From: Thiomicrorhabdus sp.
Lineage (GTDB): Bacteria; Pseudomonadota; Gammaproteobacteria; Thiomicrospirales; Thiomicrospiraceae
Direction of reading: 5' to 3'
DNA: 64,000 bases
NCBI RefSeq assembly: GCF_963662555.1
Contig: NZ_OY759719.1
Coordinates: forward strand, 950,985 to 1,014,984
In this document: in pieces, positions 1 through 64,000 of the stretch
Layout: every line of letters begins with the position of its first letter
Numbering within the stretch: position 1 is the stretch's first letter
The notes under the pieces: model-generated
What the model was told of the DNA's origin: nothing
Seen by the model: only the letters and a program-made list of their open reading frames with translations
The model's database searches: none
Position numbers and translations under genes: made by a program

Positions 1-1
1 G

Positions 2-1102
2 GTGTTAACTCAGTTAGGCGTGGATTTGATGCAGGGCTATTTGTTTAAAAAGCCAGAAGAAAAAATTAGTGAAGATTTGCTCTATGAATGGCCTGAAAAG
101 CAGTTGGACAACAAAGCTGGAAAAGATGAAGACACCGTTGCCGAAATCGCCTTTGAACACCCCATCGTAAAACCTCATCATCTTGTTAATGAGGTTTCAG
201 AAATGTTTTTACAACACGCAGAGTTAGATTATTTTCCTGTAGTGGGTGGTAAGCAGGTTGTTGGCATGATTTGGCGACGTGATTTAATGAATTTACTGGC
301 CAGTAAGTTTGGTCAAGAATTGCATGCCAGAAAATCTGTGGCGAGCGTAATGGATAAAGCCCCTATTATTGTTGATTCAGGAACCTCCCTTGTTGATTTG
401 AGTCGCTTAGTAACCGACAGTAATGAATTTGGCTCAAGAGATGCATTTATTGTAGAAAAAAAGAAAAAATATTTAGGTTGCGGTAATTTTAGAGATCTAC
501 TTAGAAAAATCACCGATTTAAAAGTGGAAAGTGCTCAGTTTGCTAATCCTTTATCGGGTTTACCAGGTAATGTGCCTATTCAAAAAGGGCTTAATAAACT
601 GTTAAAAAACAAACAAGATTTTATGGTTATGTACATCGATGTAGATAACTTTAAGCCGTTTAATGACAGCTATAGTTTTGAAGAGGGTGATGGCGTTATC
701 AGATTAATTGCTGATATTCTTAAACAAGTGTTACCTGAAGAACTGGTGCTACATGGCGATACTTTTATTGGACACATCGGGGGCGATGATTTTGTCGTCA
801 TGGGTACGTTTATTGAAGATTATATTGGTTGGGCAGAGACAATCTTAAAAATGTTTAAAGAAGAAATTTTGCATTTCTACACCCAAGAGGATCAGCTTCA
901 AGGAGGGATTAAGGCATTTGATAGAGAGGGACAAGCTAGGTTTTACCCTCTGATGGGATTGTCTATAGGAGTGTTACTAGTGAACCCTGAATCATTCGAA
1001 CATACTCAAAAGCTAGCTTCATATGCAACTAAAGCCAAAAAAGGTGCAAAAGCTGCAGGGGGTAATACCTATTTTATTGTTGATACAATAAATGATCTAT
1101 AA
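2..1102 (+). CDS. EAL-CBS-GGDEF c-di-GMP protein (5' end outside window)
   Basis: The gene runs in from the left edge. The first ~20 residues (GVDLMQGYLFKKP) are the last motif of an EAL phosphodiesterase domain, so the apparent GTG start is not real. A CBS-pair region follows at about residues 50-165, then a C-terminal GGDEF domain from about 180. The active-site signature near residue 260 reads GGDDF instead of GGDEF, a conservative change that may keep cyclase activity. The order EAL-CBS-GGDEF is a known architecture for making or degrading c-di-GMP in response to an adenylate-type ligand. It converges on the next GGDEF-EAL gene with a 60 bp gap. The family is clear; the net activity cannot be told. 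Confidence 0.88.
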   Translation: MLTQLGVDLMQGYLFKKPEEKISEDLLYEWPEKQLDNKAGKDEDTVAEIAFEHPIVKPHHLVNEVSEMFLQHAELDYFPVVGGKQVVGMIWRRDLMNLLASKFGQELHARKSVASVMDKAPIIVDSGTSLVDLSRLVTDSNEFGSRDAFIVEKKKKYLGCGNFRDLLRKITDLKVESAQFANPLSGLPGNVPIQKGLNKLLKNKQDFMVMYIDVDNFKPFNDSYSFEEGDGVIRLIADILKQVLPEELVLHGDTFIGHIGGDDFVVMGTFIEDYIGWAETILKMFKEEILHFYTQEDQLQGGIKAFDREGQARFYPLMGLSIGVLLVNPESFEHTQKLASYATKAKKGAKAAGGNTYFIVDTINDL

Positions 1103-1162
1103 GTGGTTGCAACTTTAATGTAGATTTAATCAATAATTTCAATTTATTAGTATTGATTAAAG

Positions 1163-3574
1163 CTACAAGATACGATTTAGTGGGCTTGGTTTGTGATAGT
1201 AATAACCTTGGGCGTAATCAATGCCGATATCTCTTAACCAGTCTGATACTTCTTGATTTTCAACAAACTCGGCAATGGTTTCAATGTTCATTTCATCACT
1301 GATTTGGTTAATGGCTTTTACCATAGCAGCATCTACTTTATCTTGTAAAACATCTAAAACAAACGCGCCGTCTATTTTAACGTAATCAACAGGTAGCGTT
1401 TTTAACCAGCCAAAAGAAGAAAAACCTGAACCAAAATCATCTAATGCCAATTGGCAACCATGGTTTTTAATGCTCTGTAAAAAGAGAATACTGGTAGACA
1501 TATGGCTAATAGCGGTGCTTTCGGTAATTTCAAAACAGATTTTTTTATTGATTTTTGGGTTTTGTTCTAACAGTTGAAGAAGAGCATTATTAAATTCGTC
1601 ACTACCTAGTGATTGCCCTGAAATATTGAGGTTAAGCAGATCAACTTCATCAATATGCTCTTCAAGCCATTTATAGGCGTGCTGAACAATATAGGTATCC
1701 AATGCCGCCATTAAGTTAAAGCGTTCGGCAGCCGGTAAAAACTGGTCAGGACCAACAATCTCATTGTCGATGGTTTGTAAACGTACCAACACTTCATAGG
1801 CTTTTTTATGGTTGTTGTTTTGTAGAGGCACAATTTGTTGAGCAAATAAAATAAATTGCTCATCTTCAATAGCTCGTTTAATACGGTTTGCCCAATCAAA
1901 ACGTGATATTTCTACATTTAGAGACTCTTCGTTATCTTCAAAAATATGAATTCGATTGCGGCCATTTTGCTTAGCAATGTAACAAGCAATATCGGCTTGG
2001 CTCATGATTGCCGCTTTGTTAATAAAGCCTTTCATAAGTGTAATACCAATACTGGTACCAATATCAAAAATACGATTGTCCCAAATAAAACGGTGTTTGT
2101 TGACTGCAGCCTTAATTTTTTTGGCAATTAGAGTGGCGTTTGCTATTGGGCAATTTTCTAAAAGTATCGCAAATTCATCACCACCAATTCTAGCTAACAT
2201 GTCTGAATCACGAATTTGATCATTAATAATGGTGGCAACTTGTTTTAGTAACTCATCTCCAGCCCCGTGCCCAACCGTATCATTTACAATTTTAAATTGG
2301 TCTAAATCAATGTAGATTAAGCTACTCTCAAGGTGTTCGTTGTAGCTACTTTTTTCAATAATGTCATCAAGATTATTCTCAAACGCTTGACGGTTTTCTA
2401 AGCCTGTTAAGCTGTCATGAAGAGCTTGCCAAGTGAGTTTTTTGCGAAGCTGACGTGCCTCTGTTGCATCGTGAAATACTAGAACTGAACCGATAATATT
2501 GCCAGAAAAGTCCACTAGGGGAGCCCCCGAGTCATCTATAGATATTTTTTCACCAGTACGGTTAATTAATACAGTTTGATTAGGGAGTGATAGAACTCTC
2601 TTTTCAAGCATACTTTTTAGGGCTGGGTTTTCAGCCACTTCCATATTTTTTTCATTATAGACTTTAAAGACAGTTTCTAAAGGCTGGCCTTTGGCCGAAA
2701 GATGGTGCCAGCCTGTAAGCATTTCAGCTACTGGGTTCAGATAGGTAATTAAGCCATTTTTGTCAGTGGTAATTACTGCGTCACCAATTGATTTTAAAGT
2801 AATTTCCAAGCGCTCTTTTTCTGAGAAAAGTTCTTGTTCGTTCAAACTCAAGGTATTAAGCATGTCTTGAAAGTTATTAGATAAGGTTTGCAGTTCATCT
2901 TTGCGGTTTAAAGCAACAGTCACATTACGTTCGCCAGCTTTTACGCGCTGGGTGGCGTTCATCAATTGGTAAATGCCTTTGGTTAAGTTTCGTCCTAATC
3001 TCCAGGCAAAAAAAGTACCGATTAGAATGGCTATTAAAGTATAGACAGCACCCTCTATGGTTAACCATTGAACGCTGTGATGGATATTTTGGTGATTCAT
3101 ATTAATTCTTGCCCAACCAATTAAAGTGTCTTTGACTTTTATAGGAGCGGCTAAATCAATATGATTAATATCATCTGCAAAAATAATTACACCATTGTGG
3201 TTTAGTTTTTGTGTAAGAAAATATCTCGGTATATGTTGACCAACTAGCTTGGAAACATCTGGATTTTGATGCTTATAGGCAAGAATTTTGCCTCGGGTAT
3301 CTAAAATCATCGCGTAGATAAAATTAGGTTGTTGAGATTGAGCTTGAATGATTTCATCAAGTCCAGCAATGTCATTAGATATTACCCACGGAATACTATT
3401 TGCCGCTAGAGTTTTGGCAATACCCGATGTAGAACTTTTTGATTCATCAATCAAAAAGCTTTGCTGTCTGCTAACTAAATCCACTACAAATATGGTCATT
3501 AAAATAGCATGCAGTAACGCTATAGCGAGAATGAGTTTGTATTTAATGGAGTGTCTAAAAAAATTGGCGAACAT
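1163..3574 (-). CDS. Membrane HAMP-PAS-GGDEF-EAL c-di-GMP protein
   Basis: An 803-residue inner-membrane signalling protein. TM1 lies at about 12-33 and TM2 at about 170-192, with a periplasmic sensor region of ~130 residues between. Then come HAMP (~195-245), PAS (~255-375), GGDEF (~380-540, intact GGDEF in ARIGGDEFAILL) and EAL (~560-803). The EAL signature reads EVLVRL; the downstream DDFGSGFSSF and KIDG motifs are intact, so phosphodiesterase activity is plausible. It lies 84 bp downstream of a PhnD-like lipoprotein gene on the same strand, so that lipoprotein may present a ligand to the periplasmic domain (inference). Whether the two catalytic domains are both active cannot be read from sequence. 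Confidence 0.92.
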   Translation of the reverse strand: MFANFFRHSIKYKLILAIALLHAILMTIFVVDLVSRQQSFLIDESKSSTSGIAKTLAANSIPWVISNDIAGLDEIIQAQSQQPNFIYAMILDTRGKILAYKHQNPDVSKLVGQHIPRYFLTQKLNHNGVIIFADDINHIDLAAPIKVKDTLIGWARINMNHQNIHHSVQWLTIEGAVYTLIAILIGTFFAWRLGRNLTKGIYQLMNATQRVKAGERNVTVALNRKDELQTLSNNFQDMLNTLSLNEQELFSEKERLEITLKSIGDAVITTDKNGLITYLNPVAEMLTGWHHLSAKGQPLETVFKVYNEKNMEVAENPALKSMLEKRVLSLPNQTVLINRTGEKISIDDSGAPLVDFSGNIIGSVLVFHDATEARQLRKKLTWQALHDSLTGLENRQAFENNLDDIIEKSSYNEHLESSLIYIDLDQFKIVNDTVGHGAGDELLKQVATIINDQIRDSDMLARIGGDEFAILLENCPIANATLIAKKIKAAVNKHRFIWDNRIFDIGTSIGITLMKGFINKAAIMSQADIACYIAKQNGRNRIHIFEDNEESLNVEISRFDWANRIKRAIEDEQFILFAQQIVPLQNNNHKKAYEVLVRLQTIDNEIVGPDQFLPAAERFNLMAALDTYIVQHAYKWLEEHIDEVDLLNLNISGQSLGSDEFNNALLQLLEQNPKINKKICFEITESTAISHMSTSILFLQSIKNHGCQLALDDFGSGFSSFGWLKTLPVDYVKIDGAFVLDVLQDKVDAAMVKAINQISDEMNIETIAEFVENQEVSDWLRDIGIDYAQGYYYHKPSPLNRIL

Positions 3575-3658
3575 TATTAAGGTGGTATCCCTTGGTTAGA
3601 CTAGGTTTAAGTTAGCATCACTCTGATGCGGACTCAGTTTTATATTAAGTTCTACTGG

Positions 3659-4552
3659 TTATAACGGCCTGACGTTTTTTTCGAAATTATCGACAAATTT
3701 TTGCACGCTATCGTAAGTGTGATTATTAGCCGTTTCAAACTTTGATAAATACATCGTTTGCAGAATTTTTTTGCCTTCTTTATTTTGGTTTAGAGTAATC
3801 AACAAGTTTTTTACTTTATCAACCAGTGCTTCTGGTACCGTCTCTTTTACAACAATGCTGTTATTAGGCAGTGATTGGGTTTGCCAAATAATTTTTACTT
3901 GTTTTTTTATTTCTGGGTTTTCATCGGTTAGAGCTTTCCATGGTGGCGGCCAAGTTGCACCAGCAATGGTTGTGCCTAAAAAGACGTTCATTATTGAAGA
4001 TTCTTGCGAACCTACATATTTATTTTGTACATCTTTATTAATATTTAATCCATGAGTTTGTAAATAATATTGTGGCAACATGGTTGCGGCCAAAGCCGTT
4101 GGGGCGGGGTAACTAATAATTTTGCCTTTTAAATCTTTAGGCGTTTTGATATTACTGTCTTTGCGAACCAAAATAATCCCTTTAAAATTTTCATCGTCAC
4201 CCATTTTAGCAATCACTTTATAGTGGTGTTGTATGGCAATTAAAGTTTGGTAAGGATTTGGTAGAGCAAAATCGATAGTTTCATTTTTTAATTTATTATT
4301 AAAAGTGGCGTAATCTCTTGATGCTTCAAGAACAAAGTGTGCTTCTGGAATGTTTTTATTTAAATATTCTACTAAAGGGTTAAAGACTTCAAATAGACGA
4401 GTTGGATTGTGCAGAGGATGAACAGCAAAGTGATACTCAGGTACTTGATCAGTATATTCAACGGTTTTAGGTACATCAGAAGATGGATCTTTTTGAGAGC
4501 ATCCTTGTAGTGTTATTGTTACAAGAAAAAAAGTAATGTAAATCAGTTTCAT
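3659..4552 (-). CDS. PhnD-like periplasmic substrate-binding lipoprotein
   Basis: A 297-residue protein with a lipoprotein signal peptide; the lipobox LQGC puts the acylated cysteine at residue 18. The body matches the PhnD/phosphate-phosphite-phosphonate binding-protein family (YHFAVHPLHNPTRLFEVFNP near the start; a typical two-lobe fold of ~280 residues). No ABC permease or ATPase is adjacent. The gene comes just before the membrane GGDEF-EAL gene on the same strand, which fits a role as a ligand sensor for c-di-GMP signalling instead of transport (inference). The ligand is unknown. Confidence 0.82.
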   Translation of the reverse strand: MKLIYITFFLVTITLQGCSQKDPSSDVPKTVEYTDQVPEYHFAVHPLHNPTRLFEVFNPLVEYLNKNIPEAHFVLEASRDYATFNNKLKNETIDFALPNPYQTLIAIQHHYKVIAKMGDDENFKGIILVRKDSNIKTPKDLKGKIISYPAPTALAATMLPQYYLQTHGLNINKDVQNKYVGSQESSIMNVFLGTTIAGATWPPPWKALTDENPEIKKQVKIIWQTQSLPNNSIVVKETVPEALVDKVKNLLITLNQNKEGKKILQTMYLSKFETANNHTYDSVQKFVDNFEKNVRPL

Positions 4553-4667
4553 TCATTGACCTGGTATTAAGTTGTATAGGCATTTTAACAGAGTAAAAGT
4601 ATGGTTATTCATTAAATAGTGGAATCACTTATCCAATTTTTTCATATAGTTATGTGCTATTTTTAGG

Positions 4668-4695
4668 TTGACGTTTTGCGTGAACCTTGTAGAAT
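4668..4695 (+). promoter_or_regulatory. Sigma70-type promoter of purE
   Basis: TTGACG at 4668-4673 and TAGAAT at 4690-4695 are 16 bp apart, and the purE start codon lies about 33 bp beyond the -10 box. Both hexamers are close to consensus. No clear PurR operator was seen. Confidence 0.65.
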
Positions 4696-4728
4696 ACTCC
4701 GCTTTCCCTATTTCTAAGGTATTTAAAC

Positions 4729-5232
4729 ATGAGTGAAGTGAAGCAGCCATTAGTAGGCGTAATTATGGGCTCAAAGTCAGATTGGCCAACTATGAAGCAT
4801 GCCGTAGATATGCTTGAACTGTTTGGGGTGCCGCATGAAGTAAAAGTGGTATCTGCACATAGAACACCAGATTTAATGTTTGAATACGCTGAGCAAGCAG
4901 AAGAGCGTGGCTTGCAGGTTATTATTGCGGGAGCGGGTGGTGCAGCTCATTTACCAGGTATGGTTGCTGCTAAAACCCTAGTGCCAGTATTAGGTGTGCC
5001 AGTTCAATCACGTGCTTTAAGTGGTCAAGACTCGTTACTATCTATTGTGCAAATGCCAGGTGGAATCCCTGTTGGTACTTTGGCAATTGGTGATGCAGGT
5101 GCAAAAAATGCAGGTATTTTGGCATCACAAATTGTGGGTAATTCAAACCCAGCTATTCGCACTGCAGTGGCTAACTTTAGAGAAGAACAAACGGATTTTG
5201 TCTTAGAAAATTCAGACCCACGTGCAGAATAA
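4729..5232 (+). CDS. purE: 5-(carboxyamino)imidazole ribonucleotide mutase PurE
   Basis: A 167-residue class I PurE, which moves the carboxylate of N5-CAIR to C4 to give CAIR in purine synthesis. The N-terminus carries the signature [13 protein letters not shown], followed by the family's VVSAHRTPD and [12 protein letters not shown] blocks. Length is normal for the bacterial enzyme. It works with PurK, encoded 154 bp downstream, but a strong terminator-like hairpin lies between the two genes. Confidence 0.97.
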
Positions 5233-5321
5233 TCTGTTAACAGAACATGGTTAACAGCTTAATCTAGATACTCTAGTAAATCGACGAGTAAATCATTAAG
5301 CAAATTGAATACAACGTTTTT

Positions 5322-5376
5322 AAAACCGTATTGGTGGTTGTTTGATAAAATGCCCACCATTACGGTTTTTTTATTT
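5322..5376 (+). terminator. Intrinsic terminator between purE and purK
   Basis: A 16-bp stem (5322-5337 with 5354-5369, one internal T-T mismatch) encloses a 16-nt loop and runs into a T-rich tract at 5366-5376. The purK Shine-Dalgarno (GGAG, 5377-5380) follows at once. The hairpin should reduce purK transcription relative to purE, or act as an attenuator. Confidence 0.75.
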
Positions 5377-5386
5377 GGAGAAGGTA

Positions 5387-6496
5387 ATGACCCCGATTAC
5401 AAAACGCATTGGTGTATTAGGTGCAGGTCAACTTGGACGCATGTTAGCGATTGCTGGTTATCCGCTAGGACAAAAGTTTGGTTTTTACGGAACCAGTCAC
5501 GATGAACCCTCTGCTTTATTGGGCAATATGTTTAACCAAACTGATGACTCTAACTCATTAAATCAGTTGGTTGATTTCGCTGATGTCATTACCTATGAAA
5601 GTGAAAATACCTCAGTTGAGCAGGTTAGAGAAATCGCCAAAACAACTCCGGTTTATCCTGCAGAAAAATCGCTATTCATTTCACAGCACCGTGGCAGAGA
5701 AAAAGCCATGTTTGACCAGTTAAATATTCCTTGTGCTCCTTATCAAGTGGTAGATTCATTAGAGAGTTTAAAACTTGCGGTAGAAGAGATTGGTTTACCT
5801 GCTGTTTTAAAAACCACCACCGAAGGTTATGACGGCAAAGGGCAGTTTGTTTTAAAAGAAACTGCACAAATTGACCAGGCCTGGTCTGAGATTGGTAATC
5901 GTGAATTAATTTTAGAAGGTTTTGTTGATTTTCAACGTGAGTTGTCAATTGTGGCCGTGCGTAATGCCAATAATGAGCATGTTTATTATCCTCTAGTACA
6001 AAACGTTCATCACGAAGGCATTTTGCGTTACACCATTGCTCCTGCTAGAGAAGTCTCGGCAGAGATTCAGCAGCAAGCTGAAGAGTATATGCATAGCTTA
6101 TTAGATGAATTGGATCACGTAGGTGTATTAACGCTAGAACTGTTTGAAACCGTTGATGGCTTAGTCGCCAATGAGATGGCTCCTCGTGTACATAACTCAG
6201 GTCATTGGACCATTGAAGGTGCGTACACTTCACAGTTTGAAAACCACGTAAGAGCGATTACAAGTTTGCCATTAGGTGATACGTCACCACGCCAACCGAT
6301 TGCTGCAATGATAAATATTATTGGTGAAACAGGACCCGTAGAAAAGGTTCTGGCGATGCCAAATGCGTTTTTGCATTTGTACGATAAAGCGGAAAGAGCA
6401 GGGCGTAAGTTAGGACACATCAATCTTTTAGCGGTGGATGAGGATTCTTTATATAAAGATATTCAAGCGTTATCAGACTTCTTGCCAAAAGTGTAA
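5387..6496 (+). CDS. purK: N5-carboxyaminoimidazole ribonucleotide synthase PurK
   Basis: A 369-residue ATP-grasp ligase that makes N5-CAIR from AIR, bicarbonate and ATP. The N-terminus has the family nucleotide-fold motif IGVLGAGQLGRML, and the C-terminal half holds NEMAPRVHNSGHWTIEGA. The ATG at 5387 is chosen because GGAGAAGG lies just upstream; an in-frame start 45 bp earlier would fall inside the terminator hairpin. A perfect ACCAGGCCTGGT palindrome lies inside the gene at 5874-5885. Confidence 0.96.
   Translation: MTPITKRIGVLGAGQLGRMLAIAGYPLGQKFGFYGTSHDEPSALLGNMFNQTDDSNSLNQLVDFADVITYESENTSVEQVREIAKTTPVYPAEKSLFISQHRGREKAMFDQLNIPCAPYQVVDSLESLKLAVEEIGLPAVLKTTTEGYDGKGQFVLKETAQIDQAWSEIGNRELILEGFVDFQRELSIVAVRNANNEHVYYPLVQNVHHEGILRYTIAPAREVSAEIQQQAEEYMHSLLDELDHVGVLTLELFETVDGLVANEMAPRVHNSGHWTIEGAYTSQFENHVRAITSLPLGDTSPRQPIAAMINIIGETGPVEKVLAMPNAFLHLYDKAERAGRKLGHINLLAVDEDSLYKDIQALSDFLPKV
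5874..5885. repeat. ACCAGGCCTGGT palindrome inside purK
   Basis: A perfect copy of the 12-bp palindrome found throughout the window. It is the only perfect copy not followed by TAA on the right. Confidence 0.8.
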
Positions 6497-6542
6497 TGCC
6501 CTAAAATTTACTTTATCTGTTCTATTCAATTTTTATACAAAC

Positions 6543-6918
6543 ACCAGGCCTGGTAAGGTTGATAGTTTTTCTTGTTTTTGAGAAGCCTTTTTAATATTTA
6601 TACACCTTTGGTATTTTCTTTTAGGCTTCCCCTTACTTTCTTTGCTTGCCCAAACACAGAACTCGGCTGCAGAGCCGAGAAAGAAAGTAAGCAAAGAAAA
6701 GGCCCCCTGCTGACACAATCTATTTCCCTAAGCTTGTCTGCTGAGATTTCCATAACTCGCTACGCAAGCTCCACTCAAACAATGGGAATCTTTAAACGCA
6801 TCCTACGCTAAGTGAAATCACGATTGATTACAGAAGGGAGTCTTTCTCTACGTTAATTCCGTATTTCAATCTTATGTATGTTCTTGAGTTGAAAATTTTA
6901 AGTTTTACCAGGCCTGGT
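6543..6918 (+). repeat. Repeat element, copy A (inverted relative to copy B)
   Basis: A 376-bp non-coding element closed at both ends by a perfect ACCAGGCCTGGT palindrome (6543-6554 and 6907-6918). Its reverse complement recurs at 9507-9858; the core at about 6710-6830 is nearly identical in both. Inside are a 12-bp stem (6632-6643 with 6680-6691) whose loop carries a second hairpin (6662-6668 with 6673-6679), and a further 10-bp stem with one G-T pair (6744-6753 with 6782-6791). Reading frames cross it on both strands but have no ribosome binding site and none is conserved in copy B, so it is taken as non-coding. It fills most of the purK-pldA gap. Confidence 0.85.
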
Positions 6919-6963
6919 AAATTCAATTTTTTCTATAAACAAACCTAAAATACAAAAACCTAT

Positions 6964-7983
6964 CTAATATAAGTTACCAATTTGCACACCAATGCTTAAG
7001 GTGTTGTTACGGTAGTTGTAGTCAATTAGGCTCTCTCCATATCCATAAAACCATTGGGCATAGAAGTTGAGGTTGCGATGAATTGGGTAGGTGTAGCCGA
7101 GTTCTAACGCTCCTTTATTGTCGTCAAAATCGAAGTTATTGCGTAAAGTCATTCTAAAGTTATGGTCGGTGTATTTAGTGTAGTAGCTAAATTCAGCATT
7201 GCCCATATAGTGGGTAATATCTGGGTTATCGTCATCATCCTTGTTTTCAGGGATTCTAATCCATGGTTGAAAACTAAAGGCTGAATTGTCTTTTTCAAAT
7301 AAAAACCTGAGATAAACACGGTTCCATGAACGCGATAGAGTGCTGGTTTGTCCGTTAGATTGATGGACGATACCGGTATCTATTAAGCGGTTTTTCCAAC
7401 CTAAAATATTCCAATTATTATCAAAACTTATCCAGGCTTCTGGCTGGTGGTTTGTCTCGCGAAATGGCGACGAAATGTGGCTGTTATATGCTTGCCAAAA
7501 AGAGCGATTGGTGTAAGCAAGATACCAATGATCACCCCAACCTAAAACATTGTCGGCAATGGGGGCTTTTAAACTGATTTGAAATTTAGCTTCAACTGGT
7601 TCAAAAAAATCATCGCCTTTGAATGCGGTATCTCTATAAGGCTTTTCATTCGTTCCTGCAAAGTTGTATGAACCAAATAATATGTAATTTGGTAGATAAG
7701 ACTGAATAGAAAATTGGTCAAACTGGCTTAATCTGTCTGCTTGAATTCTCTTTTCAATGGGGGAGTCTTTTAATACCGCGGTGTCTTTTTTTAGACACTG
7801 TTGGCGAAGTTGTTGCAAAGTCGTGTCATCTGGCAAAGTCTCAAGTGCTTGTTTAATACAGGTGTTATCGTAAATAGCGGTTGTTTTTGTTGCCGTTGTG
7901 ACGGTTCCTGTATCGTTAGCAAATACCATTTGCATAGGCATAACACATAACAAGCTTACAAGTACTTTAGAGAGGCTTCGCAT
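6964..7983 (-). CDS. pldA: Outer-membrane phospholipase A1 (OMPLA)
   Basis: A 339-residue outer-membrane enzyme that hydrolyses acyl chains of phospholipids that reach the outer leaflet. A signal peptide (MRSLSKVLVSLL...) precedes a ~70-residue leader and the 12-strand barrel. The catalytic region GIVHQSNGQTSTLSRSWNR carries the His, Ser and Asn of the OMPLA triad. The ATG at 7983 is preferred over one 18 bp upstream because it has AAAGGAC just ahead of it. The gene and the LRR-kinase gene lie together between the two inverted repeat copies. Confidence 0.92.
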   Translation of the reverse strand: MRSLSKVLVSLLCVMPMQMVFANDTGTVTTATKTTAIYDNTCIKQALETLPDDTTLQQLRQQCLKKDTAVLKDSPIEKRIQADRLSQFDQFSIQSYLPNYILFGSYNFAGTNEKPYRDTAFKGDDFFEPVEAKFQISLKAPIADNVLGWGDHWYLAYTNRSFWQAYNSHISSPFRETNHQPEAWISFDNNWNILGWKNRLIDTGIVHQSNGQTSTLSRSWNRVYLRFLFEKDNSAFSFQPWIRIPENKDDDDNPDITHYMGNAEFSYYTKYTDHNFRMTLRNNFDFDDNKGALELGYTYPIHRNLNFYAQWFYGYGESLIDYNYRNNTLSIGVQIGNLY

Positions 7984-8041
7984 TGATTGTCCTTTTAACA
8001 TCGTATGACTTTAGGTTTGTCTAATTTTAATTTTTTTAAGA

Positions 8042-9394
8042 TTAGATTTCTTTAAGCTCAATGAGTTCGGCTTTGATTTCAGTAAATGTTAAATCATCTT
8101 CTTCTCTGCAATAGTCTACAAAGTCTTTAAACGTATTGCTGAGATAACTGCCCATTGCACTGCGTTGGGTGATGGTGAGTAGGTCTTCTATTAAATTGGC
8201 AAAGGCTCTGACTTCGAGTTGAGTGACTAATTTTTGCTGTTTTTTGGGCAGGTCCTTAAAACAAGATGCGGCACCAAAATCGCCTAATAATACAGAATCA
8301 TTTTTGTTGATAAGAATGTTGTGAGCGTACAAATCACCATGACAAAAACCTTGTTGATGAATATGCTCCATACTGTCGGCCACTTGTATTAAAAGGTTTA
8401 ATACCGAGGTTGCAGGCAAAGAAAATTCCTCTTTAAAGGTGTCACGAGTACAACTTTGTAATGTAGGTGGCTCACCTAAATTAAAGAACTTTTTAGGGAT
8501 TAAATTCATTACCATGCCAGATTGGTTATCGTCTTCAAGCACCGCTAGGGTATTAACAATATTTTGATGTTGACCAATTTTTAAGCAGACGGCTAGTTCA
8601 TCTTTTGGGTAGCCATCACTGGTTACTTCGCCTTTAAATAATTTTACCGCAATATTTTTTTCAACAATTTGCCCTTTGGCTCTTTTGGGTTGAGCATAGT
8701 TGGTTGACCATTTTGCACGATGAATCAGTCCAGATGCTCCTTCGCCAAGTAATTCGTGAAAATCAATATCGTTCATACAAACAGTTTCAATTTTATTGGA
8801 TGTATTGGAAGAGTTCGATGGTTTGGTAATGGTTTGGCAAAAAGGGTTGCCCGAAAAAGCCAGCCAACTCAGTTTGGGCAGGCTTAGTAACTCATCTGGC
8901 AAGTGTGTTAATTGATTAGCGGATAATCGCAATAACTGTAAGTTTGTGCAATGTTGAATGCTTTTAGGTATCTCGGTTAACTGATTGCCAGCGAGCATGC
9001 ATTTTTGCAGCTGTTTTAAATCACCCATAGAATCGGGCAATTTAGTCAATTGGTTGTCAGTTAAAATTAACCAGCGAGTGTTAAGCGGTAAAGTATTTTC
9101 TGCAAGGGTGGTGATTTGGTTTGATTTAAAACCAATCATCTCTAACTTAGGGCAGTTTGCTAGAACGGTTGGCACTTCAGTAAAGAGATTATTTGAACAA
9201 AATAGAATTTTTAAATTGACCAAATCCGCCAAATTATCCGGCAATGCACTCAGTTGGTTGTTAGATAAGTCTAGTATTTCTAGACTGTCTGCTAGGGTAA
9301 AAATTTCCGCTGGAAACTCGGTTAAATTATCACTTATCTGCAAACGAGTAATGCCGCTAAGTTCACCAGATTGTAATTGAGCTAAAGTATGCAT
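8042..9394 (-). CDS. Leucine-rich repeat protein with C-terminal protein kinase domain
   Basis: A 450-residue cytoplasmic protein with no signal peptide. Residues ~15-185 form about seven leucine-rich repeats (repeated LxxNxLxxLP pattern). Residues ~205-450 are a eukaryotic-type kinase: glycine loop LGEGASGLIHRA, ATP-binding Lys in IAVKLFKG, catalytic loop HGDLYAHNI (HGD in place of HRD) and metal site GDFGAAS. This LRR-kinase pairing is known in scattered proteobacteria, but its target is unknown. It is upstream of pldA on the same strand with a 58 bp gap and may be cotranscribed. The HGD loop occurs in several bacterial kinases and does not rule out activity. Confidence 0.87.
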   Translation of the reverse strand: MHTLAQLQSGELSGITRLQISDNLTEFPAEIFTLADSLEILDLSNNQLSALPDNLADLVNLKILFCSNNLFTEVPTVLANCPKLEMIGFKSNQITTLAENTLPLNTRWLILTDNQLTKLPDSMGDLKQLQKCMLAGNQLTEIPKSIQHCTNLQLLRLSANQLTHLPDELLSLPKLSWLAFSGNPFCQTITKPSNSSNTSNKIETVCMNDIDFHELLGEGASGLIHRAKWSTNYAQPKRAKGQIVEKNIAVKLFKGEVTSDGYPKDELAVCLKIGQHQNIVNTLAVLEDDNQSGMVMNLIPKKFFNLGEPPTLQSCTRDTFKEEFSLPATSVLNLLIQVADSMEHIHQQGFCHGDLYAHNILINKNDSVLLGDFGAASCFKDLPKKQQKLVTQLEVRAFANLIEDLLTITQRSAMGSYLSNTFKDFVDYCREEDDLTFTEIKAELIELKEI

Positions 9395-9467
9395 AAGGGC
9401 AGGCCGATTAAATTTAATGTGCGTATTTTAACGGCATTTAGAAAATGCTGCTGTGATTAAAATCGAA

Positions 9468-9896
9468 TTACCCTATGCCCATAATATATGGTTTGCCACA
9501 GGGCATACCAGGCCTGGTAAATTACTAAGCCCAAGATAACTATGATATTTATATACGGAATTAACGTAGATAAAACCTCCCTTCTGTAAGCAATCGTGAT
9601 TTCACTTAGCACAGGATGCGTTTAAAGATTCCCATTGTTTGAGTGGAGCTTGCGTAGCGAGTTATGGGAATCTCAGCAGACAAGCTTAGGGAAATAGATT
9701 GTGTCAGCAGGGTGCCCTTTTTGTGGTTACTATTTTTAGGCAAGTAAAAATAGTAACGGGAAGCCTAAAAGCCAATAGTAAAGGTGCATAAATATCAAAA
9801 AGGCTTCTCAACAGATAAGACAAGTTAAACCTTAAAATCTAATTTGCCAGGCTTGGCATGCTCGACGGTCGAATTTGCATTGTAAGCATAGGGTAA
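9468..9896 (-). repeat. Repeat element, copy B, with 11-bp terminal inverted repeats
   Basis: The reverse-complement counterpart of the element at 6543-6918. It is bounded by perfect 11-bp inverted repeats, TTACCCTATGC at 9468-9478 and its complement at 9886-9896. Inside these lie a perfect palindrome (9507-9518) and a degenerate one (TGCCAGGCTTGGCA, 9845-9858). It has a 13-bp perfect stem (9726-9738 with 9745-9757, loop GGCAAG) and a perfect 10-bp stem (9626-9635 with 9664-9673). Compared with copy A, the first stem has different bases but still pairs. It fills most of the gap between the kinase and nnr genes. Confidence 0.82.
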
Positions 9897-9931
9897 ATTT
9901 AAAAAACATAGTCCAGATTTTAAACTGAAAT

Positions 9932-11425
9932 CTAGGAAACTGGACTATCGCTATAACTTAATAGCTGACTCATCACTTGTGCGACTTCTGATGGCAAAAT
10001 GCCTGGTTGCCCACTTTGGTTGGCGAGTACATCGCCTGCATGTGCGTGCAACGACACTCCTAAGCAGGCAGCATTCCAAAGCGATAAACCTTGAGCAATA
10101 AAGGTGGCAATGGTACCTGTTAAAACATCACCCATACCGCCAACGGCCATACCGGGGTTGCCGGCTAAACAAATTTCCATTTTTTTACCATCGTAAATTA
10201 GGCTGCCATTGCCTTTTAATACAATGACACCGCCATATTTTTGGTGTAATGCTTTGATAGCTGAAATACGGTCTTTTTGCACGTTAGCGGTGTTGGTATT
10301 GAGAAGCTGTGCGGCTTCTCCAGGGTGGGGAGTGAGCACCCAATTTTGATGAGTATTTTTTGGAAAATCTTGTTCTTTGGCTAAGGTTGCAAGGTGCTTG
10401 AGTGCATCGGCATCAATCACTTTATTTAGCGGTAAATCTAAGATTTGCATAAACAGTTGTTTACCCCAATCATCCAAACCTAAACCAGGGCCAATGCCCA
10501 TTACATTTGCCAGGCCGGCTTGATTCAGCAGCTCTTCGGTTGGGTAACACATGAGTTCTGGAATCGCTTGGGTAATGGCTATAGTATGTTCTTGACGAGT
10601 AATCACTTTTACCAGGCCTGCTCCGGTTTTTAAACTTGCTAAGCCAGCTAATTGAATCGCACCCATCATAGTACTATTACCGCCTACTAAACAAACTGTG
10701 CCAGATACCCCTTTGTGATGTGATGCTAAACGTAACGGAAGGGTGTTTAACCAAAATTTAAGCAGATGGTTTTGTGCCAGTTCATGCTGTTTTTGGTAAA
10801 GTTTTTTAGGGATGAAAAGTGGGCTAAAGTGGATGTTTCCGCTGACTTCTGGGCCTTGGAATGTATATAGCCCAAATTTATGCGTAATAAAGGTGCAGGT
10901 AATATCTGCTTGCACCGCACAACCTAAAATAGCACCGGTATTGGCATCTAAACCACTCGGTATATCTATCGCTAAAACAGGTTTTTTGGTTTGGTTGATT
11001 TGCTCAATGAGTTCAGCAATTTCACCTGTAATCGGTTGGTTTAAACCCGTACCAAAAATGGCATCTACAATCAGATCGGCATCTTGCAGAGTCTCTTTGG
11101 AATAGGGAACAGGCTGAATGCCAAGTTGCTTAAGTTCATTAAGGGCTAATAGTGCATCGCCCTTAATTTTATTAAAATCACCCGCTTGTAAAACTGTTAC
11201 TTCAAACCCTGCAATATGAGCATATTGGGCGATAATATAACCATCACCGCCATTATTCCCCGTACCGCAAATAACTTGAATGTGTCTGCTTTCAGGCCAG
11301 GTTTTTTGTAAAATATCAAAGGCAAAAAAGCCTGCACGTTTCATTAATAATAGGCCTGCAATGCCCAGGTTTTGTATGGCATCTTGGTCTATGGCTTGAG
11401 AACTTTGAGCACTGTATAGTTTCAT
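9932..11425 (-). CDS. nnr: Bifunctional NAD(P)H-hydrate epimerase/dehydratase
   Basis: A 497-residue metabolite-repair enzyme. The N-terminal YjeF_N domain (~1-215, with GTGNNGGDGYIIA) epimerises NADHX and NADPHX. The C-terminal ribokinase-like domain (~225-490, with LTPHPGEAAQLL and GMAVGGMGDVLTG) dehydrates the S form using ADP. The length is normal for the fused bacterial form. A near-copy of the window's palindrome (ACCAGGCCTGCT, 10611-10622) lies in the coding sequence. The gene is 23 bp downstream of uppP on the same strand. Confidence 0.95.
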   Translation of the reverse strand: MKLYSAQSSQAIDQDAIQNLGIAGLLLMKRAGFFAFDILQKTWPESRHIQVICGTGNNGGDGYIIAQYAHIAGFEVTVLQAGDFNKIKGDALLALNELKQLGIQPVPYSKETLQDADLIVDAIFGTGLNQPITGEIAELIEQINQTKKPVLAIDIPSGLDANTGAILGCAVQADITCTFITHKFGLYTFQGPEVSGNIHFSPLFIPKKLYQKQHELAQNHLLKFWLNTLPLRLASHHKGVSGTVCLVGGNSTMMGAIQLAGLASLKTGAGLVKVITRQEHTIAITQAIPELMCYPTEELLNQAGLANVMGIGPGLGLDDWGKQLFMQILDLPLNKVIDADALKHLATLAKEQDFPKNTHQNWVLTPHPGEAAQLLNTNTANVQKDRISAIKALHQKYGGVIVLKGNGSLIYDGKKMEICLAGNPGMAVGGMGDVLTGTIATFIAQGLSLWNAACLGVSLHAHAGDVLANQSGQPGILPSEVAQVMSQLLSYSDSPVS

Positions 11426-11448
11426 GCGGTTACCTTAGCATTTTTGGT

Positions 11449-12216
11449 TTAAACAAACCAAATAAGCAAAACAATACCAAAAATAATGCGGTAAATACCA
11501 AAAGCGTTGAAGGTGAATTTTTCTAAAAAGCGTAAAAATAAGCTCATGGTTAAGTAGGCAATAATATAAGCCATTACAAACCCGACGATTAACGGTAACC
11601 AAGAAGTGTCAGCAAATTCTGAATAGTTTTTAAGAAGATCTAAACCTGAAGCGGCGGCTAAAACGGGTAGGGCTAATAAAAAGGAGAACTCGGCAGAGGT
11701 TTTTCTATCTAGCCCCATCATTACGCCACCGACAATTGACGCACCTGCACGGCTTGTGCCAGGAATTAGGGCAAATACTTGTATTATGCCAATCCAGAAT
11801 GCTTGGTTAATGCTTAAGTCTTCTATGTTTCTGGTGCGGTGTGTGCCTTCGTTATAGAGTTTTTCCATAATAAGAAATACAACACCGCCAATAATAAACA
11901 TCCAGGCCACTACGCTTAAGGTAAAAAACTCTTTAATTTGATTGTGAAACAAAAAACCAAGTGCTGCAATGGGTAAAAATGCAATAAACACATTAATCCA
12001 TAAGCGAATATGATCTAAGCTAAATTTGGAGCTGTAATGCGAAAAAATCGCCAATATAGCCGCTACTTGAATAATGACTTCAAAAGCCATGTTTTGATCG
12101 GTTTGCTGTAAACCTAGCCAGTCACTCACAATAATTAAATGGCCTGTTGAAGAAATGGGTAAGAACTCGGTAAGTCCTTCAATGATACCTAGTATAGCGG
12201 CTTGAAAAATGTCCAT
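11449..12216 (-). CDS. uppP: Undecaprenyl-diphosphatase UppP (BacA)
   Basis: A 255-residue polytopic membrane protein that recycles undecaprenyl pyrophosphate to the monophosphate lipid carrier for peptidoglycan synthesis. Family motifs are clear: [19 protein letters not shown] near the N-terminus and [13 protein letters not shown] in the middle. Overproduction is known to give bacitracin resistance in other bacteria. It lies between nnr and the midA-like gene in a same-strand run with short gaps. Confidence 0.95.
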
Positions 12217-12254
12217 AGTGCAGTCCTATCTAAGGGAGTAAATCTGGTTAAAGT

Positions 12255-13475
12255 TTATAGTTGATGACGTAAGTCACGCACATTAAATCCAATTAAAGGT
12301 TGATTAAAGTGTTTAGTTAAGGCAATCGCCTTAAAGGTTTCGCCCATTTCATCAGGCAAAGTGAGAGTTTTAATCTGTTGTGCAGTGCGAATTTGCTCAC
12401 CAATATCGGCATTGGCGTTAAACGACATCTCTAATAAACCGCTACCCATTAAAAAATGGGCCTGAGTGGTAAAACCTGCTACTTTAAAACCACTATCAAA
12501 GGCTTCTTCGGCTACGGCAGTAAAGTCAACGTGTGCGGTTATATCTTGCAGGCCAGGGTAATAAAATGGATTGTTATGGGCACGATGCTGATAATGGCAG
12601 CGTAACGTTCCCATAACACGCGCAGGTTGGTAATACTCTTGGCGGCTGTAACCGTAATCAATTAAGAAAACTGCACCCATACTTAAAATATCACTTAGGC
12701 TTTTAAGCCAGGGTTTTAAGTTTAGATTAATTTCAGTTTCGTAACCTAAGTCGGATACTTTGCCGATGTGTTTAATAAGTTGGTTGGCAAATTTTTGCAG
12801 GCCTGGTTCGGTGATGGTTTGGTAGTCCCAATCAAATTTTTGGGTGTTTTCATCATAACGTACAAAACCTTGTAAAGCTTGGTGCGGTTCTATGCGAATG
12901 CGTTCAAATGGCATGGCATCTAACACTTCATTCGCTAAAATAACGGCACTGATTGGTGTTTTGGGTAAAGAGTCTAGCCACACAATTTTATCTGCCAATT
13001 CGCTAGGTAAATGCTCTTCAAACGTCTGTTTTTGTCGGGCTCGTAAGTCAGCACTGATTTCTACAATGTAGTAACGATGAATATTTAGCTGCATATCATT
13101 AAGCTCGAGCAAAATATCTTTAGCCATTGTGCCTTGCCCCGCACCAAACTCGATAATATTGGGTTCTTCTAAATCAGCTAACACCTGAGCTGCTTGCCTG
13201 GCTAAACAGCGAGAAAAAATAGGCGAGACTTCTGGAGCGGTAATAAAATCACCAGTTTTACCAATTTTAGGTAATCCGCCAGAATAATAGCCCAATTGAG
13301 GAGTGTATAAAGCCATCTCCATAAACTTGGAAAACGGCAGGTTTTTATGGCGTGCTAAGTAACGTTGAATGTTTTTGCTGAGTTTTTGGCTGTGCAAAAT
13401 GCCATCTTCGTTTGGTTCCGGCAAAGATTTTGGTGAGTTTTGGCGATGAGTTTGGCGAGCGTTTATTGATTTCAT
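12255..13475 (-). CDS. SAM-dependent methyltransferase, MidA/NDUFAF7 family
   Basis: A 406-residue COG1565 protein. The SAM site is visible as NIIEFGAGQGTMAKDIL, with family motifs LGYYSGGLPKIGKTGDFITAPEVSP and LIDYGYSRQEYY. In mitochondria the homologue methylates an arginine of a complex I subunit; the bacterial target is not known. The near-palindrome CAGGCCTGGT occurs inside at 12798-12807. It is divergent from the FliG-like gene pair. Confidence 0.87.
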   Translation of the reverse strand: MKSINARQTHRQNSPKSLPEPNEDGILHSQKLSKNIQRYLARHKNLPFSKFMEMALYTPQLGYYSGGLPKIGKTGDFITAPEVSPIFSRCLARQAAQVLADLEEPNIIEFGAGQGTMAKDILLELNDMQLNIHRYYIVEISADLRARQKQTFEEHLPSELADKIVWLDSLPKTPISAVILANEVLDAMPFERIRIEPHQALQGFVRYDENTQKFDWDYQTITEPGLQKFANQLIKHIGKVSDLGYETEINLNLKPWLKSLSDILSMGAVFLIDYGYSRQEYYQPARVMGTLRCHYQHRAHNNPFYYPGLQDITAHVDFTAVAEEAFDSGFKVAGFTTQAHFLMGSGLLEMSFNANADIGEQIRTAQQIKTLTLPDEMGETFKAIALTKHFNQPLIGFNVRDLRHQL

Positions 13476-13621
13476 TGAGCTTCAGAGTGCGTTTATTACA
13501 GTATGTGATATTATGCAATAAAGCGTAGTTAACAGCCAGATAATAACCATTATAAATTACTTTGGTTGAGTGGATTCGTCTTGGTTTGGTTGTTAACAGT
13601 AAGTTTTGGAAAGAAGTTTGC

Positions 13622-13664
13622 TTAACTTTAAAAGTTAAATAGTTGGCTTTGGCAATGATTGCCA
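13622..13664. promoter_or_regulatory. Two adjacent palindromes upstream of the FliG-like pair
   Basis: A perfect 17-bp palindrome, TTAACTTT-A-AAAGTTAA (13622-13638), is followed by a perfect 15-bp one, TGGCAAT-G-ATTGCCA (13650-13664). The FliG-like start codon is 36 bp further on. Their size and odd-base centres resemble operators; the binding protein is unknown. Confidence 0.45.
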
Positions 13665-13699
13665 TGCATGATACGTTCTATATTGATAAAGAGTAGATT

Positions 13700-14164
13700 A
13701 TGAAAGTAGGTATTAAAAAGTTACAAGAGAATGAGTGGTTGGTTCATATTGGTTGTGGTGCCATTAAGATGGACCAGTTTTCTGTTGCTCTTTTAAATAT
13801 CACTTTGGACCATTTGTTGGCACTGGAGCAAGGTGCTGAACACTCAACCTTAAAAAGTTATGTGAAGTTGGGTTTGAGGATTAAGTGTTTAAAACCTATT
13901 GATCTACAAAAGCTTTTACGTGCCGTTGACTCTCAAGATGTATTGATCATGATGTTGCTGGCGGATGACAGTGAGTTAAACGAGATTGTATTGGCAAATA
14001 TTGGTAGTATTTTAAGTAAACAAATTGAAAGAGATTTGCTTACATCAAGCCTGCCAGCAGACAATTTGGTAAAAGAAGCGGTTCGCCGTATTGTTGAAAA
14101 AACCTTTGAGCTAGAGGCCAAAGGCGACATTGAGTTTACCACTGAGAACGTACACTATATCTAG
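13700..14164 (+). CDS. FliG C-terminal-like protein, first of an orphan pair
   Basis: A 154-residue protein without signal peptide or membrane segment. From about residue 70 (LQKLLRAVDSQDVLIMML, then NIGSILSKQIERDLL and EAVRRIVEKTFELEAKGDI) it resembles the middle/C-terminal armadillo-like part of the flagellar switch protein FliG. The N-terminal ~40 residues (LVHIGCGAIKMDQFSVALL) form a short domain whose pattern recurs in the next gene. No other flagellar gene is in the window. The job is unknown: a switch-like adaptor is one option, chance resemblance in helical repeats another. Confidence 0.7.
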   Translation: MKVGIKKLQENEWLVHIGCGAIKMDQFSVALLNITLDHLLALEQGAEHSTLKSYVKLGLRIKCLKPIDLQKLLRAVDSQDVLIMMLLADDSELNEIVLANIGSILSKQIERDLLTSSLPADNLVKEAVRRIVEKTFELEAKGDIEFTTENVHYI

Positions 14165-14215
14165 TGAATAGATTGAGCAATGTTAGCTATGAAAGAGAAG
14201 TAAAAGGTCGTTATT

Positions 14216-14686
14216 ATGGAAATTGCAGCAAGTCGAACGCATAGCGGAGAGTATCAATTAGAGATTGGCCCAGTTATCTTTACTTTGCCAAAAGAGGCGA
14301 TTAGTGCTTTGCAACAAGTTGTAGAGCAACGTTTGCATCAAAATAATTCAATAGATGAAGAAAACATCAAGCGTAAATTAGAGGCTTACCGAATGTTAGC
14401 CACTAAAATGGCTGGTGTGGATGGTCGTGTCATTCAAAAATTTGCTCCCAAAGTTTCGCCTGAACAGTTAGTGACCATTACTCGCTTGGCGGAAGGAGAT
14501 GTGCTTTATCAAAAGGTGTGTAAAAATTTATCTAAACAAAATCGTCGTCAATTTGAAGACGATTATAAATCGATGGATAAGATTACCGAGCAGCATGCGT
14601 GTTTACATATGGAACAGCTTGTGCCACTAATTAAACGTGCTGCTCAAGAACAAAAAGAGTTGCAGTTATCTGAAGCTGAAGATTAA
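14216..14686 (+). CDS. FliG-like protein, second of an orphan pair
   Basis: A 156-residue soluble protein 51 bp after the previous gene. Its first ~35 residues (YQLEIGPVIFTLPKEAISALQQ) follow the same pattern as the N-terminus of that gene. The rest (LATKMAGVDGRVIQKFAPKV, then a helical segment with FEDDYKSMDKI) loosely resembles FliG helices. The two genes look like diverged paralogues or two halves of one scaffold. Function is not recognised; the FliG relation is weaker here than in the first gene. Confidence 0.62.
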   Translation: MEIAASRTHSGEYQLEIGPVIFTLPKEAISALQQVVEQRLHQNNSIDEENIKRKLEAYRMLATKMAGVDGRVIQKFAPKVSPEQLVTITRLAEGDVLYQKVCKNLSKQNRRQFEDDYKSMDKITEQHACLHMEQLVPLIKRAAQEQKELQLSEAED

Positions 14687-14710
14687 TTTTATCTAGCCAG
14701 TCTGTTTTCT

Positions 14711-14738
14711 AAAAACGGCTATCTAAAAATAGCTTTTT
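14711..14738. terminator. Short bidirectional terminator
   Basis: A small hairpin with a GCTAT/ATAGC stem core, flanked by a run of A on the left and T on the right. It sits between the convergent FliG-like and folB genes. The stem is short, so strength is uncertain. Confidence 0.45.
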
Positions 14739-14743
14739 AAAAA

Positions 14744-15142
14744 CTAAGATGTTCTTACTCGAGTGATCTTTAAGCCTACTGTTTTTGTTTCTGCAACGGC
14801 CATTGGTTTACTCACTTTTAAGTAAATGGTTTGTACGGCATTATGGTGTTTAAAAATGTACTGACAAATCGCTTCACACAAACTTTCTAAGAGTTCGTAA
14901 CGACTCTCTTCAACCAATTTGATCACTTCATCAGATACCTGTTTATAGTTAACCGTATCGTCAATATTATCTGATTCCGCCGCCTGTGTAATGGTGGGTA
15001 CTTGCATATCAATATCAAAAATTAATGGTTGGCGGTTTTCTCGCTCCCAATCATAAATACCAATAATGGCTTGTGTTTGTAAACCTTCTATAAAAATAGT
15101 ATCGGTATTTTGTGTGTTATTCAGGTTCTGATGATTTTGCAT
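14744..15142 (-). CDS. folB: Dihydroneopterin aldolase FolB
   Basis: Cleaves 7,8-dihydroneopterin to 6-hydroxymethyl-dihydropterin and glycolaldehyde in folate synthesis. Family features are IFIEGLQTQAIIGIYDWERE, the central DDTVNYKQV and the C-terminal LKVSKPMAV. The ATG at 15142 (132 residues) is chosen because GGAAAGAG lies just upstream; the longer frame adds only six unrelated residues. It is divergent from plsY, an arrangement found in many proteobacteria. Confidence 0.93.
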   Translation of the reverse strand: MQNHQNLNNTQNTDTIFIEGLQTQAIIGIYDWERENRQPLIFDIDMQVPTITQAAESDNIDDTVNYKQVSDEVIKLVEESRYELLESLCEAICQYIFKHHNAVQTIYLKVSKPMAVAETKTVGLKITRVRTS

Positions 15143-15214
15143 TGGGTCTCTTTCCATCAATTATTTGAATCAACATTATCTACTTCTAGTAAAATCATGC
15201 AATTATTTGTAACG

Positions 15215-15228
15215 ACCAGGCCTGGTAA
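15215..15228. repeat. ACCAGGCCTGGT palindrome upstream of plsY
   Basis: A perfect copy followed by TAA. It sits in the folB-plsY divergent gap and ends about 5 bp before the plsY ribosome binding site (AAGGA), so a protein bound here could affect plsY. Confidence 0.8.
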
Positions 15229-15239
15229 AAAGGAATTAA

Positions 15240-15854
15240 ATGGGTTTTGAAAGTATTGTATTTATTGTTGTAGCTTATTTATTGGGTTCAATTTCAACCG
15301 CAATCATCGTTTGTAAATTAATGGGATTACCAAATCCAAGAGAGGGTGGGTCAGGAAACCCAGGTGCAACAAATGTACTGCGTATTGGTGGTGAAAAAGG
15401 TAAAAAAGCGGCTGCCATTACGTTAGTAGGCGATATGCTTAAAGGTTTATTGCCAGTTTTGATTGCACACTGGTTAGAGCTTTCGACTTTAATGATTGTG
15501 TTGGTTGGTTTTGCGGCGTTTATTGGGCATCTTTACCCGGTGTTTTTTCAGTTTAAAGGCGGAAAGGGCGTGGCGACTATGCTGGGTGTCATGTTTGGTT
15601 TGTCGTTACCAATTGGTTTAGCGGTTGCCGCAACGTGGTTATTTGTGGCTAAGGTATTAAAAATCTCTTCGCTTTCAGCGTTGATTGCAACCATATTGGC
15701 CCCGATTTATATCTGGCTTTTATCAGGTAATATTGAATGGGTATGGGTAACGTCGGTAATGACATTAATTTTGTTTTGGCGTCACCGCGGCAATATTCAG
15801 CGTTTATTAAATGGCGAAGAGAGTTTGATAAAAGCGGAGTCTAAAGAAGATTAA
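15240..15854 (+). CDS. plsY: Glycerol-3-phosphate acyltransferase PlsY
   Basis: A 204-residue membrane enzyme that transfers an acyl group from acyl-phosphate to glycerol-3-phosphate, the first step of phospholipid synthesis. Conserved blocks are GSISTAIIVCKL, GSGNPGATNVLR and FKGGKGVATMLG. About five membrane segments are expected. The start is set by AAGGA 7 bp upstream. It converges on tsaD; the 96-bp gap holds only short ATGCTTATG-like direct repeats. Confidence 0.95.
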   Translation: MGFESIVFIVVAYLLGSISTAIIVCKLMGLPNPREGGSGNPGATNVLRIGGEKGKKAAAITLVGDMLKGLLPVLIAHWLELSTLMIVLVGFAAFIGHLYPVFFQFKGGKGVATMLGVMFGLSLPIGLAVAATWLFVAKVLKISSLSALIATILAPIYIWLLSGNIEWVWVTSVMTLILFWRHRGNIQRLLNGEESLIKAESKED

Positions 15855-15950
15855 TAGTCGAAAATGTTAATGCTTATTTGATTCTTAATAACCAAAGATC
15901 AACTGCTTATGCTCATGATTATGCTTATGCTTATTTATGTGCAATATTGA

Positions 15951-16976
15951 TTAAATCTTTGGTAAATCTTCTAAAGACCAACGAGGCGTGGTGGCAAAGC
16001 TTAAGTCATGGGTTTGTCCAGCAAGTAACCGCTGGGCTCCGGCATAGGCAATCATGGCTCCGTTATCTGTACAAAACTCTAATCTTGGGTAAAAAACTTC
16101 ACCTTTTCGTTTTGCCATTAATGCATCCAGTTTACTGCGAATCTCTCGGTTTGCACTAACACCGCCAGCAACCACTAATCTATTTAAATTTTCTTGTTCT
16201 AAAGCACGTTTGCATTTAATGGTTAAAGTGTCTGCTACCGCCAGTTCAAACGCTCTGCATACGTCGGCTTTAGTTTGTTCGGTAGCATCATTGTTTTTGA
16301 TCGCAGCTTGCCAAGTGTTTAAGGTAAAAGTTTTTAAGCCGCTAAAACTCATGTCTAAACCGGGTCTGTCTACCATTGGACGAGGGAATTTGTAACGCTC
16401 TGCATTACCTTTTAACGCTAGGTTGGACACATTAGGACCACCTGGATAGCCAAGTTCTAATAGTTTAGCGGTTTTATCAAACGCTTCACCAGCGGCATCA
16501 TCCAAGGTATCACCTAATACTTTATATTGACCAATGCCATCTACTCGAATAATCATACTGTGACCGCCAGAGACTAATAGGCAAATAAACGGAAAGTCTG
16601 GTTGAGTTTCTTCAAGCATGGGAGCTAATAAGTGGCCTTCCATGTGGTGGACACCGACTGCGGGTATGTTTAATGCATACGCTAGACTGCGAGCAATTGA
16701 AGCACCGGCAAGCAAAGCACCCATTAATCCAGGTCCAGAAGTATAAGCAATACCTTCTAAATCATGTTTACTTATATTAGCCTCATCAAGGGTTTGCATA
16801 ATAAGTGGGGTGAGTTTACGGATATGGTCACGAGATGCAAGCTCTGGAACAACGCCACCGTATTGTGCATGAAGCTCAATCTGTGTGTAAAGAGTGTGAG
16901 CAATTAACCCTTTATCGGTGTCGTAAATTGCCACCCCTGTCTCATCACAAGAACTCTCTATACCTAATACCAACAT
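15951..16976 (-). CDS. tsaD: tRNA N6-threonylcarbamoyladenosine transferase TsaD
   Basis: A 341-residue ASKHA-fold protein that, with TsaB and TsaE, places threonylcarbamoyl on A37 of ANN-decoding tRNAs. Visible motifs are [13 protein letters not shown] at the N-terminus, the metal-binding [11 protein letters not shown], and the nucleotide motif [12 protein letters not shown]. It is divergent from rpsU, as in many gammaproteobacteria. Confidence 0.96.
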
Positions 16977-17049
16977 CTTAAAAACTCAACTGTTTAAATT
17001 AAAGTGGCTGAATTTTAACAAATAATCTTTAAAATTATCTGAAAAAGGT

Positions 17050-17078
17050 TTGCAAAATGCGGGTGAGAAAATTATAAT
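17050..17078 (+). promoter_or_regulatory. Sigma70-type promoter of rpsU
   Basis: TTGCAA (17050-17055) and a perfect TATAAT (17073-17078) are 17 bp apart. The rpsU start is about 75 bp beyond, so the message has a leader of roughly 70 nt. It should drive rpsU-yqeY. Confidence 0.7.
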
Positions 17079-17153
17079 CCCCCTTTTCTGCTATTTCTCA
17101 TTTCTTGCGTGAGAAAGAAGCAATGAATTCTAAAATTTTTTAAGGTCGAAATT

Positions 17154-17369
17154 ATGCCAAGCGTAAAAATCAGAGATACAGAACCATTTGACGTAGCTTT
17201 ACGTCGTTTTAAGCGTGCTTGCGAAAAAGCAGGTGTGTTAACTGAAACTCGTAAACGTGAGTTTTATGAAAAGCCAACATGGGCTAAGAAGCGTATGAAA
17301 GCTGCTGCAGTTAAGCGTTTAGCAAAACGTTTATCTCGTGAAAACCGTCGTACAACTCGTATGTACTAA
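17154..17369 (+). CDS. rpsU: 30S ribosomal protein bS21
   Basis: A 71-residue basic ribosomal protein needed for 30S function at initiation. The sequence [20 protein letters not shown] and the Arg-rich tail [13 protein letters not shown] are typical. AAGG lies ahead of the ATG. It begins the classic rpsU-(yqeY)-dnaG-rpoD macromolecular synthesis block. Confidence 0.97.
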
Positions 17370-17380
17370 GGTTAACGTTA

Positions 17381-17830
17381 GTGTCAGAGACAATGAAAGA
17401 AAAACTAACGGCTGAAATGAAAGCCTGTATGAAAGCGAAAGATAAAGAGCGTCTTCAAGTTGTACGTTCTCTCTTAGCAGCCATTAAACAGGTTGAGATT
17501 GATAATCAAACGACAGTAGATGATGCTGGTGTATTAGCTATTTTAGATAAAGCTATGAAACAGCGTCGTGATTCTCATCAGCAATTTACGGATGCCGATC
17601 GTCCAGATTTAGCTGAGCAAGAAGCCTATGAGATGTCTGTGATTCAGGATTTCATGCCACAAGCTCTAACAGAAGATGAAATTAATGCATTAATTGATGA
17701 TGCAATGACAAAAACAGGTGCCAGCTCCATGCAAGACATGGGTAAAGTAATGGGCTTGTTAAAACCTGAGATGCAAGGTCGTGCAGATATGGGTGAAGTC
17801 AGCAAGTTAATTAAGGCTAAGTTAGGCTAA
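17381..17830 (+). CDS. YqeY / GatB-C-terminal-like protein
   Basis: A 149-residue protein of the YqeY family, related to the tail of GatB. Family features are LTAEMKACMKAKDKERL at the start and MGKVMGLLKPEMQGRADMGEVS near the end. It likely binds tRNA, but its function is not settled. It starts at a GTG 11 bp after rpsU and is followed by a terminator before dnaG; the position between rpsU and dnaG is common in proteobacteria. Confidence 0.92.
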   Translation: MSETMKEKLTAEMKACMKAKDKERLQVVRSLLAAIKQVEIDNQTTVDDAGVLAILDKAMKQRRDSHQQFTDADRPDLAEQEAYEMSVIQDFMPQALTEDEINALIDDAMTKTGASSMQDMGKVMGLLKPEMQGRADMGEVSKLIKAKLG

Positions 17831-17893
17831 AATCAGTAGGTAATTGTTAAAGATTATTTTGTTAGTTAAGTTCTTTAGACTGACTCTTTCTAT

Positions 17894-17927
17894 AAAACCC
17901 GTTAGTGTTTCGCTAGCGGGTTTTTTT
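17894..17927 (+). terminator. Intrinsic terminator after yqeY
   Basis: A 12-bp stem (17894-17905 with 17913-17924, one mismatch) ends in seven T. It separates rpsU-yqeY from dnaG, so dnaG likely depends on read-through or its own promoter. Confidence 0.8.
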
Positions 17928-17980
17928 GGTTTTAAGGCCTGTGTAAAAAGGTGTGTACACTCTGTGGATAAGGTGTGAGT

Positions 17981-19762
17981 ATGGCTGAGCAAAGTGGTTC
18001 TATCCCACGTTCATTTATCGAGTCTTTATTGGCTCGAGCCGATGTTGTGCAAGTCATAAACCAACGTGTACCTCTTAAGAAAGCAGGTTCTTCCTATAAG
18101 GCCTGTTGTCCTTTTCACGATGAAAAAAGTCCATCGTTTAATGTTAGCCCTAGCAAACAGTTTTATCACTGTTTTGGTTGTGGTGCGAGTGGAGACGCTC
18201 TCAAATTTCTTATGGAATATGACGGCCTTTCTTTTGTTGAAGCTGTTGAATCTTTAGCTGCTCAATATGGCATGCAAGTCCCACGTGAACAGCAAACTCC
18301 AGCACAACAAAAAGCCCAACAAATTAAACAGCAAAAACAGCGTGACCTATATGATGTTATGCATCTTGCTGCTAAATTCTATCGCCATCAACTTCGTGAT
18401 CACCCTCAATCAGCAGAAGCAAAAAACTATTTAAAACAACGTGGTTTAAGTGCTGAAATTGCCAAAGAATTTGTGATTGGTTTTGCACCACCAGGGTGGG
18501 ATAGTCTTGTTTCTGGTTTAAAGGCTGATGCTACTTTGCAAAAACAGCTGGTCGAAGTTGGTTTGTTGGTAGAAAAAGATGATAAGAAAAGTTATGACCG
18601 TTTTCGTCATAGGATTATGTTTCCCATTCGCGATGGTCGTGGCCGAGTGATTGCATTTGGGGGGCGAGTATTGGGTGATGATCAACCCAAATACCTAAAT
18701 TCTCCAGAGACACCGATCTTTCACAAAAGTTATACTCTATACGGTTTGTTTGAGATGCGTCAGTCTCGACAGAGCTTTGATAATATCTTGGTGGTTGAGG
18801 GCTATATGGATGTGGTTGCTCTTGCCCAGTTTGGCATACGTAATGCTGTTGCCACTTTGGGAACAGCAACCACTGTTGAACATTTAGATTTGCTGTTTAG
18901 ACAAGTGAATGAAGTGGTGTTTTGTTTTGATGGCGATTCCGCTGGTCTTAAAGCGGCATGGAAAGCATTGGAACTTGCTTTGCCGATGATGGAAAAAGAG
19001 CGATCTGTTAAGTTTTTGTTTTTACCCGATGGTGAAGATCCAGATTCCATGGTAAGAAAAGATGGGTTAGAAGGTTTTAATCAACGAGTGTCTAATGCGT
19101 TGTCATTATCTGAATTTTTAATGCAAGGTTTGCAGGGTAAGTTGTCTTTTCCTGTAAATAGTATTGAAGGCCGTCAGCAGTTGGTTTCAATGGCAGAACC
19201 TTATGTGCAATCTGCACATGGTTTATATCAGTTTTTATTAGCGGAAGGCATTGCTAATTTGGTGGATCTACCGACTTGGCGTGTTGAAAAACAGATGAAT
19301 GTTAAATCAGGTTTTGCAGGGTTTAAAAATGAAAATACCAGGCCTGGTAAAAATAAAACGGATGAACAAAGTCTATCTACGATTGTCACTTTGCCCTTAA
19401 AAATGCTGAGATTGCTCGTAAAACGACCTGCCTGGGCAGAGATTTTTGCAAAAGAGTTTGTACAAGACCTTGTAAAGTCAGGTGAACGTGACTATGTAGC
19501 TTTAGGTGGCTACATAAAAACCTTACAAGGCAATAATTTTGATACTAACATTGCTTGGAATAAGGTCAGTAGTGCGGGTTATGAACCTGAATTATCTTTG
19601 GTAAACAGTTCAGATATTCCAGATGACGAAGCTTTTATTCAGGCAGAGTTTGAGATATATGTTGTGGCTTTAGCAACCTACCTAGATGAAAAAAAGTTGG
19701 GGCAGTCGGGATGGAACCCTGATGAAATGCTAAAGCTACAAGCATTAGTTAAGAGTAAATAA
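17981..19762 (+). CDS. dnaG: DNA primase DnaG
   Basis: A 593-residue primase that makes RNA primers at the replication fork. It has an N-terminal zinc-binding domain (CCPFHDEKSPSF, then YHCFGCG), a central TOPRIM domain (VVEGYMDVVAL; FDGDSAG) and a C-terminal DnaB-interacting region. The ATG at 17981 is preferred, with AAGG 7 bp upstream; a GTG lies two codons earlier. A perfect ACCAGGCCTGGT palindrome at 19337-19348 falls in the linker before the C-terminal domain and encodes part of NTRPGK. Confidence 0.97.
   Translation: MAEQSGSIPRSFIESLLARADVVQVINQRVPLKKAGSSYKACCPFHDEKSPSFNVSPSKQFYHCFGCGASGDALKFLMEYDGLSFVEAVESLAAQYGMQVPREQQTPAQQKAQQIKQQKQRDLYDVMHLAAKFYRHQLRDHPQSAEAKNYLKQRGLSAEIAKEFVIGFAPPGWDSLVSGLKADATLQKQLVEVGLLVEKDDKKSYDRFRHRIMFPIRDGRGRVIAFGGRVLGDDQPKYLNSPETPIFHKSYTLYGLFEMRQSRQSFDNILVVEGYMDVVALAQFGIRNAVATLGTATTVEHLDLLFRQVNEVVFCFDGDSAGLKAAWKALELALPMMEKERSVKFLFLPDGEDPDSMVRKDGLEGFNQRVSNALSLSEFLMQGLQGKLSFPVNSIEGRQQLVSMAEPYVQSAHGLYQFLLAEGIANLVDLPTWRVEKQMNVKSGFAGFKNENTRPGKNKTDEQSLSTIVTLPLKMLRLLVKRPAWAEIFAKEFVQDLVKSGERDYVALGGYIKTLQGNNFDTNIAWNKVSSAGYEPELSLVNSSDIPDDEAFIQAEFEIYVVALATYLDEKKLGQSGWNPDEMLKLQALVKSK
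19337..19348. repeat. ACCAGGCCTGGT palindrome inside dnaG
   Basis: A perfect copy followed by TAA, placed out of frame for a stop. It lies in the poorly conserved linker of DnaG, where an insertion would be tolerated. Confidence 0.8.
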
Positions 19763-19857
19763 ATCGGTTTAATTATCGTAAATTTAACAGGTTGCTATAA
19801 AAAGCTAAACCGCTAATTTTAAAAGAAGAATTTTACCCATAGTGAGCAGAAATTTAG

Positions 19858-19863
19858 TATAAT
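19858..19863 (+). promoter_or_regulatory. Possible -10 box of rpoD
   Basis: A perfect TATAAT lies 88 bp before the rpoD start. No good -35 box was found at the usual distance, so this is only a candidate. Confidence 0.4.
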
Positions 19864-19951
19864 TACGGGTTCTGTTTTTTCTGTCTGTAAAGCATTAAGC
19901 AGATAGATTTTTTAAAAAAATGAATTATAGAAACATTATTTGAGGCAAAGC

Positions 19952-21736
19952 ATGACAAAAGTCGAAAGAAAGCAGCAGTTAATAGATTTGATTGAGCGAG
20001 CGAAGGAGTTAGGCTACCTTACGTTTGCTGATGTTAATGATGTTTTGCCAGACGATATTGAAGAAGATCAGTTAGGCCAAGTTTTAACGATTATTAAAGA
20101 TTTTGGTATCAAGTTATTTGATTCACCGCCAGATGAAGATGAATTGCTAACACAAGAAGGTGGTGCTTTTGATGACGCAGCTGCAGAAGCTGCATTAACA
20201 GCACTTGCTGAGGTTGATGGTGAGTTTGGTCGTACAACTGATCCAGTACGTATGTACATGCGTGAAATGGGATCAGTTGAGCTGTTAACTCGTCATGGTG
20301 AGATTGACATTGCTAAACGTATCGAGTGGGGAATCCGCGATATGTTGGATGCACTTGCTAAGTACCCAAATTTTTCAGTTTCTATTCTAGACACATTTTC
20401 TAAAATGGATGCTGGTGAAGGAAAAATTGCTGATGTTGTGCAAGGTTTTATTCGCCCAGAAGATTTAATTGATGTTCCTGTAGAAGAATTATCTCCAGAC
20501 AGTGATAACAATGAGCCTAAAGAAGACGGTATTAACCAAGAAGAGTTAGAAGCCTTTTTGGCCAAGCTTGAAAAACTAAGTGCGGCGGCTTTAGAAGCAG
20601 AAGCTAAATATGGTTCTGAAGATGCTAAAGCGGTTAAAAAGCGTCATGAAGTAGTCGAACATTTGCGTGGTGTTAAAATTACACCAATTTTCTCAAATAG
20701 AATGATTAAAAGCATCAAAGAGAAAATTAAAGCAATTCGTGAACAAGAAAAAGTCATTGTCGATATCGTATTGCGTAAGATTAAAGTGCCTCGTGCGGCA
20801 TTTTTAGAAATTTTTATTGGCTCTGAAACCAGTCCTGAATTAGTTGATTCACTGATTGCCAAGGCACCAACTAAAGCTGCTGAATTAGAAGAAGCACGTT
20901 CAGAAATTACTCGTGCTCAAAAACGTTTAGCGATGATTCAAAAATCTGAAAAAATGCCAATTTCGTTATACAAAGGCATTTATAAAGACCTAAGTAAAGC
21001 TGAAAACAATGCCCGCATTGCTAAGCGTGAAATGATTGAAGCAAACTTACGTCTTGTAATCTCTATTGCTAAGAAATATACCAACCGTGGTTTACAGTTC
21101 CTAGACTTAATTCAGGAAGGTAATATCGGTCTAATGAAAGCGGTTGATAAGTTTGAATACCGTCGTGGTTACAAGTTCTCAACTTACGCTACTTGGTGGA
21201 TTCGTCAGGCTATTACACGTTCAATTGCAGACCAAGCTCGTACAATCCGTATTCCGGTGCATATGATTGAAACGATTAACAAATTAAATCGTATTCAGCG
21301 TCAGTTACTTCAAAAAATGGGGCGTGAACCTACTCCAGAAGAGTTGGCTGAAGAGATGGAAATGCCAGAAGATAAGATTCGTAAAGTAATGAAAATTGCT
21401 AAAGAACCAATTTCTATGGAAACTCCAATTGGAGATGATGAAGATTCATCATTAGGTGATTTCATTGAAGATTCAAATATCTTATCACCGCAAGATGCAG
21501 CTGACTCAGAAGGTATGAGTGAAACAGTTCGTGAAATGCTTAGTACTCTGACTCCACGTGAAGCAAAAGTACTGCGTATGCGTTTTGGTTTAAGTATGAA
21601 TACAGATCACACGCTTGAAGAGGTTGGTAAGCAGTTTGATGTTACACGTGAGCGTATTCGTCAGATTGAAGCAAAAGCATTACGTAAGTTGCGTCATCCG
21701 AGTCGTGCTGAGCGTTTAAAGAGTTTCTTAGATTAA
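19952..21736 (+). CDS. rpoD: RNA polymerase sigma-70 factor RpoD
   Basis: A 594-residue primary sigma factor. Region 1.1 is at the N-terminus, then region 1.2 ([16 protein letters not shown]), the non-conserved insert, region 2 ([20 protein letters not shown], which reads the -10 box), region 3 and region 4 ([18 protein letters not shown], which reads the -35 box). The ATG at 19952 is chosen because GAGG lies 7 bp upstream; an in-frame TTG four codons earlier has no such site. It is followed by a strong terminator and a tRNA gene. Confidence 0.97.
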
Positions 21737-21755
21737 TATCTAGCTATTCTTTAAT

Positions 21756-21796
21756 AAAAAAGGCCACGTTTTCTTAATTGAGAGCGTGGCCTTTTT
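21756..21796 (+). terminator. Intrinsic terminator after rpoD
   Basis: A perfect stem (21756-21768 with 21785-21796, core GGCCACG/CGTGGCC) ending in a T run, 20 bp after the stop codon. Confidence 0.88.
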
Positions 21797-21872
21797 ACTT
21801 TATGCTGAGTAATGTTGAAATATTGATAGAAACAATTCACAAAGTGTTTTCTAGTCGCTATAATAACGCCAC

Positions 21873-21898
21873 TTAATTTACCAGGCCTGGTAAATTAA
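21873..21898. repeat. Extended 26-bp palindrome centred on ACCAGGCCTGGT
   Basis: The 12-bp core (21880-21891) is extended by seven complementary A/T bases on each side, the longest version in the window. It lies 13 bp before the tRNA gene, between it and the rpoD terminator. Confidence 0.82.
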
Positions 21899-21911
21899 AA
21901 AATCCCCTAAA

Positions 21912-21988
21912 GGGCCCTTAGCTCAGTTGGTTAGAGCATCCGACTCATAATCGGCAGGTCCCCAGTTCAAGTCTGGGAGGGCCCACCA
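21912..21988 (+). tRNA. tRNA-Ile2 (anticodon CAT, lysidine-modified)
   Basis: A 77-nt cloverleaf. The acceptor stem GGGCCCT pairs with AGGGCCC, the anticodon loop is CTCATAA, the T arm contains GTTCAAGTC, and CCA is encoded. CAT anticodons occur in initiator Met, elongator Met and Ile2. C4-G69 and C5-G68 in the acceptor stem are known TilS determinants and point to Ile2, and the E. coli Ile2 gene ileX also lies near rpoD. Elongator Met is the alternative. Confidence 0.88.
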
Positions 21989-22078
21989 TCTTTAGTTTTT
22001 TCTTTGTAAATTACGTCCAATCAAAATTACGAACACAGGATTTTAATAGTCGTTTTTTATCTGCAGAAGAGAAGATGT

Positions 22079-22789
22079 TTAAAACCAGAATCTTAAACCC
22101 GCAACCACGCTTGCTTCAGAAGTTTGTCCTCCTTCATTTTTTGCATAGTCTGCAGTAGTACCATAGAGCTGATTAAATTTAATTCCAATATAGGGTGCAA
22201 ACTTTCTGTTGAACTCATACCGCAATCTAATTGATAAATCTGTGCTGGATAGTCCAGAACCAATCGCCATTTTAGAGTCATCTGAAGTGTAAGCTTTTAT
22301 GGCAATACTTGGTGTTAGAATGAGTCTTTGAGTAAATAAGGCTTCATACTCGGTACTCAATCTTAGCCCAATATTCTTATCGTTGAGTAGTAAATCAGCG
22401 TTAGTTTCAAAGAAATAGGGGGCTAACCCTTGAAGCCCAATGATACCCCAAGATTGATTATGCTCTGGTTTTGTATCAAAGCCTAAGCCTGCTTGAATAT
22501 CCCAGTATTTATCGACTGGATGACTATAAAGTAATTGGTTTTCAGATTCTGTTTTGCCGTTGACTGTTTCACCTTCACTTTTTAAATACAGTTTATGCCA
22601 ATCTTTACCAATCCAGGCCGTTGCATCCCATGAAGTAGGTGTGTTGGCTTGTGAGCTAATTTCAAATTTTTCTACCAATACTTTTGTAAGCAATGGATCT
22701 CGCACCCCGCCTGCATATACGTTAAGTGATGCAATAGTTAAGGTTGATAGTAGTGTCATTTTTTGGACTTTGTTCAATATTACTTTCAT
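22079..22789 (-). CDS. copB: Copper resistance outer-membrane protein CopB
   Basis: A 236-residue outer-membrane barrel of the CopB/PcoB family, with a signal peptide ending near AYA (VYAGGVRDPLL). It lacks the long Met-rich N-terminal extension of some CopB proteins. The end, VAGLRFWF, is a typical barrel terminus. It is the last gene of the copper operon, 28 bp after copA, with AGGAGAA ahead of the ATG. It likely works with CopA in periplasmic copper tolerance. Confidence 0.92.
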   Translation of the reverse strand: MKVILNKVQKMTLLSTLTIASLNVYAGGVRDPLLTKVLVEKFEISSQANTPTSWDATAWIGKDWHKLYLKSEGETVNGKTESENQLLYSHPVDKYWDIQAGLGFDTKPEHNQSWGIIGLQGLAPYFFETNADLLLNDKNIGLRLSTEYEALFTQRLILTPSIAIKAYTSDDSKMAIGSGLSSTDLSIRLRYEFNRKFAPYIGIKFNQLYGTTADYAKNEGGQTSEASVVAGLRFWF

Positions 22790-22817
22790 GTAAATTCTCC
22801 TAGAATACTTAACTTTA

Positions 22818-24809
22818 TTAACGTACTTGCACGCGTCTATACATGCCCATCATGTGGTACAGCATGTGACAGTGGAATGCCCAGTCACCTTTAGCATCCA
22901 TAGTGACGCGGTAACTTATTTTTGAGCCTGGTTGTACAATAATGGTGTGTTTTCTAGGTATGTGGTTTTCATCTCCATTTTCTAAATCACTCCATAAACC
23001 ATGCAAATGCATTGGGTGATTCATCATTGTGTCGTTTATAAAGGTAATGCGAATTCGCTCACCATATTTAAATTTTAAAGGTGGTGCTTCATCAAAAGGT
23101 ATTCCATCGATTGACCACATATAACGTTCCATATTACCTGTGAGGTGTAATATAAGTTCTTTAGTCGGTTTAGGCTCGTTGCGAGTAGGGTATAGGTTTT
23201 TTAAGTCCGCATAGGTTAGTACTTTTCTACCATTGTTTCTTAAGCCAACACCTGGATCATCTAATTGATAGCTAGCTCCCATAGATCGCATATCTATTTG
23301 GGGGCCATCTTTTCTGGGAACTTGTATTTGTGGCAGTTTGGGATTCATGTCCATTGGAATAACCATGTTATCCATTTCCATGTTCATTTGAGGGTTGTTA
23401 TATGATGAGTGCATACCCTTCATGTCAGACATATCATGAGAAGAATGGTCCATATTCATACCCTTCATGCCCGACATGTCGTGAGGTGAATGGCTCATCT
23501 CCATTCCACCCATATCTTTCATACCAGACATATCGTGAGATGAATGGCTCATATTCATATTACTCATATCCTCCATGCCTTTCATATCAGACATGTTATG
23601 ACTCATTCCCATGTCTTTCATGGTGAGGATTGGTTTAGGATCCATTTTTGGCGTTTCTGCAATTTGATTAGGATCTGAAGTGATTGAGCCAATGGCATAT
23701 CCAGAACGATCGATGGCTTGTGCAAAAATAGCATAAGGTTGCTTTTGTGTATCTGGTTCTATAATCACGTCATAGACTTCTGCAACTCCCATCCGAAACT
23801 CATCAACCTCTATAGGTTGAATTAAGTTGCCATCAGCGGCGACTATCTTGATTTTTAAACCTGGAATTCTGATATCAAAAAAAGTCATTGCTGAGCTATT
23901 AATAAAGCGTAATCTCACTTTTTTCCCTGATTCAACGACCGTTCTCCAGTGGGCGTTAGGAGATAATCCATTCATTAAATAAGTGTACGTTGCACCTGTA
24001 ACATCTGAAATATCACGATCAGACATGCGCATTTCATTCCACATCTTTCTATTATTCCAGGCCTTAAAAAATCCGTTTTGTTTGACTTCATCCCAAAAGT
24101 CGCCAACGGTTCTTTCACTAAAGTTGTAATAACTTCCCATCTTTTTAAGGTTGGCATAGATCGTCTCTGGTGCAGTATCAGACCAATCAGAAAGTTGAAT
24201 AACAAAGTCATAGTCGGAATCTATGGGTTGTGGGTCTTTGGGTAAGATAACTATAGAACCGTAAACTCCAGATTGTTCTTGGTAACCTGTATGACTGTGA
24301 TACCAGTAGGTTCCATTCTGTTGAACTTTAAATTGATAGGTAAAGGTTTCACCTGGTTTGATACCGTCAAAACTAAAACCAGGTACGCCATCCATTTCTG
24401 TTGGCAAAATAATGCCATGCCAGTGAAGAGAAGTAGATACTGTAAGTTCATTTTTGACGTGAATGGTAACTGTATCACCTTCCTGCCAGACTAATGTTGG
24501 AGCTGGTAGTGAATTATTAACAACCTTAGCTATGCTCGGTTTTCCAGTAATGTTGACTCGTTTTTCGCCTATTGTTAAGTTGAATTCAGAGCCTATTAAA
24601 ACGGGATGTTTAGGTTTTTTATTGGTGGTCTTAATTGCAGAAAATTCGCCATTAGCAAAAGCAGAAGGAATATGCGTAGCTACTGCTGAAGCGATAGATG
24701 ATAAGGCAATGCCGCGAACAAATTGACGGCGATTTATAGGACTGTTTACAGACTCATGTATAGAGTCTTTTATAGAATTTTGCTTATTGGGATACACTGG
24801 ATTTTTCAT
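22818..24809 (-). CDS. copA: Copper resistance multicopper oxidase CopA (PcoA)
   Basis: A 663-residue periplasmic oxidase with a Tat signal (NRRQFVRGIALSS). Cupredoxin domains carry the copper ligands: HWHG and WYHSH in the first, HPMHLHGLW and WAFHCHMLYHMMGMY at the C-terminus. About residues 395-475 form a Met/His-rich insert of five or so HDMSGMKGM-like units, typical of copper storage or binding in PcoA. It probably oxidises Cu(I) and holds copper in the periplasm. GGAG lies 6 bp before the ATG. Confidence 0.95.
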   Translation of the reverse strand: MKNPVYPNKQNSIKDSIHESVNSPINRRQFVRGIALSSIASAVATHIPSAFANGEFSAIKTTNKKPKHPVLIGSEFNLTIGEKRVNITGKPSIAKVVNNSLPAPTLVWQEGDTVTIHVKNELTVSTSLHWHGIILPTEMDGVPGFSFDGIKPGETFTYQFKVQQNGTYWYHSHTGYQEQSGVYGSIVILPKDPQPIDSDYDFVIQLSDWSDTAPETIYANLKKMGSYYNFSERTVGDFWDEVKQNGFFKAWNNRKMWNEMRMSDRDISDVTGATYTYLMNGLSPNAHWRTVVESGKKVRLRFINSSAMTFFDIRIPGLKIKIVAADGNLIQPIEVDEFRMGVAEVYDVIIEPDTQKQPYAIFAQAIDRSGYAIGSITSDPNQIAETPKMDPKPILTMKDMGMSHNMSDMKGMEDMSNMNMSHSSHDMSGMKDMGGMEMSHSPHDMSGMKGMNMDHSSHDMSDMKGMHSSYNNPQMNMEMDNMVIPMDMNPKLPQIQVPRKDGPQIDMRSMGASYQLDDPGVGLRNNGRKVLTYADLKNLYPTRNEPKPTKELILHLTGNMERYMWSIDGIPFDEAPPLKFKYGERIRITFINDTMMNHPMHLHGLWSDLENGDENHIPRKHTIIVQPGSKISYRVTMDAKGDWAFHCHMLYHMMGMYRRVQVR

Positions 24810-24925
24810 CTCGAACTCCTAAAAAAATTAAAATCAAAATTATTTTTTGAGCGAAAGCACACAGATTCATTTCAATTTTTAAAATGAAGCTTTTAAATAG
24901 GTGGAGTGAGTGCTATTCGCTGGAG

Positions 24926-25318
24926 TTAAGCGAGAGGAGGAGGTGTTTCAGGCTGACTGTTTGAGTAAACAACTTGGATGTTTGTAGGGATATCAAAGTC
25001 AAATTTAGTTGATAGGTTATTTATTTCTAACGTTGAAGGATAAAAGTAATTGGTCACATGAAATGATTGACAAAAAAAGTTATGACAACTATCGCCTTTC
25101 ATCATTTTATCATCACAACAATCCATTAGAACCATATGATTGTGGGTCTTCATTGAAGATGATTGTTCAAAGGGGAGCACCTTTTCTTGTGACATAACTT
25201 GATGAACAATATGCATTTGAGCCATTTCTGCTTTATTAAATTCAGACATACCCATCCATGCAGACGCGGAAGTCGAAAATGTTTGTAACAAAAATATGAC
25301 TAAAGTAAATCTAACCAA
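24926..25318 (-). CDS. Small Cys/His/Met-rich exported protein, CopL-like
   Basis: A 130-residue protein with a signal peptide (cleavage near SASA, residue ~20). The mature part has likely metal ligands: HMVLMDCC, then DSCHNFFCQSFH, and several Met. The PPPLA tail resembles proline-rich ends of CopL/DUF2946-type proteins. It precedes copA by 116 bp on the same strand, as copL does in Xanthomonas. It starts at TTG with only a weak ribosome site, so the start is uncertain. A copper-binding or regulatory role is inferred. Confidence 0.68.
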   Translation of the reverse strand: MVRFTLVIFLLQTFSTSASAWMGMSEFNKAEMAQMHIVHQVMSQEKVLPFEQSSSMKTHNHMVLMDCCDDKMMKGDSCHNFFCQSFHVTNYFYPSTLEINNLSTKFDFDIPTNIQVVYSNSQPETPPPLA

Positions 25319-25508
25319 GTTCTTTAATATCCTGAAATCAATGCAAAATTATTAATATTTAATATTTTAAAGGTAGTTGTTAACAAAATTTTAGCGTGGT
25401 TTGTTTATACTCAGTCATTATAAACATAAAATAGCAAAATCTTAAAACTTCGGCTTATCTTAGTATGGTTGGATGCAAATATTTTACTAAGAGCAGTGTC
25501 GTAAAAGG

Positions 25509-26369
25509 TTAGTGGCTTCCTGTTGTTAAACCAATGGAATTTCCCCACTTATTTACGGCTGAATAGGCTGATTTTAAAGCGTTTTCTGGAAGCTGTAGCT
25601 GACTAAGACCCATGTCTCTATATTCTTTAAGTTCCTGGGTTATGTATTGGTCTTCAGAAGTGGAGCTGACAATAAAGTTGGCAACCATTATAAGAGCAAC
25701 TAGATGACGTACCTTTTGGTTGTTTTCAAGTTTATTGGCAAAATCAGTGTCATGGTGTAGCAGTATTGATTTATAGACATCGATATTAATATTCCATTTT
25801 TTGGCTATAAATGTGCCTACAAAAGCGTGACTTGTGTCATATTTTTCTAATTCAGAAGTGTAGCCTGAAATGGGGTTTGATAGCTGTGATTTGTATAAAT
25901 CTATGTAGGTATCTGGCTCTGCACGTGAGAAATATATGGCTCCTACATTTTGCATTAAACCTGCCATATAGGCTTCAGATCGTGAAACATCAAAAACCCA
26001 GTATGAGAGTTCAGCACAAGCTAAACCAACCTTTGAGCCATGTAAGAGTATGGCTTTTTCTGTTGGGGATTGGGCGATGATATTGGTAAGACTGCTAGAC
26101 AGAAATATATTGTAGATTTCATCAAGACCTAAAACATTTACTGCAGCTTTAGCATCTTTAATTTCTGTTTTTTCATTGGTGATATTTGTATTGACTAAGG
26201 TTAAAAAGTTACCCAGCAGTTCTGGATTGTGGCTAATTAGGTTAGCGATAGTGACGGTATTAGGGTATTTTTTATTTAACTCTTCTTTAAGTTTAATAAT
26301 CTCTTCAGGAATCGAGGGAACAAGCGATTTAGTATAAATTTGTGCGGCATTAGAGAGTTTGTCCTGCAT
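25509..26369 (-). CDS. HDOD domain protein
   Basis: A 286-residue cytoplasmic protein consisting almost wholly of an HDOD domain (a catalytically dead HD-fold relative). It has IPEEIIKLKEELNKK near the start, VLGLDEIYNIFLS in the middle and HHDTDFANK later. HDOD proteins usually act as adaptors in c-di-GMP, chemotaxis or stress signalling. It stands alone, 327 bp from the next gene on its strand. The specific role is unknown. Confidence 0.8.
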   Translation of the reverse strand: MQDKLSNAAQIYTKSLVPSIPEEIIKLKEELNKKYPNTVTIANLISHNPELLGNFLTLVNTNITNEKTEIKDAKAAVNVLGLDEIYNIFLSSSLTNIIAQSPTEKAILLHGSKVGLACAELSYWVFDVSRSEAYMAGLMQNVGAIYFSRAEPDTYIDLYKSQLSNPISGYTSELEKYDTSHAFVGTFIAKKWNINIDVYKSILLHHDTDFANKLENNQKVRHLVALIMVANFIVSSTSEDQYITQELKEYRDMGLSQLQLPENALKSAYSAVNKWGNSIGLTTGSH

Positions 26370-26696
26370 TCTAGCAAAAGTTCCTTATGCATTAGATTTA
26401 GAGTTAACCTGATTTTTTGTAACTATTTGAATCTATGATTAATTTAATTCTAAAAGTCTAATGGTTTAACCAAATTAATACCGTTGCTGTTATTTTTAAT
26501 CAAACAAAAGACAAATATTGTGCGATTTCAAATTGATAAGTTTAAAAACAATTGAAATAAATTTAAGCTTTGCCTAAAACCTAAACTGAAGATGTTTGAA
26601 AACATTCAGTCAAATAAAAAAATGATTAGCTTTAAAAAAATCGTTGAAAATCAAAAGCAATGAAGTTTTACAAAGAAATAGCTCCAAAGCTTCAAA
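26370..26696. other. Gap of 327 bp between HDOD and ArsR genes
   Basis: Very A/T-rich sequence without a convincing reading frame, hairpin terminator or repeat. It presumably holds the promoter of the HDOD gene on the minus strand, but no clear boxes could be assigned. Confidence 0.5.
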
Positions 26697-27026
26697 TTAC
26701 GAACTTTGCTTTTCAACAGGGCAGAAAGTTTCTTGCATCGCTTCCATAAGTAAAAGAATGTTATGGTCTCTTACTTTACAAAGGATTTTGCTCCCCTCTC
26801 TTCTTGAGGTAATAATCTCTTTTTCACGAAGGATGTCAATATGTTGAGAGATATTGCTCTGGGTAGTGCCGACTTGTTTAACAATGTCCATCACAGGAAG
26901 TTCTTGTTGGCCTATTACACATAGTATTTTTAGACGCAGTGGGTGTCCCATTGCTTTTAGTGCTTTGGATGCTTTGTTAATGTTGTCTTCTTTCATTTCA
27001 AAAAATGAACTATCTTGAGTTGTCAT
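26697..27026 (-). CDS. ArsR/SmtB-family transcriptional repressor
   Basis: A 109-residue winged-helix regulator. The DNA-reading region is MDIVKQVGTTQSNISQHIDI, preceded by MGHPLRLKILCVI. The usual CVC metal motif of arsenic and cadmium sensors is absent; cysteines occur at CVI, in LCKV and near the C-terminus (TFCPVEK), so a thiol or redox sensor is possible. It is divergent from the CtpA protease gene, and nested inverted repeats lie between the two. The ligand is unknown. Confidence 0.88.
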   Translation of the reverse strand: MTTQDSSFFEMKEDNINKASKALKAMGHPLRLKILCVIGQQELPVMDIVKQVGTTQSNISQHIDILREKEIITSRREGSKILCKVRDHNILLLMEAMQETFCPVEKQSS

Positions 27027-27062
27027 GTTGTTTTTCTTTTGTTTTTAGTATGTTAAATATAG

Positions 27063-27093
27063 GGGAATTACCTTGAATTCTATATGAATTCCC
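27063..27093. promoter_or_regulatory. Candidate ArsR operator, nested inverted repeats
   Basis: GAATTC-TATAT-GAATTC (27075-27091) sits within an outer pair GGGAATT (27063-27069) and AATTCCC (27087-27093). It lies 37 bp upstream of the arsR start in the divergent gap. ArsR-family sites are commonly ATTC/GAAT dyads, so autoregulation is likely. Confidence 0.5.
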
Positions 27094-27208
27094 TTCAATC
27101 TGTCACCTAAAGTTAATTTATAATGGACAAATTATTTTTGGGAACACCGTTTTAGTTGCATTGCAAATTGATAGTAGAATGGAAAAACAAATATTTATGG
27201 AGAGTAGT

Positions 27209-28567
27209 GTGAACACAACTGGACTAAAAAAAGTCATGTTAATAGGCTCGGGCGTTGTATTAGGAGCTTTGATTGCTATAGGAACCACCGTTTGGGCAGA
27301 TAAAGAGGCTGAACCCGCTACTCAAAGTGAACAAGTAGCTTTACCGTTAGATGAACTGCGTGCCTTTGTTGAGGTTTTTGAACGAGTTTCACATGACTAC
27401 GTTGATAAGATTGATGATAAAAAACTTTTAGAAGGTGCAATTAGCGGCATGTTAGCTAGCTTAGACCCTCACTCTGCATATCTTCCGCCTAAAGATTTTA
27501 AAGATATGGAAGAACATACCCGAGGTGAATTTGGTGGCCTTGGTATGGAAGTAGGTATGGAAGATGGCTTTGTAAAAGTGATTTCGCCTATCGATGATAC
27601 TCCTGCCCAAAAAGCAGGTATTAAAGCAGGTGATTTAATTATCAAGTTGGGTAAAGAACCTGTTAAAGGTAAAACGTTAAGTGATGCTGTTAAAGTCATG
27701 CGCGGTAAGCCAGGCACCAAATTAATGTTAACGATTGTTCGTAAAGGTGAAGATAAACCTTTGCAAATTGAGATTACTCGTGCAGTGATTAAAGTAAAAA
27801 GCATTAAACAAAAAATGCTAAAAGACCATATTGGTTACGTCAGAATCAGTCAGTTTCAAATGAGAACAGGTCCAGATTTAATTCAAGCCATTAAAAAATT
27901 AGATAAAGAAAATGGAGCACCGTTAGAAGGTTTAGTACTTGATTTGCGTAATAACCCAGGTGGTGTTTTAAATGCAGCTGTTCAGGTTTCAGATGCGTTT
28001 ATTGATAAGGGGTTGATTGTCTATACAGAAGGCCGAATCAAAAATTCTAAAATGCGTTTTGAAGCCGAAAAAGGCGACATAATGAATGGTAAGCCAATTG
28101 TTGTATTAATCAATGAAGGCTCGGCTTCGGCATCTGAAATTGTTGCCGGAGCTCTGCAAGATGATAAAAGAGCAATTATTGCAGGTAGAACCAGTTTTGG
28201 TAAAGGTTCTGTACAAACACTTATGCAATTAAATAATGGTGCTGCTATAAAAGTCACAACGGCACGTTATTACACTCCATCAGGCCGTTCTATTCAGGCT
28301 GAAGGGATTAAACCTGACGTAGAAATTGATTTGGTTAAAGTTGAAAAAGTCGACAAAAATGATGTCACTAATATTAAAGAAAGTGATTTAGCGGGTCATT
28401 TAGAAAATAGTGATGTTGAAGAAAACGCTAAAAATAGCAAAGATGATAAAAAAACCAAAGCAGCTAAAGAACTGAATACTTTATTAGATAAAGACTATGA
28501 GTTAAATGAGGCTTTACGTTTAGTTAAGGCAATGGCTCTTGCTCAAAAAATGGCTAAAACAAACTAA
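27209..28567 (+). CDS. S41 family C-terminal processing protease (CtpA-like)
   Basis: A ~452-residue periplasmic serine protease. From the GTG at 27209 it begins MNTTGLKKVMLIGSG, a good signal anchor, with GGAGAG just upstream; the longer frame adds 16 residues lacking a ribosome site. A PDZ domain lies at ~85-170 (GGLGMEVGMEDG). The catalytic Ser is in NEGSASASEIVAG (~residue 303), with the Lys in SFGKGSVQT. It is divergent from arsR and 12 bp before the DJ-1 gene, so those two likely share a message. Substrates are unknown. Confidence 0.92.
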   Translation: MNTTGLKKVMLIGSGVVLGALIAIGTTVWADKEAEPATQSEQVALPLDELRAFVEVFERVSHDYVDKIDDKKLLEGAISGMLASLDPHSAYLPPKDFKDMEEHTRGEFGGLGMEVGMEDGFVKVISPIDDTPAQKAGIKAGDLIIKLGKEPVKGKTLSDAVKVMRGKPGTKLMLTIVRKGEDKPLQIEITRAVIKVKSIKQKMLKDHIGYVRISQFQMRTGPDLIQAIKKLDKENGAPLEGLVLDLRNNPGGVLNAAVQVSDAFIDKGLIVYTEGRIKNSKMRFEAEKGDIMNGKPIVVLINEGSASASEIVAGALQDDKRAIIAGRTSFGKGSVQTLMQLNNGAAIKVTTARYYTPSGRSIQAEGIKPDVEIDLVKVEKVDKNDVTNIKESDLAGHLENSDVEENAKNSKDDKKTKAAKELNTLLDKDYELNEALRLVKAMALAQKMAKTN

Positions 28568-28579
28568 GGTTCTGTTGTT

Positions 28580-29137
28580 ATGACTAAGAAAGTGTTGGTT
28601 CCTTTAGCACAAGGTTGTGAAGAGTTAGAAGCGGTAACTATTATTGATATTCTTGTTAGAGGTGGCGTTGATGTCATTTCAGCAAGTTTAGACAAAAATA
28701 AGGTCATTACGGCCAGTCGTGGCGTGCAATTGATTGCTAATAAAACTTTAGATGAGGTTTTAGAAGAGTCTTTTGACATGATTGTTTTACCAGGCGGATT
28801 ACCTGGAGCGGATTACTTAAATTCGGACCAAAGAATTATTGCCTTATTAAAACAAACTGCATTAAACCAAGGCATTACCGCTGCAATTTGTGCCGCACCC
28901 AAAGTATTGGTAACAGCGGGGCTTCTTGATAATAGAAAAGCAACAAGTTATCCAGGGGTTATTGATCAAAATCCTGCTAATGGTATGCAATATATCAATA
29001 CCCCAGTGGTAACTGATGGAAATATCGTGACTTCTCGTGGCCCAGGAACAGCGATTGATTTTGCATTAGAATTGCTGCAGATGTTAATGGATGAGAAAAC
29101 ACGAAATGAGGTTGAGGCCGCTTTAGTTCGTGGCTAA
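28580..29137 (+). CDS. DJ-1/PfpI family protein (YajL-like)
   Basis: A 185-residue protein of the DJ-1 superfamily. The nucleophile elbow AAICAAPKVL places the reactive Cys at residue 104, and the acidic residue of QGCEELEAV near the N-terminus is also conserved. Proteins of this group are described as chaperones, deglycases or glyoxalases; the true activity is disputed. It follows the CtpA gene by 12 bp. Confidence 0.9.
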   Translation: MTKKVLVPLAQGCEELEAVTIIDILVRGGVDVISASLDKNKVITASRGVQLIANKTLDEVLEESFDMIVLPGGLPGADYLNSDQRIIALLKQTALNQGITAAICAAPKVLVTAGLLDNRKATSYPGVIDQNPANGMQYINTPVVTDGNIVTSRGPGTAIDFALELLQMLMDEKTRNEVEAALVRG

Positions 29138-29200
29138 TACAAAAGGTTTTTGATTTATTGTTTTGATTTATTAAATAAACTCTAAGTAACAGGGTATATC

Positions 29201-29650
29201 TTGATTTTAACTTTACTTAAAAACTCCTACTTAAAACGTGGAGTATTTTTAGCCATATTGATATGGCTCAATATTGGGATAAGTCATGCAGCTAGCGTGG
29301 TTATTGTAAACCCATCAGTTCAAGCAGAGGATATAGATGCTCAAACTTTAGGCCGTATCTATGCAATGCAAATCAAGAACTGGAATGACGGCCAGCCTGT
29401 CAGAGTATTCACATTTCCTTCTAATTCTAAAGTACATCATCAATTTGTGATTTCTAAAATGAAAATACAACCTCACCAGCTTGAGAGATTATGGAATAGA
29501 CTCATTTTTACGGGTACAGGTCGCACACCTACGGTTGTTAAGAATGTACAAGAAATGTTGCAAAAAGTGAAAAGCACGCCAGGGGCTATTGGGTATGTAA
29601 CCGATAGTGATGTTACTTCTGATGTAAAAGTTCTGGTGATAGGTAAGTAA
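29201..29650 (+). CDS. Short PstS-like periplasmic binding protein
   Basis: A 149-residue exported protein (signal peptide ending ISHAA). It is about half the size of PstS and corresponds to one lobe (VVIVNPSVQAEDIDAQTLGRIYAM; TPGAIGYV near the end). It starts at TTG with AGGG 7 bp upstream. It is the first gene of a three-gene run with a porin (2 bp gap) and a GGDEF-EAL protein (15 bp gap). Such short PBP-like proteins beside sensors are probably signal receptors; the ligand is unknown. Confidence 0.8.
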   Translation: MILTLLKNSYLKRGVFLAILIWLNIGISHAASVVIVNPSVQAEDIDAQTLGRIYAMQIKNWNDGQPVRVFTFPSNSKVHHQFVISKMKIQPHQLERLWNRLIFTGTGRTPTVVKNVQEMLQKVKSTPGAIGYVTDSDVTSDVKVLVIGK

Positions 29651-29652
29651 GT

Positions 29653-30921
29653 ATGAAAAATATAATATCAAAAGTAAGCCTATTAACTCTATTAGTTTAT
29701 TCGGCAGCCTCTCAAGCAATTGATATAGATGACTCAGCTCAAGTTCATGGCTTTGTTTCACAAGGCTATGTTTACAGTCCCGAAAATCCATACGCTGGAA
29801 AAAATTCTCTAGATGGTAGTTTTGACTTTAGAGAAATTGGCCTTAATGGTTCTTGGGAAGCAACAGATAAATTGCGTTTTGCTGGTCAGTTACTAAGTCG
29901 TAAAAAAGATGAAGCGGCAGATGGCAGTATTTTAGTCGACTTTTTACTCGCTGATTATTTAGCCTATAGTGACAGCAAATCAAGCTTTGGTGTACGTATT
30001 GGCAGAATCAAAAATCCACTTGGTTTTTATAATGCCGTTCGTGATATTCCTTCAAGCAGGCCTGGTATTAATGTACCTAGTTCAGTTTATTTTGATTCAT
30101 TTAGAGATGTTGTATTAGCAACTGATGGCTTAAGTTTATATGGTAGTTTTGCTTTAGATACAGGGGATTTAAACTGGAATGTGTATGCAGGTAACCGTGA
30201 GATGTCTGGTATGGTTATGGAGCATTACGTTTTAGGAAAAAACGTTCAAGGTAAATTTGATAATGCAGAGATTAAGGGGCTAAATCTTACCTATAGTTTA
30301 AATACAGAACAGCCATTAACGTTTGGCTTTAGCTTGCTTCATGTAAAGGCCAAAATGAATAATACAAAATCACCTCTCGTTGCTCAACAAGAGTATGGTT
30401 ATGCTTTATTTAGTGGAAGTAATCCCACTTATGAACTGTCTACTAACTATGCCAACTATGTGACAGGGGCGAGTGTTGATTCGGTATTAGCATTAGCATC
30501 TGTTCAATACGGTTATCAAAATTGGTTGTTTACTGCAGAGTATTTGAATGTATTCAATAATATTGACGTTGAAGTTCTTGGCAAGAACACAAGTATTAAA
30601 CCTGTTTCAGAAGGGTTCTATTTACAAGCCGAATGGTTTGCAACTAGAAAGATTCATGCTTTAGCCCGCTATGAAGAGCTTTATTTGGTTGATAAAAATA
30701 AAATGGCTGCTGATCCTAATCGCCCTAATAATCCTTATCATAGTTATAGCAAAGGCTTAACTTTTGGTTTGAAGTGGTTAATTAATCCAAATTTGACTCT
30801 AGCGGGAGAAGTTACCTCTAATGAGGGGAATGCTTGGTTACCTGTATTTGATGGAGAGGAAAACTATACTATGAAAAAATATTGGAACACCTACTCCATG
30901 CAATTGACCTATCAGTTTTAG
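29653..30921 (+). CDS. Outer-membrane porin-like beta-barrel protein
   Basis: A 422-residue protein with a signal peptide (cleavage near SQAID). The rest shows alternating amphipathic strands and ends YSMQLTYQF, a C-terminal Phe typical of barrel proteins. The N-terminal AQVHGFVSQGYVYSPENPYAG is typical of a conserved porin-like family. A partial palindrome (CAGGCCTGGT, 30057-30066) lies in the gene. It is sandwiched between a binding-protein gene and a GGDEF-EAL sensor, suggesting solute entry linked to c-di-GMP output (inference). Confidence 0.82.
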   Translation: MKNIISKVSLLTLLVYSAASQAIDIDDSAQVHGFVSQGYVYSPENPYAGKNSLDGSFDFREIGLNGSWEATDKLRFAGQLLSRKKDEAADGSILVDFLLADYLAYSDSKSSFGVRIGRIKNPLGFYNAVRDIPSSRPGINVPSSVYFDSFRDVVLATDGLSLYGSFALDTGDLNWNVYAGNREMSGMVMEHYVLGKNVQGKFDNAEIKGLNLTYSLNTEQPLTFGFSLLHVKAKMNNTKSPLVAQQEYGYALFSGSNPTYELSTNYANYVTGASVDSVLALASVQYGYQNWLFTAEYLNVFNNIDVEVLGKNTSIKPVSEGFYLQAEWFATRKIHALARYEELYLVDKNKMAADPNRPNNPYHSYSKGLTFGLKWLINPNLTLAGEVTSNEGNAWLPVFDGEENYTMKKYWNTYSMQLTYQF

Positions 30922-30936
30922 GTTTAAAAGTAATTT

Positions 30937-33765
30937 ATGTTTGTAAGTATTCGATGGAAAGCGGTAATATTACTCAGTTTTATTCTGTTTATAATCGCTT
31001 TTGCTTGGATATTTCAAGGTATATTCCAAAATATACATACTTATGAATTTGATATTGAACAGAGTCAAGAAAGTCATCAAAAAATTCTTGATCAACTGAT
31101 TACCGATAACTACATCAAACTTTCCCAGCACGCACAACTCATTATCGATAATCCTAAGATAAAAAATTATCAAAAAACCTTATCCACCGAATCTAACGAA
31201 ATTAACGATTACCTAAAGTCACAATGGTACGCATGGAACCTCAATATTAGTATTGACTACGTAGCAGTTATTGATGGCAACGGTAAACGTATTGCTGAAG
31301 CTAATCAAGCTTTTACACCTTCTGAGTTACAAAGTCTAAGACGTTCAACCCGTTTATTTTCTCCTCGAGCTAAAGAAAAGCCACAAAATTTTATATTTTG
31401 CGAAAGCTCATGTATTCAGTTTGTGATGGAACCTTTTATATTTTCTGATGGCCATGTGGGGATTTTGACATTAGGGCAAAATATGTCAGACCTTATCACC
31501 CGTTATCATGCGGTGAGTTCATCAGACTTAGCGGTATTAATTCAAAATAATGACTATAACAAGTCAAATCAATCGGGAAAAGAGGGCAATTTATTAAAAA
31601 ATTGGAATGTTCATGTGTGGGCAATAACTCGTTTTAATGAACTATATTCTTACGTTGAAAATTTTAGTAAAAACCACAGTATGTTAGAAACCCAAGATAT
31701 AACGTTGTGGAACCTATGGAATACAGATTATTTTTTGAGAAATATGGTTCCAAGCAATTATATTCAGGTGGGTTCACCAGCCTATTTTATGAGTATTATT
31801 AATGAATCAAAAAGGCAAGAGCAGTTAAAGCAAGAGATTATACGTGGTGTATCTACAAGTTTAGTAGGGTGGATTTTAGCTGAAACTTTGCTTATTTTTC
31901 TTATGATGGGACCTATTCAACGGTTGCTAAAGATTGTACAAGCTCTTGAGTTACTCCCTAAACATCGATACAAATCAGCTATAAGTCTAATAAAAACCCC
32001 AAAAAAGCAAATTCGTGATGAAATCACTCAGCTAGAAGACAGTACGGTTTATTTAGCGAATGAACTTGAAAACTTGCATCTGGCGGTAGAGATATCAGAA
32101 GAGCAATTAAAAAACCAGATTTTAATGTTGACTCGCTCAAAAGAATTTTTACAACGTTTATTTGATAATGCCAACCTATATATTCTTACCCAATCCTTTA
32201 ATTATGAAGTGGCAACCAATAATCATCTGTTTTCTAATTCATTTGATACATCAGAAGAAAAGTCATTTTTAGAATTATTTTTAAGTTCTTATGATAAAAC
32301 GATCTTTATCGATGGCATTATTCGTTTAAAAGAAAATCCAGTTGAAAGTTTTCAGCAAGAAGCCAGTATGAAAACCATTCAGGGTGTCAAGATTACTTTG
32401 GCTTGGACGCATACCTTGGTTAAAGATGATGAAGGCCGTGATCAAGTATTATCTATTGGTATGGATATTACACAACGTAAAAACGATGAAATGACTTTAA
32501 ATTGGTTGGCCAATAATGATTCTCTGACCAAAATTGGTAACCGTAGAGCTTTTAAAAAAGATCTAGATAGGTTTTTGTCTCAAGATGAAACAGGAGCTTT
32601 GGTTTTTATTGATGTAAACCGTTTTAAACAGATTAATGATATTTATGGTCACTTGGCTGGCGACACGGTATTAATTGATATCGCCAAAAAATTAAAAGAA
32701 AACACCCGTAATCAAGATTCAATTTGTCGTTTAGCGGGAGATGAATTTACGATTTTAATGCCAGGTGTTTCCATTGATAACCTACCAGGTGTTTTAGAAA
32801 GCCTTTCAGATCAGCTAAATCAACAGATTACATTATCGGACTCTCGAGTAGTTGAGTACAGTGTAAGTTTAGGAGGTGCCGTTTTTCCTGATCATGGTTC
32901 AGATGAGCAAGCGTTGATAGTGCATTCTGATATGGCAATGTATCAGGCTAAGAAAAAAGGTTTGAAAAATTGGCATATCTTCAGTTATGAAGATGATCAG
33001 TTAAGTAATCTTCAGCAAGAACATGACATTATGAGACTGCTTAGGCTGGCGATTAAGAATGATTTATTTACTATGGTGTATCAGCCAATATTGGATATTA
33101 AACAACAAAAAGTAAGTCATTATGAAAGCCTTATAAGATTACAAAATGAAGAGGGTGAGTGGATATCACCAGGGATATTTATTCCTATTGCAGAACGGGT
33201 TGGGTTAATTAGAGATGTTGATTCTTGGGTTATTGAACATGTTTTTAGCTTTATGAAACAAGTATTAACTACACAACCAGATTTGTGCTTCTCAATCAAC
33301 ATCTCAGCCCCATCATTACAAGAGAAGTTATTTGCGATTCGTTTTTCTGAGCTTATAAGAGAAGCAAAAATACCGGCTCAAAATATTATTATTGAATTAA
33401 CGGAAACCGCCTATATTGAAAATTTTGTTCAAGTCTTAAAAAACTTAGAAGAGTTAACAAAGCTAGGTGTCTCAATTGCACTAGATGATTTTGGTGTAGG
33501 ATACTCTTCATTCAGTTACATGAAAAAATTACCATTAAAGTATGTAAAGTTAGATGGATCTTATGTACGAAACATTGTTTCTAGTTCAGAGAATAGTGCA
33601 TTTATTCAAAGTGTTGTTATTATGGCACAAGCATTCGGTATGAAAACGATTGCTGAATTTGTTGAAAATCAAGAAGTGCTTAATGTGCTTGCAGAGCTGA
33701 ATGTTGATTATGCGCAGGGGTACCATATTGGCAAACCCAATTCTGAATTAACCCCAGAGAAGTAA
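30937..33765 (+). CDS. Membrane sensor GGDEF-EAL protein
   Basis: A 942-residue protein. TM1 is at ~10-30, a large periplasmic region spans to ~305, TM2 lies at ~305-325, then a PAS-like region (~410-520), GGDEF (~525-685) and EAL (~695-942). The cyclase signature reads AGDEF (CRLAGDEFTIL), which can be active. The EAL signature reads ESLIRL, with DDFGVGYSSF and KLDGSYV intact, so phosphodiesterase activity is likely. It is the last gene of the binding-protein/porin operon and presumably converts their periplasmic signal into a c-di-GMP change. Confidence 0.9.
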   Translation: MFVSIRWKAVILLSFILFIIAFAWIFQGIFQNIHTYEFDIEQSQESHQKILDQLITDNYIKLSQHAQLIIDNPKIKNYQKTLSTESNEINDYLKSQWYAWNLNISIDYVAVIDGNGKRIAEANQAFTPSELQSLRRSTRLFSPRAKEKPQNFIFCESSCIQFVMEPFIFSDGHVGILTLGQNMSDLITRYHAVSSSDLAVLIQNNDYNKSNQSGKEGNLLKNWNVHVWAITRFNELYSYVENFSKNHSMLETQDITLWNLWNTDYFLRNMVPSNYIQVGSPAYFMSIINESKRQEQLKQEIIRGVSTSLVGWILAETLLIFLMMGPIQRLLKIVQALELLPKHRYKSAISLIKTPKKQIRDEITQLEDSTVYLANELENLHLAVEISEEQLKNQILMLTRSKEFLQRLFDNANLYILTQSFNYEVATNNHLFSNSFDTSEEKSFLELFLSSYDKTIFIDGIIRLKENPVESFQQEASMKTIQGVKITLAWTHTLVKDDEGRDQVLSIGMDITQRKNDEMTLNWLANNDSLTKIGNRRAFKKDLDRFLSQDETGALVFIDVNRFKQINDIYGHLAGDTVLIDIAKKLKENTRNQDSICRLAGDEFTILMPGVSIDNLPGVLESLSDQLNQQITLSDSRVVEYSVSLGGAVFPDHGSDEQALIVHSDMAMYQAKKKGLKNWHIFSYEDDQLSNLQQEHDIMRLLRLAIKNDLFTMVYQPILDIKQQKVSHYESLIRLQNEEGEWISPGIFIPIAERVGLIRDVDSWVIEHVFSFMKQVLTTQPDLCFSINISAPSLQEKLFAIRFSELIREAKIPAQNIIIELTETAYIENFVQVLKNLEELTKLGVSIALDDFGVGYSSFSYMKKLPLKYVKLDGSYVRNIVSSSENSAFIQSVVIMAQAFGMKTIAEFVENQEVLNVLAELNVDYAQGYHIGKPNSELTPEK

Positions 33766-33854
33766 ATTTAAAAAAACTATGAAATAAAAAATAGTCATTT
33801 TGGTCTTATAAATTGAAAGCGTTATCTTTCTTAATCAGAAACTGGAGAACAAAC

Positions 33855-34124
33855 ATGAAAAACAATTCACGTAGAGATTTTTTAAAATTAGCAGGTGCGG
33901 CAATGGTGGGTGTAACTGGTGTAGCTGCTGCATCTGAAAATCCATTTGGGTTTAAAGCTGTAGAATCAGACTCTTTACAAGTTGCTTCTGAAGGTAAATG
34001 CGGCGGTAAGCAACCTGAAGGCAAGTGCGGCGGTAAGCAACCTGAAGGCAAGTGTGGTGGCAAACAACCAGAAGGCAAGTGCGGTGGTAAACAGCCTGAA
34101 GGTAAATGTGGGGCAAAATCGTAA
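33855..34124 (+). CDS. Bufferin-like RiPP precursor with five EGKCG motifs
   Basis: An 89-residue precursor. The N-terminus has a Tat signal (SRRDFLKLAGAA), not the Sec signal usual for known bufferin precursors. Residues 46-86 are five EGKCG motifs spaced by GKQP, with Cys at 49, 58, 67, 76 and 85 (exact 9-residue period). In HvfA and bufferins, an MNIO enzyme modifies Cys in EGKCG to copper-binding heterocycles or thioamides. The DUF692 enzyme and DUF2063 partner follow downstream. GGAG lies 7 bp before the ATG; the frame extends 14 codons further without a ribosome site. Copper binding is inferred from the family. Confidence 0.86.
   Translation: MKNNSRRDFLKLAGAAMVGVTGVAAASENPFGFKAVESDSLQVASEGKCGGKQPEGKCGGKQPEGKCGGKQPEGKCGGKQPEGKCGAKS
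33990..34112 (+). repeat. Coding 27-bp tandem repeat (4.6 units)
   Basis: Four and a half 27-bp units that encode EGKCGGKQP. Synonymous third-base differences between units, with no amino-acid change, suggest selection on the peptide. The tandem form could expand or contract by slippage. Confidence 0.85.
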
Positions 34125-34163
34125 AGTTGGTTAGTTTCATATGAAATAACTAAAAATGGATAA

Positions 34164-34195
34164 CCCTAAGGTAAATAAACTTTAGGGCTTTATTC
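34164..34195 (+). terminator. Weak terminator between precursor and MNIO genes
   Basis: CCCTAA (34164-34169) pairs with TTAGGG (34182-34187), followed by a T-rich tract, 40 bp after the precursor stop. Partial termination would give more precursor than enzyme. Confidence 0.5.
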
Positions 34196-34342
34196 ATTTA
34201 TAAAATTAAAATCAATAAGCTAATTTTGTTTTTCAGGCTTGTTATGATTTATCGGTAAACTATCACTAGCAAACCCTATATTTTATAAGCCACAATTAAG
34301 TGATAATTATTCTTAATTTGTCACAATCTTCTTTTTAAAATA

Positions 34343-34356
34343 ACCAGGCCTGGTAA
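34343..34356. repeat. ACCAGGCCTGGT palindrome upstream of the DUF692 gene
   Basis: A perfect copy followed by TAA. It lies in the 314-bp gap between the precursor and DUF692 genes, about 85 bp before the DUF692 start. Apart from this and the weak terminator, the gap shows only A/T-rich sequence. Confidence 0.8.
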
Positions 34357-34438
34357 ATTTCAGTTATATAAATCATTGGGTTCTTTTACAAAGGCGATTC
34401 TACGTATGAGCCGTTTTATTTATTCTTAGGTAAGCATT

Positions 34439-35287
34439 ATGCAAGTCGTGAGAGATTATCCTATACAAGGTGTTGGTTTAGGATTACGCAGAGATTTTTT
34501 TGATGAGGTGTCTCAAACCAAAAATCTAGCGTTTGACTTTATGGAAATTGCTCCTGAAAACTGGTTACATTTAGGTGGTCGGTATGGTAAAAATTTACGT
34601 TCACTGACGGAACGTATTCCTTTTGTTTGTCATGGTTTATCGCTTGATTTGGGTGGGATTAAACCATTAGATATAGACTACCTCAAAGATTTAAAACAAT
34701 TTTTTTCACAACATGACATTAGAGTCTATACCGAGCATTTAAGTTATTGCGGTGATAGCGGACATTTATATGATTTAATGCCAATTCCTTTTACAGAAGA
34801 AGCGGTGTTTTACGTTGCTGATAGAATTCGGCAAGTGCAAGATGTTTTAGAACGTAAGATTGGTATTGAAAATGTTTCATTCTACGCCATGCCAACAACT
34901 CAAATGAGTGAACAGGATTTTGTTAATGCGGTGTTGAGTGAGGCTGAGTGTGACTTATTGTTTGATGTAAATAACACCTATGTTAACTCTATTAATCACC
35001 AATATAATGCTCAAGATTATATGCAATCGATGCCAACTGAACGCATTGTTTACATGCATATGGCAGGGCACTTTGATGAAGCTGATGATTTAAAAATAGA
35101 TACTCATGGTCAACCCGTAAAACAACAAGTGTGGGATTTATTAGAGCAAACTTATCAAACACACGGCTTGATTCCTACTTTATTAGAGCGTGATTTTAAT
35201 ATTCCACCTATGGAGGAATTATTACAAGAAGTGGAGCAAATTAAGGCTTATCAACAGGCCTGGAAGGTGAACAATGTCACTGAATAA
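34439..35287 (+). CDS. MNIO family RiPP-modifying enzyme (DUF692, BufB/HvfB-like)
   Basis: A 282-residue TIM-barrel enzyme of the multinuclear non-heme iron oxidase (DUF692) family. It starts GVGLGLRRDFFDEV and carries metal-site motifs FMEIAPENW, CHGLSLDLGG, YTEHLSYCG, IGIENVSFYA and FDVNNTYVNS, with DTHG near the end. The family oxidises Cys of precursor peptides using iron and oxygen. It overlaps the DUF2063 gene by 14 bp, a mark of tight coupling. The expected substrate is the EGKCG precursor 315 bp upstream. Confidence 0.92.
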   Translation: MQVVRDYPIQGVGLGLRRDFFDEVSQTKNLAFDFMEIAPENWLHLGGRYGKNLRSLTERIPFVCHGLSLDLGGIKPLDIDYLKDLKQFFSQHDIRVYTEHLSYCGDSGHLYDLMPIPFTEEAVFYVADRIRQVQDVLERKIGIENVSFYAMPTTQMSEQDFVNAVLSEAECDLLFDVNNTYVNSINHQYNAQDYMQSMPTERIVYMHMAGHFDEADDLKIDTHGQPVKQQVWDLLEQTYQTHGLIPTLLERDFNIPPMEELLQEVEQIKAYQQAWKVNNVTE

Positions 35288-36092
35288 GTCACAACAATCC
35301 TTACCGTATTTTCAGCTGTTGCAGCAGCAATTAACCGCACATATTCGTAATCCAAAACAGAACTCTTACAATCCTAAAGATGAAACAGCCATTGAACCAA
35401 GAAGGCTTAAGATTTATGAAGAGCTATTTTTTAATAATCTTCATGACTTTTTTAGCCAGTTGTTTCCAGTTTGCAAAACCGTTTTAGGTGAGCAACGTTG
35501 GGCGGAGTTGATTCGTGAATACTTGATTAAACACCAATCTCAAACTCCGCTGTTTCATGAACTGGCGGGAGAGTTTTTGGACTTTATGCATAATGAATTT
35601 ACGCCATTAGAAAATGATCCTGAATTTTTAATGGAGCTGGCTCACTATGAGTGGGTTGAGTTAGCATTAACGGTCTCTGAAGAGAGCGGTTTTGTTATTA
35701 ACAAAGATAACAAACAACAGTTACCGATTGATTTAGATACACAGTATCAGCTATCACCTCTGGCTTGGCCATTAGCTTATGAGTGGCCAGTGCATAAGAT
35801 TTCAAAAGATTTTCAGCCAACAGAAAAACCCATTGAGGTAACGACTTTATTAATGTATCGCTCAGCAGAATCCAGCCATGCCCAAAACACTCCTCAAAGA
35901 GAAAAGGTCTGTTTTATGGAGATGTCTCCACTTCTTTATCAATGGATAAATCAGTTAGAGAATTTTACGACTGCAAAAAAAGCACTTATTGAGGTTACAC
36001 AACAGACTCAGATGGATGAGTCTGCTTTAATAGGATTTGCACAACAGAGCTTGGCAGAGTTTGAACAATTGGGCATTGTTCGCCAATCATAA
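35274..36092 (+). CDS. DUF2063 partner protein (BufC/HvfC-like)
   Basis: A 272-residue protein with an N-terminal DUF2063 domain (~10-105, with RRLKIYEELFFNNL and FPVCKTVLG). DUF2063 proteins bind the precursor leader and help the MNIO enzyme. It overlaps the enzyme gene by 14 bp. The usual fourth gene, a DoxX-like membrane protein, does not follow; the next gene is yihY-like, 200 bp on. Confidence 0.9.
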   Translation: MSLNKSQQSLPYFQLLQQQLTAHIRNPKQNSYNPKDETAIEPRRLKIYEELFFNNLHDFFSQLFPVCKTVLGEQRWAELIREYLIKHQSQTPLFHELAGEFLDFMHNEFTPLENDPEFLMELAHYEWVELALTVSEESGFVINKDNKQQLPIDLDTQYQLSPLAWPLAYEWPVHKISKDFQPTEKPIEVTTLLMYRSAESSHAQNTPQREKVCFMEMSPLLYQWINQLENFTTAKKALIEVTQQTQMDESALIGFAQQSLAEFEQLGIVRQS

Positions 36093-36292
36093 AGGCTACT
36101 CTAATTGCTTTAGTATCTTTATTGGTTATTCATTTAGGGTAAATAGATTTTTACCTCATGCTTCAAGTTATTGATGGCCGCAGGGCATGAGGGCATGCCA
36201 GGTATGATAAAACAGCCATTCATTCACGATTCCATACTCTTTATGCGATAATGTTTTAAACCATATTTTATGCGAGTTTAAGGGAGATTCGT

Positions 36293-37243
36293 TTGCCAGA
36301 AGATGTCTTACAAAATCAGTTAACAGAAGCCAAACAGCTTAGAGTTGACTCTGTTTCATTATTTACCTTAATCAAGCAAGTAATGCATTGGCGTTTTTGG
36401 CAGCGGGTTTTTATTCATTTTAGAAACCGCCAAGGAACCGATGCCGTTGCAATTTTAGCGTACACCTCTTTAGTGGGCATTGTGCCTATGTTAGCGGTTA
36501 TGTTGGGGTTGTTTTCAGTATCCAGTTATTTTGATTCTTTTGAGGCTTTAGTCATGGATCAAGTCGTGCGTAATCTCATGCCTGATTCGCAACCGGTTAT
36601 TGAAGAATATATATATAAGTTTTCACAAGCCGCTGCCAGTTTAAAAGGACCAGGTCTAATCGTTATGCTATTTACAACAATTATGTTGTTGTGGAAAGTG
36701 GATCAAAAACTTAACGGTCTATGGTCACATCGCTTAAAACGAAAGTGGTGGGTAAATATTTTACAGTATCTAGGTGTTAGCTTACTTGGGCCTCTATTGC
36801 TAGGGTTAAGTTTAGTAATCAGTTCATCATTGTTGGCTTTGCCACTGTTTGTTGAAACAACACCTTTTATAGACAAGCTCACCTCAGGAATGAAGATCGT
36901 ACCGCTGATTTTAGCTTGGCTTGGTTTTACTGCTCTGTACAAGTTAGTCCCGATTGTTAAGGTGCCAATCAAAATAGCTTTAATTAGTGGCTTGTTTGCC
37001 ATGTTAGAGCTAGAACTGCTTAAGACGGGTTTTGCAACCTATGTTGAATGGTTTCCTACCTATGCGGTTGTTTATGGTGCTTTTGCTGCGGTGCCGCTGT
37101 TTTTACTTTGGCTATATCTAATTTGGTTTATCGTTATCTGGAATGGGGCCTTAGTAGCGACTCTAATGAATATGAATTCGCACAAACCTCGTACAGAAAA
37201 CAGCGACAAAGTGCCAAATACCTCAAAGGTTGTCAGTGAGTAA
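36293..37243 (+). CDS. YihY/BrkB family inner-membrane protein
   Basis: A 316-residue membrane protein with about six hydrophobic segments. Family features are FRNRQGTDAVAILAYTSLVG near residue 45 and VYGAFAAVPLFLLWLYLIW near the end. It was once called ribonuclease BN, which is not supported; the function is unknown. It starts at TTG with AGGGAGA upstream. Its end overlaps the following permease gene by 14 bp, so the three downstream genes form one unit. Confidence 0.88.
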   Translation: MPEDVLQNQLTEAKQLRVDSVSLFTLIKQVMHWRFWQRVFIHFRNRQGTDAVAILAYTSLVGIVPMLAVMLGLFSVSSYFDSFEALVMDQVVRNLMPDSQPVIEEYIYKFSQAAASLKGPGLIVMLFTTIMLLWKVDQKLNGLWSHRLKRKWWVNILQYLGVSLLGPLLLGLSLVISSSLLALPLFVETTPFIDKLTSGMKIVPLILAWLGFTALYKLVPIVKVPIKIALISGLFAMLELELLKTGFATYVEWFPTYAVVYGAFAAVPLFLLWLYLIWFIVIWNGALVATLMNMNSHKPRTENSDKVPNTSKVVSE

Positions 37244-38258
37244 TCTGGTTACTTCTAAAAATTCTCCAGGCCTGGTCGTGATTATTGGTCTTATGTTTTT
37301 AGCCTTATTCATTGCGGCAAGCCTGCATCTGTTTTCTGGCAGCTTAGCTATTGATTTTACCGCTATAAAACAAGGCTTAAATGCACAGCAATCTCTAGTG
37401 TTATGGGAGTTACGTTTACCCAGGTTGGTTTTAGTCATGGTGGTAGGTGCGGGTTTATCCGTTGCTGGTGTGGCATTGCAGGCACTGTTTAGAAATCCAT
37501 TGGCAGAACCAGGTTTAATTGGCGTTTCTAGCAGTGCCGCATTAGGTGCCGTTTTTGTGATTGTTTTAGGTTCTTATATCTGGCAAGACATTCAATTTTG
37601 GCAAATGGGTATTGCGGCTTTTTTTAGTGCGGTTTTAGCAACGTTTTTTATTTATCTGATTGCCACAAAATACGGTAAAACAGACGTGGCTTTAATGCTG
37701 TTAGCCGGTGTAGCCATTAATGCGATTGCTGGGGCAGCCACTCAATTGTTAATTAGTGTTTCTGATGATAATCAACTCAGAAGCGTCACTTTTTGGATGA
37801 TGGGCTCTTTTGCGAATGTAGATTGGTATGCCGTGACGATTGTTAGTTTGGTTACCATTGTCATCACCTTGCTTTTATGGCGACTAGCTAAACCTTTAAA
37901 TGCTTATATGTTAGGTGAAAATATTTGCATGCATATGGGGTATGACGGTAAAAAACTAAAATGGCAAATTATGTGGGGTACAGCTTTTATGGTGGCAATC
38001 GCGGTTGCTACGGTTGGCGTAATTGGTTTTGTCGGTCTAGTGGTTCCGCATATCGTTCGTTTATGGGTTGGGTCTGATCATCGCCGTTTAATTCCATTAA
38101 GTGCATTAGCAGGAGCAATTTTATTAGTGCTGGCAGACTGGGTTGCCAAAACTCTAATCTCGCCTTCTGAGTTACCTATAGGGCTTTTAATGGCTTTGTT
38201 AGGAGGGCCATTCTTCTTAGGAATGTTGCTTAACCAGAGAAAAGGCTGGGTAAAGTAA
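37230..38258 (+). CDS. FecCD/BtuC-type ABC transporter permease
   Basis: A 342-residue permease of the iron-siderophore/heme/cobalamin class, with about ten membrane segments. Typical motifs are LRLPRLVLVMVVGAGLSVAG, ALFRNPLAEPGLIGVSS, and GVIGFVGLVVPHIVRLWVG near the end. It overlaps both yihY upstream and the ATPase downstream. No periplasmic binding protein gene is in the window, so the substrate cannot be told. A palindrome copy (CCAGGCCTGGT, 37266) lies near its 5' end. Confidence 0.92.
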   Translation: MSVSNLVTSKNSPGLVVIIGLMFLALFIAASLHLFSGSLAIDFTAIKQGLNAQQSLVLWELRLPRLVLVMVVGAGLSVAGVALQALFRNPLAEPGLIGVSSSAALGAVFVIVLGSYIWQDIQFWQMGIAAFFSAVLATFFIYLIATKYGKTDVALMLLAGVAINAIAGAATQLLISVSDDNQLRSVTFWMMGSFANVDWYAVTIVSLVTIVITLLLWRLAKPLNAYMLGENICMHMGYDGKKLKWQIMWGTAFMVAIAVATVGVIGFVGLVVPHIVRLWVGSDHRRLIPLSALAGAILLVLADWVAKTLISPSELPIGLLMALLGGPFFLGMLLNQRKGWVK

Positions 38259-39097
38259 TGAACACCCATCACGCTAATATGATTCATTGCCATAATTTAA
38301 GTTATCAGGTAAAACATAAAAGCCTCTTAGAAGCCGTTAATTGCCAGTTTAATGAAGGCCAAATTAGCGTTATTTTGGGTAAAAATGGGGCAGGTAAATC
38401 GACTTTGCTTTCGCTTTTAAGCAAAGAGCTTATGCCAACAAATGGCACTATCTTTTGGCAAAATAAACCGTTACAGCAGCTGAGTTATGCTGAGCTTTCT
38501 GAAAAAAGAGGCGTATTACCGCAGTTACAATCGCCGGCATTTTCACTGAGTGTACAAGCTTTAGTTGAACTAGGTGCAGAGGTACAACAAGGTTTTACAC
38601 CAATGTCTGCACAGCAGATTAAACAAGTTGCTCTAACCGTAATGAAGGCGTGTGATGTTTTGCATTTAGCTAATCGTGATGTGATTAAGCTGTCAGGTGG
38701 AGAGCAGAAAAGGGCACAATTAGCACGAGTATTAGCTCAAATTTGGCCTATGAATAATATTGATGCAGGCCTACCAAAACCATTTTTAGGTCATTGGTTA
38801 TTGCTAGACGAGTGGACCAATAGTTTAGATTTGTATCATCAACAAACTTTAGCAACGCTTTTTAAACAATGGGCGGCTCAAGGTTTAGGGATAATTATGG
38901 TACTGCACGATATTAATCTTTGTGCTCAGGTGGCAGACCAAGTGATTATGCTTAAAGACGCCAAATTGCTTAAGCAAGGCTCTGTAGAAGAGACATTAAA
39001 TCCTTTAAATATCAAAGAAGCTTTAGGTTTGGATGTTCAAGTCATAAAAGCAGAAGGCATCGATCATCCAATCTTATTGCCTTGTTCTACTACTTAA
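38258..39097 (+). CDS. HmuV-like ABC transporter ATPase
   Basis: A 279-residue ATPase of the heme/iron/cobalamin class. Walker A is GKNGAGKST, the signature is LSGGEQ, and Walker B runs LLLDEWTNSLD, with Trp replacing the usual Pro of DEPT. The closest type is HmuV, but siderophore or B12 transport is possible. Its start codon overlaps the permease stop. Confidence 0.9.
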   Translation: MNTHHANMIHCHNLSYQVKHKSLLEAVNCQFNEGQISVILGKNGAGKSTLLSLLSKELMPTNGTIFWQNKPLQQLSYAELSEKRGVLPQLQSPAFSLSVQALVELGAEVQQGFTPMSAQQIKQVALTVMKACDVLHLANRDVIKLSGGEQKRAQLARVLAQIWPMNNIDAGLPKPFLGHWLLLDEWTNSLDLYHQQTLATLFKQWAAQGLGIIMVLHDINLCAQVADQVIMLKDAKLLKQGSVEETLNPLNIKEALGLDVQVIKAEGIDHPILLPCSTT

Positions 39098-39355
39098 TTC
39101 TTTAACCGAATTCTTCAATCTAGTTTTTCTGCTGAGTTCTAATATTCTTTGAAAACAATCTAACGCCTGCTTAAATAGTTAAATTTCTAATTTGCTGAAA
39201 GATTACAGTGCCTACCGGGTCTTATATAAAAGTTTTAAAAGAAATAGCTGATAATCAATCAGAGTCATTAGTGATTTTTGTGTGATACAGCTGTAAAAAG
39301 GGTGCGTTATTAATGGTTATAAATATCAACAAAAGATTCCGGTTGGGAAATCCAA

Positions 39356-39883
39356 ATGCAAAATAGACACCGCTTTTTTGAGCAGCTTGTTTCAGCCTAT
39401 GCAAACGATTTATATCGCTACGCTTATTGGCTTTGTAAGCAAAAGCCTCTTGCCGAAGACTTGGTGCAAGAGACCTTTTCTCGTGCCTGGAAATCCATAG
39501 AAAGTCTGAAAGATGAAAAAGCCGCTAAAGCTTGGCTGATTACCATTTTAAGACGAGAAAATGCTCGTCTTTATGAAAAATATCAACCACAACTGCTTGA
39601 GATAGAAGAGAGTTTAGTGGCCGATGATTACCATAATGAACCCAGCCATAATCTAGAAAAAGAGCAGCTTCATCACATGATTTTAAAACTGCCTGATGAG
39701 TATAAAGAACCACTTATTTTACAAATTATGTGGGGCTTTAGTGGTCATGAAATTGCCGCAGAGCTTGAACTGAAATTGGCAACGGTAAACACCCGATTAT
39801 TTAGAGCCAGACAGCAATTAAAACAGATGATGAATAATGAAATAACCGAATTTGACTTACAAAATAATAAAGGAGCAAAATGA
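39356..39883 (+). CDS. ECF sigma factor (RpoE-like)
   Basis: A 175-residue sigma factor with only regions 2 and 4. Region 2 is YRYAYWLCKQKPLAEDLVQE followed by TFSRAWKS; region 4 includes LPDEYKEPLILQIMWGFSGH and TRLFRARQQLK. It overlaps its DUF3379 anti-sigma partner by 4 bp. No -35 motif of the usual autoregulated type was seen in the 258-bp upstream gap, which otherwise holds nothing recognisable. It could govern the nearby copper RiPP genes, but no shared promoter was found. Confidence 0.9.
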   Translation: MQNRHRFFEQLVSAYANDLYRYAYWLCKQKPLAEDLVQETFSRAWKSIESLKDEKAAKAWLITILRRENARLYEKYQPQLLEIEESLVADDYHNEPSHNLEKEQLHHMILKLPDEYKEPLILQIMWGFSGHEIAAELELKLATVNTRLFRARQQLKQMMNNEITEFDLQNNKGAK

Positions 39884-40710
39884 TGAATGAAATTACATTT
39901 CGTACTAAATTGCTCACTAATCCCTATGAATTAGATTCAGATATGCTGGCTTTTTTAGAGCAAAACCCAGAGAAAAAACAGAGCGTTCAAAAAGCCAGAG
40001 AGTTTGATCAAAAAATCTCTGATGTCTTAGATGTTGATGTGCCAGAAGGGCTACATGCCAGAATTTTGCTGAATCAAAGTTACCAACAAAACCATCAACA
40101 AAATAAGGTTGATAATAAGCCTGATTCATCCATAGCAGGAGGAATTGAGACCGAAGTTATTTCAGTGAAAACAGCTAATAGTAATCCAAATGGTTGGTTA
40201 AGTAATCCCTTTGCTAACTGGGCAGTGTGGACGTCAGGTATTGCTGCTAGTGTTATCGCTTTTGCTTTGTTATTTAACGTTTTGTACTCACCAAATGTAC
40301 ACAAAACAATTAGTGGTGATGCGATGGTCAATCACATATTGGCACATATTGCAGAAGACCCCACCTTAATGACTGCCGTTAAATTGCCAAGTACCGAATC
40401 TGAAATGCATCAGCTATTTGCCAGTGTAGGAGCTCAGCTTAATAAGCCTGTAGAAGGTATGAGTTATGCAGGTATTTGTGATGTAGAAGGCCAAAAAGGT
40501 TTACATATTGTTATGCAAGAGAATGGCCAACCAATCACAATTATTGTGATGCCTGGTCAGCAAATTACTGCCATGCAAGCCTTTGAAAAAAGCGGTTATC
40601 ATGGAGAATTAATGCCCGTAAAAGGGGGAATAGTTGCCATAGTAGCAAATACAATGGAGCAAGTTGCTTTGGCCCAGACGCGTTTCTTTAGAGCGGTTAA
40701 ATTTGCTTAG
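39880..40710 (+). CDS. DUF3379 membrane anti-sigma factor
   Basis: A 276-residue protein with a cytoplasmic N-terminal zone (~1-105, PYELDSDMLAFLEQNPE), a membrane segment at ~112-132 (AVWTSGIAASVIAFALLFNV) and a periplasmic C-terminal domain of ~140 residues. This matches DUF3379 proteins encoded beside ECF sigma factors in marine gammaproteobacteria. The periplasmic domain would sense the inducing stress. Confidence 0.85.
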   Translation: MMNEITFRTKLLTNPYELDSDMLAFLEQNPEKKQSVQKAREFDQKISDVLDVDVPEGLHARILLNQSYQQNHQQNKVDNKPDSSIAGGIETEVISVKTANSNPNGWLSNPFANWAVWTSGIAASVIAFALLFNVLYSPNVHKTISGDAMVNHILAHIAEDPTLMTAVKLPSTESEMHQLFASVGAQLNKPVEGMSYAGICDVEGQKGLHIVMQENGQPITIIVMPGQQITAMQAFEKSGYHGELMPVKGGIVAIVANTMEQVALAQTRFFRAVKFA

Positions 40711-40769
40711 AATAGATTTAGGCTGACTTAGATTGATTTAGTTTTAGTTTGATTTAATAAAACCAATTT

Positions 40770-40818
40770 ACCCTATGCTCATACATCATAGATGTTCATA
40801 GGGTTTACCAGGCCTGCT
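40770..40818. repeat. Hairpin plus near-perfect palindrome between convergent genes
   Basis: ACCCTATG (40770-40777) pairs with CATAGGGT (40797-40804), and a one-mismatch palindrome ACCAGGCCTGCT follows at 40807-40818. The same arrangement, an ACCCTATGC-type arm and then the palindrome, occurs at 9468-9518. It may also act as a bidirectional terminator for the convergent anti-sigma and ligase genes. Confidence 0.6.
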
Positions 40819-40878
40819 AAATTGGTTTGTGAATTACGTTTTGCTAATTAAGTTTCGCCAATTAAGTTAATCTAAAAG

Positions 40879-43566
40879 TCAGTCTAAATTTAACTCGATC
40901 TGAACAATATTACGATCTTCGGCCATAGTTTTTAGCTTGAAGTTAAACTGTTTTAGCAGTGATAACATAGAGCTGTTTTCACTTAAAACCTCGCCTTCCA
41001 TTTTGTTTAATCCTTTTAATTGAGCATGTTGAATTAAGCTGTTTAACAATGCGCTTGCCACGCCTTTATGCTGGTAGTCATCACGCACTACAATCGCCAT
41101 TTCACAAGATTTACCGTCAGGATTTGTGGTGTAACGAGTTACACCAATTTCAATGGTATTATCATTTGCGTCTTGAGTCGTTGCAATAAATGCCATTTCT
41201 CTGTCGTAGTCAATTTGGGTAAAACGTGACAGCATTTGAGGTGTTAGCGTTTGCATACTATTCATAAAACGTAAATAACGACTGCGTTTAGATAAGTTGT
41301 TAACAAAGTCCAACTCTAGGTCAGCATCTTCTGGTCGAATAGGACGAATCTCAATATTTAAACCTTTAGGGGTTTCAATTGATTGAATCAATTCATTAGG
41401 GTAAGGGTGAATTGCCATGTGTTGATAGGGTTTGTGGTTAGCAGGAATTGACTTAACCGTTATACGTGCATCTACTGCCATAACACCTTGTTCATCAGCA
41501 AACAGCGGGTTAATGTCAAGCTCTTGAATTTCTGGTAACTGGGCAACCATATCTGAAATACGTAAAAGCGTATTCACAATTGCCTCATGATTCACCGCAG
41601 GTAACCCTCTAAATGGCTTAAGCATTTTAGAAACTTTAGTGCTGTTAATCATTTTATTGGCTAAAAATTGGTTTAAAGGTGGTAGAGCAATTGAACGGTC
41701 TTGAATCACTTCAACTGCTGTACCACCGCTACCAAAGGTAATGGCTGGGCCAAATACTGGATCACGCATCACGCCAACTAATAACTCACGAGCATGTGGG
41801 CGTTTAAACATGGGTTCAACGGTTACGCCTAAAATTGTTGCGTTAGGCTGTTCTTTGGTGATTTTTTCGATCATTTTAGTAAATTCAACTCGCACCTCAT
41901 GTACGCTGTTCAGGTTGAGTTTAACTCCGCCTACATCTGATTTATGCGTTAAGTCAGGTGAGTTGATTTTTAAACTCACGGGAAACCCCATCGATTCTGC
42001 GGCTACCATCGCTTGAGTGGCACTATTAACTTCAATTGCAGGGGTAATCGGTACTCCAAAAGCGTGCATAATCGCTCGGGTCTCGGCACTGCTTAATAGA
42101 GTGCGATGCTCTGCTAAAACGGCATCAATAATCATGCGAGCCCCCGCAGTATCTGTTGGCTGGCAACATTGATCTGCAGGAGCAGGCGTTTGCATTAATA
42201 ATGCTTGGTTTTGACGGTAAGTTGAAATAAAACTAAAGGCCTCAACAGCCGCCTCTGGAGTTCGAAAAGTAGGAATCTTTGCCTTACTAAATAACTTACG
42301 GGCATCACTGACTAAAGATTCGCCTAGCCAGGCGGTAAAAATAGGCTTGTCATTACCGGATTGTTTTTGGTAATCAATAATCGATTGAGCAATACCACTT
42401 GGATCACTCATCGCTTGAGGGGTAAGAATAATTAGGGTCAGATCAAATTGTTCATCGTTTTGGCAAACTTCTAGAGCTTTGGTATAACGCTCGCCAGTGG
42501 CATCACCCAATATATCAATTGGATTACCGTGCGACCAATGTTCAGGTAACAAGCTATTTAACTGTTTTACACTTTCAGGGCTTAAGTCGGGCAGTTTTAA
42601 GCCGAGTTCGGCTGCTCGGTCAGTGGCCATCACGCCAGGCCCGCCACCATTGGTTAATATAGCTAAGTGATTATTTTTAATTTGAATGTTTTGTGACAGA
42701 GATTTTGCCGCTGCAAATAATTGCGAAATAGATTGGGCACGTACAGCACCTGATCTTTCAATAGCTGCACTAAATACATCGTCACCACCCACCAAGGCTC
42801 CTGTGTGAGACACCGCGGCTTTTGAGCCTTCTGGCATACGCCCAGACTTTAATAAAATAACTGGTTTCATACGAGCTGCAGCTTTTAACCCGCTCATAAA
42901 CTGGCGAGATTCCGAGATGCCTTCAATGTAAAGTAAGATACTTTTTGTTTTAGGGTCAAGTGCTAAAAAATCTAGAATTTCGCCAAAATCAATGTCAGCA
43001 GCGTCACCCGTTGAAACCACTTGAGAAAACCCTACACCATTAGCCTCTGCCCAGTCTAAAACGGCAGTACAGATAGCTCCAGACTGTGATACTAGAGCTA
43101 AGTTACCCTCTAAAGCTTGGTTTTTACTAAAGGTCGCGTTTAACCCTATATCGGGCCTTATAATCCCTAAACAGTTTGGGCCGACTAAGCGCATGCCATA
43201 AGTCCGAGCAGTTTCAGTCATTTTTTGTTGTAAAATTTTCCCTGCTTTATCTTCAAATCCAGCAGATAAAATGACAGCGTTCGCAACGCCTTTTTCACCA
43301 CATGCCTGAATGATTGCGGGGATACTTTTAGCTGGCGTGGCAATAATTGCTAAATCCGGTATTTGGGGTAAAGATTCAATATTTGGATAGCAGACTTGAT
43401 TTTGTACCTGCTCATGCTTAGGATTAATAGGGTAAATATCGCCCTTAAAGCCCGCGGTTAACAAATTATGAAAGGCGTTACCGCCTACCGATTCTGGTCG
43501 TTCGCTAGCACCAAACACGGCAATACTGTTTGGTTTAAATAAGTTCGTAAGATAATGTGGACCCAT
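40879..43566 (-). CDS. Acyl-CoA ligase (ADP-forming)/GNAT fusion, protein lysine acetyltransferase PatZ-like
   Basis: An 895-residue fusion. The N-terminal ~690 residues are the NDP-forming acyl-CoA synthetase module (SIAVFGASERPESVGG, VGPNCLGI, AVSHTGALVGGDDVF, ATP-grasp DVGGVKLNL). The last ~170 residues are a GNAT acetyltransferase (DYQHKGVASALLNSL). PatZ/Pat homologues acetylate and inactivate acetyl-CoA synthetase. The ATG at 43566 is favoured, with AGGG upstream; a longer frame adds 24 residues inside the divergent gene. It stands divergent from a deacetylase gene, only 28 bp away. Confidence 0.92.
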   Translation of the reverse strand: MGPHYLTNLFKPNSIAVFGASERPESVGGNAFHNLLTAGFKGDIYPINPKHEQVQNQVCYPNIESLPQIPDLAIIATPAKSIPAIIQACGEKGVANAVILSAGFEDKAGKILQQKMTETARTYGMRLVGPNCLGIIRPDIGLNATFSKNQALEGNLALVSQSGAICTAVLDWAEANGVGFSQVVSTGDAADIDFGEILDFLALDPKTKSILLYIEGISESRQFMSGLKAAARMKPVILLKSGRMPEGSKAAVSHTGALVGGDDVFSAAIERSGAVRAQSISQLFAAAKSLSQNIQIKNNHLAILTNGGGPGVMATDRAAELGLKLPDLSPESVKQLNSLLPEHWSHGNPIDILGDATGERYTKALEVCQNDEQFDLTLIILTPQAMSDPSGIAQSIIDYQKQSGNDKPIFTAWLGESLVSDARKLFSKAKIPTFRTPEAAVEAFSFISTYRQNQALLMQTPAPADQCCQPTDTAGARMIIDAVLAEHRTLLSSAETRAIMHAFGVPITPAIEVNSATQAMVAAESMGFPVSLKINSPDLTHKSDVGGVKLNLNSVHEVRVEFTKMIEKITKEQPNATILGVTVEPMFKRPHARELLVGVMRDPVFGPAITFGSGGTAVEVIQDRSIALPPLNQFLANKMINSTKVSKMLKPFRGLPAVNHEAIVNTLLRISDMVAQLPEIQELDINPLFADEQGVMAVDARITVKSIPANHKPYQHMAIHPYPNELIQSIETPKGLNIEIRPIRPEDADLELDFVNNLSKRSRYLRFMNSMQTLTPQMLSRFTQIDYDREMAFIATTQDANDNTIEIGVTRYTTNPDGKSCEMAIVVRDDYQHKGVASALLNSLIQHAQLKGLNKMEGEVLSENSSMLSLLKQFNFKLKTMAEDRNIVQIELNLD

Positions 43567-43594
43567 AATTAAAAACCCTAAAGAGATGTGACGA

Positions 43595-44521
43595 GTGAAT
43601 CTATATATTACTAGTGAAAAATGTATCTTACATGACAATGGTGTTTATCATCCAGAAATGGGTGAACGTCTTAAGCGAATTCAAGACTATCTTATTAGTA
43701 GTCAACTTTATGACTGGTTTTTGCATGCGGATTCAAGAGCGGCTAGCAATGACGAGATTACCCTGTTTCACCATCCTGAACTAATTAAATTTCTTGAAAA
43801 AAACAGCCCAGAGCAGGGCGTTGTTGAAGTTGCGGAAGATATTCATCTTTGTGAAGATTCGGTAAATGCAGCACGCCATGCCGTGGGAGCGGTACTCGAT
43901 GCAGTAGATGCGGTACAGCTTGGTAGGGCACAACGCGCATTTTGTAATGTAAGACCACCAGGTCATCATGCAGAATATAACGAGGCTAAAGGGTTTTGCT
44001 TATTCAATAATGTGGCAGTGGGTGCAGCCTACGCTATACAAAAGTATGGTTTACAGCGTGTTGCCATTATTGATTTTGATGTACACCACGGTAATGGAAC
44101 AGAAGACTTTGTTAGAAGAGAGCCACGAGCTTTCTTGGCTTCGAGTTTTGAATATCCGTTATATCCGTTTAGTGAGCCAGAATCGGATATTAACAATATG
44201 GTGAAAATGCCGCTCAAAAAATATGCTAAATCGGAAGAATTTAAACAGGCCTGGTCTCAGATTGGCCTACCAGCAATAGATGCCTTTGCTCCAGAGTTGA
44301 TTATTATCTCAGCGGGATTTGATGCCCATGCGTTAGATCCATTAGGCAATTTGCAACTGCATGAAAAGGATTTTGTTTGGATAACCCAAGAACTTATTAA
44401 ATTAGCCAATAAACATTGCCAGGGTAAAATGATTTCTGTTTTGGAAGGGGGGTATGATTTAGGTGCTTTGAGAGTTTCGGCAACTGATCATATTAAGACA
44501 TTCTTTGAATTAAACTTTTAA
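43595..44521 (+). CDS. Histone deacetylase family protein
   Basis: A 308-residue zinc-dependent deacetylase. Motifs are YHPEMGERLKRI, RPPGHHAE, the zinc-site DFDVHHGNGTEDF and SAGFDAHALDPLG, all intact. Bacterial members act on acetyl-lysine, acetylpolyamines or acetoin. Being divergent from a protein acetyltransferase gene, it is a good candidate for the matching deacetylase (inference). It starts at GTG. The palindrome core CAGGCCTGGT is at 44246. The 245-bp gap after it is A/T-rich with nothing recognisable. Confidence 0.92.
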   Translation: MNLYITSEKCILHDNGVYHPEMGERLKRIQDYLISSQLYDWFLHADSRAASNDEITLFHHPELIKFLEKNSPEQGVVEVAEDIHLCEDSVNAARHAVGAVLDAVDAVQLGRAQRAFCNVRPPGHHAEYNEAKGFCLFNNVAVGAAYAIQKYGLQRVAIIDFDVHHGNGTEDFVRREPRAFLASSFEYPLYPFSEPESDINNMVKMPLKKYAKSEEFKQAWSQIGLPAIDAFAPELIIISAGFDAHALDPLGNLQLHEKDFVWITQELIKLANKHCQGKMISVLEGGYDLGALRVSATDHIKTFFELNF

Positions 44522-44766
44522 ACTTAACTGTTTAATCAAATAAAGAAAAAGACGTTATTTTAATGACATTATTGTTAGGTATGAGTATTAGAGTTTTTAA
44601 GAGTAGCCAGTTGTTCTTAAAATCTGGTAAACATAATATTTAGTAAGCATAATAAATTAAATAGGTTAAACCTTAAAATGCCTCTACCTTTAATATTTTA
44701 GTAAATTTACTTAATTAAAGGTAATGGCGTTTTTAAGATAATTTTTCTAATCGTTCTATTTAATAA

Positions 44767-45123
44767 TTAGCCTTCACCCTCTCGTCTTTGGCCACAGAAA
44801 AATCCTAGACCGACACTGGGTGACTGGAAAGTAATAATACTACCTTTAGGGAAATAAAAAACATCTCCTACTCTGGCGTGCACTTCTTGTCCTGTCTCAT
44901 CAGAAATAATCATTTCACCTTCTACAATGATTTTCATTTCATGGTAATGATAGCTATATACCAAAGGTTTATCGGATTTTTCCATTTTGAAAAAACCACC
45001 TACAATCGTTTTATCAGGATCGTCTGATACGACTAAATCGGTTAAAAAAGCGTTGGTACCATCTACTTCCATGCTAGGAATATTAGTACGTTTAGTTGCT
45101 TGCTGGTAGTGAGTCATCGCCAT
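44767..45123 (-). CDS. EutQ-like cupin protein in the methylamine operon
   Basis: A 118-residue single-domain cupin. Metal-site features are YSYHYHEMKIIVEGEM and RVGDVFYFPKGS. The ATG at 45123 is chosen because AAAGGAG lies just upstream. It is the last gene of the tmm-dmm run, 76 bp after the heme demethylase-like gene. It resembles the EutQ cupin domain, but with no ethanolamine genes here; a link to methylamine oxidation, possibly formaldehyde or metal handling, is inferred only from position. Confidence 0.8.
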   Translation of the reverse strand: MAMTHYQQATKRTNIPSMEVDGTNAFLTDLVVSDDPDKTIVGGFFKMEKSDKPLVYSYHYHEMKIIVEGEMIISDETGQEVHARVGDVFYFPKGSIITFQSPSVGLGFFCGQRREGEG

Positions 45124-45199
45124 GACATTTCTCCTTTGTTTAAAAGATATTATGCGTGATAAAAAATTCGTTTGATTCAAATCAAACGAATGAATAAAC

Positions 45200-46219
45200 T
45201 TAGTTTTCTAAATCAAACTGCTTAAGCCAAGCCAGTAAGGTTGGGTGGTATCGGGTTAATCCTTTATATTCAATTAATTCTTCTGGTAGAGTTTTCATGA
45301 CACGATGCATACGTCGTGCCCAGTCTGGATTGGTCACCAAATCATTCATACTAATGAGGTAGGTGCGAATACTAAACATGAGAGCATTGCTTCTTGCCAT
45401 TCGATCCATAACTTGTAACTCAACACGTAAGTAAACTTTTTCGCCAACATTATCTAGAGTCACACTGTTACGATCTGCTCCCCAATTTGGGAATGTTTCA
45501 GGTGAAGAATCCATTCGAGCATTGATTGTTAGTGTCCAGTTCAAACGACGTACAGGTTGATTTATAGGAATGGCTGTGAGGTATTTCAAAGCACGGTCAA
45601 AAATGCCCATTTCATGCGCCAATGGCACTGGACCATGCCATTGTGAGAAACTCATGCCAGCATCGAATGCAATAGACCAATCTGCAGGACAGGTGATGAT
45701 GCCGGCATCCATAAAAAGATCATTATCACGTTGATCCAATAAAGCAATATCGCCTTGAACTTGACCACCCATGTATTCCAATGGGGGTAGCGGTAAGCTG
45801 TTGCTGTCACCGAATATAAAACTATCTTTGATTCCAAGAAGTTTATTTTCCCAGGTCCATTGATTATTATCTTTTTCAAGTGAAAAATAGTTTGGATAAT
45901 CCGCTGCCATAGTTGTCATAGCACGGTCGATAAAATCCCAACATGCGAGGTCCATGTGACTCATCGCTAAACAGCGTTTTGGATTTTCTTTCAATACAAG
46001 ACGACGTTCTGCCATTTCTGATAAATAATGTTCGTCAATATCAAACAAATGTTCATAAACACTCCCCTCTGCACCAGGCAAAACATGTTTTTCAATATTC
46101 ACAGAATACATGTAGTCATCATCCGGAAAAGGAAATGGAAAACGCTCGATCGCATCTGAGCTGTTGGTATAGGTAAAATCATCTCTAAATGTTTGTATTG
46201 GCTTGGGTGCAAGTCTCAT
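45200..46219 (-). CDS. Heme-dependent oxidative N-demethylase (DUF3445), dimethylamine monooxygenase subunit
   Basis: A 339-residue DUF3445/HODM protein. Family features include FPFPFPDDDYMYSVNIEKH near the start, ADWSIAFDAGMSFSQWHGPV in the middle and RLNWTLTINARMD later. In the dimethylamine monooxygenase (Dmm) system this subunit is the likely catalytic centre, converting DMA to methylamine and formaldehyde. It lies 11 bp after the reductase gene and belongs to the tmm operon. Letter names of Dmm subunits are not given because I am unsure of the mapping. Confidence 0.87.
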   Translation of the reverse strand: MRLAPKPIQTFRDDFTYTNSSDAIERFPFPFPDDDYMYSVNIEKHVLPGAEGSVYEHLFDIDEHYLSEMAERRLVLKENPKRCLAMSHMDLACWDFIDRAMTTMAADYPNYFSLEKDNNQWTWENKLLGIKDSFIFGDSNSLPLPPLEYMGGQVQGDIALLDQRDNDLFMDAGIITCPADWSIAFDAGMSFSQWHGPVPLAHEMGIFDRALKYLTAIPINQPVRRLNWTLTINARMDSSPETFPNWGADRNSVTLDNVGEKVYLRVELQVMDRMARSNALMFSIRTYLISMNDLVTNPDWARRMHRVMKTLPEELIEYKGLTRYHPTLLAWLKQFDLEN

Positions 46220-46230
46220 AAAATTCTCCT

Positions 46231-47181
46231 TTAAATGTCTAGGCCTAATCGGTTTGATTTTGCTCGAGAAACGCAGGGCATTATGCAGTGGTTTTCTGCG
46301 TGTTCTTTTTCGGAGAGAAAGTGATCTCGATGTTCAATTTCACCTTCGGATACCGAGCTGATACATTGACCGCAAACGCCACCTCTGCACATGTTTGGAA
46401 TTTCGATATCATTTGCTTCTAGTGCTTCTAATAACGTTTGATCTTCTGAAACATAGATGGTTTTACCTGCTTTTTTCAGTTCAACAATAAATGGTTTTCC
46501 TGGTTTTGGTGCGGAAAAAGCTTCATAGTGAATATGTGATTTTGGCCAACTGGTTTTCTTGGCCTCATTAAGTACAGAATCAATTAATGATTGTGGCCCA
46601 CATATATAAATATGAGTGCCTTGTAAGCAATCAGCCATAATTTCAGCCACATTTGCTTTATTGGATATAGCTGAATCGTAAGGATAGAAGCGATCTCCTA
46701 ATGTTTCTTCAAGAAACTCAGCATAAGCTCCTGTTTGGCTACTACGAAACATATAATGCAATTCAAAATCAGCCCCATTCCTTAGCATTTCAGGAATATA
46801 AGACATAAATGGGGTTATACCGACACCACCTGCCAGAAAAAGATGTTTTTTAGCTCTCCAATCGGGTAAAAAAAGGTTGGCTGGTGGGGTAATGATTAGT
46901 TCGTCACCTACATGTACATTCTCGTGCATGAAAGTAGAACCACCTCGAGATTGTGGTTGTAAGCGTACAGCAATACGATATTGACTTGAGTCACGGGGGT
47001 CACTCAATAACGAGTAAGGGTTTCGAATTTTTTTATTACCTGCGGGCATTTCGACGACAATATGTGATCCCGGAGAAAACGGAAAAAAGTCAGAATTAAC
47101 AGGAGTTAAAGTATATTCATTAATGGTTGGAGCAACTTTTTTAATATTACTTACAGTGGCTTTAATAGAAATGTTTGTCAT
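46231..47181 (-). CDS. Ferredoxin-reductase subunit of dimethylamine monooxygenase (PDR/VanB family)
   Basis: A 316-residue electron-transfer protein. The N-terminal flavin domain has FSPGSHIVVEM and RNPYSLLSDP, the NAD domain has GGVGITPFMS and YICGPQSLIDS, and the C-terminal plant-type 2Fe-2S domain has CRGGVCGQC and a fourth Cys ~28 residues on. It passes electrons from NAD(P)H to the DUF3445 oxygenase subunit. Its ATG overlaps the stop of the dmmA-like gene by one base, and the next gene is 11 bp away. Confidence 0.9.
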   Translation of the reverse strand: MTNISIKATVSNIKKVAPTINEYTLTPVNSDFFPFSPGSHIVVEMPAGNKKIRNPYSLLSDPRDSSQYRIAVRLQPQSRGGSTFMHENVHVGDELIITPPANLFLPDWRAKKHLFLAGGVGITPFMSYIPEMLRNGADFELHYMFRSSQTGAYAEFLEETLGDRFYPYDSAISNKANVAEIMADCLQGTHIYICGPQSLIDSVLNEAKKTSWPKSHIHYEAFSAPKPGKPFIVELKKAGKTIYVSEDQTLLEALEANDIEIPNMCRGGVCGQCISSVSEGEIEHRDHFLSEKEHAENHCIMPCVSRAKSNRLGLDI

Positions 47182-47750
47182 TAGCTTAACTCCTCTATTT
47201 TTGGAATGTCATCGGGATCTTCCGCGTTGATTTGTACACCTACATAAGCTGAATGTAATGTTGAAAAATGATCTCGAACTAATAGCTGTCGATGGCAACC
47301 AGGACACTTAAATGGAGAGTAAGTAACGCCATTTGTAATGGTGTAACAATGTGTGCAGAATAAACGGCGTTGATTCGTCAGAGGTTTTAACTTTTTTATT
47401 TGTTCATCTGCTAAACCTGCTTTGATTGCTAAATTATGAATATCCCACAAAAAAGCTTCGGTTTTCGCTGCAACATAAATGTTGCTAGAGAAAGGGAGTT
47501 TTGCAAATACATTACTAAATGTTTCGGTAATTTGATTGGTTGGTACAGTAGATATGGTTTTATGTAAGTTTTCTGAGATGGTATCACCAACTACCCAATA
47601 ACTTTTTGTACCGTTTTTACATAGCTTTATAACCTTACTTAATTCTGAAAAAGCACCTGTTTCGGCAATGAACAGGTGTTTTTGAACAGAATCATTAATA
47701 CTAATTGGTGGGTACTTCGGCCTACTTTTAATGGTTGGTACAGCTTGCAT
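47181..47750 (-). CDS. dmmA: DmmA-like small subunit of dimethylamine monooxygenase
   Basis: A 189-residue protein with an N-terminal part of unclear fold and a C-terminal CTHC...CPGC metal-binding knuckle (about residues 131-154) that could hold zinc or iron. Small proteins of this type accompany the reductase and DUF3445 subunits in marine dimethylamine monooxygenase operons. It is 34 bp after tmm and overlaps the reductase gene by one base. The DmmA assignment rests on size, the Cys motif and context. Confidence 0.75.
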   Translation of the reverse strand: MQAVPTIKSRPKYPPISINDSVQKHLFIAETGAFSELSKVIKLCKNGTKSYWVVGDTISENLHKTISTVPTNQITETFSNVFAKLPFSSNIYVAAKTEAFLWDIHNLAIKAGLADEQIKKLKPLTNQRRLFCTHCYTITNGVTYSPFKCPGCHRQLLVRDHFSTLHSAYVGVQINAEDPDDIPKIEELS

Positions 47751-47784
47751 AAGACGCTCCTATTGGATACATGTTTTTCAATCT

Positions 47785-49158
47785 TTATTGGTTTGAAACT
47801 AACTGTTCTTTATCTGGATTTGCTAAGTAGGCCTCAAGGGAATCATCCAGTGCATCAATCCAAGGAGTGTGGTGTTTTGGAGACATAGTGCCCGTCATAA
47901 TGGAACGATAAGAGTGGTCACGAAACGTCATAATATTTTTCTTTTTATGATGTTTCCATTCCAAGAATGTTTTATTGACTTCAGATATATCGAAACTAGG
48001 GTAGTCCGTTGCATCAATCAATTCTTGAATGTAGTCACCTTGAAAGGTATACATTTCTTCGGCCGTTTCGAGCTTCAATTCAGATTCTCGCCAAGCCATA
48101 GAGTGATGAGTCATTTCTTCTTTTGTTTCTGGCAATGAAATTCTGCCAAGGATAATATCGCGCACATACCAGGCCTGGGCATCGAACATATTGAATGTGT
48201 ACCACTGGTCTTGCATACCAAGATAGAAAAGTTTTGGATTGTCTTCCCAGACAACACCTTTATATAAATTAAGTGGCCAGAGACGATTATTGGTTACTAG
48301 GCGTAAAGACTCTGGTAAAAAAGGGAAGTGATGTAAGTAACCAGTACATAAAATGATAGCGTCAATTTTTTTAGAAGAACCATCAGAAAAATAAGCCGTA
48401 TCAGTATCAACATGTTTCAATAAAGGTTTTTCATCCCAGTTATCAGGCCATTTATAGCCCATTGGGGCTGATCGATAACTGGTGGTTATGCTTTTTGCAC
48501 CGTATTTATAACATTGTGAACCAATATCTTCAGCCGAATAGCTAGCTCCGACTAATAAGATGCTTTTATCCTTAAACTCTAAAGCGTCTCTGAAGTCATG
48601 AGCATGTAAAATTCGTCCACCAAATGTAGTGAATCCTTCAAATTCAGGAACTTTAGGTGTAGAGAAATGGCCGGATGCAGTGATAACATAATCAAATTCT
48701 TCTGAATAGATTTTATCTGCTGAATAGTCTTGTACTGTCACCGTAAATTTTTTTGTGGCTTCACTATAGGAGACATTTTGTACAGCGGTATTAAAACGAA
48801 TATAGTCTCGTACTCCAGCTTTTTCAACACGTCCTTTAATATAGTCCCAGAGTACTTCTCTAGGAGGATAAGACGCTATTGGCATACCAAAGTGTTCATC
48901 AAAAGTATAATCAGCGAACTCTAAACATTCTTTTGGACCATTTGACCATAAATAACGATACATACTAGAGTGAACGGGTTCACCGTTTTCATCCAAGCCA
49001 GTACGCCATGTATAGTTCCAGAGTCCTCCCCAGTCACTTTGTTTTTCAAAACACACTAAGTCAGGAATTTCAGTACCTTTTGTTTGGGCAGACTGAAAAG
49101 CTCTGAGTTGAGCTAGACCGCTTGGACCAGCTCCGATAATAGCAACGCGTTTTATCAT
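47785..49158 (-). CDS. tmm: Trimethylamine monooxygenase Tmm
   Basis: A 457-residue flavin monooxygenase that oxidises trimethylamine to TMAO with NADPH and oxygen. FAD site: [15 protein letters not shown] signature FxGxxxHxxxF: [16 protein letters not shown] site: [13 protein letters not shown]-terminal [12 protein letters not shown] and [16 protein letters not shown] are characteristic of bacterial Tmm. The ATG has GGAGAAG upstream. It starts the operon with the dmm genes, 173 bp after the PAS gene. A palindrome variant (ACCAGGCCTGGG) lies at 48168-48179. Confidence 0.93.
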
Positions 49159-49191
49159 GCTGTCTTCTCCTAAGTATAAAAATTAGTTTTC

Positions 49192-49268
49192 ATTCCTGGT
49201 AGGAATAAAAGTTTCTTTTTGTTTGTTAGGAACTAAGGTAAGGGATTTGAAAGGGAATGGGTATTCCC
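49192..49268. promoter_or_regulatory. Two inverted repeats in the tmm upstream region
   Basis: ATTCCT-GGT-AGGAAT (49192-49206) and GGGAAT-GGGT-ATTCCC (49253-49268), 34 and 95 bp before the tmm start. The second contains, on the minus strand, TACCCAT (49263-49257), a perfect match to the NarL-type heptamer TACYYMT. The response regulator encoded next door is of the NarL class, so it is the obvious candidate. No -24/-12 sigma54 promoter was seen. Confidence 0.45.
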
Positions 49269-49331
49269 AAGAAATGGTAAGACTAAAAGAGTACTACCAA
49301 AATATACATCTCAGGTATTGGTTAGAAAAGT

Positions 49332-50111
49332 TCAACTATTTATAGTGAAAATGACGCCTTCCAACCCTAAAATTGAGCCTGTATCAGAATAGATAGCACA
49401 GCCTTTTTCATAAACTTGGTTGGTTTTACCATTGGCATGAAGAAGTCGGTAGGATATTTCAAAACATTGATTATCTTGAATCGCTTTTTGTACATTACAC
49501 CATACGGCTTCTTTGTCGTCAGAATGAATAAGAGAGCCATAAGAGAGTTCAGCGTTGTTAATCATCTTTTCTGGCTCGTAACCAGTTAGTTCTAAGCAGC
49601 CATCGCTAACATATTCCATAGTCCAGTGAATATTATTACGTGAACGATAAATCATTGCGGGTACTCTGTTTACAAGACTTTTTAAACTACGATGGCGTGC
49701 TTCTTTAATTTGATCAGAGCGTATTTGAGGAGTGATGTCACAAATAGTCGCAGAAAGAGGATAAGGTTTACCTTCAAAGACTGGTTGTACTCTGATTTCG
49801 CACCAATGTACTTCATCTTCAACATCAATGATGCGTAACCAATGTAATTGACTTTCTGGCGTTTGGTGAAATTTTTGAAATGCAATTTGCCAATTAACAC
49901 GATCTTCTGGGTGAATAAATTGAGTAAAAGATTGTTTGTAACTTGAGTGAGATGAATGGCCAGTTAAATTTGTCCAATGTTGATTGGTGTATTTTAGTTT
50001 ATTGTGTTTTTCAATGACGATAACAGCATCGCTCAGACTGTCTACAATGGTGTTTAGGTTGAATGGGGTATAAGGTTTGATTGAATCATACAGTTGTTTT
50101 AGCCAACTCAT
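49332..50111 (-). CDS. Double PAS-domain protein without output domain
   Basis: A 259-residue soluble protein with two PAS domains (~20-125, SDAVIVIEKHNKLKYTN; ~140-255, YVSDGCLELTGYEPEKM) and no kinase, cyclase or DNA-binding part. Its ATG overlaps the response-regulator stop by one base, so it is translated with the two-component system. It may act as an extra sensory input by binding the kinase (inference). The ligand is unknown. Confidence 0.83.
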   Translation of the reverse strand: MSWLKQLYDSIKPYTPFNLNTIVDSLSDAVIVIEKHNKLKYTNQHWTNLTGHSSHSSYKQSFTQFIHPEDRVNWQIAFQKFHQTPESQLHWLRIIDVEDEVHWCEIRVQPVFEGKPYPLSATICDITPQIRSDQIKEARHRSLKSLVNRVPAMIYRSRNNIHWTMEYVSDGCLELTGYEPEKMINNAELSYGSLIHSDDKEAVWCNVQKAIQDNQCFEISYRLLHANGKTNQVYEKGCAIYSDTGSILGLEGVIFTINS

Positions 50112-50806
50112 TATAAATCAACGTCCGAATGAAAGGTTTTGTGTTTGTGGTTCCATGCAGCTAGCTCAAGTCTAGAATGTAACCCAAGCTTACGCAACAA
50201 ATTCTTAACGTAGACTTTCACTGTAGCATCGCTGATGCCGAGTTGTCGACCAATGAGTTTATTGCTTAAACCTTTTGAAATTAGTTCAAGAGTTTGTTTT
50301 TCTCGCTCAGTCATATCTTTAAGTATTCCTCCATGAAACTCTGAAGAGTCTGAGGTACGATTGGTATGTCCTTGGGAACGTATACCTTGCGCCAGTATGT
50401 TTACTCCCGATTCAGTAATCGCTATTTTTCCTTCCATTACCGAAGATAATTGCTTAAGTATTTGCTCTGGATCGGTATCTTTTAATAAATATCCGTCGGC
50501 ACCAATACTGATTGCATCCATCAAACTTTGGGTATCTGCCGATACTGTTAAAATGACTATTTTAGTATCTTGGAGTTTGCTTCTTAGTCTTTTTAAGGCT
50601 TCTATACCACTCATCTCGGGCATTTGAAGATCTAGTAATAATATGTCTGGAGGAGTAAATGGCATAGAGTCTATAAGCTCAATTGCCGAGCCAAAAGATT
50701 TAATGACTTCGAATTGGTTACTTTCATTCAACAGTTCAACCACGCCACGTCTAAAAAGAGGGTGATCATCTACGACGATAGCTTTTGTTGTCGTTTTGTT
50801 ATGCAT
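50111..50806 (-). CDS. NarL/FixJ-type response regulator
   Basis: A 231-residue regulator. The receiver (~8-125) keeps the acidic pair in VVDDHPLFRRG, phospho-Asp in DILLLDLQMPEMSG and Lys in LLKDTDPE. A LuxR-type helix-turn-helix (~165-225, LTEREKQTLELISKGLSNK; KVYVKNLLRKLGL) follows. It overlaps the kinase gene by 8 bp and the PAS gene by one base. It probably controls the methylamine genes on either side. Confidence 0.92.
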   Translation of the reverse strand: MHNKTTTKAIVVDDHPLFRRGVVELLNESNQFEVIKSFGSAIELIDSMPFTPPDILLLDLQMPEMSGIEALKRLRSKLQDTKIVILTVSADTQSLMDAISIGADGYLLKDTDPEQILKQLSSVMEGKIAITESGVNILAQGIRSQGHTNRTSDSSEFHGGILKDMTEREKQTLELISKGLSNKLIGRQLGISDATVKVYVKNLLRKLGLHSRLELAAWNHKHKTFHSDVDL

Positions 50807-51971
50807 GATCCTGATGTTTCCTTGGGATTTGAAGTTTTATTTGAGTTCCGCCTTTTTTACGTCTGTTTACACTGAGCTGAGCACGCATTTTGCGGGCTCG
50901 TTCTTCCATTATTCTTAATCCAAAACTGTCATGGCGTGTTCTATTGGATTGAATTCCTATTCCGTTGTCTTCAACAACAATTATTATGTCTTTTTCATTA
51001 TTCTGGGTAATAACAATGCGGGCATGCGATGCATGTGAGTGGCGCACTAAATTACATAAAGCTTCTTTAACAATAAATAAGGTTTCCGTTGGGTAATAAA
51101 TTTCTTCCAAAGAATCTTTACAGCGGTTATCCATTTCAAAAACGATTCCAGAGTGCTGTTCAAATTCGTCAAGTGCGTTCTCTAAGGCCTTAGACAAATT
51201 GGATTCTTGGAATGTCAGTCGAGAGGATGATATTAATTCGCGCGTTAATCTATGTGCAAAACCAATCTGATTCTTTATATCAGAAGCAATCTGTTGAATT
51301 TCAGGGTCAGTTTCTTTGCAAAGCTTATTTAAGCTTGAGACACGTAATTTAAGGTAACTCAGTATTTGAGCGATAGAGTCATGTAAGTCTGCTGCCTGTG
51401 CTTTGCGCTCAAGGTCTACGGCATTAGCAATCATTTTTAGTTTGTTGTCGTGAGCGAGTAGGCCTTTTTGCAGCGCGTTTCTAAGAGGTCGTAATAAGTT
51501 AGCAGTTTCATTATTTTGCGGGATTTCACCTTTAAAAACGACGACTAAGTAACCAAGCCAGTCGCTTTCACTGTTTTGTAGCGGGAATAAAATAAAATTA
51601 TAAAGACCGAGGTGTTCTGTTTTTTGTGAATTACTGATCTCTCTTTTTTTAACCAACATAGATTCGAAATAATTCATTAACTGAGGATTCGGTATTGTAT
51701 TGGCTGAGGTATGAACTTGGTATTTATCCCCTGGGCTAGGGGTCAATATAAACAGATTATCGTAATGTTTTAATTGGTTTGAACAGTTTGTTTGAAGAGC
51801 ATGTTGTGAAAGAAGAAAGGGTAGAAGTTTGTCCAAATTTTCGGTTGTGGCTATCTGAAAAGCAATGTCCGAATAATCAACCTGTTTCATATTGTCAGTT
51901 CGGCTAAAACGTGATGTTTTTGTAAACAATCTCCAAAAGTTGAACGATAAGAACTCTCCTAAATTTACCAT
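50799..51971 (-). CDS. Soluble NarX/DegS-type histidine kinase
   Basis: A 390-residue kinase without membrane segments. A GAF-like N-terminal sensor (~30-180) is followed by a HisKA_3 dimerisation helix with phospho-His in AADLHDSIAQILSYLKLRV and a HATPase domain (EALCNLVRHSHASHARI; VVEDNGIGIQ). A soluble sensor suggests a cytoplasmic cue, such as an internal amine or nitrogen metabolite (inference). AAAGGTG lies upstream of the ATG. It starts a kinase-regulator-PAS operon divergent from tdm. Confidence 0.9.
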   Translation of the reverse strand: MVNLGEFLSFNFWRLFTKTSRFSRTDNMKQVDYSDIAFQIATTENLDKLLPFLLSQHALQTNCSNQLKHYDNLFILTPSPGDKYQVHTSANTIPNPQLMNYFESMLVKKREISNSQKTEHLGLYNFILFPLQNSESDWLGYLVVVFKGEIPQNNETANLLRPLRNALQKGLLAHDNKLKMIANAVDLERKAQAADLHDSIAQILSYLKLRVSSLNKLCKETDPEIQQIASDIKNQIGFAHRLTRELISSSRLTFQESNLSKALENALDEFEQHSGIVFEMDNRCKDSLEEIYYPTETLFIVKEALCNLVRHSHASHARIVITQNNEKDIIIVVEDNGIGIQSNRTRHDSFGLRIMEERARKMRAQLSVNRRKKGGTQIKLQIPRKHQDHA

Positions 51972-52278
51972 TCTGATTCACCTTTATGATCAACAATTGC
52001 TTAATTGAGCTGCCTGAATCAACTAAAAGCACTAAATATGCCATTAACAGGGATCTACGGGGTACTTCATTAGAGTTACTGCCAACGGAGTATTGTGTAA
52101 AACCCTTGAATAATAAATCATATAGGTAACTTTTTTTTACTATGAGGAATAATAAAAAAGAGTTTTAAATATAATATTTACATAGCAAGTGTGTAATTTT
52201 AGCGATTAATGTTGCACTGAATGAGTGCGAAATAGTTTTTTTGCACCAAATGGATTTAATACCTTAAGAGATTCCAAA
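51972..52278. promoter_or_regulatory. Divergent control region between the kinase and tdm genes
   Basis: A 307-bp gap with no gene. It contains a TATAAT at 52170-52175 that could serve tdm (no clear -35), and a GCACT-GAATG-AGTGC hairpin (52214-52228). A sequence TACCCCG on the minus strand (52064-52058) matches the NarL heptamer at six of seven positions. The site could control both arms of the cluster. Confidence 0.4.
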
Positions 52279-54552
52279 ATGATGACAGGGTCTAACACAC
52301 ATGAAAAGAAATACCGCGTTTTGGGACAAGAAGCCATATGTCTTTCGGTGAAGGTTGGTGAACGTGTTCTTGTCAATTCCGTAGATGGTTATCAAGGTTG
52401 TGAAATTGTAATTCTTTCTACTTCAGATAGTGAATTGCCAGATTCTGTAAAAAGCTTCAAAGGTAAAGCAAAAGAAACAATGAATTTACTCAACGAGTCT
52501 GGAAGAGCATCTAAGAAATTAAAGGACGATTTTAATCGTTGGCAGGTAACAGAAAAACAATTAGCAAATGCTTATTGCTTTCCTGCAGAAAATTTACCCG
52601 ATTTTATTGTTAAAAAAGATGTTCAGTTGTTAGTGATAGCCGCGGGTAGAAAGATGAAGGTAGATGAACACTTTCCCACAACAGAATTGAATGTAGTCCA
52701 TTTCACATCAACATTTATTGACATACCTGAGCCCTTATCTCAGCCCGTGGCAGAAATTAGAATTCCTCACAGTAGTGCACGTACGTATGAGGTGAAAGAA
52801 GGTCAATGGATTCAGATTATTGATGTGCAAGGAAAACAAAGCTCCGATTTTATCGCGTTTGATAAAGCCGCCTTGGAATTAGGTAAGGAGATAATGGTTG
52901 ATGGAACCGCTACTCGTACGGGAATGGGATTGACGCTTCCTCAACCAGGGTTGTATTCCAAGTTTTTGGATGCCGATCAGCAAACCATGCTGGAAGTGGT
53001 CCAAGATACCGTCGGTCGTCATGACAGTTTTTTGTTCGCATGTACCCCTAAATATTATGAAGATCAAGGTTATTTTGGTCATATCAACTGTACCGATAAC
53101 TTTAATAAGAATCTAAGTCAGTATGGTATTAAGCCTAGAAGAGGGTGGCCAGCAATTAACTTTTTTTTTAATACCTATGCTGAACCTTGTGGAACGATGA
53201 ATTTTGCTGAACCTTGGTCGCGACCAGGTGATTATGTATTGATGCGAGCAAATCGAGATTTATTGTGTGCATCATCGGCTTGTCCTGATGATATTGATCC
53301 AGCAAATGGTTGGCAACCTACCGATATTCACGTGCGAATTTATGGTGAAAGTGAAGAATTTCCACGCTCTATTGCCTATCGAACTATACCAGAGGAGTTA
53401 TCTCGGATGACCAAGCAAACAGGCTTTCACAGTAGAACGTCAAAACTGACTAAGCATTTTATTGAATATCATGGTTACTGGGTGGCAAGTGAGTATGAAG
53501 GCTGGGGGGCAAATACTGAATATTTAGCGTGTCGTGAAAAAGTTGCAATGATTGATTTAACCCCATTACGTAAGTTTGAGGTAGTCGGAACTGACGCTGA
53601 AGCATTTTTGCAATATGCCATTACTCGTAATGTAAGACGTATGTCCATTGGTGAAATTGTGTATTCGGCCATTTGTAATGAGACTGGCGGCATGATTGAT
53701 GATGGCACTCTTTTTAAAATGAGTGAACAAGCTTTTCGTTGGATTTGCGGTGATCCGTATACTGGAATTTGGTTGAGAGAATTAGCCAGTAAATCAGGAT
53801 ATAGCGTCAAGGTTTTAGAATCAAGCGACCAGCTTCACAATATTGCTGTTCAAGGTCCTTATAGTCGCGAATTACTGAATAAAATTATTTGGACAGCAGA
53901 GCACCAGACATCTGTAAAAGATTTGGCTTGGTTTCATTTTACCGTTGGACGAATTGGTGATGCAAAAGGCTTTCCTCTTATGGTTTCTCGAACAGGCTAT
54001 ACCGGTGAGTTAGGTTTTGAAATTTGGTGTCATCCTGATGATGGTGAGGCTTTGTGGGACATTGTTTGGAAAAACGGACAAGAATACGGCATTGCGCCTT
54101 TAGGTTTTGATGCCTTGGATAAATTAAGAATTGAAGCGGGATTAATTTTTGCAGAGCACGAATTCTGTCCAGAAACCAATCCTTTTGAAGCTGGTATAGG
54201 TTTTACAGTGCCTTTAAAAACCAATGAAGAAAATTTTGTGGGACGTAAGGCGATAGAAAGACAGGCTCCAGAGAGCCGTCATAAATTGATGGGGTTGGTA
54301 ACGGATACTAATGATCCAATTCATCATGGTGACAAGGTTTACGATGGCCGCTTTCCTGTTGGAGTTGTTACAAGTGCAACCTTTTCACCCATTTTAAAAA
54401 AACAAATTGCTTTGTGCCGACTTGCTCCAGATTATGCGTTGCTAAATAGAGAGCTAGAGGTCGGACAGCTTGATGGTCAACAGAAACGGATACCTGCCAA
54501 AGTGGTCTCGCTTCCATTTTATGATCCTGAGCGAACTAGAGTTAGAAGTTAA
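52279..54552 (+). CDS. tdm: Trimethylamine N-oxide demethylase Tdm (DUF1989-GcvT fusion)
   Basis: A ~757-residue enzyme that splits TMAO to dimethylamine and formaldehyde. The N-terminal half is DUF1989 (SSDFIAFDKAALE; HDSFLFACTPKYYE; LLCASSACPDDI, with Cys likely to bind zinc). The C-terminal half (~385-757) is a GcvT tetrahydrofolate domain (YTGELGFEIWCHPDDGEAL; GLDALDKLRIEAG-like GFDALDKLRIEAG) that can capture formaldehyde. This fusion is the known Tdm architecture. The ATG at 52279 is preferred; the longer frame starts at a GTG inside a hairpin. Confidence 0.9.
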   Translation: MMTGSNTHEKKYRVLGQEAICLSVKVGERVLVNSVDGYQGCEIVILSTSDSELPDSVKSFKGKAKETMNLLNESGRASKKLKDDFNRWQVTEKQLANAYCFPAENLPDFIVKKDVQLLVIAAGRKMKVDEHFPTTELNVVHFTSTFIDIPEPLSQPVAEIRIPHSSARTYEVKEGQWIQIIDVQGKQSSDFIAFDKAALELGKEIMVDGTATRTGMGLTLPQPGLYSKFLDADQQTMLEVVQDTVGRHDSFLFACTPKYYEDQGYFGHINCTDNFNKNLSQYGIKPRRGWPAINFFFNTYAEPCGTMNFAEPWSRPGDYVLMRANRDLLCASSACPDDIDPANGWQPTDIHVRIYGESEEFPRSIAYRTIPEELSRMTKQTGFHSRTSKLTKHFIEYHGYWVASEYEGWGANTEYLACREKVAMIDLTPLRKFEVVGTDAEAFLQYAITRNVRRMSIGEIVYSAICNETGGMIDDGTLFKMSEQAFRWICGDPYTGIWLRELASKSGYSVKVLESSDQLHNIAVQGPYSRELLNKIIWTAEHQTSVKDLAWFHFTVGRIGDAKGFPLMVSRTGYTGELGFEIWCHPDDGEALWDIVWKNGQEYGIAPLGFDALDKLRIEAGLIFAEHEFCPETNPFEAGIGFTVPLKTNEENFVGRKAIERQAPESRHKLMGLVTDTNDPIHHGDKVYDGRFPVGVVTSATFSPILKKQIALCRLAPDYALLNRELEVGQLDGQQKRIPAKVVSLPFYDPERTRVRS

Positions 54553-54920
54553 TAACTTAACAAATGAATAATTTAAAAATGTGTCGCTTTCTTGGCTGCA
54601 TATACAGAATTTAAGTGATGTTAATACCAATGATGGTGACATGACTTATTTTCGATGCATTTGCATCGAAGTTTGTTTACGTTTGATTTCCATATTTGCA
54701 GTCAGCGAAGACTTAAAGTGTTGAGAAAAACGTGGTTTAGGCACTCTTTTAGGAGTGTATTTAAGAATATTGTTAGAGATTGGTTTGGACCGACAAGTTC
54801 TAACATGTTTAATCATAACCCTAATTGGTCTCTTTCAGAAAAATTGAGTTTCGAATCATTTTTGGAAATGAATTTTTTTGAATGATACGGGGTAATAATC
54901 AACTTTGAGAGGTTTCACTT
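54553..54920. other. Gap between tdm and amt with a perfect inverted repeat
   Basis: A 368-bp gap. TTCGATGCA-TT-TGCATCGAA (54651-54670) is a perfect 9-bp inverted repeat, ~100 bp after tdm; the T run after it is weak, so it may be a terminator or an operator. A second small hairpin, CACTC/GAGTG, lies near 54742-54757. No sigma54 -24/-12 motif was found before amt. The one reading frame here (54655-54885) lacks a ribosome site. Confidence 0.45.
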
Positions 54921-56255
54921 ATGGAGCAGGCAGCACCTACATTAGCCAGTTTGCAGGCTATGATAGAAATGTCCGATACAATCAATATGGAAATTTTCTA
55001 TTGGATTTGTACAGGATTAATGGTCATTATTCACGCTGGATTCTTAGCATATGAAATTGGCGCTTCGCGTCTTAAGAATGCGTTAGCATCTGGTGTTAAG
55101 AATATTTTGGCTTTTGCATTTATCATCCCAACATTCTTCTTTTTTGGATGGTGGATTTATTTAAGTATGTACAACGGGTTTGTTCCCGATTTTGAAGCTG
55201 GTGCAGCCGGTCTTCCTTGGTCGATGAACATGGGCCCAAATTTAACCGATAACGCTTCGGGAATTTTTTGGGGGGCTTTTGTTCTGTTCGCGGCAACAAC
55301 GGCTTCCATTTTCTCAGGAGCTGTTATAGAGCGTATTCGTATCAGTGCATTTCTGATTTTAGCGGTTTTACTAGGCTCAGTTGTTTGGGTTATTGGAGCT
55401 TCCTGGGGATGGCATCCTACAGGTTGGTTAACTGTAGAATGGGGTTTTCATGATTTTGGTGCCGCTGGTGCGGTTCACATGATTGCAGGCTTTTTTGCTT
55501 TGGGTGTAGTTCTAAACTTAGGAGCACGAATTGGTCGTTTTGGACCTGATGGTTCTATTAATCCAATTGTCGGGCACAGTGTTCCAATGAGTATTATTGG
55601 CTTAATGTTAATTATCGTTGGTTTCTTTGGTTTTCTAGGTGGTTGTATTATCTATAATCCAGGCGGGCAGTGGACATCTATTTTTGGTAATCCAACAACG
55701 CTTTCAGCAATTAGCTTCAATACATTAATGGCTTTTGCTGGCGGTATCATTGGTTCATTTGTTATCACTCGTCAACCTTTTTGGATGATGTCTGGTGGTC
55801 TTGCTGGGATTGTTGCAGCAGCACCAGGTTTAGATCTTTACTATCCTCCATTAGCTTTCCTCCTAGGTACAGTAGGCGGCGTAGCAGCTCCTTTGGCTGA
55901 TAAGTTTATCACCAAATACTTTAAAATTGATGATCCAGTAGGAGCTTTTGGTGTACACGGTATTGGTGGTCTTATCGGTTTAATTGGTTTAGGTGTCTTT
56001 AGTGGATTCCCAAGTGTGATTGAAGGTGCACCAAACATCTCATTTATGGGTCAATTACAAAGTGCAGGGGTTATGATACTGCTTGGTTTCATACCTGGTT
56101 ATGTAGTGTCTTATCTTTTTGCAAAATTTGGTGTGCTACGCGTACCTCCGAAAGCAGAAGAAGCGGGTCTTGATTTGGTTGAAGTACCGTTACAAGCGTA
56201 TCCTGAATCTGTTCCGGCTCAAAATGGTACGGATTCAGGGTTAAAAACAGCATAA
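54921..56255 (+). CDS. amt: Ammonium transporter Amt
   Basis: A 444-residue membrane channel of the Amt/Mep/Rh family, with about 11 segments. Family features are GAVIERIRISAFL, ASWGWHPTGWL (pore His region), VHMIAGFFALGVVL and GVHGIGGLIGLIGLGVFSG (second pore His). It carries ammonium and possibly methylammonium. Set in the methylamine cluster, it may recover ammonium or methylammonium released there. No glnK follows; instead a 55-residue membrane protein is encoded 13 bp on. Its ATG has GAGAGG upstream. Confidence 0.93.
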   Translation: MEQAAPTLASLQAMIEMSDTINMEIFYWICTGLMVIIHAGFLAYEIGASRLKNALASGVKNILAFAFIIPTFFFFGWWIYLSMYNGFVPDFEAGAAGLPWSMNMGPNLTDNASGIFWGAFVLFAATTASIFSGAVIERIRISAFLILAVLLGSVVWVIGASWGWHPTGWLTVEWGFHDFGAAGAVHMIAGFFALGVVLNLGARIGRFGPDGSINPIVGHSVPMSIIGLMLIIVGFFGFLGGCIIYNPGGQWTSIFGNPTTLSAISFNTLMAFAGGIIGSFVITRQPFWMMSGGLAGIVAAAPGLDLYYPPLAFLLGTVGGVAAPLADKFITKYFKIDDPVGAFGVHGIGGLIGLIGLGVFSGFPSVIEGAPNISFMGQLQSAGVMILLGFIPGYVVSYLFAKFGVLRVPPKAEEAGLDLVEVPLQAYPESVPAQNGTDSGLKTA

Positions 56256-56268
56256 AAGGAGAATTATT

Positions 56269-56436
56269 ATGAATGCAAGTCCAATTGAAAGCTGGAAAGA
56301 AGCAACAGCCTACTTTACGTTTGCAGATAATCCATTAGCTATGGGAATTATTTTAGGGTTAGCTGTTTTAGTTACATTAGGAGTTATTGTTTATAACTTC
56401 TACCATGAAAGTCAAACTTATATCGACTACAAGTAA
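56269..56436 (+). CDS. Small single-pass membrane protein co-transcribed with amt
   Basis: A 55-residue protein starting MNASPIESWKEATAYFTF, with one membrane segment at about 23-42 (GIILGLAVLVTLGVIVYNFY) and a short charged tail ending YIDYK. A near-perfect ribosome site, AAAGGAG, lies 10 bp before the ATG, and a strong terminator follows, so it is very likely real and shares the amt message. I do not recognise the family. A small accessory subunit of Amt is one idea. Confidence 0.78.
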   Translation: MNASPIESWKEATAYFTFADNPLAMGIILGLAVLVTLGVIVYNFYHESQTYIDYK

Positions 56437-56466
56437 GGTGTAGCTATTCTAGGAATACCTTTGTCG

Positions 56467-56497
56467 TCCAGTGAACACATGTTCACTGGATTTTTTT
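56467..56497 (+). terminator. Strong terminator after the amt operon
   Basis: A perfect 11-bp stem (56467-56477 with 56480-56490, TCCAGTGAACA) followed by seven T. In practice the innermost pairs open to form the loop. Confidence 0.88.
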
Positions 56498-56677
56498 AAA
56501 CTTACTTTTTCACAACACCAATTGTTTTGGTTTTATGAGTTTTAATTTACCTATGAATTAGATAAAAACCAATATGAAATCCCTGTGCGAATTCATTTTT
56601 ACCTTAGACTAAAAAGTTAACCACTACGTCTTTCATAACATTAAAGTTAATGTATTTTTCATTGGCTTATTTTAAAG

Positions 56678-56693
56678 TTACCAGGCCTGGTAA
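56678..56693. repeat. ACCAGGCCTGGT palindrome in the amt-nrdB gap
   Basis: A perfect copy, here extended to TTACCAGGCCTGGTAA. It lies in the 340-bp stretch between the amt operon terminator and the nrdB terminator, which otherwise has no recognisable content. Confidence 0.8.
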
Positions 56694-56737
56694 TTTATTA
56701 TTATCCCTAATCAAGATTGATTAAAAATCTACCTAAT

Positions 56738-56780
56738 AAAAAAGGCCACGCTCCTTTTTAATTTGGATACATAGCCTTTT
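56738..56780 (-). terminator. Likely nrdB terminator
   Basis: AAAAGGC (56740-56746) pairs with GCCTTTT (56774-56780), giving a U-rich 3' end on the minus strand, 58 bp beyond the nrdB stop. The left arm resembles that of the rpoD terminator, but the pairing is shorter and the loop long. Confidence 0.45.
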
Positions 56781-56837
56781 CATTTATATTGGTTTTTGCC
56801 TGTTTAAGGATTCTATTTCCTTAGATCAGCCTAAGTT

Positions 56838-57971
56838 CTAGAGTGAAAAATCGCTAAAATCACCCATTTCTACTTTTGAATCTACCTGTCCAACAAGATA
56901 AGAACTGATTTCTGATTCTTGCGGTGCAACTTGAACATTGTCACTCACCAACCAGTTATTCATCCACGGAAGAGGGTTGCTGGTATTGGCAAAAATGGGG
57001 TCTAATTGAATCGCTCTTAAACGTACGTTAGTAATATACTCAACATAGTCTTTAAGAATGCTCGCATTTAAACCAATCATAGAGCCGTCCTTAAATAGGT
57101 ATTCTGCCCATTGCTTTTCTTGCTCTGCTGCTTCTCTAAAAATTTCGTAGGTCGCTTCACGTTGTTCTAGAGCAATCACCGCCATTTCAGGATCGTCTTT
57201 ACCTTCTGCCATCATCTGAATCATGTTTTGAGTCCCAGACAGGTGAAGAGCTTCATCACGAGCAATCAGTTTAATGACTTTGGCGTTTCCTTCCATTAAA
57301 GAGCGTTCTGCAAATGAGAAACTGCAGGCAAAAGAAACATAAAAACGAATTGCTTCTAATACATTGACTGAAACCACTGTTAAATAAAGCATGGTTTTAA
57401 TCTTTTTACGAAAGTTGTCATCTTTAGTAAGATCAATTTGGTTAGCGTACATATGATTGGTTAAGGCAATTAACTCATCATAATATTGGGTTACGCTTTC
57501 AGCACGTTTCACAATTTCTTTATTGGTAACGATATCATCAAAGACCACTGAAGGATCAGCCACAATATTACGAATAATGTGTGTGTATGAACGGCTGTGA
57601 ATGGTTTCTGAAAAAGACCAAGTTTCAATCCAAGTTTCAAGCTCCGGCAAAGAGACTAGCGGTAATAAAGCTACGTTTGGTGAACGACCTTGCACTGAAT
57701 CTAATAATGTTTGGTACTTTAAGTTACTAATAAAAATGTGTTTTTCATTTTCAGGCAGATCAGAATATTCGGTTCTATCGCTCGATAAATCAATCTCTTC
57801 AGGGCGCCAGAAGAAGCTTAATTGTTTTTCGATCAGTTTTTCAAAAAACGGGTATTTTTGCTGGTCATAACGAGCAACATTAACACTCTGTCCAAAGAAC
57901 ATCGGCTCTTTCATTGCGTCATTATTAGAACGACAAAAAGTAGAATAAGTATGTTTATCTTGGCAGCTCAT
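56838..57971 (-). CDS. nrdB: Ribonucleotide reductase class Ia beta subunit NrdB
   Basis: A 377-residue diiron-tyrosyl radical subunit that supplies the radical for deoxyribonucleotide synthesis. It is very close to E. coli Nrd[38 protein letters not shown] (iron ligands and radical Tyr), [13 protein letters not shown], and the C-terminal tail [11 protein letters not shown] that docks on NrdA. nrdA is not in the window, unlike the usual nrdAB operon. The 253-bp region upstream holds its promoter and a possible 39-residue frame on the other strand. Confidence 0.95.
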
Positions 57972-58105
57972 GTACTGTTCACCTAATACGTAATTGGGGA
58001 AGGTTAATTAAAGTTGAAACATTGTATTACAGTTTTGAGTTTAAGAATAGTTAGCAAGTTCTAAAAATCTATTAAAAGTCGCCTATATTGTGGTTGTTTT
58101 TTTTA

Positions 58106-58225
58106 ATGGCACAAGATAAAAGTTTTATAGCATTGATTCAATCTATTCAAAAATCTTTAAAAGCAAGTGCTATTAGCCTAACTTTAAATGATTATGCTTG
58201 GCTTTATGAGTTTGATTTTAGATAA
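58106..58225 (+). CDS. Possible 39-residue upstream reading frame
   Basis: A short frame (MAQDKSFIALIQSIQKSLK... ending EFDFR) whose stop TAA overlaps an ATG in TAATG, the upstream start of the receiver-like gene. No ribosome site is visible. It may be a leader peptide coupled to the next gene, or chance. Confidence 0.28.
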   Translation: MAQDKSFIALIQSIQKSLKASAISLTLNDYAWLYEFDFR

Positions 58226-58263
58226 TGAAAATAAGTTTTAGAATGCCAACAGAGAGGATAAGC

Positions 58264-58728
58264 GTGTCATTTAAAGAAAAGTTGATTTGGCTTCAAGGTA
58301 AAAAGGTAGCGGTATGTGATACCGATAAAATTCGTGTTGCCGAAATAACAGCTTTTTTACAACGCTATGGTATTGATGTGATTTGGATGAAAACAGCTAA
58401 AGAGATGTTGGTTGATTTAGAGTCACGTCGCTATTCAACTCATAGAGTTTTTTTTGCAGTATTTGTTTCAGCAGATTTGGCTCAAGATTTAAGCAAACCT
58501 TGGACAGAAGTCATTAAGGTTAATCCTAGTATTTTAAAAGCCCCATTAATTCTCACCGGCTCAGCTCAACAAATGAATGATTCGGTCGATTTGATTAATG
58601 CAGGGTATTTTAGCCACTGTCTAATCAACCCCATTTCTGCCCATGAGATGTTACGTGTTTTAAGACGTTTAAATCGTTGGAGTGCCATGAGAGGTGATAC
58701 CACGCCTTCAGCTACCTTGGTTAATTAA
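58264..58728 (+). CDS. Degenerate receiver-domain protein
   Basis: A 154-residue protein whose layout follows a response-regulator receiver (KVAVCDTDKIRVAEI at the first strand; PLILTGSA at the fourth). The phospho-accepting Asp is missing (FFAVFVSADLA at that place) and the conserved Lys is replaced (LINPIS). It cannot be a normal phospho-switch. The GTG at 58264 is chosen for AGAGGA upstream; an ATG at 58225 is an alternative. There is no output domain. The role is unknown. Confidence 0.7.
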   Translation: MSFKEKLIWLQGKKVAVCDTDKIRVAEITAFLQRYGIDVIWMKTAKEMLVDLESRRYSTHRVFFAVFVSADLAQDLSKPWTEVIKVNPSILKAPLILTGSAQQMNDSVDLINAGYFSHCLINPISAHEMLRVLRRLNRWSAMRGDTTPSATLVN

Positions 58729-58830
58729 TTTAAGCGAGTTGATTAAATTACCCAAACCCCCAAGGGATATAAAGGCCTGGCAAGTTAAGAAACTTATCAG
58801 ATGTTAAAACAGTAATAACTAATCAAATCT

Positions 58831-59460
58831 CTAACACCTTATTACAAACACTTTTTCTAAGGCGTTTGTTCCTTTGCGGCTAAATGGTACTTCTTCTACT
58901 TTTGTAACCGTGGCAAAAGGTTCAAATAATGTCCGTACTTCTTGTTCTGTTACTGAAAATGGGGGGCCAGACATGACTGATTGGTCGTATTCCATTGTTA
59001 CTAATAAAAACTGACTGCCAGCGGGCAAAATAGTTTGTAGGTGAGTTACGTACTGTTTTCTCATTTCTGGGGGTAAAGCCACTAATGCAGCACGGTCATA
59101 CACAACATGAATATCAGCACATTGCTCCGCGGTTAAATGAAAAAAATCACCACACAGCAAAGTCATATCTGGCATTTTGTAGCCGCAATGGTTGCCTTGT
59201 TCAATAGGTTCTGCGGTTAAATCGTTTTCAGACAAAAACTCAGCTAAAGCTTTAGGGCTCAGTTCAATCCCTAGAACCGAGTGGCCTTGGTTAGCCAGCC
59301 AAATCATATCTAGCGATTTGCCACACAACGGCACCAAAACATTTTCATTGCCTTGCAAACCTAATTTTGACCAATGATTTTTTAAATAGCTATTTACATC
59401 GGGCTGGTGAAAACCCACTACACCGCTTGCCCACATATCGTGCCAAAAATTCGCTTCCAT
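58831..59460 (-). CDS. tpm: Thiopurine S-methyltransferase family protein
   Basis: A 209-residue SAM-dependent methyltransferase. N-terminal FWHDMWASGVVGFHQPDVN and SAM motif VLVPLCGKSLDMIWLA are typical of bacterial TPMT, and VYDRAALVALPPEMR follows. Bacterial members methylate thiopurines and also tellurite or selenium compounds; the natural substrate is unclear. It is divergent from the thioredoxin-like gene. Confidence 0.92.
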   Translation of the reverse strand: MEANFWHDMWASGVVGFHQPDVNSYLKNHWSKLGLQGNENVLVPLCGKSLDMIWLANQGHSVLGIELSPKALAEFLSENDLTAEPIEQGNHCGYKMPDMTLLCGDFFHLTAEQCADIHVVYDRAALVALPPEMRKQYVTHLQTILPAGSQFLLVTMEYDQSVMSGPPFSVTEQEVRTLFEPFATVTKVEEVPFSRKGTNALEKVFVIRC

Positions 59461-59571
59461 TTAACGTGTTCCTTATCTTTTGAACCTCTATAATAAGCAC
59501 ATTATATTAACATAGCATGTCTGTTTTCAGTTTTTGCTAATCAGAAAAGTGTGTAGCCAAAAAGCGAACAA

Positions 59572-60228
59572 ATGATGAGTCAGGATTCTAAAGATAAACA
59601 ACAAGAAGTAACTCAAACCAGTGAACCGGTTGAACTCAAATTGTGGCAAAAAAATTGGTTTAAAAACCTCATTTGGGTGATTGTGTTTCTGGGTGCATTT
59701 CTAGCGATTCGTCCTTATATGCAGGGTAATGTCATTCACGGCCAAGCTCCAGAAATGAAAGTAACCTCTATCACTGGTAAAACCTTAGATTTACAAGCAT
59801 TAAACCAGCAAGGTAAACCTGTTTTAGTCCATATTTGGGCTACTTGGTGCCCAATTTGTAGTGTGAGTAAAGGCGGGGTAGAGAGTATTGCTAAAGATTT
59901 TGCGGTTATCAATATTGCCACTCAATCAGCAGATGACGAGCAACTACTGGTTTATGCTAAAGAAAATGACATGAATCCCAATTTGATTGTGAATGATTTA
60001 GACGGAAAATGGTTACAAACCTTTGGAGCCAAAGCCGTACCAGCGGATTTTGTTATTGATCCGCAAGGCAATATTGCGTTTGTTGAAGTAGGTTTTACTA
60101 CGGCTTGGGGTTTACGTTTACGACTTTGGTGGGCAGGGTTAACACAACCCTCTTCTGACTCAAGTGATAAAGCAGCAGATAAAACAACAGATAAGGCATC
60201 AGATAAAGCAAGTGGTGCTATTAAGTGA
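59572..60228 (+). CDS. Membrane-anchored TlpA-like thiol-disulfide protein
   Basis: A 218-residue protein. A membrane anchor lies at ~30-48 (NLIWVIVFLGAFLAI), then a thioredoxin-fold domain in the periplasm with the active site WCPIC (Cys93, Cys96). The C-terminus is a Lys/Asp/Ser-rich tail of short DKASDK-like repeats. It matches the ScsD/TlpA type, which reduces or oxidises periplasmic disulfides. Its end overlaps the next gene by 4 bp. Confidence 0.88.
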   Translation: MMSQDSKDKQQEVTQTSEPVELKLWQKNWFKNLIWVIVFLGAFLAIRPYMQGNVIHGQAPEMKVTSITGKTLDLQALNQQGKPVLVHIWATWCPICSVSKGGVESIAKDFAVINIATQSADDEQLLVYAKENDMNPNLIVNDLDGKWLQTFGAKAVPADFVIDPQGNIAFVEVGFTTAWGLRLRLWWAGLTQPSSDSSDKAADKTTDKASDKASGAIK

Positions 60229-60950
60229 AATATGATGGCATGACAATTCACAGTGTACGTGATGAATTTGGTCTGATTGAAGTGGTGCAAAATCGCTCAA
60301 CCCGCAAACTCTACTTTGATTCACCTATTGAGCAAAGTTGTTTATATTTAAACGCCCCAATGACGCTTAACTTTGAGTATCAAGAAAAAATTATAGAGTG
60401 CGTTTTGGCATTTGCCAATCAACACAATAAAGAACAAAATTGTAGAGTGCTTATGTTGGGAATGGGTGGTGGCACTATGGCACAACATCTTTTTCATACG
60501 TTGCCGAATATTCAAATTACAGTAGTTGAGCTTCGCCAAGCGGTGATTGATTGTGCTTACCATTATTTTCAACTGCCCAATGAACCAGAGATTGATGTGG
60601 TTTGCCAAGACGCAATGGCTTTTATAAAAGATAATGCCCAAGAAAATGCACAATGTTATGACGTGATTATTGTTGATATCTTTGATGCTCAAGGTTTACC
60701 CACTGAATTAAGCGATAAACAGTTTCAAGAAAACCTGTGGCAAAATATCAATTTACCAGGCCTGGTAATTTTTAATTTGTGGTATCAATGGAATCAAACC
60801 CACAGTAATGGTAAGCCAGTTCCCACTGAAGAGACCCAACAGGTGATCAATTTTTGGCAGAACATGGCGAATGAAAATACCGACTGCACACTTAATCGCT
60901 ATAATATTCAATCTAGCCAAAACTTGATTGCTGAGATTTCAAAAACCTAA
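60225..60950 (+). CDS. Spermidine synthase-like protein
   Basis: A 241-residue protein with the spermidine synthase/methyltransferase fold: nucleotide loop VLMLGMGGGTMAQHL, then ITVVELRQAVIDCA and YDVIIVDIFDAQGLP. The N-terminal tetramerisation strands are short and the polyamine-site Asp region is not clearly conserved, so it may not make spermidine. It starts at GTG, overlapping the thioredoxin-like gene by 4 bp. A perfect palindrome in the frame (60755-60766) encodes PGLV. Confidence 0.8.
   Translation: MKYDGMTIHSVRDEFGLIEVVQNRSTRKLYFDSPIEQSCLYLNAPMTLNFEYQEKIIECVLAFANQHNKEQNCRVLMLGMGGGTMAQHLFHTLPNIQITVVELRQAVIDCAYHYFQLPNEPEIDVVCQDAMAFIKDNAQENAQCYDVIIVDIFDAQGLPTELSDKQFQENLWQNINLPGLVIFNLWYQWNQTHSNGKPVPTEETQQVINFWQNMANENTDCTLNRYNIQSSQNLIAEISKT
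60753..60768. repeat. ACCAGGCCTGGT palindrome inside the spermidine synthase-like gene
   Basis: A perfect copy, extended to TTACCAGGCCTGGTAA, in the frame that reads LPGLVIF. Confidence 0.8.
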
Positions 60951-61073
60951 CTTGGCGATGATACAATCAAACACACAAAATTCAGTTATTTATTGATGGA
61001 TCTCCTGCAGAGACCTCTAATGACTAATCTAATTTTTTACAACCGTTTATATACAGACTAAAGCGATATTTCT

Positions 61074-63020
61074 ATGGCCCTTTTATTTTTACGCGACATT
61101 TCATTAAGTTTTGGCGCAGCTCCCTTGTTAGATAAGATCTCTTTTCAACTCGAACCCAACGAGCGTGTTTGTATTGTTGGTCGAAATGGAGAAGGAAAGT
61201 CGAGTCTATTAAAAGTTATAGAAGGTCTTATTCAGCCGGATGGCGGTACCCGTATTGTGCAAGACGGCATCAAAATTGCCAAACTGCAACAAGAAGTACC
61301 GCATGACACAACTGGTAGTGTGTTTCACGTAATTGCCGATGGCATGGGGAATATTGGTCGTTTATTAGAAGAGTTTCATCAACTCAGTTTACAACTAGAG
61401 CAAAACTACAGCGAAGCCGTTTTAGATAAATTTACAAAAACTCAACAAGATATTGAATCGCAAAATGGTTGGGAGCTAAAGCAACGTGTAGATACCATCA
61501 TTTCTAAACTTGGACTGCCAGAAGACAGCGAGTTTTCTACCCTTTCTGGCGGTATGAAACGCCGTGTGTTATTGGCACAAGCCTTGGTACAAGATCCTGA
61601 TGTGCTTTTACTTGATGAACCAACTAACCATTTAGATATTCCCTCTATTCAATGGCTTGAGGGTTTTCTTAAGAATATTCGTTGTTCACTGATTTTTATT
61701 ACTCACGATCGTGCTTTTTTACAAGCACTAGCCACACGTATTATTGAATTAGATCGCGGTAACTTAAGTAACTGGAATTGCGATTATCACACCTATCTAG
61801 AACGCAAAGCTGAAGTGCTTGAAGCGGAAGCTAAACAAAATGCCTTGTTTGATAAAAAGCTGGCACAAGAAGAGGTTTGGATTCGTCAGGGAATTAAAGC
61901 CCGTCGTACTCGTAATGAAGGTAGAGTGCGTGCTTTAGAAAAACTACGTGAAACTCATAAATCTCGCCGTTCTCAACAAGGCACGGCTAACTTACAAGTG
62001 AATCGTTCAGATATCTCTGGTAAACAAGTATTTGATATTGAAAACCTAACCTTTAACTGGCCAACTAAACCAATTGTTAGCAACTTAAGCACGCTCATTA
62101 TTCGTGGTGATAAGGTTGGGATTATTGGTGAAAACGGTTGTGGTAAATCAACGCTATTAGCGCTACTTTTAGGCAAACAACAACCTGATTCTGGAACGGT
62201 AAAAATCGGTACCAATATTGATATTGCCTACTTTGACCAACACCGTGCTCAGTTAGATGAAAATAAGCCTGTGGTTGAGAGTGTGCTTGAAGAGAGTGAT
62301 CATGTTGAGATAAATGGCCAACGTAAACACGTTATGAGTTACTTGTCTGATTTCTTATTCTCGCCAGAGCGTGCGAGGCAGCCAGTTAAATCTCTATCTG
62401 GTGGTGAACGTAACCGATTATTATTGGCACGCGTCTTCTCAAAACCATCTAATCTACTGATTTTAGATGAACCGACTAACGATTTAGATGTTGAAACCTT
62501 AGAACTGCTGGAAGAGTTATTAATGAACTACCAAGGTACGGTGTTAATAGTAAGCCATGACCGTGCTTTCTTAAATAACGTCTGTACCAGTAGTTTAGTG
62601 TTTGATGCACCAGGTGTGGTTAATGAGTATGTGGGTGGGTATGACGATTGGTTGCGTCAACGTCCGGCACACTATGGTGATGTTACCAAAATCACCGGTA
62701 CCCGTAAGCCAGAAACAGAAAAATCTAGCCCTGTTGTGGAAGCGGCTCAGGTTCAAAATAATCAAACGACTGCTCCCAAAAAAGCCAAAAAACTCAGCTA
62801 TAACGACCAACGTGAATATGATGCATTACCAGAGTTACTTGAGAATTTAGAAGCTGAATTAGAAGCCTTAAATGAAAAAATGGCAGAACCTGATTTTTAT
62901 CAACAAGGTGAAGAAGTGGTGCAGGCGACTTTGAAAAGTTTAAATGACAAAGAAACAGAATTAGAAGCCGCGTTTGAACGTTGGGAAATTTTAGAGTCAA
63001 TGGTAATGGGAGACGCTTAG
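61074..63020 (+). CDS. uup: ABC-F ATPase Uup
   Basis: A 648-residue soluble protein with two ABC ATPase domains and no membrane part. First domain: Walker A GRNGEGKSS, signature LSGGMKRR, Walker B LLLDEPTNHLD. Second: GENGCGKST, LSGGERNR, LILDEPTNDLD. A linker of ~80 residues and a C-terminal coiled coil (~580-645, DNA-binding in E. coli Uup) complete it. ABC-F proteins act on the ribosome; Uup loss raises transposon excision in E. coli. Confidence 0.94.
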   Translation: MALLFLRDISLSFGAAPLLDKISFQLEPNERVCIVGRNGEGKSSLLKVIEGLIQPDGGTRIVQDGIKIAKLQQEVPHDTTGSVFHVIADGMGNIGRLLEEFHQLSLQLEQNYSEAVLDKFTKTQQDIESQNGWELKQRVDTIISKLGLPEDSEFSTLSGGMKRRVLLAQALVQDPDVLLLDEPTNHLDIPSIQWLEGFLKNIRCSLIFITHDRAFLQALATRIIELDRGNLSNWNCDYHTYLERKAEVLEAEAKQNALFDKKLAQEEVWIRQGIKARRTRNEGRVRALEKLRETHKSRRSQQGTANLQVNRSDISGKQVFDIENLTFNWPTKPIVSNLSTLIIRGDKVGIIGENGCGKSTLLALLLGKQQPDSGTVKIGTNIDIAYFDQHRAQLDENKPVVESVLEESDHVEINGQRKHVMSYLSDFLFSPERARQPVKSLSGGERNRLLLARVFSKPSNLLILDEPTNDLDVETLELLEELLMNYQGTVLIVSHDRAFLNNVCTSSLVFDAPGVVNEYVGGYDDWLRQRPAHYGDVTKITGTRKPETEKSSPVVEAAQVQNNQTTAPKKAKKLSYNDQREYDALPELLENLEAELEALNEKMAEPDFYQQGEEVVQATLKSLNDKETELEAAFERWEILESMVMGDA

Positions 63021-63037
63021 TTTTTAAGCAAGTCCTT

Positions 63038-63054
63038 AATCTGTCAAACAGATT
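63038..63054. terminator. Small hairpin between uup and yrfG
   Basis: AATCTGT-CAA-ACAGATT, a perfect 7-bp stem between the convergent genes. It has no T run, so termination is doubtful. Confidence 0.3.
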
Positions 63055-63734
63055 TACAAAGGCATGATTTCAGAGTATTTACTAAAGTGTGCAAAGCCTT
63101 TTGGGTCTATGGCATCTAACTTTGGGCTTACAAAGGTGGCACAGAGAAGGTGCTTAATGCCGTACTCTTTGGCAGTGCTTAGAGCATGTACATTGTCATC
63201 AATTAATAGCGTGTTTTCAGGGTTGTAAGCCATGACTTTTTGAATCTCAGACCAAATCGTAATGTCTTCTTTAGGCATACCAAAATCATGTGCTGAAATG
63301 AGTTTATCAAAATAAGGTTCGATTTCAGTCATTTCTAATTTTATGGCCAAACTATCACGATGAGCGTTAGTGACCATAATCACGGTTTTATTTTGGTTTT
63401 TTAAAAAGGCCAAAAATTCCATGACTTCTGGATGTACTTTAATTTGGTGACGCAGTTCACGTTTTAATTCAGCTATAGGTAAGTTTAAGGTTTCTGTCCA
63501 GTAATCTAAGCAATACCAATTTAATGTGCCAGTTTGTGAGTGAATTTTTTCATGAATCAACTGTTTTGCTTGTTCAAGAGAAAGCCCATTTTTATCCGCA
63601 TAAGCTTGCGGAATCACGTCCATCCAAAAGTGCCAGTCAAAATGTAAGTCTAATAAAGTGCCGTCCATGTCAAGAAGAACGGTTTCGATGTTTGACCAAT
63701 CAATTAAGCTGTTTTTTGGAGTCTGCATTGGCAA
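63054..63734 (-). CDS. yrfG: GMP/IMP nucleotidase YrfG (HAD family)
   Basis: A 226-residue HAD hydrolase that dephosphorylates purine mononucleotides. Motif I is VLLDMDGTLLDLHFD, motif II VTNAH, motif III/IV around MPKEDI and LLIDDN. It begins at a TTG with AAGGGA 6 bp upstream; an ATG two codons later is the alternative. It is divergent from nudE; the two genes are also near neighbours in E. coli. Confidence 0.92.
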   Translation of the reverse strand: MPMQTPKNSLIDWSNIETVLLDMDGTLLDLHFDWHFWMDVIPQAYADKNGLSLEQAKQLIHEKIHSQTGTLNWYCLDYWTETLNLPIAELKRELRHQIKVHPEVMEFLAFLKNQNKTVIMVTNAHRDSLAIKLEMTEIEPYFDKLISAHDFGMPKEDITIWSEIQKVMAYNPENTLLIDDNVHALSTAKEYGIKHLLCATFVSPKLDAIDPKGFAHFSKYSEIMPL

Positions 63735-63874
63735 TTTTTATCCCTTAGAGTATGATGAATTTTTATTAAAGTTTGCAAAGTTTTTAAGAGATCTTGTGTA
63801 AAGGTCTCTCTAACAATAACGTTTAAAATTGGTGTGCCTTGTAGCTTTATACACAAAACGTCAGGTTAATACAA

Positions 63875-64000
63875 ATGTCAAAAATACCGCCTAAAAAAAC
63901 GCCGACCATTCTAGCGGAAAATATTGCTGCTCAGTCACGGATTTTTACTGTGCAATCACAAGAGATTGAATTCTCTAATGGAACGCAAGTGACCTATGAA
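63875..64000 (+). CDS. nudE: ADP-compounds hydrolase NudE (3' end outside window)
   Basis: The first 42 residues are visible (TPTILAENIAAQSRIFTV, then IEFSNGTQVTYE), matching the start of NudE, a Nudix enzyme that splits ADP-ribose, NADH and Ap3A. The Nudix box lies beyond the window. Its divergent neighbour yrfG supports the call. Confidence 0.82.
   Translation, partial: MSKIPPKKTPTILAENIAAQSRIFTVQSQEIEFSNGTQVTYE

Follow-up and report, generated by a model that had tools for sequence, protein, structure and literature searches.

The window analyzed here, a 64,000-nucleotide stretch of DNA from Thiomicrorhabdus sp., contains a three-gene cluster consistent with the production of a modified, cysteine-rich peptide, followed a few kilobases downstream by a gene pair for an ECF sigma factor and a DUF3379 protein. 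The features relevant to this cluster are as follows:

33780–33808, + strand: ECF-sigma-type promoter element TGAAATAA-N14-GGTCTTA, upstream of the precursor gene (0 mismatches)
33855–34124, + strand: precursor peptide gene, 89 aa, with a Tat-type leader and five EGKCG motifs (open reading frame; counterparts in relatives)
33855–33932, + strand: Tat-type signal peptide, approximately residues 1–26, with SRRDFLK (TIGR01409 above cut-off; clade comparison)
33933–33989, + strand: linker with an NPF...QVA motif, which is also found in Sec-type precursors but has here lost its usual GY
33990–34121, + strand: core with five EGKCG at a 9-residue period (tandem repeat, period 27)
34164–34187, + strand: intrinsic-terminator-like hairpin in the gap between the precursor and MNIO genes (fold z −5.9; weak T tail)
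34439–35287, + strand: HvfB-type MNIO (DUF692) maturase, 282 aa (NF003818, PF05114)
35274–36092, + strand: HvfC/PME1 partner (DUF2063 + NGO1945_C), 272 aa (NF050145, PF09836, PF22106)
39196–39224, + strand: variant element TGAAAGAT-N14-GGTCTTA, upstream of the ECF sigma gene (2 mismatches)
39356–39883, + strand: ECF sigma factor gene (PF04542, PF08281; NF009170 at 242 bits vs a cut-off of 197; orthologues cluster-linked)
39880–40710, + strand: DUF3379 protein with a hydrophobic segment (PF11859 at 119.8 bits vs a cut-off of 33.2)

The precursor gene, whose ATG lies at 33855 and whose stop codon ends at 34124, encodes EGKCG motifs starting at residues 46, 55, 64, 73, and 82. The 89-residue length, SRRDFLK leader, and exact 9-residue period given in a preliminary description of this DNA were thus reproduced, as was the 14-nt overlap between the DUF692 and DUF2063 genes. 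Among the four full 27-nt repeat units, 8 nucleotide sites vary, each a third codon position, and the encoded peptide is identical, which argues that the repeat is selected as a protein. The suggestion that such a compact repeat form is unusual held only in part, since across the bacterial family (Thiomicrorhabdus/Hydrogenovibrio) the number of CG motifs per precursor ranges from 2 to 13 and their spacing varies. The window precursor scored below the cut-offs of both the HvfA equivalog model NF050188 (15.5 vs 95) and the KCGExKCG domain model NF050137 (13.6 vs 19.5).

Both enzymes exceeded curated model cut-offs, which bears out the earlier assignment of an EGKCG precursor, an MNIO, and a DUF2063/RRE partner to a known family. 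The MNIO matched PF05114 at 344.7 bits (cut-off 25), the HvfB model NF003818 at 435.3 (cut-off 360), and PDB 3bww at 250 bits, and retains all 23 H/D/E/N/C positions that are conserved in ≥97% of 126 MNIO rows. The partner matched PF09836 at 86.6 (cut-off 27.2), PF22106 at 52.0 (cut-off 27), the HvfC model NF050145 at 231.3 (cut-off 142), and PDB 3dee at 36.5 bits. Repeated EGKCG, an HvfB-type MNIO, and a PME1 with DUF2063 and an RRE-type domain are the features of the Buf_EGKCG/oxazolin (captophorin) class; a Sec-dependent signal peptide is also typical of this class, which is defined by motifs (PMC12452194), but the window leader is instead of the RR-containing Tat type. We conclude that the locus is an oxazolin/captophorin-type cluster with a Tat-type leader, so that the reading in the preliminary description is largely supported.

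Among known systems, the cluster resembles the H. influenzae oxazolin operon HvfABC(X) in its EGKCG repeats, HvfB-type MNIO, HvfC-type DUF2063-RRE partner, and ECF sigma control (PMC12452194, PMC12668002, PMC13419390, PMC7907618). Unlike that operon, it lacks a DoxX gene and has a Tat-type leader where H. influenzae has a Sec one; its EGKCG motifs occur singly in 9-residue units, not as AEGKCGEGKCG pairs, its precursor scores below the HvfA model cut-offs, and a DUF3379 protein takes the place of a 67-aa cytoplasmic anti-sigma factor. EGKCG repeats are likewise shared with fontiphorin (FonABC) and gonophorin (NgoABC), whose cores are converted to 5-thiooxazole by an MNIO and PME1, although the main text of PMC12668002 reports a Tat leader for neither. 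The group made by HvfBC is itself now assigned as 5-thiooxazole (PMC12668002, PMC13419390). The RiPP-lipoprotein NedA is also comparable, as its EGKCG is modified by an MNIO and a partner and it follows a general export route (PMC12636315), but NedA has a lipoprotein (SPII) signal whereas the window precursor has a Tat-type leader without a lipobox.

A family search identified a single MNIO in the window genome, directly downstream of the precursor. Across 28 loci with a Tat-type precursor, alignment-based estimates place the MNIO start 32–737 bp past the precursor, and a Tat precursor is present in 30 of the 32 family genomes in which an MNIO was matched. This association makes it very improbable that the precursor is exported without modification, simply as a cysteine-rich peptide that binds metal, while the MNIO and its partner act on another substrate, even though such peptides are kept in five genomes without an MNIO match (G013, G014, G020, G026, and G031).

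In the window leader, an S/T-R-R-x-F-L-K motif precedes a stretch of mild hydrophobicity, as in Tat substrates; the leader passes TIGR01409 (24.1 vs a cut-off of 16.7 bits), while falling below the cut-off of the Pfam TAT_signal model PF10518 (17.1 vs 22.7 bits). By eye, cleavage would follow AAA. One TatC was found in the window genome (family search, 224 bits). Within the family, 34 of 42 precursors have an RRxF-type leader (a census that left out G002, whose precursor contains a run of N), and the RR is retained in 34/34 Tat rows with several synonymous codons used. By comparison, the same type of leader was found in 0 of 122 precursors outside the family, a survey by NF050137 that covered all but 15 of the 131 matched genomes and that favors paired motifs, since this model has no match in the window's own genome; a leader-based search over 369 class genomes, taking in all but nine of the listed matches (seven leader-only in 373–514 aa ORFs, and two others), covers this bias in part. 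The h-region of the Tat-type leaders is also less hydrophobic (mean 1.56 vs 2.00, nominal p 8e-12).

The Tat-type leader is thus common to the bacterial family and not peculiar to the window genome. The search for Tat-leader EGKCG precursors beside DUF692 in related genomes, proposed earlier, is answered by the 28 MNIO-adjacent Tat loci, and the leader proved unusual, as had been suggested; the word “Tat” is absent from the MNIO literature surveyed, including the main text of PMC12668002. In a quick tree, MNIOs from the Tat genomes and one Sec member formed one clade (SH-aLRT 99), and the switch from Sec to Tat export probably happened a single time, no later than the base of this clade. Three candidates outside the family were set aside: in L078 and L087 the RR lies upstream of the start codon, and L087 was again not counted when it reappeared under a relaxed leader rule, while the leader of a Lentisphaerae match (L058) heads a 577-aa ORF with no KCG repeats in the part examined.

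Judged from the sequence patterns above, these precursors are predicted to use Tat instead of Sec, as first proposed. The same product could instead pass through Sec in practice, with the RR kept as a docking site for the partner. Positive charge near the end of a signal peptide helps avoid Sec, and by eye the window leader has none; moreover, the signal peptide doubles as leader in bufferins and HvfA (PMC13419390, citing Junger et al. 2026). We nevertheless regard Sec use as unlikely: none of the 122 outside precursors has RR, yet 105 of them carry the linker GY, which suggests that a partner of such kind needs no RR, and the RR is retained by orphan precursors in genomes lacking an MNIO match (G020, G026). 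In addition, most of the S/T-R-R-x-F-L-K consensus and the less hydrophobic h-region go together.

TorD and DmsD are Tat proofreading chaperones for redox enzymes and might offer a model for the role of the partner. We tentatively suggest that the MNIO, partner, and Tat may together amount to quality control, in which the partner would release the RR leader only after conversion of the EGKCG cysteines, so that only the finished peptide would be exported. In keeping with this suggestion, the syntenic locus of G014 and G031 has the same kind of promoter but lacks the enzymes, and its precursor has a Sec leader; the G002 precursor, at the same syntenic place, also has a Sec leader. However, the orphan Tat-type precursors of G020 and G026, where a Tat leader evidently needs no modification, together with the co-occurrence of an MNIO and a Sec precursor in G044, argue against a strict rule. 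Six partner positions, including one in the C-terminal domain, differ between the Tat and Sec groups (29 vs 20 sequences), but these may be drift and were given no weight. How MNIO precursors with Sec leaders avoid export before modification is an open question (PMC12452194, Discussion), and the family's move to a Tat-type leader, with a nearby natural case of enzyme loss accompanied by a Sec leader, makes this question of premature export testable by leader swaps.

Next to its gene content and leader, the locus shares a promoter-like element between the precursor and the linked ECF sigma/DUF3379 pair, a feature that goes beyond the preliminary description. The strict element was found in 23 of 28 sequences upstream of MNIO-adjacent Tat precursors in the family, against an average of 0.005 in shuffles, with the pattern having been derived from eight of these same 28 sequences and hence defined on sequences where it was counted. 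Its core, TGAAA-N17-GGTC, occurs in 22/28 precursor upstreams and 22/28 upstreams of ECF orthologues, vs 1/118 precursor upstreams outside the family. The copy before the sigma gene in the window is a 2-mismatch variant, a level at which the window contains 6 matches vs 1.64 expected. Compared by hand, the ECF orthologue lies within ~9 kb of a cluster-type precursor in 24 of the 28 genomes having it; over 28 loci, the presence of the ECF orthologue agreed with that of the motif at only p 0.05. From these patterns, the ECF sigma factor probably drives the cluster, and the overlap of the DUF3379 gene with the ECF gene makes its product a probable anti-sigma factor. Through this pair, the signal that naturally induces the cluster may become accessible. 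The exact element occurs a second time in the window genome (G000:C1:325086), inside an 878-aa ORF, named by eye as cation-ATPase-like, on the opposite strand; the direction of this copy leads solely to a 98-aa TTG-started ORF, and it was taken as chance.

As for the ligand, a copper-buffering role is inferred from the family and from neighboring genes. Clusters of this kind generally yield Cu-binding products (PMC12668002, PMC13419390), and a gene for a CusA/CzcA-type pump, whose model TIGR00914 does not separate copper from other metals, shares one gene run with the Tat precursor (two genomes) or with the MNIO-partner genes (two others). These two lines of evidence argue against the possibility, which we consider doubtful but not negligible, that the product is a response to oxidative stress, to thiol-reactive agents (hypochlorite or reactive sulfur), or to a different soft metal, with copper binding being secondary. 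For this alternative, many relatives have DJ-1 and ArsR-family genes beside the locus, the homologous operon of H. influenzae is induced by hypochlorite via RpoE2 (PMC7907618), and in Microbulbifer, the related MmrA-C are reported as undetected with or without copper, while modified MmrA protected E. coli against copper only slightly (PMC12538549). The copAB genes located 9 kb from the window cluster (CopA, TIGR01480 at 765 bits; CopB, PF05275 at 249 bits) add little weight for copper, as they were found near the cluster in none of 16 relatives (18–19.5 kb per relative, with at least six stretches ending before rpoD and the G033 stretch containing no marker genes).

Taken together, we consider it reasonably likely that the three genes produce a metal-binding, most likely copper-binding, oxazolin/captophorin RiPP that is exported via Tat and controlled by the ECF factor. 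Gene content, the Tat-type leader with its conservation across the clade, the shared promoter element, and the linkage of the sigma gene provide the data for this explanation, from which we infer the chemistry, copper as the ligand, actual Tat transport, and the action of the sigma factor. The partner protein would present the precursor, still in the cytoplasm, to the MNIO, which would oxidize the cysteine of each EGKCG by four electrons to yield 5-thiooxazole. The finished peptide would then be exported via Tat, not Sec, and lose its leader, and the mature peptide would serve as a periplasmic copper buffer. The linked ECF sigma factor, itself restrained by the DUF3379 protein, would activate transcription, with one promoter element serving both the precursor and the sigma gene. 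An analogy only is offered by Csp1, a cysteine-rich copper protein of methanotrophs that, unlike the window precursor, is a four-helix bundle of unmodified Cys without an MNIO. The copper store MtCsp1 is predicted to use Tat (PMC6747150).

The absence of a DoxX-like fourth gene, noted in the preliminary description, extends to the whole 2.7-Mb window genome, where no PF07681 match was found, but it is not a hallmark of these clusters, since a DoxX gene is present somewhere in 28 of the 62 family genomes. In the Buf_EGKCG/oxazolin class, such a gene is frequent without being required. Finally, between positions 33700 and 36300, four terminator-like hairpin sites were found vs 1.4 expected.

The window carries a cluster of an already known kind, with a precursor peptide gene followed by genes for an HvfB-type MNIO (DUF692) and an HvfC-type DUF2063 partner (PME1), laid out as follows.

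33780-33808: promoter element, exact match, upstream of the precursor gene
33855-34124: precursor gene, 89 residues, beginning MKNNSRRDFLKLAGAAMVGVTGVAAASENPFGF..., then five EGKCG motifs
34164-34187: terminator-like hairpin between precursor and MNIO genes
34439-35287: MNIO gene, passing the HvfB equivalog cut-off
35274-36092: partner gene, passing the HvfC equivalog cut-off

As the preliminary description had it, the five EGKCG motifs follow a 9-residue period (starts at residues 46, 55, 64, 73, and 82), the two enzyme genes belong to DUF692 and DUF2063, and the cluster lacks a DoxX gene. The window genome as a whole has no DoxX match, one MNIO match and one TatC. Among solved structures, the MNIO is closest in sequence to 3bww (250 bits) and the partner to 3dee (36.5 bits). 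The four complete 27-nt repeat units of the precursor vary at 8 nucleotide sites, every one a third codon position, and encode an identical peptide, so the repeat is selected as protein.

A precursor match was present in 37 of 62 genomes of the Thiomicrorhabdus/Hydrogenovibrio family, and leaders of the EGKCG-type precursors in the fetched loci were scored for RRx, then F or a like residue, ahead of a hydrophobic stretch. RRx-F leaders were found in 34 of 42 family precursors (32 of 36 genomes), compared with none of 122 precursors from 113 genomes outside the family (relatives, class and phylum samples), so that the putative Tat leader, earlier called unusual, appears to be a family trait. 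The proposed search for such precursors beside DUF692 covered 28 MNIO-adjacent Tat loci of the family. Among the 34 Tat-type precursors, the RR pair is invariant despite varying arginine codons (first position: CGT 22, AGA 7, CGA 4, CGC 1; second: AGA 29, CGT 3, CGC 2); the F is always encoded by TTT (34/34). The h-region is less hydrophobic in the Tat group than in the Sec group (1.56 vs 2.00; Mann-Whitney p 8e-12, nominal since the sequences are related). The linker motif [ND]PF...GY..A, which follows the signal, is common to both precursor kinds (GY in 26/31 Tat precursors as first called and 105/122 others), so the exchange seems to have been confined to the signal.

In published work, MNIO-PME1 pairs place 5-thiooxazoles on EGKCG (PMC12668002), HvfA is modified by HvfBC much better at full length than when its signal is missing (PMC13419390), and the avoidance of early export is posed as an open question (PMC12452194). 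Since Tat transports folded proteins (PMC6747150), a Tat leader would ease this problem; the findings on the window cluster are sequence facts, and we infer its chemistry, transport, metal and sigma action. The precursor-MNIO gap is 314 bp in the window, with medians of 121 in Tat clusters (n=28) and 31 in Sec clusters (n=60), where only gaps < 2000 bp count and alignment supplied an estimate of where the MNIO gene starts; the longer gap in Tat clusters would favour precursor in excess over enzyme. Neither the family-wide leader exchange nor the promoter link to an ECF sigma/DUF3379 pair described below was found in the open-licence literature, and "Tat" has 0 occurrences in PMC12452194, PMC13097082 and PMC12668002 (the same work), PMC12636315, PMC12538549, PMC13419390, and PMC13174530. 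The landscape paper used SignalP 6, and its supplementary tables may list Tat-type leaders.

In a quick tree of 126 MNIOs, the 29 MNIOs from Tat genomes and that of one Sec member, G044, grouped in a single clade with an SH-aLRT support of 99; G044 lies within it (support 86), on a longer branch, and its placement is unsure. The simplest count would be one gain of the Tat leader and one later loss, in G044. An MNIO match was present in 32 genomes of the family, and 30 of these have a Tat precursor, the exceptions being G044, whose precursor is Sec-type, and G002 (83% complete), with a Sec precursor and a partial MNIO on another contig. Five further genomes of 99% completeness or above (G013, G014, G020, G026, G031) carry precursors while lacking any MNIO match, also when searched with PF05114; all five carry Sec-type precursors, seven in total, and G020 and G026 each have an additional Tat-type precursor. 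These orphans (L124 5415-5936; L063) have 10-13 CG motifs of the QGKCGGNPNQP type. In the Thiomicrorhabdus genomes G020, G026, and G013 (L123 5426-7014, L125 4905-6529, L127 4344-5945), a Sec-type KCG-repeat peptide is followed by DoxX and an ECF-sigma-like gene (domains tested in L123 only), so that the accessory set is there and the modifying enzyme is not.

In many relatives, the precursor is preceded by an ArsR-family gene, an S41 peptidase gene (11/17 loci in one comparison, 15/16 in a second) and mostly also a DJ-1 gene; the full run, in G018, reads ArsR, S41, DJ-1, precursors, MNIO, partner, 5-oxoprolinase-like gene. The same flanks enclose a Sec-type precursor in G014 and G031, with MNIO and partner both missing, and the oxoprolinase-side flank in G002 likewise has a Sec-type precursor and neither enzyme gene. 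On an ECF tree rooted on the Hydrogenovibrio-side genus, with unresolved forks at the genus base, G014 and G031 form a single branch (100/100) on the genus side. As the Hydrogenovibrio-side outgroup and other genus members have Tat leaders, natural loss at this locus would be the simpler count, although another, older Sec gene could conceivably have been put in place of the Tat one. The core promoter element still stands upstream of the precursor in G014 and G031. Separately, G018 has two tandem precursor genes (L140 6498-7139), one with a degenerate leader, TRRGFMTF. In some relatives (L028, L039, L042, and L043), most motifs beside an HvfB-type MNIO are EGSCG or QGNCG instead of EGKCG, a natural test of substrate range.

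Comparison of upstream regions brought out a promoter element, TGAAATAA-N14-GGTCTTA. In its strict form it is present at 23 of the 28 Tat loci that adjoin an MNIO gene, compared with a mean of 0.005 in shuffles, the pattern having been defined on these same sequences. A second copy lies near a linked ECF sigma gene.

39196-39224: variant element, 2 mismatches, upstream of the ECF gene
39356-39883: ECF sigma factor gene

Genus-wide, the pattern occurs at 16 places: nine before known precursors, one before the G002 orthologue of the ECF gene, and two, in G009 and G030, upstream of a gene for a membrane protein (DUF4395; family tested for G009). Four had no sensible target: two lie within ORFs, in one case an ORF of the opposite strand, a third lies 173 bp ahead of a 382-aa ORF, and the last has no suitable ORF. 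The DUF4395 gene (L271 1501-2331; L132 4985-5734; L133 3214-3951), which the element precedes in G009 and which in G047 and G040 lies close to both a Tat precursor and DoxX, is a possible further regulon member.

Since the window has six 2-mismatch matches against 1.64 expected, the variant counts only together with the relatives' copies. Within 200 bp upstream, the core TGAAA-N17-GGTC was present for 22 of 28 ECF orthologues (27 of them with E < 1e-60, the G002 one being split) and 22 of 28 precursors (shuffled means 0.01 and 0.03), whereas outside the family only 1 precursor in 118 had it. In 24 of the 28 genomes an EGKCG-type precursor shares a contig with the ECF gene and lies within about 9 kb of it; of the remaining four, two lack a precursor match, and in two the genes sit on separate contigs. 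Orthologue presence and core motif were concordant in 23/28 loci (Fisher p 0.05). A DUF3379 gene directly follows the ECF gene, overlapping it by 4 nt, and its product, of which the open-licence literature searched held no mention, is likely the anti-sigma factor. ECF control as such is already known, the H. influenzae operon being driven by RpoE2 (PMC7907618), and the linked sigma factor probably drives the cluster here.

The product probably binds a metal, most likely copper, judging from the family and from neighbouring genes. Pump genes of the CusA/CzcA family share a gene run with a Tat precursor in two genomes, G018 and G008, and adjoin the MNIO-partner pair in another two, G040 and G047; all four passed the TIGR00914 cut-off, a model that does not tell copper from other metals. 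A simple copper role is weakened by Microbulbifer, where the related MmrA-C went undetected whether or not copper was added; modified MmrA helped E. coli only slightly (PMC12538549). One copper gene pair lies in the window, 9 kb upstream of the cluster.

22079-24809, (-) strand: copA-copB pair

Neither copA nor copB was found near the cluster in the fetched stretches of 16 relatives. In G018 and G008, a second Tat precursor, away from the MNIO, lies 3' of a CusA/CzcA-type efflux run (L134 5927-10842, L135 3264-8210). The CopA encoded in the window carries an RR leader of its own as well as a repeat rich in Met and His, with a 54-bp DNA repeat at 23456-23579.
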